DNA from: a bacterium | GTDB lineage: Bacteria > UBP6 > UBA1177 > JAKLFG01 | DNA: 40,359 nt | Assembly: GCA_029573155.1 (NCBI GenBank) | Contig: JAKQHE010000256.1 | Span: 1-40,359, forward strand | Reading direction: 5' to 3' | In this document: positions 1 through 40,359 of the stretch, piece after piece | Position numbering within the stretch: position 1 is the first letter of the stretch | Layout of the letters: each line of letters begins with the position of its first letter | Made by a program: the position numbers and the translations under genes | Notes under the pieces: generated by a model | Seen by the model: the letters and a program-made list of their open reading frames with translations, nothing else | Told to the model about the DNA's origin: nothing | Databases searched by the model: none

Positions 1-190
1 CCCCCTCGGCGAGCAGTTTGACGCCGGGCGCCGTGATATGGACCGTTCCCTTCTCGTCGAACCTCACCGTGCAGTTCTTGAACTCCTGTGCGGTCAGGCC
101 GTCGGCCTTGACGCCGTTGACATAGACCTCGGCGGCGCCCGCCGTGAGCCAGCATAGCATCGCGATAAGGCAGAGTGTCGTGCGCAACAT
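1..190 (-). CDS. Secreted protein of unknown function, C-terminus beyond the left edge
   Basis: Only the first 63 codons are in the window. The ATG at 190 is preceded by AGGAGG about 8 bases upstream. The product starts with MLRTTLCLIAMLCWLTAGAA, a typical Sec signal peptide, and continues with a short VYVNGVKADGL segment followed by a stretch that alternates charged and hydrophobic residues. I do not recognise the family with certainty. It lies 21 bp after the stop of the outer-membrane protein gene on the same strand, so it is probably the last visible gene of the glycosyltransferase-SPOR-OMP operon and acts in the periplasm or envelope. Function is unknown. Confidence 0.7.
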   Translation of the reverse strand, partial: MLRTTLCLIAMLCWLTAGAAEVYVNGVKADGLTAQEFKNCTVRFDEKGTVHITAPGVKLLAEG

Positions 191-211
191 CCCGCAGCCC
201 TCCTTTTCGGT

Positions 212-2215
212 CTAGAGTATGCTTTCCTCGTCCTCTTTCTTTTCCTCGTCGTCCTTCGTCCCTTCCGCTTCCTCTTCGTCATCGTCACCCCATTCCCAGC
301 CGATCTCGAGATCGCCGCCGAGGTCCCACGCCGAGAGGTAGTGCCCCTGCAGACCGTCGTCGCGCGGCTTGTTGGGCGGCCAGAATGCCCACTGTTTGCC
401 CACATAGGCGTTGATGAAGAGGATGGGGAGCACCTGCAGGCGGATGACGCCGCGGAACATAGCGCTGTAGTCGAAGGTGTCGACCATCGTTTCGGGCTTG
501 GTGATGCCGCGCTGGTAGTACGAGAGCATCCCCTTGAATATCCAGAGATCGGGGAGTTCGAGGTGGGCATAGATCGACAGCGACTCGCGCAACTGTTCGA
601 TACCCATCGATATCGTGACCCAGTCTATGAACGAGTAGGTGAGTTCGGCGTACAGCGAGAAGAAGAACTTGTCGGGCTGGTCGTCGAGCCGGAGCAGTTT
701 GCTACGACCGTCGGGGCGGAAGCCGTCCTCGCCGCCGATGTTGGTGAGCAGTTCGAACCGCTCGATGTCGTAGAAGGTGTCGAAGAACGAAGGAGCGTAG
801 CGACCGTTGTAGGCGCGGGCCTCGATACGTGAACGCAGGGCGTGTTTGCGGTCCTCGTCCGGGCTGTAGCGGCCGAGCAGGCCGGCCGTGAAGCCGCCGC
901 GCCCCGGATCGGTCCGCATCCAACTGTAGTCGATATAGGTCTTGAGATCGACATATTCGTTCTTGAAGAACTTGAACTCGGCATCGACCCCCATGAGGTA
1001 GAGGAAGGTGTCCTCGAGCACGACGGGGCGTCCCTTACCGTCGACCTCGATGCGCGGGACGAGCCCGGCGGGCCACCGCGGATCGTTGCCGTCGGCGGTG
1101 TAAGTGTCGCCGCCCGGTGTGCCGAACACATAGTCCACATACTCTATCTTGGTCGGCGCCTTGCGGTCGCCCGCGAACGAGAACCCGATGGAGAACGAGC
1201 GCGGCATGTAGTCGTTCTCGTCCTCGGCCAGCCCGGAGAACGGCTTGAAGAACACGAGACCACCGAACATGTTGCCGTCGGTCACGTCGCCGAGTACCGA
1301 TTCGAAGCCGAAGTAGTCGCCATAGTAGTTTAGTTTCGCCGATATCTTGGTGAAGTTCGGATCGAAGTTCGGCACATAGCGTTTCATGATGGTGCCGTGG
1401 CCGATCGACTGCGCATTGTTCGAACCGATGGAGGCATAGAAGTTATCCTCCGATCGACCGTACTGTACATACCTGATGATGCGGAAGTAATCCTGCCACT
1501 CGTCCCAGTCCTCGGAACGCAGGGTGAAATTGTCGTCACCGGCGCGGTTGAGGTCGAAACTGAACATGCGGATATTTATCGGCAGGTGGAAGGCCATAAG
1601 CATGTTGAAGTCGTTCTTGTTGTAAACGAACCGCGGGTCGAGCGTGAGGAAGATGTCCTGCGCGATGAAGGTGACGCCGGTCCCGATACCGAGCGAATTA
1701 TAGGGGTACACGATGTCGCGGGCGCCGATGTTCGATATCTCGCCCTTGACGAACTTCTTCTTCTCTTTTTCCTTTTTCTCCTCTTCCGCTTTCTTCTCCG
1801 CTTCGGCCTTCTCCTCCGGCGACGGTTCGGCGGAAGGCACGGCCTCGGCGGCAGGCGCGGCCTCGGCGACGGGCGCGGCTTCAGCGGGCGGGCTTGCCAC
1901 GGCGGAGCTTTCAGCGGAGCCGGGCGTTTCGGCGACCGGTACCGGCGTCGGGAGCGGCGTCGGCTCAGGGGCCGGCGGGATCTCCATGAGCGGAGAGGAT
2001 GGTTCGGCGGGCGGCGTTCCCTCAGGCGGTGTTTCAGCAGGCGGCGTCTCAGCGGACGGCGTTGCCTCGGCGGGAGGCGTCTCGGCGGAAACGGGCGCGA
2101 TCGCCTCCTCGAGAGGGGTCACCGGCTCGCCCTCCGGCGCGACCGGTGCGACCTCCTGTCCCCACAGCGCTCCGAAAAGCAACATCATCGATAGCGCGAC
2201 AACATACCGTACCAT
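212..2215 (-). CDS. Large outer-membrane beta-barrel-like protein with Pro/Ala/Glu-rich periplasmic linker
   Basis: The 667-residue product starts MVRYVVALSMMLLFGALWGQ, a signal peptide. Residues about 20-145 are a low-complexity Pro/Ala/Glu region with repeated ETPPAE-type units, followed by a Lys/Glu helix (about 135-160). The rest, about 165-640, alternates aromatic and polar residues as in transmembrane beta strands. The last 25 or so residues are strongly acidic and follow the final strand, so the protein does not end with the usual aromatic C-terminal residue. I chose the ATG at 2215 over the in-frame ATG at 2245 because AAGGAG lies 8 bases before it and the earlier start overlaps the upstream stop. 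The Pro-rich segment could span peptidoglycan. The substrate is unknown. It shares an operon with a SPOR protein and a glycosyltransferase. Confidence 0.75.
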   Translation of the reverse strand: MVRYVVALSMMLLFGALWGQEVAPVAPEGEPVTPLEEAIAPVSAETPPAEATPSAETPPAETPPEGTPPAEPSSPLMEIPPAPEPTPLPTPVPVAETPGSAESSAVASPPAEAAPVAEAAPAAEAVPSAEPSPEEKAEAEKKAEEEKKEKEKKKFVKGEISNIGARDIVYPYNSLGIGTGVTFIAQDIFLTLDPRFVYNKNDFNMLMAFHLPINIRMFSFDLNRAGDDNFTLRSEDWDEWQDYFRIIRYVQYGRSEDNFYASIGSNNAQSIGHGTIMKRYVPNFDPNFTKISAKLNYYGDYFGFESVLGDVTDGNMFGGLVFFKPFSGLAEDENDYMPRSFSIGFSFAGDRKAPTKIEYVDYVFGTPGGDTYTADGNDPRWPAGLVPRIEVDGKGRPVVLEDTFLYLMGVDAEFKFFKNEYVDLKTYIDYSWMRTDPGRGGFTAGLLGRYSPDEDRKHALRSRIEARAYNGRYAPSFFDTFYDIERFELLTNIGGEDGFRPDGRSKLLRLDDQPDKFFFSLYAELTYSFIDWVTISMGIEQLRESLSIYAHLELPDLWIFKGMLSYYQRGITKPETMVDTFDYSAMFRGVIRLQVLPILFINAYVGKQWAFWPPNKPRDDGLQGHYLSAWDLGGDLEIGWEWGDDDEEEAEGTKDDEEKKEDEESIL

Positions 2216-2241
2216 GCTGTATCTCCTTCCCGTGTTCATGT

Positions 2242-2928
2242 TCATTCCTTCGCCAGATAGGGGCGCGCCCCCTGTTTCATGAGCCCCTCTATCTCGGCCT
2301 CAGCCGTCCCCTTTTCGGCGAAACAGCCATACCGGAGCCGGTACCACACCGCACCATCTATCTCTGCCTCGACGAGCCGGAGCGGCTGTATCTTCGACCT
2401 CTTCTGCACCGCGAGCGCCTCCTCTTTGCTCTTGCTCGCGTATATCTGAAGCGAGAACTTGCAGGCGGCGGGCGCCGTCTTTTCGGGAACGACCGGCGGC
2501 ACCTTCGCCGCGGCGGTTTCTCCCGGCGAAGAGTTCCCGGGGCCGATGGGCTTGACCCCCTCCTTCGCCTCATCCTTCTTCTCTTTCTCTTTTTCGGGGA
2601 TCGCCGCGACCGCGGGTACCGTCCCCTTTTCGGGAACGGCGCACCGGACACCGCGCGCCACAGACCCCTGCCCGTCCATGAGCCCCGCCTCCTTCGCGGC
2701 GGCGGTGAGCGCGGTGAGCCGCGTGGTGAGGTCCTGCACCTTGTAGTTGCAGGCCGACACCTGCTCGTCGCGCGATGCATCGTCGAGCGGCGTCGACACC
2801 CGTTTGCCCGCCTCGCGACCGAGATAGAGCCCGATGACGAACGACAGCACGAGCAGGAGGATGAATATCACGAACGCCTTGCCTAGCGTCGTCAGTTCGA
2901 TGTCGACCCGTTTGCCCGTCGTCGTCAT
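2242..2928 (-). CDS. Inner-membrane-anchored SPOR-domain protein
   Basis: This 228-residue protein has a short cytoplasmic N-terminus, one transmembrane helix at about residues 18-37 (FVIFILLLVLSFVIGLYLG), a Lys/Glu/Pro-rich periplasmic linker and a C-terminal SPOR-like domain (about 155-228, starting FSLQIYASKSKEEA). SPOR domains bind glycan strands stripped of stem peptides at division septa, so the likely site of action is the periplasm at sites of amidase activity. The start ATG overlaps the stop of the upstream glycosyltransferase as ATGA, which predicts translational coupling. The topology resembles FtsN/DedD-type proteins, but there is no specific FtsN signature. The family is clear; the precise role is inferred. 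Confidence 0.8.
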   Translation of the reverse strand: MTTTGKRVDIELTTLGKAFVIFILLLVLSFVIGLYLGREAGKRVSTPLDDASRDEQVSACNYKVQDLTTRLTALTAAAKEAGLMDGQGSVARGVRCAVPEKGTVPAVAAIPEKEKEKKDEAKEGVKPIGPGNSSPGETAAAKVPPVVPEKTAPAACKFSLQIYASKSKEEALAVQKRSKIQPLRLVEAEIDGAVWYRLRYGCFAEKGTAEAEIEGLMKQGARPYLAKE

Positions 2929-4361
2929 GCCGCCCCCCGTGACCGTTCGGTCCGTTTACGGTTGAGCCGTCGTCTCAATACCTTCTCCTCGGTACGCGCA
3001 GGTCGTTTCATCAGGGAACGGTACCGCGCCAGCAGGTCGCGGGCGTTCCCCGCCGTCGAGAGGAACTGTTCCCGCTCGACGATGCGCATGAGATAGTACA
3101 ACTTTTTTCTGTCTATTTCAAGGTCCACGAATATCTGCTCCAGATCGCGTGCCGAAAGGTTCTTCAGCACCACACCGCGCCGCCGCTTTCTTATCAGTTC
3201 GGCCGCCGCGGTCCCGGCGGGCGCGATCACCGCTTTGCGCCGCGCCATCGCCTGTGCCGCAAGCCACGAATCGGGCCGCTGCCAGCGGGACGGGAGCACG
3301 AGCACATCGAAACTATCGAGTACCGCCCCGATGCGTCCCGGGTCCACCGCCCCCTGAAAAACGACCGCGCCGTTACGGCATTCCTTGCGCAGTCTGTTCA
3401 CATAGCCCTCGTTGCGGTATAGTTCCCCGTACAGGTGGAGACTGTTGGGGAGACCGCGCTCCCGCAGGGCGTTGAACGCCTCCACCAGTTCGGTGAGCCC
3501 CTCCTCCGGCACGATATCGCCGATGAAGCCGAAACGCACCCCGCCCGGGATCTCGAACGGGCGGCTGTCGACCACGAGCGCGGCCGGTATCCCCTGACCC
3601 ATGAAGAACGCACGCTGGGACGGGACAAGGTCGGAAAAGAAGGATTTGTGGAACTCCTCGGAGGGGAAGTGGAACGCATCGACATACGGCAACATCTCAC
3701 GGGACCGTCGATCGCGCTCCGCAAGCGCCTCCTCTCCCACCCGTTCGCACGGTCCCCGGTTGTAGAAGGCCGAATACCGCCCCGTCTCCTCGAACCACCA
3801 GTGGTGGCCCCCGGCGCGAAGCGCGTGCTCCACTCGCTTGACGAGGAAGGATATCGGCGTGGCGACGAAGTTCGACAGTCTCACGCGGCACCGGTGAGCG
3901 TCCCGTTCCGTTCCGTCGCACCCCGTCCGATAGCGGCACGGGCACCGCAGCCAGCCATCAAAGGCGCTTAGCACCACCGGCAGACCGGCGCGCCACGCCG
4001 TTTCGGGATACCCGAACGAGTGGTTGCGCAGGGAAAGGATGTGGACCGCGTCGAAGGCACGCTCGCCGATGACCGAGGCGAACAGCCGGTCCATCTCGGG
4101 GTTGTCGTAGGTCTCGGCGAAGGATGGATACTTGTAGGGTATCGAGGCAACGAACCGCTCTACGCCGCCGCGCTCCTCACGGCGCAGGCGGTAGAAGGGC
4201 CCGCCGACCGACAGGACCGGATAAAACAGCGACAGACGGCAGGCCGCGCCGAGTTCCGCGACAAGTTCGGCGATCCACGCGTTCTGGTAGTTGGGCGCAC
4301 CCGGTTCTTCCGGCGCCGAATCGAGTACGAGCAGTATGGAAGGCAGTGTGGTGTCAGGCAC
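2925..4361 (-). CDS. Glycosyltransferase, GT-B fold (GT4-like)
   Basis: The 478-residue product has a two-domain GT-B layout. The N-terminal half includes a VVLSAFDGWLRC segment followed by a four-Cys cluster (C140, C142, C148, C158). The C-terminal half has the GT4-like features RFGFIGDIVPEEGL (sugar-nucleotide domain start) and VLVLPSRWQRPDSW...AMARRKAVIAPA. The C-terminus is Arg/Lys-rich. The start is GTG at 4361 with GAGGAG 8 bases upstream. It probably transfers a sugar from a nucleotide donor in surface glycan or polysaccharide synthesis at the cytoplasmic face; donor and acceptor cannot be read from the sequence. It is the first gene of the leftward operon and has its own promoter at 4403-4431. 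Cys clusters at this position occur in several GT4-type enzymes and may bind a metal. Confidence 0.8.
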   Translation of the reverse strand: MPDTTLPSILLVLDSAPEEPGAPNYQNAWIAELVAELGAACRLSLFYPVLSVGGPFYRLRREERGGVERFVASIPYKYPSFAETYDNPEMDRLFASVIGERAFDAVHILSLRNHSFGYPETAWRAGLPVVLSAFDGWLRCPCRYRTGCDGTERDAHRCRVRLSNFVATPISFLVKRVEHALRAGGHHWWFEETGRYSAFYNRGPCERVGEEALAERDRRSREMLPYVDAFHFPSEEFHKSFFSDLVPSQRAFFMGQGIPAALVVDSRPFEIPGGVRFGFIGDIVPEEGLTELVEAFNALRERGLPNSLHLYGELYRNEGYVNRLRKECRNGAVVFQGAVDPGRIGAVLDSFDVLVLPSRWQRPDSWLAAQAMARRKAVIAPAGTAAAELIRKRRRGVVLKNLSARDLEQIFVDLEIDRKKLYYLMRIVEREQFLSTAGNARDLLARYRSLMKRPARTEEKVLRRRLNRKRTERSRGAA

Positions 4362-4402
4362 CCGGCGCTCCTCGCATGAACGACAAAAAAGACGACGGCG
4401 CG

Positions 4403-4431
4403 ATGATATCAGAGGAAGAGGGGAAAGTCAA
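4403..4431 (-). promoter_or_regulatory. Sigma70-type promoter for the glycosyltransferase operon
   Basis: On the minus strand TTGACT (4431-4426) and TATCAT (4408-4403) are separated by 17 bp. This places the start of transcription about 35 bases before the GTG at 4361. It lies just downstream of the terminator-like hairpin after the RRM gene, consistent with a new transcription unit. Confidence 0.6.
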
Positions 4432-4449
4432 AGAAGAGCCGAACAAGAA

Positions 4450-4470
4450 GGGGCGGCCCGTCGCCGCCCC
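4450..4470 (-). terminator. Terminator-like hairpin after the RRM gene
   Basis: A perfect 7-bp G+C stem (GGGGCGG / CCGCCCC) with a 7-base loop lies 25 bases after the RRM stop. On the minus strand it is followed by CTTCTTGTTC, which is U-rich but interrupted, so termination may be partial. Confidence 0.5.
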
Positions 4471-4495
4471 CACGATCAAGAGATAATGAGAATGA

Positions 4496-4747
4496 TTATT
4501 TCTTGGGACGGGCGATGTTGACCTTGATGTTGCGGCCGCCCATGTCGGCGCCGTCAAGAGAACTGATCGCCTTGTCGGCGGCGGCCTGATCGGCCATTTC
4601 GACGAAGCCGAAACCCTTGGCTCTGCCGGTGTCACGGTCGGTGACGATCTTCGCCGAGGAAACGGCGCCGAATTTCTCGAAAGCGCTACGGAGATCGCCT
4701 TCGGTCGCGCTGAACGGAAGGTTGCCAACATAGATCTGAACGGTCAT
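4496..4747 (-). CDS. RNA-binding protein with a single RRM domain
   Basis: The 83-residue product is almost entirely one RRM. RNP2 is IYVGNL at residues 5-10 and RNP1 is KGFGFVEM at residues 44-51, including the aromatic residues that stack on RNA bases. It ends in a short basic tail (ARPKK) and lacks the Gly-rich extension of cyanobacterial Rbp proteins. I chose the ATG at 4747, which has GAGGT 8 bases before it and begins MTVQIYVGNL; an upstream in-frame extension would encode a poly-Phe run read from the T-rich leader. Bacterial RRM proteins of this size are often cold- or stress-induced RNA chaperones. It is monocistronic, divergent from uvrC, with a long U-rich leader that may take part in regulation. 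Confidence 0.9.
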   Translation of the reverse strand: MTVQIYVGNLPFSATEGDLRSAFEKFGAVSSAKIVTDRDTGRAKGFGFVEMADQAAADKAISSLDGADMGGRNIKVNIARPKK

Positions 4748-4817
4748 GGTCTGTACCTCAATAAAAAAAAAGAAAAAACCGGATCCTCTCAACCGAGAAG
4801 AACCCAAAACGGAAGGG

Positions 4818-4845
4818 AACATACTCCGTTATCAAAAAAAAGCAA
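4818..4845 (-). promoter_or_regulatory. Sigma70-type promoter for the RRM gene
   Basis: TTGCTT (4845-4840) and TATGTT (4823-4818) on the minus strand are spaced by 16 bp. The predicted leader is about 65 bases and contains U-runs of 6 and 9 at 4762-4778, just before the Shine-Dalgarno sequence. Confidence 0.5.
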
Positions 4846-4892
4846 GTATAAGTTTCCAATATTATTTGCAAGAGAAAAGCGCGCGCCCTCGC

Positions 4893-4921
4893 TTGCTTTA
4901 CCGGCGCCGCTCCGGTATGCT
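4893..4921 (+). promoter_or_regulatory. Sigma70-type promoter for uvrC
   Basis: TTGCTT (4893-4898) and TATGCT (4916-4921) are separated by 17 bp, about 30 bases before the uvrC start codon. The -35 hexamer matches the one of the divergent RRM promoter. Confidence 0.5.
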
Positions 4922-4950
4922 CAAGCGTTCACCGGAGAGGGACCTCGTCC

Positions 4951-6708
4951 ATGCCCATTGATCAACCGTCGTTCGGTCCTCCTGACCCGCCCCACATCCC
5001 CCCAGAGCCCGGCGTCTATCTATTCCTCGACGAGACGGGCGCGGTGCTGTATGTCGGGAAGGCGCGCAACCTGAAGAGCCGCGTCCGGCAGTATTTCGCG
5101 GGGCACGACGAGCGACCGCTCGTCCCGTTCCTGATGCGGCGGGTCACCGATATCCGCGTCATCGTCGTGCGCGACGAGCGGGAGGCGCTCGTGCTCGAGC
5201 GGCGGCTCATCAAGCGGCACCGCCCCCCGTACAACATCGACCTCAAGGACGACAAGAGTTATCCCTACCTCGCCTTCACCGACGAGAAATTCCCGTTCCT
5301 GGTGGTCACGCGCAAGCCGCACCTCCGGTACCGTTACCTGCGCGGTCCCTTCACCGACGCGGCGCTCCTGCGCCGGTTCCGGCGCGCCCTGCTCGCCTGT
5401 CATCCGCTCCGCCGCTGTATAAAGATGCCCGCGAAGGCCTGCGTCTACCACCAGATCGGCCTGTGCCCCGCCCCGTGCGAAGGGCGCATCGCGGCCGACG
5501 AGTACGATCAACGCGTTCGTCGGGTCATCGCGCTCATCGAGGGACGCGACTGGCGCGAGTTCGGCGCGGCGGTCACCGTCGAGATCGAGCGGGCGGCGGC
5601 GGCTCTACGGTTCGAGAAGGCGGCCGAACTGCGCGACATCCTTCGATTGCTCCCGGAACTCGGCACGCGGTTCGGGGTCGAGTCGGCGCGACGCCGGGCC
5701 GAGGACACGTTCTTCTTCTCGAACGACGGGCTCACGCTCTTCCTGACCGTCGGCTCCTACGCCGACGGCGCGCTGGGTGACATCTATCATTTCCATCACC
5801 CGCTCACGCCGGGCGAGCCGTTGTTCTATCCCGCCATCGCATCGTTCTACGCCCATCGCCCGCCGCCCGCCGCGCTGTCGTGCCATCCCCCCGAGGCGGT
5901 CGAGGCCGACGCGCTGGAACGACTGCTCGACGCGAAGGTGGATATCCTCCCGATGCGACCGGAGGTACGCGAACTGCTCCTACGCAACCATAGCCACTTC
6001 AAGGAGCGACTCTCCCGCATCGGTTCGGCGGGTCCGAAGGCCCGCGACGCGCTCGCCGCGGTCGTCGGCGCGCCGGTCGAGAGCATACTCTGTCTTGATA
6101 TATCCACCCTGCAAGGATCCCACACGGTGGCGGGCGCCGTCTGGTGGGAAGGAGGCCGGTTCGTGACGAAGCACTACCGTCGTTTCACGATACGGACGAT
6201 CGAAGGCCAGAACGATCCGGCCGCCATCGCCGAGGCGGCGAGCCGGTTCCGCGCCCACTGGGAGAACGGCGACTGGCCGAAGCCCGATCTGGTGCTCGTG
6301 GACGGCGGAACGACGCAGGTGCAGGCGGCGCTCCGCGAGATCGGGGACGGGACCGCCCTGCTCGGCATCGTCAAGGACCGGCGCGGCGATCGCGGCGGCG
6401 AGAAACTGGTCGCACCGACGGGTGAAGAGACGCTCCTCGACGACGGCCCATTCGCGCTCCTGCTCAAGCGGATACGCGACGAGGCGCACCGCTTCGCAAT
6501 AACGGCGAACCGGACGAAGCGGAAAGAGGCGGTCGCCGATCTGCTCGGCGGCATACCGGGTATCGGACCGGCGCGCGAAAAAGTGCTCATCGGACAATTC
6601 CGGACAGTGGAGCGGATACGATCCGCGACGCGGGAGGAGTTGCGGGCGGTGCCGGGGCTGACGCAGGAGGCAGCCGACGCGGTGTGGCGCCGGTTCCACG
6701 AAGGGTGA
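4951..6708 (+). CDS. uvrC: UvrABC excinuclease subunit C
   Basis: UvrC makes both incisions flanking a DNA lesion in nucleotide excision repair, acting with UvrA and UvrB in the cytoplasm. The 585-residue protein has all expected parts. There is an N-terminal GIY-YIG nuclease (GVY at 21-23, YVG at 34-36, E83). A four-Cys cluster (C156, C164, C172, C176) matches the Fe-S site reported for UvrC. The UVR motif that contacts UvrB is at about 210-232. The RNase H-like endonuclease has D383, D451 and H513 at the catalytic positions, and a C-terminal helix-hairpin-helix pair is at about 530-582. The ATG at 4951 follows GGAGAGGG. Length is normal for the family. Its TGA abuts the TGA of the convergent tetR gene (TGATCA). 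Confidence 0.97.
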   Translation: MPIDQPSFGPPDPPHIPPEPGVYLFLDETGAVLYVGKARNLKSRVRQYFAGHDERPLVPFLMRRVTDIRVIVVRDEREALVLERRLIKRHRPPYNIDLKDDKSYPYLAFTDEKFPFLVVTRKPHLRYRYLRGPFTDAALLRRFRRALLACHPLRRCIKMPAKACVYHQIGLCPAPCEGRIAADEYDQRVRRVIALIEGRDWREFGAAVTVEIERAAAALRFEKAAELRDILRLLPELGTRFGVESARRRAEDTFFFSNDGLTLFLTVGSYADGALGDIYHFHHPLTPGEPLFYPAIASFYAHRPPPAALSCHPPEAVEADALERLLDAKVDILPMRPEVRELLLRNHSHFKERLSRIGSAGPKARDALAAVVGAPVESILCLDISTLQGSHTVAGAVWWEGGRFVTKHYRRFTIRTIEGQNDPAAIAEAASRFRAHWENGDWPKPDLVLVDGGTTQVQAALREIGDGTALLGIVKDRRGDRGGEKLVAPTGEETLLDDGPFALLLKRIRDEAHRFAITANRTKRKEAVADLLGGIPGIGPAREKVLIGQFRTVERIRSATREELRAVPGLTQEAADAVWRRFHEG

Positions 6709-7290
6709 TCAACCCTTTTGGAGACCCTTCACGAAGAACGAGAAGACCTCTTCGGCCTCCCTGCCGATGTCGGCGTTCTTTATCTTCTGGCTCCTGAAGT
6801 AGCGGAGCGAGCCCATCATGAGCGACAGCAGGATGTAGGTCCCCTTGAGCGGATCGTGCGGTATCTTGGCGCTCTGATAGTAACGGCGCACCTCCTCCTC
6901 GAGGAGCGAGCGGGCCTTGCGTATCTTATCGCTCATTTTTATCTCACCCGAACCCCAGTAGCCGATGCCAACATCGGAGAAGGCCAGCGCGAACGACTCG
7001 ATGTTCCTGTAAAGATAACTCATGAGGTTCACGATGGTCATCTTGAAGCGCATCTCGTTGTCCATGCTCGCCGGAAAGGGCTGTTCGAAGGTGGCGACTA
7101 TCTCGTCGGCGATGAGTTCGAGACTCAGGTGGATGATCTCCTCCTTGTTGCGGAAATAGTGATATAGGGTCGGCGCGGTGATGTCCATCCGCTTCGCGAT
7201 GAGGTTCATGGTGATATGCCGGATGTCCTTTCCCTCGTTGAGGAGGGTCTTAGCCATCTTCACGATCTCCACTTTGAGGTGCTCTTTCAT
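6709..7290 (-). CDS. TetR-family transcriptional regulator
   Basis: This 193-residue protein has the N-terminal helix-turn-helix typical of TetR repressors (residues about 25-50, with MDITAPTLYHYFRNKEEI as the recognition helix and the stabilising helix after it). The C-terminal ligand-binding half is variable and gives no hint of the ligand. The ATG at 7290 has GGAGG 7 bases upstream. No obvious target gene is adjacent: uvrC is convergent and the tRNA genes are divergent, so it may control itself or distant genes. An imperfect dyad at 7307-7322 (GTATCTAATTAAGGAC, core TTAATTA), between the likely start of transcription and the gene, could be an autoregulatory operator, but this is weak. Confidence 0.9.
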   Translation of the reverse strand: MKEHLKVEIVKMAKTLLNEGKDIRHITMNLIAKRMDITAPTLYHYFRNKEEIIHLSLELIADEIVATFEQPFPASMDNEMRFKMTIVNLMSYLYRNIESFALAFSDVGIGYWGSGEIKMSDKIRKARSLLEEEVRRYYQSAKIPHDPLKGTYILLSLMMGSLRYFRSQKIKNADIGREAEEVFSFFVKGLQKG

Positions 7291-7336
7291 CTCTGCCTCC
7301 GAAAATGTATCTAATTAAGGACGCTCAACGACTAAT

Positions 7337-7364
7337 GTTATACAATAAAAAGACAAAAAACAAA
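7337..7364 (-). promoter_or_regulatory. Possible promoter for the TetR-family gene
   Basis: TATAAC (7342-7337) on the minus strand has a T-rich TTTGTT (7364-7359) 16 bp upstream. The whole 7305-7390 gap is A/T-rich, so chance matches are likely. Confidence 0.3.
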
Positions 7365-7390
7365 TTTATCCCTTTCTCTTTTCAAAAAGG

Positions 7391-7418
7391 TTGACAACGG
7401 AAGACCGCCCATTATAGT
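7391..7418 (+). promoter_or_regulatory. Promoter for the tRNA-Lys/tRNA-Glu unit
   Basis: A consensus TTGACA (7391-7396) and TATAGT (7413-7418) are spaced by 16 bp and lie 25 bases upstream of the first tRNA base, a normal layout for a strong stable-RNA promoter. The sequence after the -10 is not unusually G+C-rich. Confidence 0.65.
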
Positions 7419-7443
7419 AGCGACTCGATTTTCAGCCCGCTGT

Positions 7444-7519
7444 GGGCCGGTAGCTCAGTAGGTAGAGCACCTGACTTTTAATTAGGTGGTCCTGGGTTCG
7501 AATCCCCGCCGGCTCACCA
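7444..7519 (+). tRNA. tRNA-Lys (anticodon TTT), CCA encoded
   Basis: The acceptor stem GGGCCGG pairs with CCGGCTC (one G-U pair). The anticodon arm is CCTGA-CTTTTAA-TTAGG with loop anticodon TTT, and the T arm contains GGTTCGAATCC. The 3' CCA is encoded at 7517-7519 and is followed at once by CTTTTTT. Confidence 0.95.
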
Positions 7520-7531
7520 CTTTTTTGGGAC

Positions 7532-7606
7532 GACCCCATCGTCTAGCGGTTAGGACGCCGGCCTTTCACGTCGGTAGCACCGGTTCAAATCCGGTTGGGG
7601 TCGCCA
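7532..7606 (+). tRNA. tRNA-Glu (anticodon TTC), CCA encoded
   Basis: The acceptor stem GACCCCA pairs perfectly with TGGGGTC. The anticodon arm is CCGGC-CTTTCAC-GTCGG with anticodon TTC, and the T loop is GGTTCAAATCC. The discriminator base is G and CCA is encoded at 7604-7606. The gene is 12 bp after tRNA-Lys and almost certainly cotranscribed with it. A run of six T follows (7608-7613) and touches the stop codon of the convergent gene. Confidence 0.95.
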
Positions 7607-7612
7607 CTTTTT

Positions 7613-9097
7613 TCAGTAGTTCTTCTCGCTGAACAGTTCGACCTGAAAGACCGACAGCTGGGTGGCGTTGTCCTTGTAGCAGTCGCGCGGGAGTCCCGCC
7701 TTCTGTGCGCAGAGTTCGCCGAGGAAGGTGTCGATGTCCCACCCGGTCTCCTCGGCGACCTGCGGCAGAAAGACACCGCCGCGATAGCCGTTCCGGGCGA
7801 TGACGCCGTCGCGCTTGAGTACCACCTTTTTGTAGGTGTCGATCCTCTGCGGCGGGGTGAGTATCGATATCTCTATCTCGATATCCCGCATCTCATCCTG
7901 CTTGACCGGAGTAAAGCGCGGATCGTGGAAGGCGGCCGAGTTCGCCATCTCGGCGACCGCCAGATAGAGCGGGCCGCGCGCCTCGAGTTGCCCGATGCAG
8001 CCGCGCAGGTCGCCATGCTTTTTGAGCGTCACGAAGACGGCGCGGTCGGCGGTCAGTACCCCCTTCGCCGGTTTTTCGGGAACGAACTCCTTCCCGGTTC
8101 TCAAGGCATGTTCTATGCTTTTGCGCGCCAGGTCAAGAAGATATTTCCGTTCCTCAGTGGTCGTCTGGGCACCCGGCTTTGATCCCTCATTCACCGTGCC
8201 GCCCTTGTTTTTCTCGAAGATGACGGCGCCGTAGCCAACCACCCCGCCGGGACGCGATTCCTGCACGACATCGCCCGAGTTCTCCGCTTTGACGAGCGTA
8301 CCGCTGGTCACGCCGTAGTGTTCGAGTATCCGTGCCGCGAGGTGAAAGGCGTGATAGCCGCACGCCTCACAGGCGCCCGACGCTATCTTGCCGCGCAACT
8401 CTTCCCACTTCCCCTCGCTTATGAGATGAAGCGTTTCGCCGTCCATCTTGGCGGCGGTGTGATAATCGTGGTAGTGCGACAGATCGGTGCTCACGACGAT
8501 GAGCACTTTCTTTTTTGATGCCTCGATCACGGCGATCAGTTCCTTCGCGAACCGGTCGAGCGTCGCGCGGTCGGCGGTCGCGGTGAGCACCGGCACCATC
8601 GAGAAGTTCCCGAGCCGCTCCTGCAGGAACGGGAGTTGCGCCTCAATGCTGTGTTCCGGTCCATGGATCTCGGCGCTTTGGACGAAACGCTTATCCGCCC
8701 TCGCGAGCCGGTCGGTCATCGCGCGGTCGACCGGCACGGTCCCGAGCGGTGTCCGGAACGCGGCGGCGGGAGAGAGCGCCACGACGCCGTTCTGGAACGA
8801 GTGGCTTGTGCCGAGTATGACGACGACATCGAACTGTTTCGGCTTCAGACCGGCGTAGGCGTGGGCTGCCACCCGGCCCGAATAGACGAACCCGGCGTGT
8901 GGCGCGACGATGATAAAGGGCTGGAGTCCTTTCGCCGTGCTGTCGAACGGCACCTGCGCGAACAGTCCCGCCACCTGCGCCCGGAGCGCCTGCGGGTCGG
9001 CGGAATACCACTGCCCGGCGCGGGCCGGTTCACGGATATCGGCAGCGTACAGGGACAAAAAGAAGAGAAAGGGAACGGTCAGCAGGGCGTTCCTCAT
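7613..9097 (-). CDS. Exported MEMO-AMMECR1 fusion protein (AmmeMemoRadiSam family)
   Basis: The 494-residue protein joins two families usually found with a radical SAM enzyme. Residues about 20-295 are MEMO-like, with H67 (PHAGF), H99 (GTSHS), D205/H208 (STDLSHYHD) and C246 matching the conserved metal-site residues. Residues about 312-490 are AMMECR1-like with the signature LRGCIG at 364-369. Before them is a signal peptide (MRNALLTVPFLFFLSLYAA), so the fusion should be periplasmic. The ATG at 9097 follows an 11-base perfect match to the 16S rRNA 3' end (GGAGGTGATCC). The gene follows pal by 33 bp and appears to end the Tol-Pal operon. The biochemical role of the family is not settled. No radical SAM partner gene is in the window. 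Confidence 0.9.
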   Translation of the reverse strand: MRNALLTVPFLFFLSLYAADIREPARAGQWYSADPQALRAQVAGLFAQVPFDSTAKGLQPFIIVAPHAGFVYSGRVAAHAYAGLKPKQFDVVVILGTSHSFQNGVVALSPAAAFRTPLGTVPVDRAMTDRLARADKRFVQSAEIHGPEHSIEAQLPFLQERLGNFSMVPVLTATADRATLDRFAKELIAVIEASKKKVLIVVSTDLSHYHDYHTAAKMDGETLHLISEGKWEELRGKIASGACEACGYHAFHLAARILEHYGVTSGTLVKAENSGDVVQESRPGGVVGYGAVIFEKNKGGTVNEGSKPGAQTTTEERKYLLDLARKSIEHALRTGKEFVPEKPAKGVLTADRAVFVTLKKHGDLRGCIGQLEARGPLYLAVAEMANSAAFHDPRFTPVKQDEMRDIEIEISILTPPQRIDTYKKVVLKRDGVIARNGYRGGVFLPQVAEETGWDIDTFLGELCAQKAGLPRDCYKDNATQLSVFQVELFSEKNY

Positions 9098-9108
9098 GGA
9101 TCACCTCC
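9098..9108 (-). promoter_or_regulatory. Extended Shine-Dalgarno sequence of the MEMO-AMMECR1 gene
   Basis: On the minus strand GGAGGTGATCC stands directly before the ATG and is complementary over 11 bases to the conserved 3' end of 16S rRNA. It fixes the start codon and predicts strong initiation or independent ribosome loading inside the operon. Confidence 0.7.
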
Positions 9109-9130
9109 CTCCCGAGGTCTCGCGATACCG

Positions 9131-9850
9131 TCAATTGACGCGGACGAACTCGGCGCGTCTGTTCTGGAACCACGCATCCTCGTTCTGCCCCGAGGCGATG
9201 GGCCGCTCCTCTCCGTATGAAACGATCTGGAACCGTTTGGCGTCCACGCCCAATTTCATCAGTTCGTCGCGTACCTCCTGGGCCCGCCGCTCGCCGAGCG
9301 ACATGTTGTAATCGATGCTCCCGCGTTCGTCGGCGTGCCCCTCGACGCGGATGGCCGCCGCCGGGAAGTTCACCATCCATTCGGCCATGATCTTGAGGAG
9401 CGGCTTATCTTCCTCGCGCACCGCGTACTCATTGAACTCGAAATGAATGACGGGGAACTTCATGTTGGGATCCTTCGACGAAAGCGTCTCCTCGGAGATC
9501 GCCCCGTCATCCACGCCCGCCGTCCGCTGGGCGACCTTTTCCTTTTTCACCTTCGGGTCGCATTCGTCGGGGTGGGACCGGACATACGCGGCGATCTTTT
9601 CGGCCTTTTCCTTGGCGGAAAGGAAAAGTTTCTTCGCCTCGTCGTACCTCTTAGCATTGACCGCCTCGCGCGCCTTCATCAGCAATTCCTCCGCCGCGAG
9701 GAAATCCTCGCGGGCGCAGTCCTTGCCCGAAAGCGCGTCTTTGAACGCCTTTTCGGCGAGTCGCCGTTCGTCCTCGGGCGACTTCATGCCACAGCCGGGG
9801 CCGCACAGTATCGCGACGACCGCCAGAATGATGATGCCGTACCGGGTCAT
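9131..9850 (-). CDS. pal: Peptidoglycan-associated lipoprotein Pal
   Basis: Pal anchors the outer membrane to peptidoglycan and interacts with TolB. The 239-residue product has a signal peptide ending near a Cys (ILCGPGC). The lipobox is not perfect: C16 and C20 are both possible lipidation sites. A helical linker follows (about 25-105), longer than in E. coli Pal. An OmpA-like domain (about 130-239) carries the diaminopimelate-binding signature around VEGHADERGSIDYNMSLGERR and a C-terminal NRRAEF. The ATG at 9850 is preceded by AAGGAGGAGG, 20 bp after the tolB stop. Position after tolB confirms the assignment. Confidence 0.93.
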   Translation of the reverse strand: MTRYGIIILAVVAILCGPGCGMKSPEDERRLAEKAFKDALSGKDCAREDFLAAEELLMKAREAVNAKRYDEAKKLFLSAKEKAEKIAAYVRSHPDECDPKVKKEKVAQRTAGVDDGAISEETLSSKDPNMKFPVIHFEFNEYAVREEDKPLLKIMAEWMVNFPAAAIRVEGHADERGSIDYNMSLGERRAQEVRDELMKLGVDAKRFQIVSYGEERPIASGQNEDAWFQNRRAEFVRVN

Positions 9851-9869
9851 ATTCCTCCTCCTTCGGTTA

Positions 9870-11183
9870 TTACTGGGTGATCGTCACTTCAGGCGACCAC
9901 GACGGCGTGATCGCCTCGCCCGTTCCGCCGTATATCTTTCTCTGGCGGTCCCCGGCGAGATTGGTGACCCAGATGCCGTTCTTCCCCGTCCGGTCGGAAG
10001 AGAAAACCATGAGCGCGCCGTCGGGCGAGAACGACGGGTTCTCGTTCTTCCCTTGTTTCTGTGTCACGCGCGATATGGTCCGCGCCTGCAGGTCGAACAG
10101 GAAGATGTCGAACATGAAGAACTCGTCGCGCCCCGTAAAGGCGATGTATCGACCATCAGGCGCGTAGTCTGGATCCTGATTGTATTTACCCTGATCGGTC
10201 AGACGCTCCACCCGTGCCGGATCGTTCACGAACAGGCGGTAAATGTGCGGATTGCCCGAACGGTTCGATACGAAGGCGATCTCCTTGCCGTCGGGGCTGA
10301 AAGATGGCGCGGTATCTATCGCGATGTTGCTCGTAAGCCGCGTGAGCGCCTTGGACGCGAGGTTCATGAGGTAGATCTCGGCATTGCCGTCCTTGGAAAG
10401 ACGCAGTGCTATGTTCTTGCCGTCGGGCGCGGCCGAAGCGGAGGTGTTGAGCCCCGGATGGTCGGAAACGAGCGAGACCTTGCGGCTTTTGATGTCCACC
10501 GCATAGAGGTGAGGTTCCCCGGTGGTGTAGGCGGTGTAGAACAGGTGCGTCCCGTCGGCCGACCAGCCGGGAAGCGTGAGTATCTTGTCGCTCGTCACGA
10601 CCGCCGTCGCGTCGGCGCCATCGAAGTCGGCGACCATCAGTTTGTAGGTCTTCGCCTCTTTCTCTACGAAGGCAATGCGGCTCGAAAGGAATTTGAGCCG
10701 TATACCGGCCAGCGCCTGCACGAGATCGCGCACAAAGCCGTGCGGCGCCTTGCGGATGGCCTTCGCCGACGCTTTGTACTTCTTGTGGAGGATGCTTTTA
10801 CCGCCCGCCACATCGAATGCCTGCATCTCGAGTTCGATCGGGTCGGTCCCGGTGAGGGTCGCCTTGACGAGACCCTTCGCGCCGACCGTGAGCCAGTTCT
10901 TGAAGTTCACCTTATCGACCGGCACCGTGGGCGCCTCGATGAACGACCGCTCGTCGAGCACCTGAAAGTAGCCGGTCAGGTCCAGATCGCGGCGCAGGGT
11001 CTCGGTGAGGGCGCGCGCCAGTTCCCCGGTGGTGTCACCACTATGGACGAAGGCCGGCGCGGCGATGGCGTACGCGACGAGCGCCCCGTCGCGCACCTCG
11101 CCCTTGAGTTGCGCGTGAGCGGTCCCCCCGCACAGCGCCGTCAGCAACGCGAACATTACAGCGTACTTGAAGTGAAGCCCCAT
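9870..11183 (-). CDS. tolB: Tol-Pal system beta-propeller protein TolB
   Basis: TolB is the periplasmic component that links Pal with the TolQRA inner-membrane complex. The 437-residue protein starts with a signal peptide (cleavage after GGTAHA) and an N-terminal alpha/beta domain (about 25-160). A propeller follows with repeated WD40-like/PD40 motifs: SFSPDGKEIAFVSNRSG, DYAPDGRYIAFTGRDE and SFSPDGALMVFSSDRTG. I used the ATG at 11183, which has GGAGGG 6 bases upstream and overlaps the end of tolA by 28 bp. An in-frame ATG at 11156 overlaps the tolA stop (TAATG) but lacks a Shine-Dalgarno sequence and would shorten the signal peptide. Confidence 0.95.
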   Translation of the reverse strand: MGLHFKYAVMFALLTALCGGTAHAQLKGEVRDGALVAYAIAAPAFVHSGDTTGELARALTETLRRDLDLTGYFQVLDERSFIEAPTVPVDKVNFKNWLTVGAKGLVKATLTGTDPIELEMQAFDVAGGKSILHKKYKASAKAIRKAPHGFVRDLVQALAGIRLKFLSSRIAFVEKEAKTYKLMVADFDGADATAVVTSDKILTLPGWSADGTHLFYTAYTTGEPHLYAVDIKSRKVSLVSDHPGLNTSASAAPDGKNIALRLSKDGNAEIYLMNLASKALTRLTSNIAIDTAPSFSPDGKEIAFVSNRSGNPHIYRLFVNDPARVERLTDQGKYNQDPDYAPDGRYIAFTGRDEFFMFDIFLFDLQARTISRVTQKQGKNENPSFSPDGALMVFSSDRTGKNGIWVTNLAGDRQRKIYGGTGEAITPSWSPEVTITQ

Positions 11184-11914
11184 TGGAGTCCCTCCGTGAG
11201 CACATATTTCTTAAGTTGCCTGTCTTCCGGGAGCGGCAGTTTCGCCGTCAGTTTCACCGCCTCTATAACCGAACTGTCGAAATTGTTGTCGCCTGACGGC
11301 GTCACGACCTGCAGGTCGTACACCTCGCCCGACGGCGTGATGCGGAAGTATATCTCGGCCTTGAGCGTGGCGAGCAGATCGGGCGTGATAAGCGAGGGTA
11401 TCTTCCAGTTGCGGCGGATGAGTGCCGATATCTGCCGCACATAGAGACTGCCCTTCACCGCGAAGGCCGGGTCGGTCACATCACCGTCACGGACACCGTC
11501 GGGACTCCCCTCCTTCGTTTCCTCGGCGCGGGCGTCCTTCTTGATGTCCTTCAGTGCCTCGCCGAGCAGGGCGTTCAGGTCGGTCGCCTTTTTCGGCTCC
11601 TCTTTGCTTTTTTCGGGCTCCTTCTTTTTCTCCGGTTCTTTCAATGCGTTCGCCGCACCGACCTTCGGAGCCGCGACCTCCTCCTTTTTCACGACACGCG
11701 GCAGGAGTTTTTTGTCGCGCGGCTTTTCGCCGAACTTCACGAGCCGCGTTTCGACCGATTCGAACGCTATCTTGGGCGCCATGTTGAGATAGGCGCCGAT
11801 CGTCATGACGGCAAAGGCGACACCGACATGGAGCAGGAGCGACACGGCGGCGAACCGCTTCATGTGCCGCTTCTCGGCCTCGAAGACGGGCGCCGCGAAG
11901 ATATAGGACCTCAT
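11156..11914 (-). CDS. tolA: TolA/TonB-like energy-transducing protein
   Basis: The 252-residue protein has a cytoplasmic N-terminus, one transmembrane helix (about 20-42), a Lys/Glu-rich periplasmic segment (about 70-130) shorter than the long helix of E. coli TolA, and a C-terminal TonB-like domain (about 155-250, including IRRNWKIPSL and YFRITPSGEVYDLQVVTPSG). It should couple the proton-motive force sensed by TolQR to TolB-Pal at the outer membrane. The ATG overlaps the tolR stop as ATGA, with GAGGAGG just upstream. By domain alone it could be called TonB; location between tolR and tolB makes TolA the better name. Confidence 0.88.
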   Translation of the reverse strand: MRSYIFAAPVFEAEKRHMKRFAAVSLLLHVGVAFAVMTIGAYLNMAPKIAFESVETRLVKFGEKPRDKKLLPRVVKKEEVAAPKVGAANALKEPEKKKEPEKSKEEPKKATDLNALLGEALKDIKKDARAEETKEGSPDGVRDGDVTDPAFAVKGSLYVRQISALIRRNWKIPSLITPDLLATLKAEIYFRITPSGEVYDLQVVTPSGDNNFDSSVIEAVKLTAKLPLPEDRQLKKYVLTEGLQWGFTSSTL

Positions 11915-12333
11915 CCCTCCTCCTCGAGCGGATCGGTGACGAGATTTATCTTGGGGACCCCCGCTTTCTTGACTATCGCCATCACGCGGACCACATAGCC
12001 GTAGGAAAGCCGCTGGCTCGCGTAGAGGTACAACTCGCGGTCCTGCTGGAGTTTCGCGTTCGCCTTGAGTTTCGTCTCGAGTTCCTTGAGCGGTATCTCG
12101 GTCTTCTCTATGAATATCTTCTCGTTCTTGAAGATGCGCAGGATGAACTTGTCCTTCGGGTTCTCTATCGGGATGGTCTCGGTCTGCGGCAGGTCGAGAT
12201 CGACCCCCTGTTCTATCATCGGCGCCGCGACCATGAAGATGATGAGGAGCACGAGCATGATGTCTACCATCGGGGTGATATTTATCTCGGCGATCGGTCG
12301 ACGCTTCTTGCCGCCGTTCACTCCCATGCTCAT
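11911..12333 (-). CDS. tolR: Biopolymer transport protein TolR/ExbD
   Basis: This 140-residue protein has the ExbD/TolR layout: a short cytoplasmic basic N-terminus, a single transmembrane helix containing the conserved Asp (ITPMVDIMLVLLIIFMV) that takes part in proton flow, and a periplasmic domain. The start overlaps the tolQ stop as TGATG at 12333; a second ATG two codons later is possible. A longer in-frame reading upstream is only the alternative frame of tolQ. It acts with TolQ in the inner membrane as the proton-driven stator of the Tol-Pal complex. Confidence 0.94.
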   Translation of the reverse strand: MSMGVNGGKKRRPIAEINITPMVDIMLVLLIIFMVAAPMIEQGVDLDLPQTETIPIENPKDKFILRIFKNEKIFIEKTEIPLKELETKLKANAKLQQDRELYLYASQRLSYGYVVRVMAIVKKAGVPKINLVTDPLEEEG

Positions 12334-13061
12334 CAGACCGAACTCCGCTTTATCGAGTTGAGGAAGTCGCTCGTGATGTTCGCCGACTCGCCCTCTATCT
12401 TCTGTATGTTGCTCGTGAAGTAGTTGTAGCATATGGCTGCCGGTATCGCCGCGGCGAGCCCGAAGGCGGTCGCGATGAGCGCCTCCGATATCGCCGGCGC
12501 GATGGTGCCGAGCGTCGCGTTGCCGGTCTTGCCGATGATGTGGAATGCGTCCATGATGCCCCACACGGTGCCGAACAGCCCGATGAAGGGGGCCGAACTC
12601 GCCGTCGTCGCAAGGAGCGTAAGCGAGTTCTCGAGCAATTGGTTGCGGGTCTGCGACTCGCGCTTCATGGCGCGCTCGATGTTGGCGACCAGTTCGTCAA
12701 CCTTCGACCCGACGACGGTGATGCCCTTCGACTCCCACGACTTCTTGGTCTCGAAGAACTCCGAATAGCCGGCGCGAAACACGGTGGCGATGGGTGAATC
12801 CTGCAGTTTGTCGCTCCGGCGGTAGACCTCTTGGAAATCCATGTTCTTCCAGAAAAGTTCTATGAACTGTTCGGTGGCGACTATCGCGCGGCGGTGCTGG
12901 ATGAACTTGAATATGATGACGCCCCAGCAGAGGACCGACAGCAGGACGAGCCCGCCGAGGACGAGGTTTACCACGAGCGATGAATTCTTCACCACCTCGA
13001 CGATCGAGATGGCGGTCGCGGCGTTACCGATCGCGTCAAGGAGGAACGAGGTCATCTGCAT
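12333..13061 (-). CDS. tolQ: Biopolymer transport protein TolQ/ExbB
   Basis: This 242-residue MotA/TolQ/ExbB family protein has three transmembrane helices (about 30-52, 150-175 and 188-212). The conserved small-residue motif APFIGLFGTVWGIMDAF starts the second helix and a Thr/Ala-rich third helix follows (ALIATAFGLAAAIPA). TolQ forms the pentameric channel around TolR. The ATG at 13061 has AAGGAG 7 bases upstream. It is the first gene of tolQRAB-pal and has a good promoter just upstream. Confidence 0.95.
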   Translation of the reverse strand: MQMTSFLLDAIGNAATAISIVEVVKNSSLVVNLVLGGLVLLSVLCWGVIIFKFIQHRRAIVATEQFIELFWKNMDFQEVYRRSDKLQDSPIATVFRAGYSEFFETKKSWESKGITVVGSKVDELVANIERAMKRESQTRNQLLENSLTLLATTASSAPFIGLFGTVWGIMDAFHIIGKTGNATLGTIAPAISEALIATAFGLAAAIPAAICYNYFTSNIQKIEGESANITSDFLNSIKRSSV

Positions 13062-13108
13062 CTGGAGGCTCCTTCATGATTACTTTCTCTTACTCGTCAT
13101 CGGAAATG

Positions 13109-13137
13109 AACATAATACAAACTGGCGGGGGAGTCAA
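13109..13137 (-). promoter_or_regulatory. Promoter for the Tol-Pal operon
   Basis: TTGACT (13137-13132) and TATGTT (13114-13109) on the minus strand are spaced by 17 bp, giving a leader of about 40 bases before tolQ. Confidence 0.6.
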
Positions 13138-13169
13138 AAATATTCCGTTATTTCGCAGGAATAAGCATA

Positions 13170-13186
13170 AAGACCGGTGCGGTCCT
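13170..13186 (-). terminator. Possible intrinsic terminator after the upstream lipoprotein gene
   Basis: On the minus strand AGGACCG-CAC-CGGTCTT forms a 7-bp hairpin (one G-U pair) that begins in the TAG stop and is followed by TTATGCTTATT. The stem is short and the T-tract is broken, so it may be a leaky terminator separating this unit from tolQ. Confidence 0.35.
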
Positions 13187-13979
13187 ACGGAAAATGGCGA
13201 AGCAGTTTATCGAACAGTGCTCTTCGTGCATCGAGCAGGTACTGTTCTATCTCTATGATGTTCATGCGGTATTGTTTCGGCACGAGGTACCGTTCCTCGT
13301 CGCTGAACCGGTAGAACATCTCGCCGCTGTCGCCGTCAACGATGAGCACGTGGACGCGGAACCGTATCCCCGCCGGACAGCCGAATGTCTGACCGTTGAA
13401 CCAACCGCCGTTGTGCCCGTAGTAGAACTCGACCACCGGCAGTACCACCAGTCGCCCCGTGAGCGCCGCATCGGCCGGGAACGGCGTCCGCGGAACGATA
13501 TCGTAAGCGATGCGCGGAAGGTTGGTGTTGTCGTGTCCCTCTTCGGGGTAACGATCTATCAACGAGCGTTCGGTCACCGCGAGCAGGGGCGTCGGGTCGG
13601 CGTCCGACAGATTGTACGGGGTCCCGCGGGCATCGAGGATATTCCTCACCATACCGGCGAAAGACTCCCTGATGACCAACGAGAACCTGTTTTGGTGACT
13701 GAAACGAAGTTCGCGCGATCGGGCCATCATGCCGCGACCGACATCCTCGATGAAGCCGCCGGAGAACCGGATGAGACCGACATAGAGATTGCGGTCGTAG
13801 ACCTCCGACGGGTCCTCGACGCCCTTCAGTTCATTCAAGAGGACGGGAGCGAGGAGCGTCAGCCGTTTTTCGGGGAGTTCGCCCCGCGGGAACAGTACCT
13901 GATGGGTATCCGGCACCGACGCGCACGAAAGAAGAAACGACAGAGCAAAGAGGAAAAAGACCGCACGCGATGCCGTCAT
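13185..13979 (-). CDS. Predicted lipoprotein of unknown function
   Basis: The 264-residue product has a signal peptide with a clear lipobox (FLLSC, Cys19). No known domain was recognised. The mature protein is mixed alpha/beta with several Arg/Glu-rich helices and a central segment FYYGHNGGWFNGQTFGCPAGIRFRVHVLIVDGDSGEMFYRFSDEE (quoted in parts: FYYGHNGGWF at about 178-187, VHVLIVDGDSGEMFYRFSDE after it). That strand pattern recalls small envelope lipoproteins that report a value with an associated state, but no function can be claimed. The ATG at 13979 has only a weak ribosome-binding site (GAGC). It follows another lipoprotein gene by 41 bp and precedes the Tol-Pal operon. Confidence 0.7.
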   Translation of the reverse strand: MTASRAVFFLFALSFLLSCASVPDTHQVLFPRGELPEKRLTLLAPVLLNELKGVEDPSEVYDRNLYVGLIRFSGGFIEDVGRGMMARSRELRFSHQNRFSLVIRESFAGMVRNILDARGTPYNLSDADPTPLLAVTERSLIDRYPEEGHDNTNLPRIAYDIVPRTPFPADAALTGRLVVLPVVEFYYGHNGGWFNGQTFGCPAGIRFRVHVLIVDGDSGEMFYRFSDEERYLVPKQYRMNIIEIEQYLLDARRALFDKLLRHFP

Positions 13980-14020
13980 GACGAGCTCAACATGTGACCG
14001 TCAAAGAAACCAAGAGGCGG

Positions 14021-14473
14021 TCACTGCGCGGCCGCCATGGCGGGAGAAACGATGTAGGGAGATGACTTAAGATACTTGATCGCCTTGGCCCAGACGGTAA
14101 CATGCACGGTCTTGCCGATGAGGAAGTTGGTGACCTCGATCTTGTAGCGGGGCTCGATCAGTTTGTCGGCATCGGGCATCTTTTCGAGCGCCGCGTAGAG
14201 CGCCGCCGCCTTGGTGTCCTCAATGATGCCGCCGAGGAAGGCATTGAAGGAGCCACGGTTAGTGATGTCGGCCTGTTCGTCGTGGAACAGGTAGGCCCAC
14301 TCGACCCAGAAGACCTGAGTTCTTTCCGATTCGGCCATCGTGGTGCCGATGATCTCATAATCGACCGGAAGCGGGGTCAGGTACTGCTGCGATATCGCCT
14401 GATAGGCGGTGGTGCAGCCGGAAAGCATGATCGCGGCAAAGGTCAGCGCGACGAGCAAGGTCACTTTTTTCAT
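14021..14473 (-). CDS. Small predicted lipoprotein
   Basis: This 150-residue product starts MKKVTLLVALTFAAIMLSGC, a classic lipoprotein signal with lipobox LSGC (Cys20). The mature part is short, with an alpha-helical central region (AALYAALEKMPDADKL) and a beta-rich end (YKIEVTNFLIGKTVHVTVWA). I did not recognise the family. The ATG at 14473 is supported by AAGGAGG 7 bases upstream; an earlier in-frame codon would add a Cys-containing stretch unlike a signal peptide. It lies between the CsgG-like/Lcl gene and another lipoprotein gene, all on the minus strand. Confidence 0.75.
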   Translation of the reverse strand: MKKVTLLVALTFAAIMLSGCTTAYQAISQQYLTPLPVDYEIIGTTMAESERTQVFWVEWAYLFHDEQADITNRGSFNAFLGGIIEDTKAAALYAALEKMPDADKLIEPRYKIEVTNFLIGKTVHVTVWAKAIKYLKSSPYIVSPAMAAAQ

Positions 14474-14553
14474 AGGGATCCTCCTTACTAAAAAACAAAT
14501 TTCACATGACAATCCAGACAACGGACGACCGTTACATTAAAAAAACGACCCTG

Positions 14554-15831
14554 TCAATTTTTCTTGGCGCCCCGCTTGACGCAACGGACACCGGCGAGAT
14601 CGCCAGTGTTCTTGCTGAATATGTAGGCCGAATAGAAGTGTATGGCCCAGGCGCGGCGCATCGCGTCGCTCCGTGAGGTCGAACTCCAGAAGGTACCGAA
14701 AGAACTGCCGGTATAACGCCAGACGCCAGGCTCCCAATAGAACCCTTTTTCCCCAGGTCCACCCTGAGGGCCACACGAGCAGACCGGATCGGAGGCACAC
14801 CCGCTCGACCGGCAGGAATTCGTGACCTTGCAGGAGCCGCCGGGGGCCGAGTTGGGGCATCCCGACATCAGCGTACGCAGTTCGTCTATCGTCGGGAGCG
14901 TCCAGCCCATCTCGCCGTCGAGATTGAGCGACCGACAGTAATTTTCTGCGGCCTCGAAGTTCAGATTGCTGGCGTTGTCGCGTTGCCAGACGAGTCCCGT
15001 CTTCGGATCCGTCACCTTGTTCTCGGCGACCGTGTAGCGGGTACTGCGAGGTGCCGCCGGATTCGAAGCCGCCGCGGCAGGCTTCGCGCCGCCCTTCAGT
15101 TCGGCGATCCGTTTCTCGGCGCGTAGGTAGTATTTGCTTCCCTTCTCCGCCGTGTCCATGATATCTTCGTATATCTCGATCGCCCGCCCCTTATCGGTCC
15201 GCTCGAGGTCCCGCGCCTGATCGTACCGTCCTTCGAGGTCGTTCGCCGGAGCCCCGGCACGGACGGGTGTGGCGGCGACGGACGCGTTCGCGGCGGCCTT
15301 CTGGACCGAGGAGCGCTTTCTGCCCGTTATCAATTGTTCGGCGATCTCCTCTATAGCCGTCTTGAGGCCCTTTTCCATGTTCTCGAATTCCGCCTCGGCT
15401 CCCTGTATCGTCGCCTCCTTGGCGAGATCGATGATCTCTACGGTCAACGTGAACATGCCGCCGAATTTGGTGATGCTCCCAGCGAGTATGGTATCGGCGG
15501 AGAGCGCCTGACCGAGTTGTATGCGGCACGACTGGTCATAGCACTCCTTGTGGCTTTCCTTCTTTTCCTCCTTTATGAGCTGCTTCTGTTGACGGTCCTT
15601 CGAGATGACCACATATTTATTGCTCGATACCATCTTGCTTCTCAGGTATTCTGTCGCGTTGCTGATGACCTCCTTGGAGAACTTGCCCGATCGATCTTCG
15701 ATCTCCATGACGGCCAGTTTGTATCTCTTCTCCTCGGCTGCCGACGCCGAAGGCATCGCGAACATGAAAAACAGCAACAGGAGCATCGCGCCGACCGGGG
15801 ACATCGATCGACGACCATTCGTGCTGGCCAT
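14554..15831 (-). CDS. Secreted protein: CsgG-like N-terminal domain fused to Lcl (DUF1566) domain
   Basis: The 425-residue product has a signal peptide (ending PSASAA) and then a CsgG/FlgO-like alpha/beta domain (about 35-170). That domain carries LAVMEIEDRSGKFSKEV, a Cys pair in KECYDQSCRIQLGQALSAD and TILAGSITKFG. A helical segment (about 190-250) reads like a single repeat or coiled coil. The C-terminal Lcl/DUF1566 domain (about 275-420) has the signature DPKTGLVWQRD, WTLPTIDELRTLM, FWSST and GVRCVK, plus an internal Cys-rich loop (six Cys in about 25 residues). Lcl domains occur in surface adhesin-like proteins. The ATG at 15831 has GGAGGG 6 bases upstream. Its combination of domains is uncommon in my experience; function is unknown. 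Confidence 0.82.
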   Translation of the reverse strand: MASTNGRRSMSPVGAMLLLLFFMFAMPSASAAEEKRYKLAVMEIEDRSGKFSKEVISNATEYLRSKMVSSNKYVVISKDRQQKQLIKEEKKESHKECYDQSCRIQLGQALSADTILAGSITKFGGMFTLTVEIIDLAKEATIQGAEAEFENMEKGLKTAIEEIAEQLITGRKRSSVQKAAANASVAATPVRAGAPANDLEGRYDQARDLERTDKGRAIEIYEDIMDTAEKGSKYYLRAEKRIAELKGGAKPAAAASNPAAPRSTRYTVAENKVTDPKTGLVWQRDNASNLNFEAAENYCRSLNLDGEMGWTLPTIDELRTLMSGCPNSAPGGSCKVTNSCRSSGCASDPVCSCGPQGGPGEKGFYWEPGVWRYTGSSFGTFWSSTSRSDAMRRAWAIHFYSAYIFSKNTGDLAGVRCVKRGAKKN

Positions 15832-15873
15832 TTTGCACCCTCCACATCTTATCAACCGGACGCAGCGGAAGCG

Positions 15874-15901
15874 ATTTTATCCCCGTGACTGGCGAAGTCA
15901 A
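15874..15901 (-). promoter_or_regulatory. Promoter for the CsgG-like/Lcl gene
   Basis: TTGACT (15901-15896) and TAAAAT (15879-15874) are spaced by 16 bp on the minus strand, about 40 bases before the ATG. Confidence 0.6.
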
Positions 15902-15924
15902 AAAAATACCACGACCGTGAAAAG

Positions 15925-15953
15925 TTGAAAAGCAATCGTTCCCCCGGTACACT
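15925..15953 (+). promoter_or_regulatory. Promoter for pncC
   Basis: TTGAAA (15925-15930) and TACACT (15948-15953) are spaced by 17 bp, 22 bases before the pncC ATG. It is back to back with the divergent promoter at 15874-15901. Confidence 0.6.
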
Positions 15954-15975
15954 CCGCCGATCGGTCGAGGAACGG

Positions 15976-16440
15976 ATGGACACGGTACGCGACATCATCG
16001 AATTTCTTGCGGCACGGCGCGAAACGCTCTCGGTCGCCGAGAGTTGCACCGGCGGTCTTGTCGCGGCGGCGATCGTCGCCATACCGGGGGCGTCGCGAGT
16101 GTTCACCGAAGGTATCGTCGCCTACGCCGATGAGGTCAAAACGGCGCGACTCCGGGTCGAGCCCGCCACCATCGAACGCCACGGCGCGGTGAGCATCGAG
16201 ACGGTACGGGCGATGCTCGCGGGACTTTCGGCCGACGCCCGCATCGCGGTGTCGGGCATCGCGGGGCCCGACGGCGGCACCGCCGTAAAACCGGTCGGTA
16301 CCGTCGTCATCGGCGCGCGATACCGTGACGAGGAACGGATCGTCCTTCACTGCTTTTCCGGCGACCGCGCCGTGGTCCGGCAGGCCGCCGTCCGCGAGGC
16401 GTTCACCCTGCTCCGCGCCCTGCTGGCGCCGACCTCATAA
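15976..16440 (+). CDS. pncC: Nicotinamide-nucleotide amidohydrolase (CinA C-terminal domain protein)
   Basis: This 154-residue protein matches the stand-alone CinA C-terminal domain, which deamidates nicotinamide mononucleotide in the bacterial pyridine nucleotide cycle. The hallmark motifs are LSVAESCTGGLVAA near residue 20 and IAVSGIAGPDGGTAVKPVGTV near residue 95. The start at 15976 (MDTVRDIIEF) has GAGG 5 bases upstream and lies properly downstream of the promoter; the longer reading begins with TTG inside the promoter. The N-terminal molybdopterin-binding domain of full CinA is absent, as usual for PncC. The gene precedes rpsU but that gene has its own likely promoter. Confidence 0.92.
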   Translation: MDTVRDIIEFLAARRETLSVAESCTGGLVAAAIVAIPGASRVFTEGIVAYADEVKTARLRVEPATIERHGAVSIETVRAMLAGLSADARIAVSGIAGPDGGTAVKPVGTVVIGARYRDEERIVLHCFSGDRAVVRQAAVREAFTLLRALLAPTS

Positions 16441-16448
16441 AAAAATTC

Positions 16449-16476
16449 TTGCGCTCGGCCGTTTTCTGGATACAGT
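16449..16476 (+). promoter_or_regulatory. Likely promoter for rpsU
   Basis: TTGCGC (16449-16454) and TACAGT (16471-16476) are separated by 16 bp. The start of transcription would be about 55 bases before the rpsU ATG. Confidence 0.45.
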
Positions 16477-16537
16477 GGGGCCGTTTTGTGCTGTTTTATT
16501 AACCCGTAAGCCCGCTATGAAAGGTGGTGAACCAAGC

Positions 16538-16753
16538 ATGAAGAAAGCGAAGAGCATCGGCCCTCTCGAAGTTTCGGTGACCGACGATCTGGAACGCGCG
16601 ATCAAGATCCTCAAGAAGAAGATGGCGCTCGAAGGTCTGTTCAAGGAACTCAAGAAACGGCGTCATTACGAGCCGCCGAGCATCCGTGACCGCCGTAAAC
16701 GCGAAGAGGCCGAACGGCGTCGCCGCAAGAATCTGCGCAAAAAACGCGTGTAG
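16538..16753 (+). CDS. rpsU: 30S ribosomal protein bS21
   Basis: The 71-residue, very basic protein matches bS21: a short PLEVSVTDDLERAIKILKK start, a central GLFKELKKRRHYEPPSIRDR with the conserved YEPP-like motif, and an Arg/Lys-rich C-terminal helix (RRKREEAERRRRKNLRKKR). bS21 binds near the anti-Shine-Dalgarno region of 16S rRNA and aids initiation. The ATG at 16538 has AAAGGTGGTGA upstream, one base from the ideal ribosome-binding sequence; an ATG at 16517 is in frame but would place that element inside the gene. It is a single small gene followed after 38 bp by the M23-like gene. Confidence 0.88.
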   Translation: MKKAKSIGPLEVSVTDDLERAIKILKKKMALEGLFKELKKRRHYEPPSIRDRRKREEAERRRRKNLRKKRV

Positions 16754-16791
16754 CCTTTCCCCGCATACCGGGCTTCTCACGGGAGGTCGTG

Positions 16792-18117
16792 GTGCCTCTG
16801 TTCGCGGTGATACTCCTTCTTTTTCTTTTTTCCTGCGATGATGCCGCCGTATCGAAAAAACCTGACCCGCTCGTCTTCATATCGATAGAACGGAACGAGG
16901 GCATCCAGCAGACGACCCTGTATCTCGACAGCGGAGCGGTGAACCGCGTCTTCGCGACAGTCGACGCATCGTTCGCCCTACACGCCGACGACCTCGCGGC
17001 GGTAAGCGAAGCGGTCGCGGCGCTCGACCTCGAGAAAGAGTGCACGGAGCCGACCGGCGACACCGACACGCCCCTCCTCACCTACCGGCGCGGCACGGTC
17101 ACGACGACCTGCGTGGTGAGATCGCTGAAGGCCGCTCTCGACTCGCTCCTTCTGATACCGGAGAGAACCATGTTGTGGCCCTTTAGACCGCAGAACGAGC
17201 CACATCCGATCGGTCATACCATTCTGAGTTTTCAGGACTATTCGCCACTTTCGGGCGACGAATATTTCCACCCCGGCGTCGACATCCTCATGCCGGAGAA
17301 CTCGGTCGTGTACAACATCCTGCCGGGGCGTGTGGTGAAGTACGACTACTACGATCTTTCGGGCGGCGAGGCGCAGGACCGGATGTATTTCGAGGTGGTC
17401 GTCGAGACGCAGAACGGCCTGACCATCCAGTACCACCACATCGACCCCGACAGCGTGAGCGACACGGTGAAGGATGCCAAGCAAAGCGGCGAGGTGCTCC
17501 CGGCCGGAGCCGAGATCGGTCACATCGTCTCGTGGCCGGTGGTCGAGACCGGTTACAGCAATGAACCGTTCCATCACCTGCACCTGAATATCTTCACGCG
17601 CGACCTCCTGCCGCTGAACGGTCTGCAGATGCTGATAGCACACCCCGACACCATCCCGCCGGTCATCGAATCAGTAACGCTGGTCAACGGCGCCGTTTCG
17701 GCGGTGCTCGACCCTGCGGCGCTTACGGCCGACTTCCATGTCATTTTCGAAGGCTACGATATGCTGGACGACAATGTCTGGCCGCTCCCGCCGCGCCGTT
17801 ACACCGTGACGGTGAAGGACGGGAAAGGGAAGTCCCTGCTTGAGCGGAACAGTTACGACTATCTGGCCGCCCTCTCGACGAAAAAGGAGGACTTCGCCTG
17901 CGACTACTACCTCTGCGGCGCCGCCGGTATGAGCACGAAGGGTGATTACGGTCCCCGCGCGATGTTCGTGAATGTCACGGCGTTCGACGAGGCCGGGGCT
18001 GCCGGTGCACCGATAGCGGCCAACGAACTCGGAAACGGCGAACGGACCCTCACGCTGACCGCCTGCGACGAGTACGATAACTGCGCGACCAAGAAACTGG
18101 GAATGGTCATCCCATGA
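16792..18117 (+). CDS. M23-family (LytM-like) peptidase domain lipoprotein
   Basis: The 441-residue product is a predicted lipoprotein (signal ending LLLFLFSC). A central M23-like domain (about 125-285) retains the two zinc-site signatures: FHPGVDI (HxxxD) and HHLHLNIF (HxH). It should therefore be a peptidoglycan endopeptidase or a regulator of one, exposed to the periplasm. A beta-rich C-terminal part of about 150 residues (from PPVIESVTLVNG) with an internal Cys pair resembles an Ig-like module. The start is taken as GTG at 16792, 5 bases after GGGAGG; GTG at 16789 leaves too little space. It overlaps pdxA by 4 bp (ATGA). Confidence 0.85.
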   Translation: MPLFAVILLLFLFSCDDAAVSKKPDPLVFISIERNEGIQQTTLYLDSGAVNRVFATVDASFALHADDLAAVSEAVAALDLEKECTEPTGDTDTPLLTYRRGTVTTTCVVRSLKAALDSLLLIPERTMLWPFRPQNEPHPIGHTILSFQDYSPLSGDEYFHPGVDILMPENSVVYNILPGRVVKYDYYDLSGGEAQDRMYFEVVVETQNGLTIQYHHIDPDSVSDTVKDAKQSGEVLPAGAEIGHIVSWPVVETGYSNEPFHHLHLNIFTRDLLPLNGLQMLIAHPDTIPPVIESVTLVNGAVSAVLDPAALTADFHVIFEGYDMLDDNVWPLPPRRYTVTVKDGKGKSLLERNSYDYLAALSTKKEDFACDYYLCGAAGMSTKGDYGPRAMFVNVTAFDEAGAAGAPIAANELGNGERTLTLTACDEYDNCATKKLGMVIP

Positions 18118-19034
18118 GTGACCCGCGCATCATCATCACGCTCGGCGATGTCAACGGCATCGGCCCGGAGATACTGCTCAAGTTCCATAAAATGCGTCCC
18201 GACCTACCGATCCTCTGCGTCGGTGACCGGACGGCGCTTCTGTACTGGTCGCGTGAACTTGGACTTCCTTTTCACTTTGAGGTCATCGATCTCAATGTCC
18301 GCTACCATCCTGAACCGCGCACGGTCTCGGCCGTCGCCGGAGCGGCGGCGGCGCAGGCGGTTGAGCGTGGTTACGAGGAGGCGAAGAACCGTGGCCTGCC
18401 GCTCGTGACGCTCCCGCTCTCCAAGGAGGCGGTCGCCCTCTCGCGCTCCGGCTTCACGGGACACACCGAACTGCTTGCGACACTCGATGGGAAAACCCCC
18501 GACGAGGTCGTGATGTTCCTGACCGGCCCCCGCCTTTCGGTCGTGCCGCTCACCCGCCACATACCTCTCTCGGCGGTGTCGCAGGCACTCACGGTCGAAC
18601 GGGTCGTCCGGCAGGTGACGGTCGCCCGTGCATGGTTCGGCGAACGGCACGGTCGCGCGCCGAAGATATGGCTCGCGGGGCTGAACCCGCACGCCGGCGA
18701 GGGGGGCCGCATCGGCGTCGAGGAGGTCTCGACGCTCGTCCCGGCGCTCATCGAACTGCGCCGGAACGGCATCGACATCGAGGGGCCGCTTCCGGCCGAC
18801 ACGATGTTCGCGACCGGCCCGGCCGCCGGGGTCGATCTCTTCTTCGGCTGTTACCACGATCAGGTGCTTGCGCCCTTCAAACTCCTCCACTTCGACGAAG
18901 GGATCAACGCGACGCTCGGCCTCTCCGTCCTCCGGGCCTCGCCCGACCACGGGACCGCCTTCCCCATCGCCGGGAAGAGCGTCGCTTCCGAAAAGAGTTT
19001 CGCCGCCGCGGTCGACTGGGCACTTCCACACTAA
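18114..19034 (+). CDS. pdxA: 4-hydroxythreonine-4-phosphate dehydrogenase
   Basis: PdxA oxidises and decarboxylates 4-phosphohydroxy-L-threonine in the DXP-dependent pyridoxal phosphate pathway. The 306-residue protein starts MSDPRIIITLGDVNGIGPEI, the family's N-terminal signature. Its metal ligands are H149 (TRHIPL), H193 (NPHAGE) and H248 (YHDQ), and it carries the phosphate-binding GHTE motif and the C-terminal SPDHGTAF. The length is slightly shorter than the E. coli enzyme. Translation is coupled to the M23-like gene through an ATGA overlap, an unexpected partner for a vitamin gene. Confidence 0.96.
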   Translation: MSDPRIIITLGDVNGIGPEILLKFHKMRPDLPILCVGDRTALLYWSRELGLPFHFEVIDLNVRYHPEPRTVSAVAGAAAAQAVERGYEEAKNRGLPLVTLPLSKEAVALSRSGFTGHTELLATLDGKTPDEVVMFLTGPRLSVVPLTRHIPLSAVSQALTVERVVRQVTVARAWFGERHGRAPKIWLAGLNPHAGEGGRIGVEEVSTLVPALIELRRNGIDIEGPLPADTMFATGPAAGVDLFFGCYHDQVLAPFKLLHFDEGINATLGLSVLRASPDHGTAFPIAGKSVASEKSFAAAVDWALPH

Positions 19035-19088
19035 CCGAAGACCTCCTAACTACTCGGATATAAACAGGAAAAATTTCAGGCGAATCTT

Positions 19089-19117
19089 TTGCATTACACC
19101 AACGGTCGGTATATACT
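19089..19117 (+). promoter_or_regulatory. Promoter for the leader ORF and repeat-protein gene, overlapping an inverted repeat
   Basis: TTGCAT (19089-19094) and TATACT (19112-19117) are spaced by 17 bp, the best-spaced promoter in the plus-strand middle region. A 7-bp inverted repeat, TCGGTAT (19106-19112) and ATACCGA (19123-19129), straddles the -10 and the start of transcription. It is placed as a repressor operator would be. Confidence 0.6.
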
Positions 19118-19143
19118 GTGGCATACCGAAGGAAGGATAACAC

Positions 19144-19194
19144 ATGGGTGACCATGCAGGGCCGTTAGTGTCTTTTTTATGGAGGAAACGATGA
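19144..19194 (+). CDS. Candidate 16-residue leader peptide
   Basis: A short ORF encodes MGDHAGPLVSFLWRKR. Its ATG has a good Shine-Dalgarno sequence (GGAAGGA, 6-base spacing). Its TGA overlaps the ATG of the following secreted repeat protein (ATGA), so the two are likely translationally coupled. The codons contain no run of one amino acid, so classic attenuation is not suggested. This is an inference from spacing and overlap; it may instead be a chance ORF in a leader. Confidence 0.4.
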   Translation: MGDHAGPLVSFLWRKR

Positions 19195-20015
19195 GAACCT
19201 TCGTGATGGTGATGATCCTGTGCGCCGTGACGGTCGCATGGGGAGCGGAAGAGCGGCTGACGCCGAAAGCGTCGCCCCTTTCGGTGTATGATCTGAAGAT
19301 CGATTCTCTGACCAACCTGTGGAACCCGCAGTGGATCGACGACCTGCGGCTCGCTGCGCAGGTGATGTTCCTGACCGAGGACTTCTCCGCCCTGTTCGAG
19401 AAACGGGCCGAGACCGCCGCGCTTTTCTCGAGTAAACCCGAGAAGACCGGCATGAACATGAACAAACTCGGTTCGGTCGCCAACACCGGCCACATGAACG
19501 ACGCGCCGAGCGATGAGGTCTACATGCCGGCCGAAAGCGAAGAGAACGCCGAGAGCGCCAATGTGCTGAACGCCCGCGCGGAAGCGAAGAAGAAGAACGA
19601 CCGCGCCAAGATGATGCGCACCGTGGCCAACACCGACCAGATGGGCGATGCCCCGTCCGATGAACAGTATCAGAGCAGCACCACCAGCACCGGCTCTACC
19701 TCGAATGTCGGGTCAGCCGTCCAGCGGGCGACCGAGGACGCCAAAAAGGAGAACGCCCGATCCAACATCATGGGCTCGGTCACCAATGGCGGCCAGTGGG
19801 AGGACAACGGCGGTCTCGATTATCAGACCAACATCATGCCGACCAAAAAGAACGTGAGCGCCGGCGAGGACCGCGTCCCCTACCTGATCAAACAGCTCCC
19901 CGGCCAGCAGAACCCGAACAAGAACCCCGCCAACATCCAGCGTGACATCCGTCGCGAGATGATGCGTCAGCAGGTCGTCCAGCCCGATCCGTACAACGAC
20001 CCGACCAGACAGTAA
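19191..20015 (+). CDS. Secreted Asn/Lys/Ala-rich protein with about 50-residue imperfect repeats
   Basis: The 274-residue product has a signal peptide (MRTFVMVMILCAVTVAWGA), then a folded-looking segment (about 20-75), then two and a half imperfect repeats. The unit contains [LM]xxVANTxxMxDAPSDExY, followed about 30 residues later by an Ala/Lys-rich helix (EAKKKNDRAK, EDAKKENARSN). The third copy is degenerate (SVTNGGQWEDNGGLDYQ). The C-terminus is rich in Asn, Gln and Arg. The ATG at 19191 has GGAGG 5 bases before it. I do not recognise a family; surface or periplasmic location is inferred from the signal peptide. It has its own promoter and a leader ORF. Confidence 0.75.
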   Translation: MRTFVMVMILCAVTVAWGAEERLTPKASPLSVYDLKIDSLTNLWNPQWIDDLRLAAQVMFLTEDFSALFEKRAETAALFSSKPEKTGMNMNKLGSVANTGHMNDAPSDEVYMPAESEENAESANVLNARAEAKKKNDRAKMMRTVANTDQMGDAPSDEQYQSSTTSTGSTSNVGSAVQRATEDAKKENARSNIMGSVTNGGQWEDNGGLDYQTNIMPTKKNVSAGEDRVPYLIKQLPGQQNPNKNPANIQRDIRREMMRQQVVQPDPYNDPTRQ

Positions 20016-20074
20016 GACCGCCTTTCTTTTTTCTCCCTGACATCACTACCTGAACGATCGTAGGGCGGATATCT

Positions 20075-21529
20075 CTACTGTTGTATGCTCGTGCCCGGCT
20101 CTACCTCGACCGGATACCAGCGGAAATTGTCGATGAGGACCATCGAATCGAGCACATTGTCGCGGGTGTCCCATATCGCGAAGCGCACCGTTATCTCCTC
20201 GCCCGGCACCACATTGCCCTTGGTGACAAGCCAACCGGTGCCCCCCTCCTTGCTGCTTTCGTAGAGTCCGGTCCCGGCAAGTTCCCCCGGACCGAGCGTG
20301 CAGAACTGCCCGTAGTTGTCCATCGGGGTGTAGCCGCACTCGATGCCGCCCTGGCAGCATACGCGGAAAAGCCCCGCCGGCGCGAGGTTGATGCCGACCG
20401 GGTTGCCCGACGCGTCCATCGCGAGGTTCTTGTCGGCGGGATTCTGAAGGTCCGGGTTACCCGAGGTGTAGGAGGAATCGAGCAGGACAAGGAAGAAGTC
20501 ATTGTAATCACATACATACTCCGGGAACTCGCGGCTGAAGAAATAGATATCGACCGAAAAGGCGCGGGCGTTCATCGGCACCTTTGTCGTGACGGTGAGC
20601 ATGATCGGGTCGTTCACCGGTTCCTCGCCGGGAGTTCCCCCTCCGCAGGCGGGCGAACTGGGGAACTGATTCCCGTTCGCCTGATACCAATCGGCAGGCG
20701 CCGAGGAATTCTGCGCCAGATCCTCCTCGGTCGAGGTGTAGGGGTTCCCCGCCGTCCCCGACGAGAGCATGAGGAACGCGCTCCCCGTGTGCGGCTTGAT
20801 GACATTGCCGAACCCGGCGAAGATTTTGTGCTGGGCCGCCAGCGGCGCACCGGTACCATCGGCGAGACTCAGCGCGGCGCTTATCAGCCCGTAGTCCTTT
20901 CCCTCGGCGGGCGGGCAGATGTCGATAGACCTGGCCATATCCATCGGTTCGCTCGAACTTTCTGAAAGCCCGGTGTCGCACGCGGACACCTCATCGACCG
21001 TACCGTCGCAGTTGTCGTCGATGCCGTTGCCGGGGAAATCGTACCCGGCGGGGTTGACGAGCGCCGGGAACTGGCATTCCGAGGTGAACTCGCAGCAGTC
21101 GCCGGTGCAGTAAGTATACCCGTCGCTATCGTAGTCGGCGGTGTTCTCTTCGGTACCGTCCTCACCGTCACAGTTCTCGTCGATATCGTTGTGGCATATC
21201 TCGGGCTGGGGCAAGATCTCTCCCTCGCAGGGACCCCAGTAGCCGCTCGCGCCGCAGGTCGCCAGTCCCGCCTTGCAGATGCCTCGGTCGCGCGAGCCGC
21301 TCGGCCCGTGGTAGCATTCGGCCGTCTCGTTCGGGGTACACTGCGCGGCGGTATCCTCGTCGGTCCCGGCGAGATCGTCGCCACCATCCACCGTTGAGCC
21401 GTCGGGGACCGTATCGCCGTCGGCGATGACGACCGCGTCGCCGGTCGGGTCATCCTCTTCGGACGAGGAACAGGAGAAGAGGAACAGACAGGACACGAGT
21501 ACCATCACGACCGCAAGCCCTCTTTTCAT
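20075..21529 (-). CDS. Large lipoprotein with MopE-like Cys/Asp motifs
   Basis: The 484-residue product has a lipobox (LFLFSC, Cys20) and an acidic Asp/Gly/Thr-rich linker. A Cys-rich region (about 60-185) carries the MopE-type motif twice, as CHNDIDENCDGEDGTEE and NGIDDNCDGTVDE. Such Asp/Asn-rich loops bind metal ions (copper and calcium have been discussed for related proteins). The C-terminal 280 residues are beta-rich with further Cys, and include NARAFSVDIYFFSREFPEY and a final VLIDNFRWYPVEVE, resembling the carbohydrate-binding or anchor-like folds of myxobacterial surface proteins. It should sit on the outer membrane. The ATG at 21529 is preceded by GGGAGG. Confidence 0.78.
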   Translation of the reverse strand: MKRGLAVVMVLVSCLFLFSCSSSEEDDPTGDAVVIADGDTVPDGSTVDGGDDLAGTDEDTAAQCTPNETAECYHGPSGSRDRGICKAGLATCGASGYWGPCEGEILPQPEICHNDIDENCDGEDGTEENTADYDSDGYTYCTGDCCEFTSECQFPALVNPAGYDFPGNGIDDNCDGTVDEVSACDTGLSESSSEPMDMARSIDICPPAEGKDYGLISAALSLADGTGAPLAAQHKIFAGFGNVIKPHTGSAFLMLSSGTAGNPYTSTEEDLAQNSSAPADWYQANGNQFPSSPACGGGTPGEEPVNDPIMLTVTTKVPMNARAFSVDIYFFSREFPEYVCDYNDFFLVLLDSSYTSGNPDLQNPADKNLAMDASGNPVGINLAPAGLFRVCCQGGIECGYTPMDNYGQFCTLGPGELAGTGLYESSKEGGTGWLVTKGNVVPGEEITVRFAIWDTRDNVLDSMVLIDNFRWYPVEVEPGTSIQQ

Positions 21530-21559
21530 CGCACACCTCCCTCTTTTTCTGCGTGATCC

Positions 21560-21587
21560 AGTGTATCGGGATATCTTTTTTTTGCAA
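21560..21587 (-). promoter_or_regulatory. Promoter for the MopE-like lipoprotein gene
   Basis: TTGCAA (21587-21582) and TACACT (21565-21560) are spaced by 16 bp on the minus strand, in the 66-bp gap downstream of the sigma54 activator gene. Confidence 0.5.
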
Positions 21588-21595
21588 TCGTTTTC

Positions 21596-23599
21596 TCAGT
21601 CATGGTGCGGTATGGCATAGCGCGCAAGCAATTTGTAAAGCGCCATGCGGGATATGCCCGCCTCCCGGGCCGCCTGTTTGATATTCCCCCGCGTCCGGGC
21701 AAGGAGCGCCCGCAGATATTCCGACGAAAAATCGGCGAGCACCCGCTCCTTCTCCTCGCGGTAAGAGGGCAACGGACCTTCGGCGGAAAAACGGGGAGCG
21801 GTCGATCCCCCCGCAGAGGCGGAGATAAGAGGCGCGGCGCCCTGCACCTCCGGCGGCAGATGCTCAGACCGGAGGACCGGGCCGTCGCTCATGATGACCG
21901 CCTGCTGTACAAAATTCCGTAACTGGCGCATATTGCCCGGATAGTCGTAGACCATGAGCAGGTCAAGCGCCCGTTTGTCCGGTCGTTGCACCGTGGTATG
22001 GAAGCGTTCGTTCGCCTCGCGGATGAAATGCTCCACGATGAAGGGGATGTCCTCACGGTACTCGCGTAAGGACGGCAACCAGATCGGCACGACATGGAGC
22101 CGGTAATAGATGTCGAGGCGGAAGGTCCCCGCCTCTATCATCCGCTCGAGATCGCGGCTCGTCGCGGCGATGACGCGGACATTGACCCGTTGCGGCGGCT
22201 TGGAGGAGCCGACCGGACGGATCTCTCCCGACTGCAGGGTGCGCAGTATCTTCACCTGCAGGAGTACCGGCAGATCACCGATCTCGTCAAGGAATATCGT
22301 GCCGCCGTCGGCCCGCTCGAACTCGCCGGTCTTGTCGGCGTAGGCGCCGGTGAAGGCTCCCTTCACATGACCGAACATTTCGCTTTCAAGCAGTTCCGAC
22401 GGTATCGCGGCGCAGTTGATGACGACGAAGGGCCGGTCGCGCCGCGGGCTGTTGAAATGTATCGCATGGGCGATGAGTTCCTTGCCGGTGCCACTCTCGC
22501 CACGCAGGATGACCGTCGCATCGGTCCGCGCCGCCTTCTCGATGCGCCGTTCGACCTCTTTCCACTTCTCGGTGCGCCCGAAGATCATGATGCCGTCACC
22601 GCTCTGCGCCGTCTCACGGTACAGTTGGGCGCGACGGATGAACATCGTGGCGGTCTTGGCGATCGATTGCAGGTTCTCGGCATCGCTCACCGAGAACCGT
22701 CCCTTGCGCTGACTCTCGATAGCGATGACGCCGATGCACCGTCCCTGAAAGGTTATCGGCACGATGAGCGAGCTCTTGATGCCTTGGAATATCGGATAGT
22801 AGTTGCCGTCGCTTTCGGTGTCGTTGCAGATGTAGTACTGGTTGGTGCGATACACGATGGCGGTGATGGAGCGCTCCTTGGTCGAGAACTTCTCGGGAAT
22901 GACCGATATCGCCTTGCCGACCACCGCGCGCGGTTCGATGATGAAGTCACCGGTCCGTTCGTCAAGCAGGAGGATGGCGCCGATCTTCGCGCCGAGTTTG
23001 CGCAGGGAGAGTTGTAGCAGGTTCTGCAGGAGTTGGTTGAGTTCGATCTCGTTGAGCCAGTCCTCCTCCCGTTTCTCCGCATCGGTGAGCCGCCACAGCA
23101 TGTCGGACTCCTCGCCGGCCGCCACTTTACCGTAACGCTCGGCGAGAAGACCCCAAAATTGCGGGACAAGGTCACCGGCGATGAGCCCGAAGGAATCGCC
23201 ATCCTCCGGGGAGACGAACTCTATGAAAAGCATCGCGGTGACCCCCTCCTCGACCGCGCGCCGCTCGTAGAAGAACGAATGCCCGGCCCGCTGGACCGGT
23301 CGTTCGAACAGCGCACCCTCACCATAACGACCGGTGCCGGCATCGTGCAGCGAGGCCTCTATGGCTTCGAAATAGCGGCGCAGGCCCCGTTCGAGGCGGC
23401 GACCACGCGGCAGAAAGGTGACCAATTCGTCTTCGTAACGATTCCATATCGCGACGCCGAGGAACAGGTGCGGGGTCAAGGCACGGAGTCCTCCTTCGAG
23501 CGAGGAGACCAACTGCGATATCGTTCCGCTCCCCACGAGCGCACCGAGTATACGAACCAGATGGCGGTATACCTGTGCCGGATCGGACGCTTGGGTCAT
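21596..23599 (-). CDS. Sigma54-dependent transcriptional activator with GAF, AAA+ and Fis-type HTH domains
   Basis: The 667-residue protein has an N-terminal sensory half with a GAF-like domain at about 185-325. A central AAA+ domain has Walker A GESGTGKE (367-374), the sigma54-contacting loop GAFTGA (414-419) and Walker [12 protein letters not shown] (432-442). A C-terminal Fis-type helix-turn-helix (about 620-665, ending [15 protein letters not shown]) completes it. No receiver domain is seen, so it is activated by a small ligand or partner rather than phosphotransfer. It should remodel RNA polymerase-sigma54 at distant -24/-12 promoters; none was recognised in this window. The ATG at 23599 follows GGGAGG by 5 bases. 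Confidence 0.95.
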
Positions 23600-23610
23600 A
23601 GGGTCCTCCC

Positions 23611-23662
23611 TGAGTGCAACTTTAGTTGACAGATTATCGTCGTTTTAGTGAGTGTCAACTTT
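23611..23662. repeat. Direct and inverted repeats upstream of the sigma54 activator gene
   Basis: TGAGTGCAACTTT (23611-23623) recurs as TGAGTGTCAACTTT (23649-23662), one base longer. Within them AGTTGACA (23624-23631) is repeated inverted as TGTCAACT (23653-23660). The repeats flank the predicted promoter of the activator gene and may be operator half-sites. Confidence 0.45.
23631..23658 (-). promoter_or_regulatory. Promoter for the sigma54 activator gene
   Basis: TTGACA (23658-23653) and TAATCT (23636-23631) are spaced by 16 bp on the minus strand. The -35 lies inside the last codons of the upstream EamA gene, so the two genes are only 45 bp apart and the promoter overlaps the coding end. 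Confidence 0.5.
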
Positions 23663-24529
23663 TTGCGACGGGGCGTTCCGCAGGATGAGCAGGCCTCCCA
23701 GCACGACAAAGAGAAGTCCCGGCCAGAACAGCGCGGAGAGGCGCTCGCCGAGGAACATCACCGCGAACAGCGTGGCGAGCGCCGGCTTCACGATGAAGAT
23801 GACCGAAGCGGCGACCGGGGTCAGCGCGCGGATGGTCTTGACGAAGGTGACATACCCTATGCCGCTCACCACGACCCCAAGGTAAAGAAAGGCGGCAAGA
23901 CGTGCCGGCTCGTTCGTCACCTCGAGAGGCGGAAGCACCCCGACGCCCGTCACGAGAAGGTAGACCGCGGAGAGGAGGATACCGAACGAGAAGGAGACGA
24001 TATTCACCGGAAGCGAACCGATACGACGAGCTACCGGTTTGTTCAGGAGGGTGTACAGTGCAAAGGCGGCGGCGGCGGCGAGCGCATAAAGGACGCCGAC
24101 ATCAAACCGGAGCCCCTGGTCGAACATGACGAGCGCGATGCCTATCATCCCGGCAACGATGCCGGCGATGCGGCGCCACGAGAACGATTCGTCTCCCGTT
24201 ACCAGAGAAAAGAGGTAGACGAAGAGGGGATTGGCGCAGATGACCGTCGCGGCGGTCGCGGCGGTCGAATTTTTCACCGCCGCCTGAAGCATCGACATCG
24301 CGAAGAATGTGTTAAGAAACCCGAGAAAGGCGAGCAGAAGCATATCGTGCCGACCGATGCGGATCAGGTCATGACACCGTCCCCGCGCAACGAGAAAGAG
24401 AAAAAGAAAGATCAGGCCGACAAGAAAACGGTGGAAGGTGAGTTGGAATGGGTCGACGAACGGCATCAGCGGCTTGCTGACGACCTCCATCGAGGAGAAT
24501 ATGAGAAGGGTGACGAAAAAGTAGGGCAT
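23645..24529 (-). CDS. EamA/DMT-family inner-membrane transporter
   Basis: The 294-residue protein has ten predicted transmembrane helices and the duplicated five-helix EamA layout. The halves join near KPVARRIGSLP, and the second half ends with FAVMFLGERLSALFWPGLLFVVLGGLLIL, typical of this family. These transporters export metabolites such as amino acids or purines; the substrate cannot be read from sequence. The ATG at 24529 has GGAGG just before it. It is divergent from the NamZ-type gene and may be cotranscribed with the sigma54 activator, although that gene has its own promoter. Confidence 0.9.
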   Translation of the reverse strand: MPYFFVTLLIFSSMEVVSKPLMPFVDPFQLTFHRFLVGLIFLFLFLVARGRCHDLIRIGRHDMLLLAFLGFLNTFFAMSMLQAAVKNSTAATAATVICANPLFVYLFSLVTGDESFSWRRIAGIVAGMIGIALVMFDQGLRFDVGVLYALAAAAAFALYTLLNKPVARRIGSLPVNIVSFSFGILLSAVYLLVTGVGVLPPLEVTNEPARLAAFLYLGVVVSGIGYVTFVKTIRALTPVAASVIFIVKPALATLFAVMFLGERLSALFWPGLLFVVLGGLLILRNAPSQKVDTH

Positions 24530-24550
24530 CCCGCCTCCGCTTGTCGCTTC

Positions 24551-24578
24551 ACCTTACCTTTTTCACCCATACTCGCAA
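24551..24578 (-). promoter_or_regulatory. Likely promoter for the EamA transporter gene
   Basis: TTGCGA (24578-24573) and TAAGGT (24556-24551) are spaced by 16 bp on the minus strand. The leader would be only about 15-20 bases. Confidence 0.4.
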
Positions 24579-24595
24579 GAAAAGAATTTTTGTTG

Positions 24596-24623
24596 TTGCC
24601 TGCGGAAAAACTTTTGTTACAAT
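24596..24623 (+). promoter_or_regulatory. Promoter for the NamZ-type gene
   Basis: TTGCCT (24596-24601) and TACAAT (24618-24623) are spaced by 16 bp, about 31 bases before the ATG at 24655. Confidence 0.5.
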
Positions 24624-24654
24624 GGGCCGATCCACGAACCATGGAGTTCTGCGC

Positions 24655-25845
24655 ATGTCCATTGGTGCACGAACGCATCTCTTCTTCTTCGCCCTTCTCC
24701 TGCCTCTCCTTGTCGAGGCGCGGGGGCAGGTGGGACTCGATGTACTCGAGGCGCGCGGCTTCGACGCGATAGCCGGGGAAAGGGTGGCGCTCGTGGTCAA
24801 CCACACCGCACGCAACGCTGACGGGAAACATATCATCGACCTTCTGCTCGACGGGAAAAAGGCAACGGTGGTCCGCATCTTCACCCCGGAACACGGCCTG
24901 ACGGGGCTTTCCGACGAAGCGGTCGCCGATTCGACCTACCGCAATGTCCCAGTCGTGTCGCTCTACGGCAAGGAGAAGAAGCCGAAGCCCGAACTGCTGA
25001 CCGACGTCGATGCCGTCGTGTTCGATGTGCAGGATGTCGGCGCCCGCTACTACACCTATCCGGCGACGCTCGCCTACACCCTCGAAGCGGCGAAGGCGGC
25101 TGGAAAGAAAGTGATCGTTCTCGACCGCCCGAACCCCGCCGGCGGATCGGTCGTCGCGGGGTTCGTCCCTCCCGTCGAACTCACTGGGAAGTTCACCAGT
25201 CTCTACTCCATCCCGACCCGCCACGGGATGACCATCGGAGAGTTGGCTCGCCTTTTCAACGACCACTTCGGCATCGGCGCGACGCTTGAGGTGGTCGCGA
25301 TGAGCGGCTGGACGCGGACGATGCTCTGGCAGGACACCGGTCTGCCGTGGGTCCCGCCGTCACCAAATCTGAAAAGCCCTGACGCGGCGCTCATCTACGC
25401 CGGGATGGGGTGGATAGAGACGACCAACATTTCGGTCGGTCGCGGCACCGAAGCGCCGTTCTTCCTCTACGGAGCACCCTTCATCGACGGGACGAAATGG
25501 GCCGCCGCGCTGAAAAAAGCGCTCCCCGCCGGAGTGTCCGCCGCGCCGGCGACCTTCACCCCCGCCGATAAACTGCACCGCCACTTCGGCAAAGAGTGCG
25601 GCGGCGTGCGGCTGACGGTGAATGACCTTTCCGCCGATCTGTTCGCCGCGGGGCTCGCGATGCTGCGGACGCTCTCCACCCTTTTCCCCGACTTCGACCC
25701 GACCTCCGACTTCGCCATCAGCATGGGCAAGGCGGGTATCGACAAACGGCTCAAGAACGGAGAGACGGTGAAGAAGATACTCGCCGAGGCGGCGGCCGAC
25801 TGCAAGAAATTCAAGAAGATCCGGAAGAAATATCTGCTGTACTAG
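24655..25845 (+). CDS. namZ: Secreted exo-N-acetylmuramidase NamZ-like (DUF1343)
   Basis: Family members (DUF1343, glycoside hydrolase GH171) remove N-acetylmuramic acid from the non-reducing ends of peptidoglycan fragments. The 396-residue product has a signal peptide (MSIGARTHLFFFALLLPLLVEA) and a conserved N-terminal domain including ALVVNHTARNADGKHIIDLL, FTPEHGLTG, VVSLYGKEKKP and VFDVQDVGARYYTYPATL. DRPNPAGGSVV and a C-terminal domain with SPNLKSPDAALIYAGMGWIE follow. The start at 24655 is downstream of the promoter and has GGAG 8 bases before it; the longer reading would begin upstream of the promoter. Its TAG overlaps that of the convergent synthase gene (CTAG). Confidence 0.88.
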   Translation: MSIGARTHLFFFALLLPLLVEARGQVGLDVLEARGFDAIAGERVALVVNHTARNADGKHIIDLLLDGKKATVVRIFTPEHGLTGLSDEAVADSTYRNVPVVSLYGKEKKPKPELLTDVDAVVFDVQDVGARYYTYPATLAYTLEAAKAAGKKVIVLDRPNPAGGSVVAGFVPPVELTGKFTSLYSIPTRHGMTIGELARLFNDHFGIGATLEVVAMSGWTRTMLWQDTGLPWVPPSPNLKSPDAALIYAGMGWIETTNISVGRGTEAPFFLYGAPFIDGTKWAAALKKALPAGVSAAPATFTPADKLHRHFGKECGGVRLTVNDLSADLFAAGLAMLRTLSTLFPDFDPTSDFAISMGKAGIDKRLKNGETVKKILAEAAADCKKFKKIRKKYLLY

Positions 25846-26762
25846 ACCCTTCTCAGGACCGAACTGCCCCACGACAGCCCGATGCCGAACCCGCAGATGA
25901 AGTAGTGCTTGTGCTGCTTGTTGTGGAGTTCCTTCTCGAGCAGGAGCGGTATCGAACTCGACACCGTGTTGCCGTAGTCGCGGCAGTCCCACGGCATCTT
26001 ATCGGGACTGATGTCGAGGTTCTCGCTGATGACCTTGTGCATGAATCGGCTCGCCTGATGCATGATCCAGCGGTCTATCTCTTCCTTCTTGAGGTTGTTC
26101 TTCTCAAGCGTCCGGCGGACATTCTCGGGCACATATTTGGCTACGAACTTCACGACCGCCGGACCATTCATGTAGAGCCAGTTGTCGACCAGTTTTATCT
26201 CGCGCCACTTTTCGCTGAGATTGCCGAAGACATACTTGCCCGGCACAAGCACCGGGTCATCGGTGATGTAGGTCGCCGTCGCGCCGTCGCCGAACAGGAG
26301 CGAGGTGTTCTTGTCCTCGGGGTTGACGCACTTGGTGTAGGGATCGGCGGTGATCAAGAGACCGCGCGTCATACCGTTCTCCTTCATGAAGCCGGTGATG
26401 ACCGACAGACCATACATGAAGCCAGAGCAACCGAGCGGGATGTCGAACGAGGCACAGGTGTAGGGCAGACCGATCTTCTCGTGCAGTATCGTCCCGGCGT
26501 GCGGCATCCGCTCGTCGGGATTCTGCGTGACGAAGACAAGCACCTCGACCTTCGTGCGGTCGATGTCGATCTTCGAGGCAAGGTGCTGGAAGGCTTTGTA
26601 GCCCATGTCGGTCGCCTCTTCGCCGGGGTCACGGAAGGCATGGCGATCGACGCCGATCTTGTCGCGCAGGAAGGTGTCGTCGATGCCCCACTTCTCTTTT
26701 TTGTCGTGATTGGGCTCACGACCGACCGGAATGTAGATGCCGATTTCCTTGATACCAAGCAT
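25842..26762 (-). CDS. Beta-ketoacyl-ACP synthase III-like enzyme
   Basis: This 306-residue thiolase-fold protein has the Cys-His-Asn catalytic set of KAS III enzymes: C112 (PLGCSGF), H235 (WIMHQASR) and N265 (DYGNTVSSSIP). An N-terminal region like FabH is followed by GDGATATYI around 158-165. KAS III condenses an acyl-CoA starter with malonyl-ACP; the substrate could be ordinary fatty acid initiation or a secondary route, and the FabH-specific identity is not proven. There are no other fatty acid genes nearby, so a housekeeping fab cluster is not supported. The ATG at 26762 has GAGG 7 bases upstream. It is divergent from the HD-GYP gene. Confidence 0.88.
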   Translation of the reverse strand: MLGIKEIGIYIPVGREPNHDKKEKWGIDDTFLRDKIGVDRHAFRDPGEEATDMGYKAFQHLASKIDIDRTKVEVLVFVTQNPDERMPHAGTILHEKIGLPYTCASFDIPLGCSGFMYGLSVITGFMKENGMTRGLLITADPYTKCVNPEDKNTSLLFGDGATATYITDDPVLVPGKYVFGNLSEKWREIKLVDNWLYMNGPAVVKFVAKYVPENVRRTLEKNNLKKEEIDRWIMHQASRFMHKVISENLDISPDKMPWDCRDYGNTVSSSIPLLLEKELHNKQHKHYFICGFGIGLSWGSSVLRRV

Positions 26763-26815
26763 TGTTAGGCCTCTTTTCTGTACTCAGAGTTCAAAAATCG
26801 GGACCAACGGGAGCG

Positions 26816-26843
26816 ACACTACGCCGCAAAAAAACTTTGTCAA
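26816..26843 (-). promoter_or_regulatory. Promoter for the KAS III-like gene
   Basis: TTGACA (26843-26838) and TAGTGT (26821-26816) are spaced by 16 bp on the minus strand. Confidence 0.55.
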
Positions 26844-26875
26844 GAATTGTTTATGGTTCGGTGAGCAATTTCTTT

Positions 26876-26894
26876 AGTAAATGAAACATTTACT
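26876..26894. promoter_or_regulatory. Perfect 19-bp palindrome, candidate operator
   Basis: AGTAAATGAAACATTTACT is an exact inverted repeat (8-bp arms, 3-base centre) in the A/T-rich gap between two divergent genes. It is 33 bp upstream of the -35 of the synthase promoter and about 60 bp upstream of the HD-GYP promoter. An 8-3-8 dyad of this length is typical of a dimeric repressor site. A weak hairpin is also possible but a terminator is unlikely here. Confidence 0.55.
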
Positions 26895-26952
26895 TTTCTT
26901 CCGGAAAAAAGGTCCGTTGCAAAAAAAACTTCGCCAAAACAGCATTTTCCTC

Positions 26953-26980
26953 TTGTATGCCGATATTTTTTCGCTATACT
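26953..26980 (+). promoter_or_regulatory. Promoter for the HD-GYP response regulator
   Basis: TTGTAT (26953-26958) and TATACT (26975-26980) are spaced by 16 bp, about 30 bases before the GTG start at 27010. Confidence 0.6.
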
Positions 26981-27009
26981 CCCCCTTGGTCCGCGAGTGA
27001 AGAGGCACC

Positions 27010-28755
27010 GTGAAGATAGTAAACATCGTCGACCTGAACCTCGTCAAGATATTCCTCAGCAAGTTCTATCTTGCGCACGGTCTTGATTACCTTTTCATCG
27101 TCCCCCACAAAGAAACTATAGAGAAACAGATACCGCTCTTCCAGCCCGATCTGATCCTGTTGCAACACCAGTACTCGGAGGCCCCCGTCGAAGACATTGT
27201 CGCGCAGGTCCGCGCCCTGACACCGGCGCCGATAGCCGTTTTTTTCCTCAGGTCGGATAAGGAAACGGTGAAACGGTTTTCTTCTCTGGGCAAAAAGGGG
27301 AAGGATCTCTTTTTCTACGACAAGCACTCGTTCGCGCAGGAGTTCGAGGATCTTCTCAACCGGCAAACGACCGGCATCTCACGCGAACAGGTCGCCGCCG
27401 AGAACGAGGTGCGGCATTCCCTGCTCTTTGCCGATGACAGCGCCGTGATGCGCCACTTTGTGCGCCGCGCACTGGCCGACCGCCCCATTACGCTCCATGT
27501 CGCCGACGACGGCGCCGAGGCGTGGGACCTGTATCAGGAACATCTGCCCAACCTCGTCATCACCGATATCGAAATGCCGCGGATGGACGGGCTACAACTC
27601 TGCAAGAAGATAAAAGAGAACAATCAGGGGCGTTTCATCCCGGTCATCATCCTGTCGAACAAGAAAAAACCGATAGACATCGACACCGCCTTCGATATCG
27701 GCGCGGACGATTATCTCACCAAACCGACCACCACCGAGGAATTCAATCACAAGATAGACGAATATCTCTCGGTCCTCGACCGTAAACAACGCAACAAGAT
27801 ACTTCTCGCGGACGACAGCAAGGTGTCGAGCGAGATCATCACCCACGCGCTCGTGAAGAACAGTCTGCAGGTCCTGCACGCCGTCGACGGCGAGACCGCC
27901 TTTGACCTCGCGGTGCGCGAACGGCCCGACATCATCATCACCGACATCGAGGTGCCGCGCCTCAACGGTTACGAACTGGCGAAAAAGGTGCGCCAACACC
28001 CTGATCTCAAGGAGACATCGCTCATCATGATGAGCGCCCGCGACCGGCGAAGCGACATCAAAAAGGGAGAGAAACTCGGCATCTCGCGCTATTTCATCAA
28101 GCCGTTCGATGTCGAGAAACTGGTCATCGTGGTCGAACAACTGCTTCTGGAAAAGTACAACATCTACCAGAAAGAGTATGAGTACATGCTCTCCACGATA
28201 CAGTCGCTCATCACGGCGCTCGAGGCACGCGACCACTACACCAAGGGACACACCCAGCGCGTCAGCGCCTACGCCTCGCGGCTCGGTCGCTTCATCGGCA
28301 TGTCATCTTACGCGCTCAAGGAACTCGAGATCGGCTCGAACCTCCACGATGTCGGCAAGATCGGCGTCCGCGATGACATTCTGCTCAAACCGGGCCGCCT
28401 ATCGGCCGAGGAGTACGCGAAGATACAGGAACACGCGATCATCGGCGCCGAGATACTCCGTCCGCTGAAATTGCTCGAGAACATCATTCCGCTCATCCTC
28501 TTTCATCACGAACGGTGGGACGGACGCGGGTATCCCTCCATGATACACGGCGACAAGATACCGCTAGGTGCCCGTATCATCGCGATCGCTGACACCTACG
28601 ACGCCATAACCTCCGATCGCCCCTACCGCAAGGCGCTCTCTCAGGAGGATGCGCTTCAGATCATTCGCGAGAACCTCGGTAAACAGTTCTGTCCTGAGAC
28701 CGGCAGGGCCTTTCTGGCCATGATGGAAACCGAAGGGGCTACTCTGCCCAAATAA
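27010..28755 (+). CDS. Multi-receiver HD-GYP domain protein (predicted c-di-GMP phosphodiesterase)
   Basis: The 581-residue protein has three receiver-like domains and an HD-GYP domain. The first (about 1-125) is degenerate: the expected phospho-Asp is replaced by Q52 in PDLILLQHQ. The second (about 135-255) has D186 and K238; the third (about 262-380) has D312 and K364. The HD-GYP domain (about 395-575) retains H446/D447 and G507-Y508-P509 in HHERWDGRGYP, so it should hydrolyse c-di-GMP. It is a response regulator with an output enzyme and no DNA-binding domain. The start is GTG at 27010 with AGAGGC before it. The PilZ gene follows by 93 bp with its own promoter. Confidence 0.95.
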   Translation: MKIVNIVDLNLVKIFLSKFYLAHGLDYLFIVPHKETIEKQIPLFQPDLILLQHQYSEAPVEDIVAQVRALTPAPIAVFFLRSDKETVKRFSSLGKKGKDLFFYDKHSFAQEFEDLLNRQTTGISREQVAAENEVRHSLLFADDSAVMRHFVRRALADRPITLHVADDGAEAWDLYQEHLPNLVITDIEMPRMDGLQLCKKIKENNQGRFIPVIILSNKKKPIDIDTAFDIGADDYLTKPTTTEEFNHKIDEYLSVLDRKQRNKILLADDSKVSSEIITHALVKNSLQVLHAVDGETAFDLAVRERPDIIITDIEVPRLNGYELAKKVRQHPDLKETSLIMMSARDRRSDIKKGEKLGISRYFIKPFDVEKLVIVVEQLLLEKYNIYQKEYEYMLSTIQSLITALEARDHYTKGHTQRVSAYASRLGRFIGMSSYALKELEIGSNLHDVGKIGVRDDILLKPGRLSAEEYAKIQEHAIIGAEILRPLKLLENIIPLILFHHERWDGRGYPSMIHGDKIPLGARIIAIADTYDAITSDRPYRKALSQEDALQIIRENLGKQFCPETGRAFLAMMETEGATLPK

Positions 28756-28784
28756 CCGATGTTTCGCGGCACAGAATGGTTTTG

Positions 28785-28813
28785 TTGATTTCCGCATGCC
28801 CGTCGCTTATAAT
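28785..28813 (+). promoter_or_regulatory. Promoter for the PilZ gene
   Basis: TTGATT (28785-28790) and a consensus TATAAT (28808-28813) are spaced by 17 bp, 35 bases before the PilZ ATG. Confidence 0.65.
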
Positions 28814-28848
28814 CGGTCCGTTTTGGGCGAAAGTTTCAGGAGCGCCGC

Positions 28849-29247
28849 ATGGACGAACAGACGAAACGGGACAAGGACGATGTCATATATACCCGCAGTT
28901 CCAAGCGGGTGGATGTCGAACTCGGGGTCTCCTTCGAGATGGCCGATGAGGGTCCTCATAAATTCTACACCGGTATCACGCAGGACATCTCCCAGGGGGG
29001 CGTTTTCCTCGCCACCCACCGCATCCTTCCCATCGGCGACAAGGTCCGGCTGACCTTCTCTCTTTCGGGGCGCGAGATATCGGCCCAGGCCGAGGTGGTC
29101 TGGTCCTGCGACTCGGTGACCGCAGCGACCTACACCGGTCCCGGCATGGGACTGCGTTTCATGTCCATCAGTGAAGAGGACAAACGCTTCATCGAGGAAT
29201 ATGTGAAGCAGCGGGAGACCATCTATTACGACGATGGCGAACTCTGA
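28849..29247 (+). CDS. PilZ-domain c-di-GMP-binding protein
   Basis: This 132-residue single-domain protein has the PilZ signatures: the basic RSSKR near residue 17-21 and the D/N-x-S-x-x-G motif as DISQGGVF (about 46-53), followed by the beta-barrel strands ending GPGMGLRFMSIS. PilZ domains bind cyclic di-GMP and pass the signal to motility, polysaccharide or gliding machinery. The ATG at 28849 follows AGGAG. Its neighbour is an HD-GYP protein predicted to degrade the same messenger, which supports a local signalling role; the target is unknown. Confidence 0.9.
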   Translation: MDEQTKRDKDDVIYTRSSKRVDVELGVSFEMADEGPHKFYTGITQDISQGGVFLATHRILPIGDKVRLTFSLSGREISAQAEVVWSCDSVTAATYTGPGMGLRFMSISEEDKRFIEEYVKQRETIYYDDGEL

Positions 29248-29291
29248 CATAACCGTTCCGGGCACTAGACCAACATAATGTGGAGGATACC

Positions 29292-31208
29292 ATGAAGATC
29301 GTGATCGCGTGTGCGGTCGCCGCTTTTTTAAGCGTCGCCGCCTGTCATTCTTCGGCTCAGCAACCGGGAGCTCAGTCTCAACAGGTCGACCGGGCGAACA
29401 TACCCGACAAGTACAAATGGACGCCCAGCCACATCTACGCCACCCCGCAGGATTTCGAGGCCGACTTCGATACGGCGAGCAAGATCGTCCTGCAACTGAA
29501 GGGGTTCTCCGGTACGCTCGGCAACAAGGAGAGCGCCCGTACCGCCCTCAAGACCTATTTCGAGGGGATGCGCACGCTCTACAACCTCGAGACCTACGCG
29601 AGCCGCATCAAGGACAGCGACATGAACGATGTCGAGGCACAAAAGATCGCCGGTCGCGTCGAGACGCTTTTCACCTCGTTCATCGCCGCCGCAAGTTTCC
29701 TGCAACCTGAGATACTGAAACTCTCCGACGAGACGATCAAGGACTATCTTGCCGACGAGACCTTTAAGGATCTCCGCAGACCGCTCTCCGAGATGGCCCG
29801 CTGGAAACCACACACCCTGACCGTCGCCGAGGAAAAGGTGCTTGCCGAATTCACCGGGACCGCCTACGGCCCCTATGAGGCGTACACCACCTTCACGACC
29901 ACCGACATGCCGCGCCCCGACATCACCTTCTTGAACGGCGAAACGGTCCGGCTCGACGATGCGATGTATGTGAAGTACCGCACCTCCTTCGACCGCAACG
30001 ACCGTAAGTTGCTCTTCGAGTCCTTCTGGGACACCTACGGCCACTACCAGAACACCTTCAGCAAGACGCTCACCTATCAGACCAAATACTACACCACTGC
30101 GGCACGACTCAAGAAGTTTTCCTCCTCTCTGGAGAGCAAACAATTCGAAAAGGAACTGCCGCCCGACTTCTACGACAAACTCATCGCACACATCCGCTCC
30201 ATCCTGCCGGCACTTCATGAGTATATGGCCTTCCGGAAAGAGATGTTGGCCGTCGACAAGGTGCGCCCCTACGACATGTATGTGCCGCTCACGACCGCCG
30301 AATACAAGAAACACTACTCCTACGAGGAGGCGGCCGATATCATAAACGCGGCGGTCTCACCGATGACCGACGAATTCAAAGAGGCGATAAAAAAGGGCAT
30401 GACCCCCGGAAGCGGATGGGTGGATGTGTACCCGTCCAAAGGCAAAGCCGACGGCGCCTACTGCGCCAGCGGGACCGTTACCAATCACCCCTTCGTCCTT
30501 CTCAACTGGACCGACGATTATGACTCACTTTCGACCATGGCTCATGAGATGGGCCACGCCATGCACTCCTATTTCTCGAACAAATATCAGCCGTTCCCGA
30601 CCGCCGACTACAATCTCTTCAACGCCGAAGCGGCATCCATCTTCAACGAGATACTGCTTTCCGCCCACCTCCTGAAGAACACGAAGGATACCGAGGAGCG
30701 GATATTCCTCCTGAACAACTTCGTCGAGATGACGCGCGGCACCGTTTTCCGTCAGGCGCTGTTCGCCGAGTTCGAGAAAAGATTCTACGATGTCGTCGAA
30801 CAGGGCTCACCGCTTACCCCCGATGTCATGAAGAAACTCTACAAAGAGATAAACGAGGAATACTACGGCGCCTCGAAAGGGCTGTACGAGATGGAGGACC
30901 GCTACGCCGTCGAGTGGTCGTACATCCCCCATTTCTACTACAATTATTACGTGTTCCAGTATGTGGTCGGCTTTGTCGCCGCGCTGACGCTCGGCACCAA
31001 GGTGATCGAGGGACAGATACCGGCCGCCCAGTATGTCGACGGACTTCTTTCGGCCGGCGGCTCGAAGTCACCGCTCGAGATATTCCGCGATGCCGGCATC
31101 GACATGACCAGCGATGAACCGTTCAAACTGACCGAAAAGATATTCAGGGAACGGCTCTCCGAACTGCGGGAACTTCTCAAGGCGCAGAAAACAACCTCAC
31201 AGAAGTAG
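29292..31208 (+). CDS. pepF: Lipoprotein oligoendopeptidase F (M3 family)
   Basis: This 638-residue zinc metallopeptidase has the HExxH motif (AHEMGHAMHSYF, H418, E419, H422) and the M3B downstream Glu region (FNAEAASIFNEILLSAHLL). The rest is alpha-helical as in PepF enzymes, which cleave short peptides. It starts with a signal peptide ending in SVAAC, so it is predicted to be a lipoprotein of the outer membrane or periplasm rather than the usual cytoplasmic enzyme. The start at 29292 has GGAGG 5 bases upstream; the reading from 29280 would put that site inside the gene. It follows the PilZ gene by 44 bp and could be cotranscribed with it. Confidence 0.93.
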   Translation: MKIVIACAVAAFLSVAACHSSAQQPGAQSQQVDRANIPDKYKWTPSHIYATPQDFEADFDTASKIVLQLKGFSGTLGNKESARTALKTYFEGMRTLYNLETYASRIKDSDMNDVEAQKIAGRVETLFTSFIAAASFLQPEILKLSDETIKDYLADETFKDLRRPLSEMARWKPHTLTVAEEKVLAEFTGTAYGPYEAYTTFTTTDMPRPDITFLNGETVRLDDAMYVKYRTSFDRNDRKLLFESFWDTYGHYQNTFSKTLTYQTKYYTTAARLKKFSSSLESKQFEKELPPDFYDKLIAHIRSILPALHEYMAFRKEMLAVDKVRPYDMYVPLTTAEYKKHYSYEEAADIINAAVSPMTDEFKEAIKKGMTPGSGWVDVYPSKGKADGAYCASGTVTNHPFVLLNWTDDYDSLSTMAHEMGHAMHSYFSNKYQPFPTADYNLFNAEAASIFNEILLSAHLLKNTKDTEERIFLLNNFVEMTRGTVFRQALFAEFEKRFYDVVEQGSPLTPDVMKKLYKEINEEYYGASKGLYEMEDRYAVEWSYIPHFYYNYYVFQYVVGFVAALTLGTKVIEGQIPAAQYVDGLLSAGGSKSPLEIFRDAGIDMTSDEPFKLTEKIFRERLSELRELLKAQKTTSQK

Positions 31209-31227
31209 CGGGGTCGGACCGGAACAC

Positions 31228-32124
31228 CTATTCCTCCTGCTCCTCCTCTCCATCCTTTTCCCCTTCAGAAGACTCATCTTCGTCCTTTTCGATGTCTTGG
31301 ACCAGTTTATTCTTCTTCCAGGTACCCTCCAGCCGCTGGGCACCGGGACAGGTCAATACACCGTGGCCTTCGTAGGAGCCGTTCTTGAACCCGCCGGTAT
31401 ATTCGCACCCGTTCTTCATGGTCAACCGTCCCTCACCGGCGATCTTCCCATTTTTGAACTCGCCTTCGTACACCTTACCGTCCTTGAAGGTATAGGTCCC
31501 CTGCCCATGCACGATACCATCCTCGAAAGTGCCTTCGTATCGCTCGCCTGATGTGTACTTCATGACCCCATACCCGTGTTTTTTGTCCTCTCTCCACTCG
31601 CCGTCGTAGAGATCGCCGTTGGGATAGGAAAGCGTCCCCTTGCCCTGCCGTTTGCCGTTCTCGAAATCGCCGTTGTACTGCGTTTCGTCGATATAGCGGA
31701 ACACGCCCTTCCCGCGAATGATGTCGTTAACGAAAGCCCCCTCGTAAACATTCCCGCTTTTGAAACGCATGGTGCCGGTACCATGCATCTGGTCGTCCTT
31801 GAACTGACCGGTGTAGATATCGCCGTTCGGGAAGGTCAGTGTCCCTTCACCGTTGAAGCGGTTGTTGAAGAACTGTCCTTCATACACCTTGCCTTCCTTG
31901 AAGAGGTATTTACCTTTTCCTTCCATCAAACCGTTCTTGACCTCGCCGATGTACTTGTCGCCGTTCTTGAAGTTGACTGACTCCTCCGTGAAAGGATTGT
32001 TCCCATCATCGATGACCTGTTTTTTCTTTTTTGGGGCCGCTTCTTCTTCTTGGGGCGCCGACGCACAGGATAGTACGAAAGACAGCGCAAGCACGGGGAC
32101 AAGGAACATCGATACGCTCCGCAT
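31228..32124 (-). CDS. MORN-repeat lipoprotein
   Basis: The 298-residue product has a lipobox (SFVLSC, Cys20), an acidic and Lys-rich linker, and about ten tandem MORN repeats of 23 residues (YEGQFxNxxxxGxGTxxFPNG-type) from about residue 58 to 275. A Glu/Asp-rich tail follows (KDEDESSEGEKDGEEEQEE). MORN repeats form beta-hairpin rods that mediate protein or lipid contact. In bacteria most MORN proteins are uncharacterised. The ATG at 32124 has AGAGG upstream. It converges on pepF with a 19-bp gap and diverges from the small secreted protein gene. Confidence 0.9.
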   Translation of the reverse strand: MRSVSMFLVPVLALSFVLSCASAPQEEEAAPKKKKQVIDDGNNPFTEESVNFKNGDKYIGEVKNGLMEGKGKYLFKEGKVYEGQFFNNRFNGEGTLTFPNGDIYTGQFKDDQMHGTGTMRFKSGNVYEGAFVNDIIRGKGVFRYIDETQYNGDFENGKRQGKGTLSYPNGDLYDGEWREDKKHGYGVMKYTSGERYEGTFEDGIVHGQGTYTFKDGKVYEGEFKNGKIAGEGRLTMKNGCEYTGGFKNGSYEGHGVLTCPGAQRLEGTWKKNKLVQDIEKDEDESSEGEKDGEEEQEE

Positions 32125-32163
32125 GCGTTAACCTCTCTTGATGATGACCTTACACCGGGTAGG

Positions 32164-32191
32164 AGTGTAGCGCCGAAGCAGGGAAAGTCAA
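32164..32191 (-). promoter_or_regulatory. Promoter for the MORN lipoprotein gene
   Basis: TTGACT (32191-32186) and TACACT (32169-32164) are spaced by 16 bp on the minus strand. The 11 bases TTGACTTTCCC are the same as at the glycosyltransferase promoter (4403-4431). Confidence 0.6.
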
Positions 32192-32230
32192 ACAGAGCCA
32201 TCCCCAGCGACGGCTTTCTCCTTAAGGGGC

Positions 32231-32258
32231 TTGCTATTTCGATCCAAGGCCCTATAAT
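32231..32258 (+). promoter_or_regulatory. Promoter for the small secreted protein and trxA
   Basis: TTGCTA (32231-32236) and consensus TATAAT (32253-32258) are spaced by 16 bp. An ATG at 32257 lies in the -10 region, so the start of the following gene must be further downstream. Confidence 0.65.
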
Positions 32259-32295
32259 GAACACCGGTCGAGTAACTTGGATACAGGGGGTTTTC

Positions 32296-32823
32296 ATGAG
32301 AACGATCATTGGGTCGCTGGTCATGCTTTTTGTTGTTGGCACCTTCGCGCAGGAAGCGACGATCACCACGGCGAGCGGGAAGACCATCAAGGCGAAGATA
32401 GCCAAGATAGAGGCCGAGAAATACAACGGCACCGGTCGAGCGCCCGCGAACGAATTTGCGGTCGTTCAAGGGAACAGCGAATACCTGCTCTCCTTCGACA
32501 AGATATCTTCGCTCAAACTGCTCGAAACCGACGATATGTCTTGCTACGAGGATTCGGCCTACAAGCCGACCCGCGAGTTTTGTTCGAAAAAACTGGTCTA
32601 CGAGGTCAAACTTAAGATCCCTGACAAGAACAAGCAGAAAATAGAGATCGTGGATGAGCGCAAATTCATCTTCACCCTCGCCGGTCAGCCCGACCCCATC
32701 GTGACCTTCTTCTACAAGATACAGGCAAGCGACGAAGGAAAGGAGGCCGAGACCAACCTCAAGCAGATCGAGAACATGGTCAAGGACTTCCAGCAGAACG
32801 GCATTAAATCCATAAAATTCTAG
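32296..32823 (+). CDS. Small secreted protein of unknown function
   Basis: The 175-residue product has a signal peptide (MRTIIGSLVMLFVVGTFAQ) and no recognised domain. The mature protein is Lys-rich, beta- and alpha-mixed, with two Cys (C89 and C102 by my count) that could form a disulfide. I chose the ATG at 32296 (AGGGGG 5 bases upstream) because the reading from 32257 starts within the -10 of the promoter. It is followed by thioredoxin after 21 bp, so the pair is probably an operon. Function is unknown. Confidence 0.72.
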   Translation: MRTIIGSLVMLFVVGTFAQEATITTASGKTIKAKIAKIEAEKYNGTGRAPANEFAVVQGNSEYLLSFDKISSLKLLETDDMSCYEDSAYKPTREFCSKKLVYEVKLKIPDKNKQKIEIVDERKFIFTLAGQPDPIVTFFYKIQASDEGKEAETNLKQIENMVKDFQQNGIKSIKF

Positions 32824-32844
32824 CGATCAGCCACGGAGGGACCT

Positions 32845-33165
32845 ATGCTTGCACTGAACAAGGACAATTTCACGACCGAGGTCGAGCAGTTCGACGGTCT
32901 GGTCATCATCGATTTCTGGGCGCCGTGGTGCGGCCCCTGCCGGATGCTCGGTCCGGTATTCGAGGAACTTGCCGCCGAATATGCGGCCGACCCTAAGGTG
33001 AAATTCGCCAAAGTGAACACCGATGAATGTCAGGATCTCGCCGTCCGGTTCAAGATACGCGGCATTCCGACGATAAAGATAGTGAAGAACGGGCAGGAGG
33101 TCGACCAGTTCGTCGGCGCCGGCCCGAGATCGACCTATCAGGAACTCATCAAGAAACACTTATAA
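32845..33165 (+). CDS. trxA: Thioredoxin
   Basis: This 106-residue thioredoxin has the WCGPC active site at residues 28-32 (FWAPWCGPCRML) and the conserved cis-Pro in IRGIPTIKIVKNG. It has no signal peptide, so it is cytoplasmic and reduces protein disulfides. The ATG at 32845 follows GGAGGG by 5 bases. The length and motifs are standard for TrxA. Its stop overlaps the stop of the convergent queA gene (TTATAA). Confidence 0.96.
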   Translation: MLALNKDNFTTEVEQFDGLVIIDFWAPWCGPCRMLGPVFEELAAEYAADPKVKFAKVNTDECQDLAVRFKIRGIPTIKIVKNGQEVDQFVGAGPRSTYQELIKKHL

Positions 33166-34197
33166 TATCAGCATACAGTCGCCATAACTGAAGAACCGGT
33201 AGCGTTCGGCGACCGCTTCGCGATATGCCTGCATCGTCAGCTCATAGCCCGCGAAGGCCGACGCCATCATGATGAGGGTCGAACGCGGTAGATGAAAATT
33301 TGTGAGCATCGCATCGACAAAGCGGAACGAATAGCCGGGATAGATGAATAACTGTGACGACCCGCCGCCCACCGCGAGCATACCGCCCGCCGCCGCCGTC
33401 TCGAGCGTCCGTACCGTCGTGGTGCCGACCGCCAGAATCCGCCGGCCCGTCGCCTTGTCGGAGTTGAGCCGCGCCGTCGTTTCGGGAGCGATATAGTAGA
33501 ATTCGCGGTGCATGACATGTTCCTCGACCCGGTCGACCTTGACCGGCATGAAGGTGCCGATACCGACATGGAGCGTCACCCGTTCGACATGACCGCCGGT
33601 CCGTTCCCGGAGTAGGTCAAGCATCGTATCGGTAAAATGCAGACCCGCCGTCGGCGCCGCGACCGAACCGGCACCCCCCGCATAGACCGTTTGATAGGAT
33701 TCGCGATCCTCGGGACGGCTCCTCTTTTCGCCGCGCCGTTTGAGAATGTAAGGCGGCAATGGCATATCGCCGTTCTTTTCAAGATATGCGGGCATAGCCG
33801 TCGCCGGGAACGAGGTGCGTATCCGGCACGACTCCCCGATCCGATCAACTATTTCCACCGTATCGCCCGAATTCAGAGTCACGACCTCGCCCGGACGAAG
33901 CTGTTTCGAGGACTTCGCCAGCGTATCGCAGGTACCGTCGGGCCGCGCGCCGAGGAACAGGAACTCTACCGCGCCGCCGGTCCCTTTTTTGCCGAAGAAA
34001 CGGGCCGGCAGAACGCGGCTCTCGTTGAGAACGATCGTCGTGTTCTCATCGACCAAAGAGAGAATATCGGCGAACCGGCGATGCTCGACCGTACTGTTAT
34101 CGCGCCGCACCAGCATCATCCGGGACGCGCCGCGCGGCAGCGGTTCGGCCGCGATCAATTCCTCGGGAAGTTCGTAGTCAAAGCGGGATACATCCAT
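33160..34197 (-). CDS. queA: S-adenosylmethionine:tRNA ribosyltransferase-isomerase
   Basis: QueA moves the ribosyl group of S-adenosylmethionine to 7-aminomethyl-7-deazaguanine in tRNA to make epoxyqueuosine. The 345-residue protein has the family's N-terminal DYELPEELIAAEPLPRGASRMM, the central SVAAPTAGLHFT and HVGIGTFMPVKVDRVEEHVMH, and the C-terminal FIYPGYSFRFVDAMLTNFHLPRSTL region (split here as FIYPGYSFRF and LTNFHLPRSTL). The ATG overlaps the stop of the SpoIID-domain gene by one base. No other queuosine gene is nearby, so it looks like a passenger at the end of the export/peptidoglycan operon. Confidence 0.97.
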   Translation of the reverse strand: MDVSRFDYELPEELIAAEPLPRGASRMMLVRRDNSTVEHRRFADILSLVDENTTIVLNESRVLPARFFGKKGTGGAVEFLFLGARPDGTCDTLAKSSKQLRPGEVVTLNSGDTVEIVDRIGESCRIRTSFPATAMPAYLEKNGDMPLPPYILKRRGEKRSRPEDRESYQTVYAGGAGSVAAPTAGLHFTDTMLDLLRERTGGHVERVTLHVGIGTFMPVKVDRVEEHVMHREFYYIAPETTARLNSDKATGRRILAVGTTTVRTLETAAAGGMLAVGGGSSQLFIYPGYSFRFVDAMLTNFHLPRSTLIMMASAFAGYELTMQAYREAVAERYRFFSYGDCMLIL

Positions 34198-35342
34198 CAG
34201 TACATCTTCCGTATCTCGGCGCCGGGGAGATAGTGTTGCAGTATCTCGCGCCAGGTCTTCCCCGCCTGCGCCATCCCCGCCATGCCGTACTGACAGGCGC
34301 CGACGCCGTGTCCGAAGCCTTTGCCGGAGAAGGTCAGTTTGCCGCCCGAAAGCGTTATGGTGAAGTCGTTGGAGTAGACGGTCGTGTAGCCGACCACCTT
34401 GCGGAACTGGTTCACTTCGATCCGCTTGCCGTTGACGATGACGGCGGCGACCCGCAGATCGCCCTTCTCTATAGAAACCTTCTTCAACTTGCCGACGGCG
34501 TAACCCGCCGCCGCCAGTTTTTTCGCCACCTCATCGGCATGCAGAACGCGCGTCCAACGGTAGAGCGACGAATTCTTGCAGTGATCGCACTTCACCGGAA
34601 CGAGATAGGGCACCTCTTTGCCCCAGACCTCCTTCGCCGACGCGGTGCGGCCGCCGCAGGTCGAATGGAAATATATCTCGGCTGGCAGGTCGTTGTAACT
34701 GAGTATCTCGCCGCGCGTGTCGGCGACCGCCTTGTTCGCGGTGAGATCCTCCTTCTCAAGTCCACCATAGACCTGATCGAGCACCGTCGGGTCGAGGTCG
34801 TAGAGCGCGGTGCGCGGTCGCATCACCTTCTTGTGCACCGCATAGGTCCGGGCGAGGACCGCCTGCGCCTTCTTCGCCTCGATATGCCACCCCGGCATGA
34901 TCTCCTTGTTGATGACACCGCGGACATACTCTTCGATATGCAGTGCGTTGACCGCCGTCAGTCCTTTTTCCGAAAGGACCACTTCGACCTTTCCCCGGAA
35001 CATCTTCCCCGCGACCGACATGAAACCGAACTTCGGCGTGAAGGTCACCGGCGCCGGATAGGTCCTGTCGCAGACCGATATCTTCCCCGTTGCGACCGGG
35101 ACGATACGACATGCTCCCTGGATCGCGCCGAGTGCTCGACCGTCGGTGTCCGACATCTGGGCATCCCCGTCGATATTCAGTGTATCGACGCTCTGCACGA
35201 TGCCGATGCGGAGGGTCGGGTCGAACGAAGTAACGGTCGCTTCAGACCGAAGTATCTGCGAAAGGACATCATCGGCGAAAAGGAAGAGCGGGAACAGCAA
35301 AAGAGCGAGACTACTCGCTGACCTCGACGACGACCGATTCAT
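34197..35342 (-). CDS. Secreted SpoIID/LytB-domain protein
   Basis: The 381-residue product has a hydrophobic N-terminus (SSLALLLFPLFLFA) that should act as a signal peptide, and a SpoIID domain (about 90-375). That domain includes HIEEYVRGVINKEIMPGWHIEAKKAQAVLARTY (given here in the parts EEYVRGVINKEIMP and EAKKAQAVLARTY) and the C-terminal GKGFGHGVGACQYGMAGMA. A Cys pair near 248/251 (CDHCK) may bind a metal or form a disulfide. SpoIID enzymes are lytic transglycosylases that process denuded glycans in sporulating Firmicutes; in diderms the family is linked with amidase-related steps. The ATG at 35342 lies inside the last codons of the RlpA-like gene and may reuse its ribosomes. Confidence 0.88.
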   Translation of the reverse strand: MNRSSSRSASSLALLLFPLFLFADDVLSQILRSEATVTSFDPTLRIGIVQSVDTLNIDGDAQMSDTDGRALGAIQGACRIVPVATGKISVCDRTYPAPVTFTPKFGFMSVAGKMFRGKVEVVLSEKGLTAVNALHIEEYVRGVINKEIMPGWHIEAKKAQAVLARTYAVHKKVMRPRTALYDLDPTVLDQVYGGLEKEDLTANKAVADTRGEILSYNDLPAEIYFHSTCGGRTASAKEVWGKEVPYLVPVKCDHCKNSSLYRWTRVLHADEVAKKLAAAGYAVGKLKKVSIEKGDLRVAAVIVNGKRIEVNQFRKVVGYTTVYSNDFTITLSGGKLTFSGKGFGHGVGACQYGMAGMAQAGKTWREILQHYLPGAEIRKMY

Positions 35343-35958
35343 GGCCCCTCATCCGCTCCTTCTGGAAGTTCTCCGCGCTCTCACGGTCGGCGAACCGGCC
35401 GGCACGCACCCGGTAGAGAGACCGGTCGCCCTGCTCAAGATAGATGTAGGCCTCGGCGATGCCGAGAGAATCGATGAAAGCGCGCGCGTTCTCCAGGGTT
35501 GAATAGGCGCCGACCTGCACCGTGAAGAAAGTCTGAAACGCCCCCGTTTCGTTACGACGGAGCAGACTGTTCTCGCCCGGCAGGCCCACCACCGTCACTC
35601 GACCGCGCAGGCGCCCCGCCTGTTCCGCCGAAAGCAGACGGAAGGCCTTTGGCGTCAGATCGACCACATTCTTGCCCGGTCGGTCGGTAACCCGTACGAC
35701 CACCGCACCGCCCCCATCGAGGTCGCGCACTTCGAGTAGCGTGTCGAACGGGAATCCATCGGCGGCACAAGTGAATGAGAGCGGGTCATACGGCTCGCCA
35801 CCGGCGGTCTTTTTACCCTTGAAATCGTCGCCATACCAAGTGACCCAGCTGAAATAGGTATCGCCGGGCGCCACCGGGTGACGCACATGGAGCCGCGGAC
35901 CACAGGAGATCGCGACAAGGCACAGAAGTAACGGTATGCCGAACGCCGCATGGTTCAT
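35311..35958 (-). CDS. rlpA: RlpA-like lipoprotein with DPBB and SPOR domains
   Basis: The 215-residue product is a predicted lipoprotein (lipobox VAISC). It has an RlpA-like double-psi beta-barrel (about 38-125: WYGDDFKGKKTAGGEPYDPL, VVRVTDRPGKNVVDLTPKAF) and a SPOR domain at the C-terminus (about 145-213: FFTVQVGAYSTLENARAF). RlpA is a lytic transglycosylase acting on glycans lacking peptides, the same substrate the SPOR domain recognises. Of the residues described as catalytic in Pseudomonas RlpA (Glu, Asp, His), the Glu and Asp are present, but the His seems replaced by Asp (TCAADGFPF for the usual AAH), so activity is uncertain. The ATG overlaps the tyrosine-kinase stop (ATGA). Confidence 0.85.
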   Translation of the reverse strand: MNHAAFGIPLLLCLVAISCGPRLHVRHPVAPGDTYFSWVTWYGDDFKGKKTAGGEPYDPLSFTCAADGFPFDTLLEVRDLDGGGAVVVRVTDRPGKNVVDLTPKAFRLLSAEQAGRLRGRVTVVGLPGENSLLRRNETGAFQTFFTVQVGAYSTLENARAFIDSLGIAEAYIYLEQGDRSLYRVRAGRFADRESAENFQKERMRGHESVVVEVSE

Positions 35959-38099
35959 GCAGGTTTTTTCTCCTGCGCTTCCCCGTAGTAGCGGTATTTC
36001 TCGTGGTAATAATAGTAGTAGGAACCGTACCGGCCGCCGCCCTTGAGATCGAGATTGTTCACGACCGCTCCGAGCAGCAGTGCGTTCGATTTGGTCAGCT
36101 GAGAGACCGAGCGCTTGAGTATGTCGCGTGACACCTGCCGTATCTTGACCACCACCACCACGCCATCTATCATGGAGGAAAGGATGGCCGCGTCTGAAAC
36201 GGCGATTATCGGCGGCGAGTCAAAGATTATGATATCATAGAGATCGCGGAGTCGTTCGGTCATATCGCGGAATCTTTTTGATTCCATCATCTCGGCCGGA
36301 TTCGGCGGGATGGGGCCACACAAAAGGACATCAAGCCCCTGATAGACATCCCGCCGGATGACCTGCTCGATACCCTTTTCGCCCAACATGTGGGTCGATA
36401 TGCCCTCTTTGTTGTCGATACCGAAGAGTTTGTGGACTCGCGGTTTGCGCATGTCGGTATCCACCAGCAGGGTCCGGCGTCCGGCAAGCGCAAAACTCAC
36501 AGCTATATTGGCGGAAACGGTCGTCTTACCTTCCTGTGAGAGCGAACTGGTGACAAGAATGCTTTTCGCGTTCACATCGGGATGGGCGAGCCGGATATTC
36601 GTGCGTATCGTCCGGAGCGATTCGACCGCGGGAGAATGTTGAGAACCCTCAAAGGCGATCTCGGGTATCTTGCCGGGATCCTCTATGTCGAAACTGGGAA
36701 AGATGCCGAGTATATTGCGTCCCACGATACGCTCAAGATCCTCCACATCGCGCAGGCGCGTGTCGAAGAACTCCGCCGCCGTCACGGCCGTCAGCGCCGA
36801 AAGGACCGCTATGATGAGCCCGACCAGCAGGACGAGATTCTTGCGCGGCGACACCGGCCCTTTCGGGACCAGCGCCCTATCGATGACCCGGATGTTATTC
36901 GCCCGCATGAGCGTGTGCAGGTCGGCCTCTTTGGTCCGCTCGAGGACGATATCGTAGAGTTTCTTGTTGGTCTCCACTTCCCGTTTCAGTTTGTTATAGT
37001 CTATTTCCAGTTTATTCAGTTTCAACGCCTCTTTCTGGCTTTCCTGTAGCATACCCTGCAGTTTGCGTATCTCGTTGTCCAGCGTCTTTCCTTCGACCCG
37101 GTAGCCCTCAAGAATACCTTTCAGTTCGCCCAAAAGCGCCGCCCGGATGTTCTTCTCGTCCGATCGGAGCGCGGATATATCGGGATGCTGATCGCCGTAC
37201 AAGATCGCTTTCTCGCGCAGTTTTCGCCGTATCTCCAAGTACTGGAGTTTCATGTTCTGTATCACCGGCTTGTCGCGGAACAGATCGAGCGTGAAGAATT
37301 CCTCGGTATCAGCGAACTCGAGCGAGGAAAGCTCCTCTATCTTCGCGTTGAGCGCCTTCTGATATATCTGCTTCTCTGTCAATTTGCTCGATATTTCGGT
37401 GATCGTCTGAGCCAACATCGCCTGTCGCTGCTCGAATGCCGACGCCAGCACCTCGTTCTCTTTCTTGAAGTTGAAAAGCGTTATCTCGGACTCCTCCAAC
37501 TGTTTCTTGAGATTGATACTCTGCTCGGAAAGCCACTTGGCCGCATCGCGGGTCGCAAGATAGTTCTTTTCTATGTTGAACTCTATGTACGAGTTCGCTA
37601 CGCTGTTGGCAAGGAAGGCGGCGACCTCGGGATCGGTATCCGAGAGCCCGATCCGCACGATGTTCGAGTTCTTCTGCGGGTCGACCGATATCTTGCCCTG
37701 CAGGATGGAGACCGTGTCGATATTCTTGATGTCCTCGGCTGAAGCATCCTCATCTTGACGGATGCCGAGAAGATCCAGAACATTCTCCTGCGAGAGACTT
37801 TCGATCACCTTCGAACTGACCGCACGGCTTTTGATTATCTCGTATTGCGTCGCCGCATACTCCTTGTTTGCCCAGTAGTAATCGGCCCCTGACGAGGTTA
37901 TCGATTCGACGCGACGCCCCAGTATGTTCTCGGACCTCGGGCCGATCTCGATGACCGCGGTCGCTCGGTAAATGCGCGGCGCCTTGTACAGATAGGCGGC
38001 GGTGACGGTCAACACGACCACGATGACGGCAATGAAGAGATAGCGGTGCTTCAGGAGCAGGATGGCCAGCTGCTTGATATCAAGGTCGCGCGCTTCCAT
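35955..38099 (-). CDS. Polysaccharide co-polymerase with cytoplasmic tyrosine kinase (Wzc-like)
   Basis: The 714-residue protein has a Wzz-type domain between two transmembrane helices (about 20-38 and 420-443), with a long helical periplasmic region rich in coiled coil. The cytoplasmic BY-kinase has Walker A SLSQEGKTT (about 519-527), Walker A' LLVDTDMRKP, Walker B IIIFDSPP, and a Tyr-rich C-terminal cluster (GSYYYYYHEKYRYYG) that is autophosphorylated in related enzymes. Such proteins control chain length and export with Wza. I chose the ATG at 38099; a TTG two codons earlier is possible. The gap to the preceding Wza-like gene is 7 bp and the site is weak (AGG), so coupling is likely. Confidence 0.95.
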   Translation of the reverse strand: MEARDLDIKQLAILLLKHRYLFIAVIVVVLTVTAAYLYKAPRIYRATAVIEIGPRSENILGRRVESITSSGADYYWANKEYAATQYEIIKSRAVSSKVIESLSQENVLDLLGIRQDEDASAEDIKNIDTVSILQGKISVDPQKNSNIVRIGLSDTDPEVAAFLANSVANSYIEFNIEKNYLATRDAAKWLSEQSINLKKQLEESEITLFNFKKENEVLASAFEQRQAMLAQTITEISSKLTEKQIYQKALNAKIEELSSLEFADTEEFFTLDLFRDKPVIQNMKLQYLEIRRKLREKAILYGDQHPDISALRSDEKNIRAALLGELKGILEGYRVEGKTLDNEIRKLQGMLQESQKEALKLNKLEIDYNKLKREVETNKKLYDIVLERTKEADLHTLMRANNIRVIDRALVPKGPVSPRKNLVLLVGLIIAVLSALTAVTAAEFFDTRLRDVEDLERIVGRNILGIFPSFDIEDPGKIPEIAFEGSQHSPAVESLRTIRTNIRLAHPDVNAKSILVTSSLSQEGKTTVSANIAVSFALAGRRTLLVDTDMRKPRVHKLFGIDNKEGISTHMLGEKGIEQVIRRDVYQGLDVLLCGPIPPNPAEMMESKRFRDMTERLRDLYDIIIFDSPPIIAVSDAAILSSMIDGVVVVVKIRQVSRDILKRSVSQLTKSNALLLGAVVNNLDLKGGGRYGSYYYYYHEKYRYYGEAQEKKPA

Positions 38100-38106
38100 G
38101 GGCAAC

Positions 38107-38778
38107 CTAGAAGAAGCGTTCCCGGACGAATACGATATCGCCCGGCAACAAGTAAAAATTATTTGTTTTTCCAGACACTATCGCGTCCACATTCAACACA
38201 TACCTCACCTCTTTTCCCGTTTCGTCGCGGCGCGTGACCACGACATTATCGATATCAGCGAGGTTGGTGAATCCTCCGGCGAGCGCGATCGCTTCAATGA
38301 TGCTCATATCGTGGACTATTGAGAACTTACCTGCGTTCTTGACCTGCCCGAGCACGAACAGACGGCGGCTGTTGAACTCCTTCACCAGTATGTGCACCTG
38401 CGGATTCTTGACATAGCCGTCCTTCAGTTTCTCGGCGATCCGCTCCGCCAGAGAGAAGTTGCTCATCCCTTTCGCCGTTATTTCGCCGATAAAGGGAAAA
38501 AGTATGACCCCCTCGGGACTCACCTGATACAGGTTCGTGAGATCCTTCTCTCCGTAGACCGTTATCTGGAGCAGATCGCCGGCGCCGATGATACCGGGCT
38601 GCAGGGAGGCCGCGTCCACCTCGTCGGGAACCCGTTCGGCCATAACTGAGGAGGAAGATCGGGCGGCCGGGCTGGCGGCTTCGTCGCGGGCGAATTTAAG
38701 GGTACAGCCCATTGTTGCGGTCATCGCTGTTGCGATAATAATGATGAGGAGGCCTCGTGAAGCGAGCCGCATGATCAC
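38107..38778 (-). CDS. Polysaccharide export lipoprotein (Wza/OPX-like)
   Basis: This 223-residue outer-membrane lipoprotein has a lipobox (TATMGC), a Poly_export domain (about 65-140: GDLLQITVYGEKDLTNLYQVSPEGVILFPFIGEI in two parts, GDLLQITVYGEKDL and VSPEGVILFPFIGEI) and an SLBB-like region (about 140-215: FVLGQVKNAGKFSI). It lacks the extra C-terminal alpha-helix that forms the outer-membrane pore in E. coli Wza, so a partner barrel (the adjacent gene) may provide the channel. The start is GTG at 38778 with GGCGGA 8 bases upstream, or ATG at 38772. The gene begins 1 bp after the upstream stop. Confidence 0.9.
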   Translation of the reverse strand: MIMRLASRGLLIIIIATAMTATMGCTLKFARDEAASPAARSSSSVMAERVPDEVDAASLQPGIIGAGDLLQITVYGEKDLTNLYQVSPEGVILFPFIGEITAKGMSNFSLAERIAEKLKDGYVKNPQVHILVKEFNSRRLFVLGQVKNAGKFSIVHDMSIIEAIALAGGFTNLADIDNVVVTRRDETGKEVRYVLNVDAIVSGKTNNFYLLPGDIVFVRERFF

Positions 38779-38779
38779 A

Positions 38780-40213
38780 TCAATAATCCGCCGCCAGACT
38801 CAGCAGAACGCGATGGTCCATGTAATCGTAGTAAAGATGGTAGGAAACATCACTGGGCGGCACACCGCCCCCACTGCGCGTGATCCTCGTCGTAGCATAG
38901 AATGGGGTCTGCTTCGTTTCAAAGGAATACTTGAGCGAGATACCAAGCCAGTGAAGGATGTTATAAGACACCATCGGTTCGATACGGATGAGATGATCCT
39001 CGCGGTCGACGCTTTTCTGGGTGACCGTAGTGACCGTAGTGATATCGTCTGATGCATCGTTGGGTGTATCGTTATCGTCGACCCGTGTTTGAGCCGGATT
39101 GTTCTCAAGCGGATATTTGACATTCTTGCCATAGGCAAGGTGCGAATAACTCGCATCGAATTTGAGGAGAAGACGGCTATGCAGCAATTTCTGCGTGAAT
39201 CCCAGATAGGCCTTATCCATCGAGTAGTACTGATAGACCGCCACCGGAGAAAGGGAGCGCAGGTAACCAAGGTTGAAGAGCGTGTTCTCGGAATGCTTGT
39301 ACACGAACTCCGCCCCCGCCAGACCGTCGTGGTGCATCTCCTTGGAGAACGAATTCGCGTACCCTCCCAGAAGTTTCAGCGATATCTTAGGGGTGATCTG
39401 GCCAAGCACGCCGACAAAAACCGACAGCGGCATCGAACGCTGGTCATGACGCGAAACGGGATCGGCATTGAAATAATCCTGATAGGTGAAAGAGGCATTG
39501 AAAAAGGCCGCCGTTTTCGGCAGGAACTTCCATTGCCCGTAGGCATTGCTCCGAGAACTCCAGAAATTATAGGGGCTGAACAGCGACTCCTCGAAATAAT
39601 TGAGTTGGATGCCGGAGGACAATTTCAAGGAGAGCGTTTCCTCGCTGTTCTTAACATATACGGACAGTGAGAAATCCTCCAGGAGGTTCGTATGAAGTCC
39701 ATTTTCTATGGTCAACACATCGAGATTGGAATTCCGCTTGAGGTTGTTGAGCGCACGGACGACGACATTGCCGTCCTTGTTGAACTCGCCGAGGATATCG
39801 GTATCGAAATGGAGCGCTGAAAGTGTCGTGAGTTTCTCGAAACTTTTCTTGTCATCAAGACCCGTGTACAGGTTGTAGTTGATGAGGAATGCCATTGCCA
39901 GGGTTTTGAATTTGTCATCTATCTTTGCGCGTATACCCGGGGAAAGATGCAGGACAAGATCCTTGGTCTCCGCGTGGGTATAGTTATTCGCCGAGTCACG
40001 ATGATCCTCGTAATAGGAGCGTGTTGAAACATTATTGATGTTCGATTCGAACTCCGGGGCTAACGTAAAGTGAACATTCATAACGGCCGTATCGGAAAGG
40101 CGGAATCCCTTTTCGGCCTGCTTTTCATTTTCCCCTTCCTGCGCGAACAAAGAAGCGCCGGCGAAGACGAACAAAAGGAAGGAACAAAAGAGACCAACGC
40201 GTATGGGCATCAT
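38780..40213 (-). CDS. Outer-membrane beta-barrel protein of a polysaccharide export locus
   Basis: The 477-residue product has a signal peptide (ending AGASLFA), a short Glu/Lys-rich spacer and then about 420 residues of alternating aromatic/polar strands ending in VLLSLAADY. The sequence looks like a large barrel of about 16-18 strands, similar in kind to barrels encoded beside exopolysaccharide genes in Deltaproteobacteria and in exosortase-associated clusters. A loop rich in Asp and Thr (DDNDTPNDASDDITTVTTVT) is extracellular if the barrel reading is right. It is upstream of the Wza-like gene with no gap, which supports a role as the outer-membrane exit. The ATG at 40213 has GGTGAG 9 bases upstream. 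Confidence 0.8.
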   Translation of the reverse strand: MMPIRVGLFCSFLLFVFAGASLFAQEGENEKQAEKGFRLSDTAVMNVHFTLAPEFESNINNVSTRSYYEDHRDSANNYTHAETKDLVLHLSPGIRAKIDDKFKTLAMAFLINYNLYTGLDDKKSFEKLTTLSALHFDTDILGEFNKDGNVVVRALNNLKRNSNLDVLTIENGLHTNLLEDFSLSVYVKNSEETLSLKLSSGIQLNYFEESLFSPYNFWSSRSNAYGQWKFLPKTAAFFNASFTYQDYFNADPVSRHDQRSMPLSVFVGVLGQITPKISLKLLGGYANSFSKEMHHDGLAGAEFVYKHSENTLFNLGYLRSLSPVAVYQYYSMDKAYLGFTQKLLHSRLLLKFDASYSHLAYGKNVKYPLENNPAQTRVDDNDTPNDASDDITTVTTVTQKSVDREDHLIRIEPMVSYNILHWLGISLKYSFETKQTPFYATTRITRSGGGVPPSDVSYHLYYDYMDHRVLLSLAADY

Positions 40214-40239
40214 AAATAAGATCTCACCGGATATCTACT

Positions 40240-40359
40240 TCATTTCTCGGGACTCGGCTCTATGAACACAGGCATGGTATCCGTGGGCGCCCCCGTATCT
40301 CCCCCGGTGTTCGCGGGCGTCCCAGTCGGTCCGCCGGGGGTGTCGGTGCCGGCGCCGTC
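40240..40359 (-). CDS. C-terminus of an upstream gene with a Gly/Thr/Pro-rich tail
   Basis: The last 39 codons of a gene entering from the right edge. The reading frame gives a low-complexity Gly/Thr/Pro tail (DTPGGPTGTPANTGGDTGAP-like) and ends PVFIEPSPEK before TGA. It is 26 bp upstream of the barrel gene on the same strand and is probably the previous gene of the operon. The family cannot be told from this fragment. Confidence 0.55.
   Translation of the reverse strand, partial: DGAGTDTPGGPTGTPANTGGDTGAPTDTMPVFIEPSPEK

Follow-up and report, generated by a model that had tools for sequence, protein, structure and literature searches.

The closest described system to the locus analysed here is AmmeMemoRadiSam, whose components A (AMMECR1 type), B (MEMO type) and radical SAM are recognised by the curated models TIGR04335, TIGR04336 and TIGR04337, with the radical SAM gene usually adjoining A and B. 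Human MEMO1 is an intracellular protein, the human counterparts of both MEMO and AMMECR1 are linked to disease, and radical SAM enzymes depend on SAM and on a [4Fe-4S] cluster in its reduced state, both regarded as cytoplasmic. Memo-Ammecr1 systems that include a radical SAM enzyme come up in a paper of 2020 (PMC7159879), which cites a 2019 superfamily survey. A full-text search of the open-access literature turned up no radical SAM enzyme described as periplasmic, exported or secreted, and an exported version of AmmeMemoRadiSam is apparently unreported.

The window, meaning the whole 40,359-nt stretch of DNA that was analysed, encodes a MEMO-AMMECR1 fusion with an N-terminal signal peptide. 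All three AmmeMemoRadiSam components are present in its genome above the curated cut-offs and with the same conserved residues. Unlike the described system, this one has export signals on its components, a fusion of A with B and, as a frequent neighbour, a membrane spermidine-synthase-like protein; the radical SAM gene is unlinked in the window's genome, although it lies in the same array in one relative (G004) and in the same polypeptide in another (L043). With a probability of roughly 0.7, the fusion is the B+A half of an envelope-targeted AmmeMemoRadiSam set, whose partner is a radical SAM enzyme encoded elsewhere with its own export or anchor sequence. AmmeMemoRadiSam is widespread in bacteria, and sequence comparison suggests that many of them keep both an inside-cell version and one in the envelope, a compartment for which no radical SAM chemistry is expected. 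Through the exported set and its conserved neighbours, the chemistry of MEMO and AMMECR1 becomes open to experiment.

Each part also resembles a better-known protein. The MEMO part shares its fold (Foldseek E 1.7e-19 to 1e-18) and conserved histidines with human MEMO1 and the PCAD-Memo dioxygenase superfamily (7kq8, 7l5c, 3bcz), but it is joined to AMMECR1 and apparently exported. The AMMECR1 part has the fold and LRGCIG motif of archaeal AMMECR1 proteins (1vaj, 1zq7, 1wsc), at 36-41% identity, whereas the solved structures are stand-alone chains. For the radical SAM partner, the next-best family is the pyruvate formate-lyase activating enzyme (TIGR02493), with which it shares the core CxxxCxxC; its score of 68.7 bits falls far under the cut-off of 231.75, however, and it has extra N- and C-terminal cysteine sets and an export signal.

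The MEMO-AMMECR1 fusion and its signal peptide

The fusion gene (7613..9097, minus strand) is an open reading frame for 494 residues in which Pfam and NCBIfam models agree on two domains, as the original prediction had proposed. Residues 23-292 (8222..9031) form the MEMO domain (PF01875, E 1.5e-51), which scores 238.9 bits against TIGR04336 (AmmeMemoSam_B; cut-off 26). The AMMECR1 domain covers residues 322-489 (7631..8134; PF01871, E 8.6e-53; match to 1vaj, E 1.8e-34) and reaches 181.7 bits against TIGR04335 (AmmeMemoSam_A; cut-off 99). Foldseek pairs an AlphaFold model (pLDDT 87) with structures of archaeal AMMECR1 and of human MEMO1 bound to iron or copper (7kq8, 7l5c). Fusions of this kind occur in Omnitrophota, Acidobacteria, Bacteroidetes, Zixibacteria, KSB1, deltaproteobacterial, Chloroflexi and other genomes, the closest named relative being from a Cloacimonadota genome (42% identity).

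The residues singled out by the original prediction, H67, H99, H208, C246 and LRGCIG, are indeed kept. The MEMO metal-site set consists of H67, H99 and C246, plus H208 and D205; in an alignment of relatives, H67 is present in 115 of 116, H99 in all 116 and C246 in 112 of 114, and H208 is likewise near-invariant (116-117 relatives). We take H67, H99 and C246 to be the counterparts of the human MEMO1 metal ligands H49, H81 and C244, the last of which is backed by the title of 7m8h. Within LRGCIG (residues 364-369; 7991..8008), L and G366 occur in 117/117 relatives, and R, C and G369 in 116/117.

Residues 1-19 (MRNALLTVPFLFFLSLYAA; 9041..9097) have a K/R start, a hydrophobic core and a small residue preceding the mature part. 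This stretch is only 26-37% identical to those of four family relatives, whereas the domains are 71-93% identical, and all family versions retain the K/R start and hydrophobic core. Export was scored throughout with our own heuristic script rather than SignalP; it called 17 of 741 internal pseudo-N-termini of the same proteins positive (2.3%) and none of 36 radical SAM enzymes in three all-cytosolic clades. Within the window, the controls TolB and Pal score as exported, and TolQ, UvrC and TetR do not. The claim of a signal peptide is thus borne out by the controlled test and by the divergent N terminus beside conserved domains, and export of the fusion through Sec is well supported by these sequence features.

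Linkage to the Tol-Pal operon

The fusion gene is the last in a tolQRAB-pal operon and lies 33 nt 3' of pal on the same strand. Open reading frames and family comparison place tolQ at 12333..13061, tolR at 11911..12354 (start approximate, frame open to 12564), a tolA/tonB-like gene at 11156..11914 and tolB at 9870..11183, all on the minus strand; pal follows at 9131..9850 (minus strand), and its orthologs adjoin the fusion in four relatives (L039-L042). A promoter-like site lies upstream of tolQ, and none was found on the operon strand in the gap between pal and the fusion. Position, strand and promoter pattern agree with the predicted place at the end of the operon, and from them we infer co-transcription with tolQRAB-pal. 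On the plus strand, convergent genes for tRNA-Lys and tRNA-Glu (7444-7606) stop 7 nt before the fusion gene's end.

A survey of relatives shows that this linkage is real but local, the fusion being an operon neighbour in this one small family only. The arrangement recurs in 5/5 genomes of the window's family, across three genera, with identities as low as 70%. Outside the family, a complete tolQRAB-pal lies within 10 kb of the fusion at one of 80 named loci, about the chance expectation for 20 kb of a 3-Mb genome; Tol-Pal linkage as a general rule was accordingly rejected. That single case, in Zixibacteria (L118:16654-21193), is about 5 kb from the fusion and on the opposite strand.

The conservation within the family could mean that the linkage is functional and that the fusion acts directly for Tol-Pal, with envelope constriction and lipid homeostasis as examples of its task. 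We consider this quite improbable, given the absence of linkage beyond the family and a relative from the same order (L053) that has the system without Tol-Pal nearby. In G004, moreover, the fusion shares one co-directional array with tolQRAB-pal, the radical SAM gene and the gene of a membrane spermidine-synthase-like protein; since the radical SAM enzyme and its membrane partner flank the operon too, Tol-Pal looks embedded in the module. The envelope role that was originally hinted at from Tol-Pal is likely, though what speaks for it is the radical SAM partner exported alongside the fusion rather than Tol-Pal.

Two AmmeMemoRadiSam sets in one genome

The radical SAM partner had been described as absent. 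This holds for the window and fails for its genome, where a profile search found two TIGR04337 genes over the cut-off of 220 bits (401.8 and 223.6). One, on contig C203, starts with MDRRISSALILLILTLTPTFFYLSGR, a Sec-type signal or anchor, and groups in the tree with the family orthologs and with the enzymes of two sister-family genomes (L043 and L053). The other, on contig C283, groups on a long branch with the cytosolic-set radical SAM of G004 (L055). The window's genome also encodes another MEMO and another AMMECR1, as separate proteins that lack signals. In both sister-family loci, a single polypeptide comprises radical SAM, MEMO and a membrane segment at the N terminus, so that the radical SAM and MEMO domains should lie on the same side of the membrane. 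Gene content, tree groups, these fused forms and the G004 array together point to two AmmeMemoRadiSam sets, of which one is plain and the other bears export signals. Counting against the envelope set, the exported radical SAM gene and the fusion sit on different contigs in the window's genome.

The fused forms differ in extent. An 853-aa open frame at L043:456-3017 (minus strand) joins the membrane segment, radical SAM, MEMO and AMMECR1; at L053 radical SAM and MEMO are fused and AMMECR1 is the next gene.

Probable co-export of the radical SAM enzyme and MEMO-AMMECR1

The pairing was followed across a sample of about 130 radical SAM loci (132 proteins in the tree). Where radical SAM and MEMO genes lie within 4 kb of each other, both partners score as exported in 42 pairs, both lack a signal in 9, and 14 are mixed (4 and 10 in the two directions; Fisher p 0.001). 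Several mixed pairs (L068, L106, L064) resemble missed lipoproteins or misread starts. In three Bacteroidales loci (L121, L125, L129) both partners are signal-less and their relatives have both signals, which suggests that the two were lost together. Exported radical SAM enzymes are strongly clustered on the tree (n=132), with 10 state changes needed. Exceptions are Prevotellaceae and a clade of ten, in which the radical SAM enzyme has no signal despite TatC where tested; at several of these loci the adjoining MEMO is exported.

The exported radical SAM enzyme looks intact from its sequence: the core CxxxCxxC is present in 70/70, and a further four cysteines each in the N- and C-terminal parts are near-invariant. 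This bears on whether the exported domains might be relics that bind metal or serve as scaffolds and carry out no radical chemistry, a suggestion that recalls human MEMO1, which binds reduced copper and whose active site was once considered enzymatically dead (PMC9477392, PMC7694686). With the radical SAM cysteine sets and the MEMO and AMMECR1 motifs as conserved as in the cytosolic copies, we regard that explanation as highly improbable.

Two groups depart from the usual pairing in their own ways. One radical SAM clade (L192, L194, L197, L198, L199 and relatives) has very short, signal-less N termini with TatC present; several members have an exported MEMO adjacent, and in L194 and L198 the MEMO itself looks Tat-type. 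In Prevotellaceae (L110, L113, L114), MEMO-AMMECR1 is lipoprotein-like and the adjacent radical SAM is signal-less, again with TatC present.

Export route and TatC

The radical SAM partner appears to carry an export-type N terminus, of Tat type in genomes that have Tat and of Sec type in those that lack it. SRREFLK and its variants mark Tat-type signals on 47 of the 132 sampled enzymes, the other exported ones being Sec-type, and two of nine tested Tat-like enzymes pass the TIGR01409 cut-off. Among the 70 exported enzymes, 44 Tat-type signals come with TatC and 3 without; Sec-type signals number 20 without TatC and 3 with it. The association (Fisher p 1.6e-11) is weaker than its p-value implies, as only about five signal-type switches occurred on the tree; two well-supported independent pairs both run in the expected direction, a number too small to reach significance once ancestry is corrected for. 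These patterns are suggestive of signal type following TatC presence, and the association is good evidence that the radical SAM N termini are real export signals. TatC was not found in the window's genome, its whole family or the two sister-family genomes with fused forms. Three Omnitrophota enzymes look Sec-type despite TatC and count against an envelope set.

A different arrangement would have MEMO-AMMECR1 alone exported, with the radical SAM enzyme anchored on the cytosolic face and modifying the fusion before export, much as an activase or maturase would. Known radical SAM enzymes use cytosolic SAM and reductant, and the hydrophobic N terminus of the enzyme in the window's genome could be the anchor of a cytosolic domain. 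Pyruvate formate-lyase activase models are the enzyme's next-best matches, and a signal-less enzyme is paired with exported MEMO at L110, L113, L114, L192, L197 and L199. The Tat-type signals, their tracking of TatC and the triple fusion at L043, which puts radical SAM and MEMO on the same membrane side, nevertheless make this arrangement unlikely.

In two genomes, tatC lies directly beside a TIGR04337 gene: that of L085 (G315:C18:6456-8434) and a second one (G235:C95:44123-46011).

Conserved neighbours and a possible extracytoplasmic pathway

Exported radical SAM genes keep characteristic company. A spermidine-synthase-like polytopic protein is encoded within 5 kb of 34/70 exported and 4/59 cytosolic radical SAMs (p 9e-8), a DUF362 protein neighbours 17/70 exported and 0/59 others, and a DsbD_2 membrane protein 9/70 and 0/59, a contrast that is possibly somewhat inflated because the models were built from exported loci. 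The DUF362 protein is Tat-signalled in L181. In a structural model (pLDDT 87), the spermidine-synthase-like protein has 7 TM segments, then a soluble domain of some 300 residues, then 6 more TM segments, and the soluble domain matches the fold of polyamine aminopropyltransferase. Lysine and arginine are more frequent in the predicted inside loops (14.0) than in the outside loops (6.4), which predicts a periplasmic location for the domain.

If the fusion belongs to an envelope-targeted set, the radical SAM enzyme and MEMO-AMMECR1 would come together at the periplasmic surface of the cytoplasmic membrane. The enzyme, as a relative of pyruvate formate-lyase activase, would generate a 5'-deoxyadenosyl radical, which may attack a substrate bound at the MEMO metal site or a MEMO-AMMECR1 residue positioned there. 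SAM or decarboxylated SAM could be supplied or used by the spermidine-synthase-like protein, a DsbD-like carrier might provide electrons, and the end product would likely be a modified envelope molecule. We suggest only tentatively, at less than even odds, that this amounts to an extracytoplasmic radical pathway in dozens of lineages, with SAM or a derivative brought by the spermidine-synthase-like protein, electrons by the DsbD-like carrier and the substrate handled by MEMO-AMMECR1. We know of no SAM source and no [4Fe-4S] assembly in the periplasm, and the supply of both is the main doubt about an envelope set, sharpest for Sec-type enzymes. The signal-less radical SAM enzymes beside exported MEMO in some lineages add to that doubt.

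In the window's genome, the exported radical SAM gene is followed immediately downstream by a spermidine-synthase-like gene, whose Pfam score of 20.2 bits is below the cut-off of 22.9. Both there (L036:4289-4660) and in G004 (L041:17592-18020), the exported radical SAM gene has a small PilZ-like gene on its 5' side.
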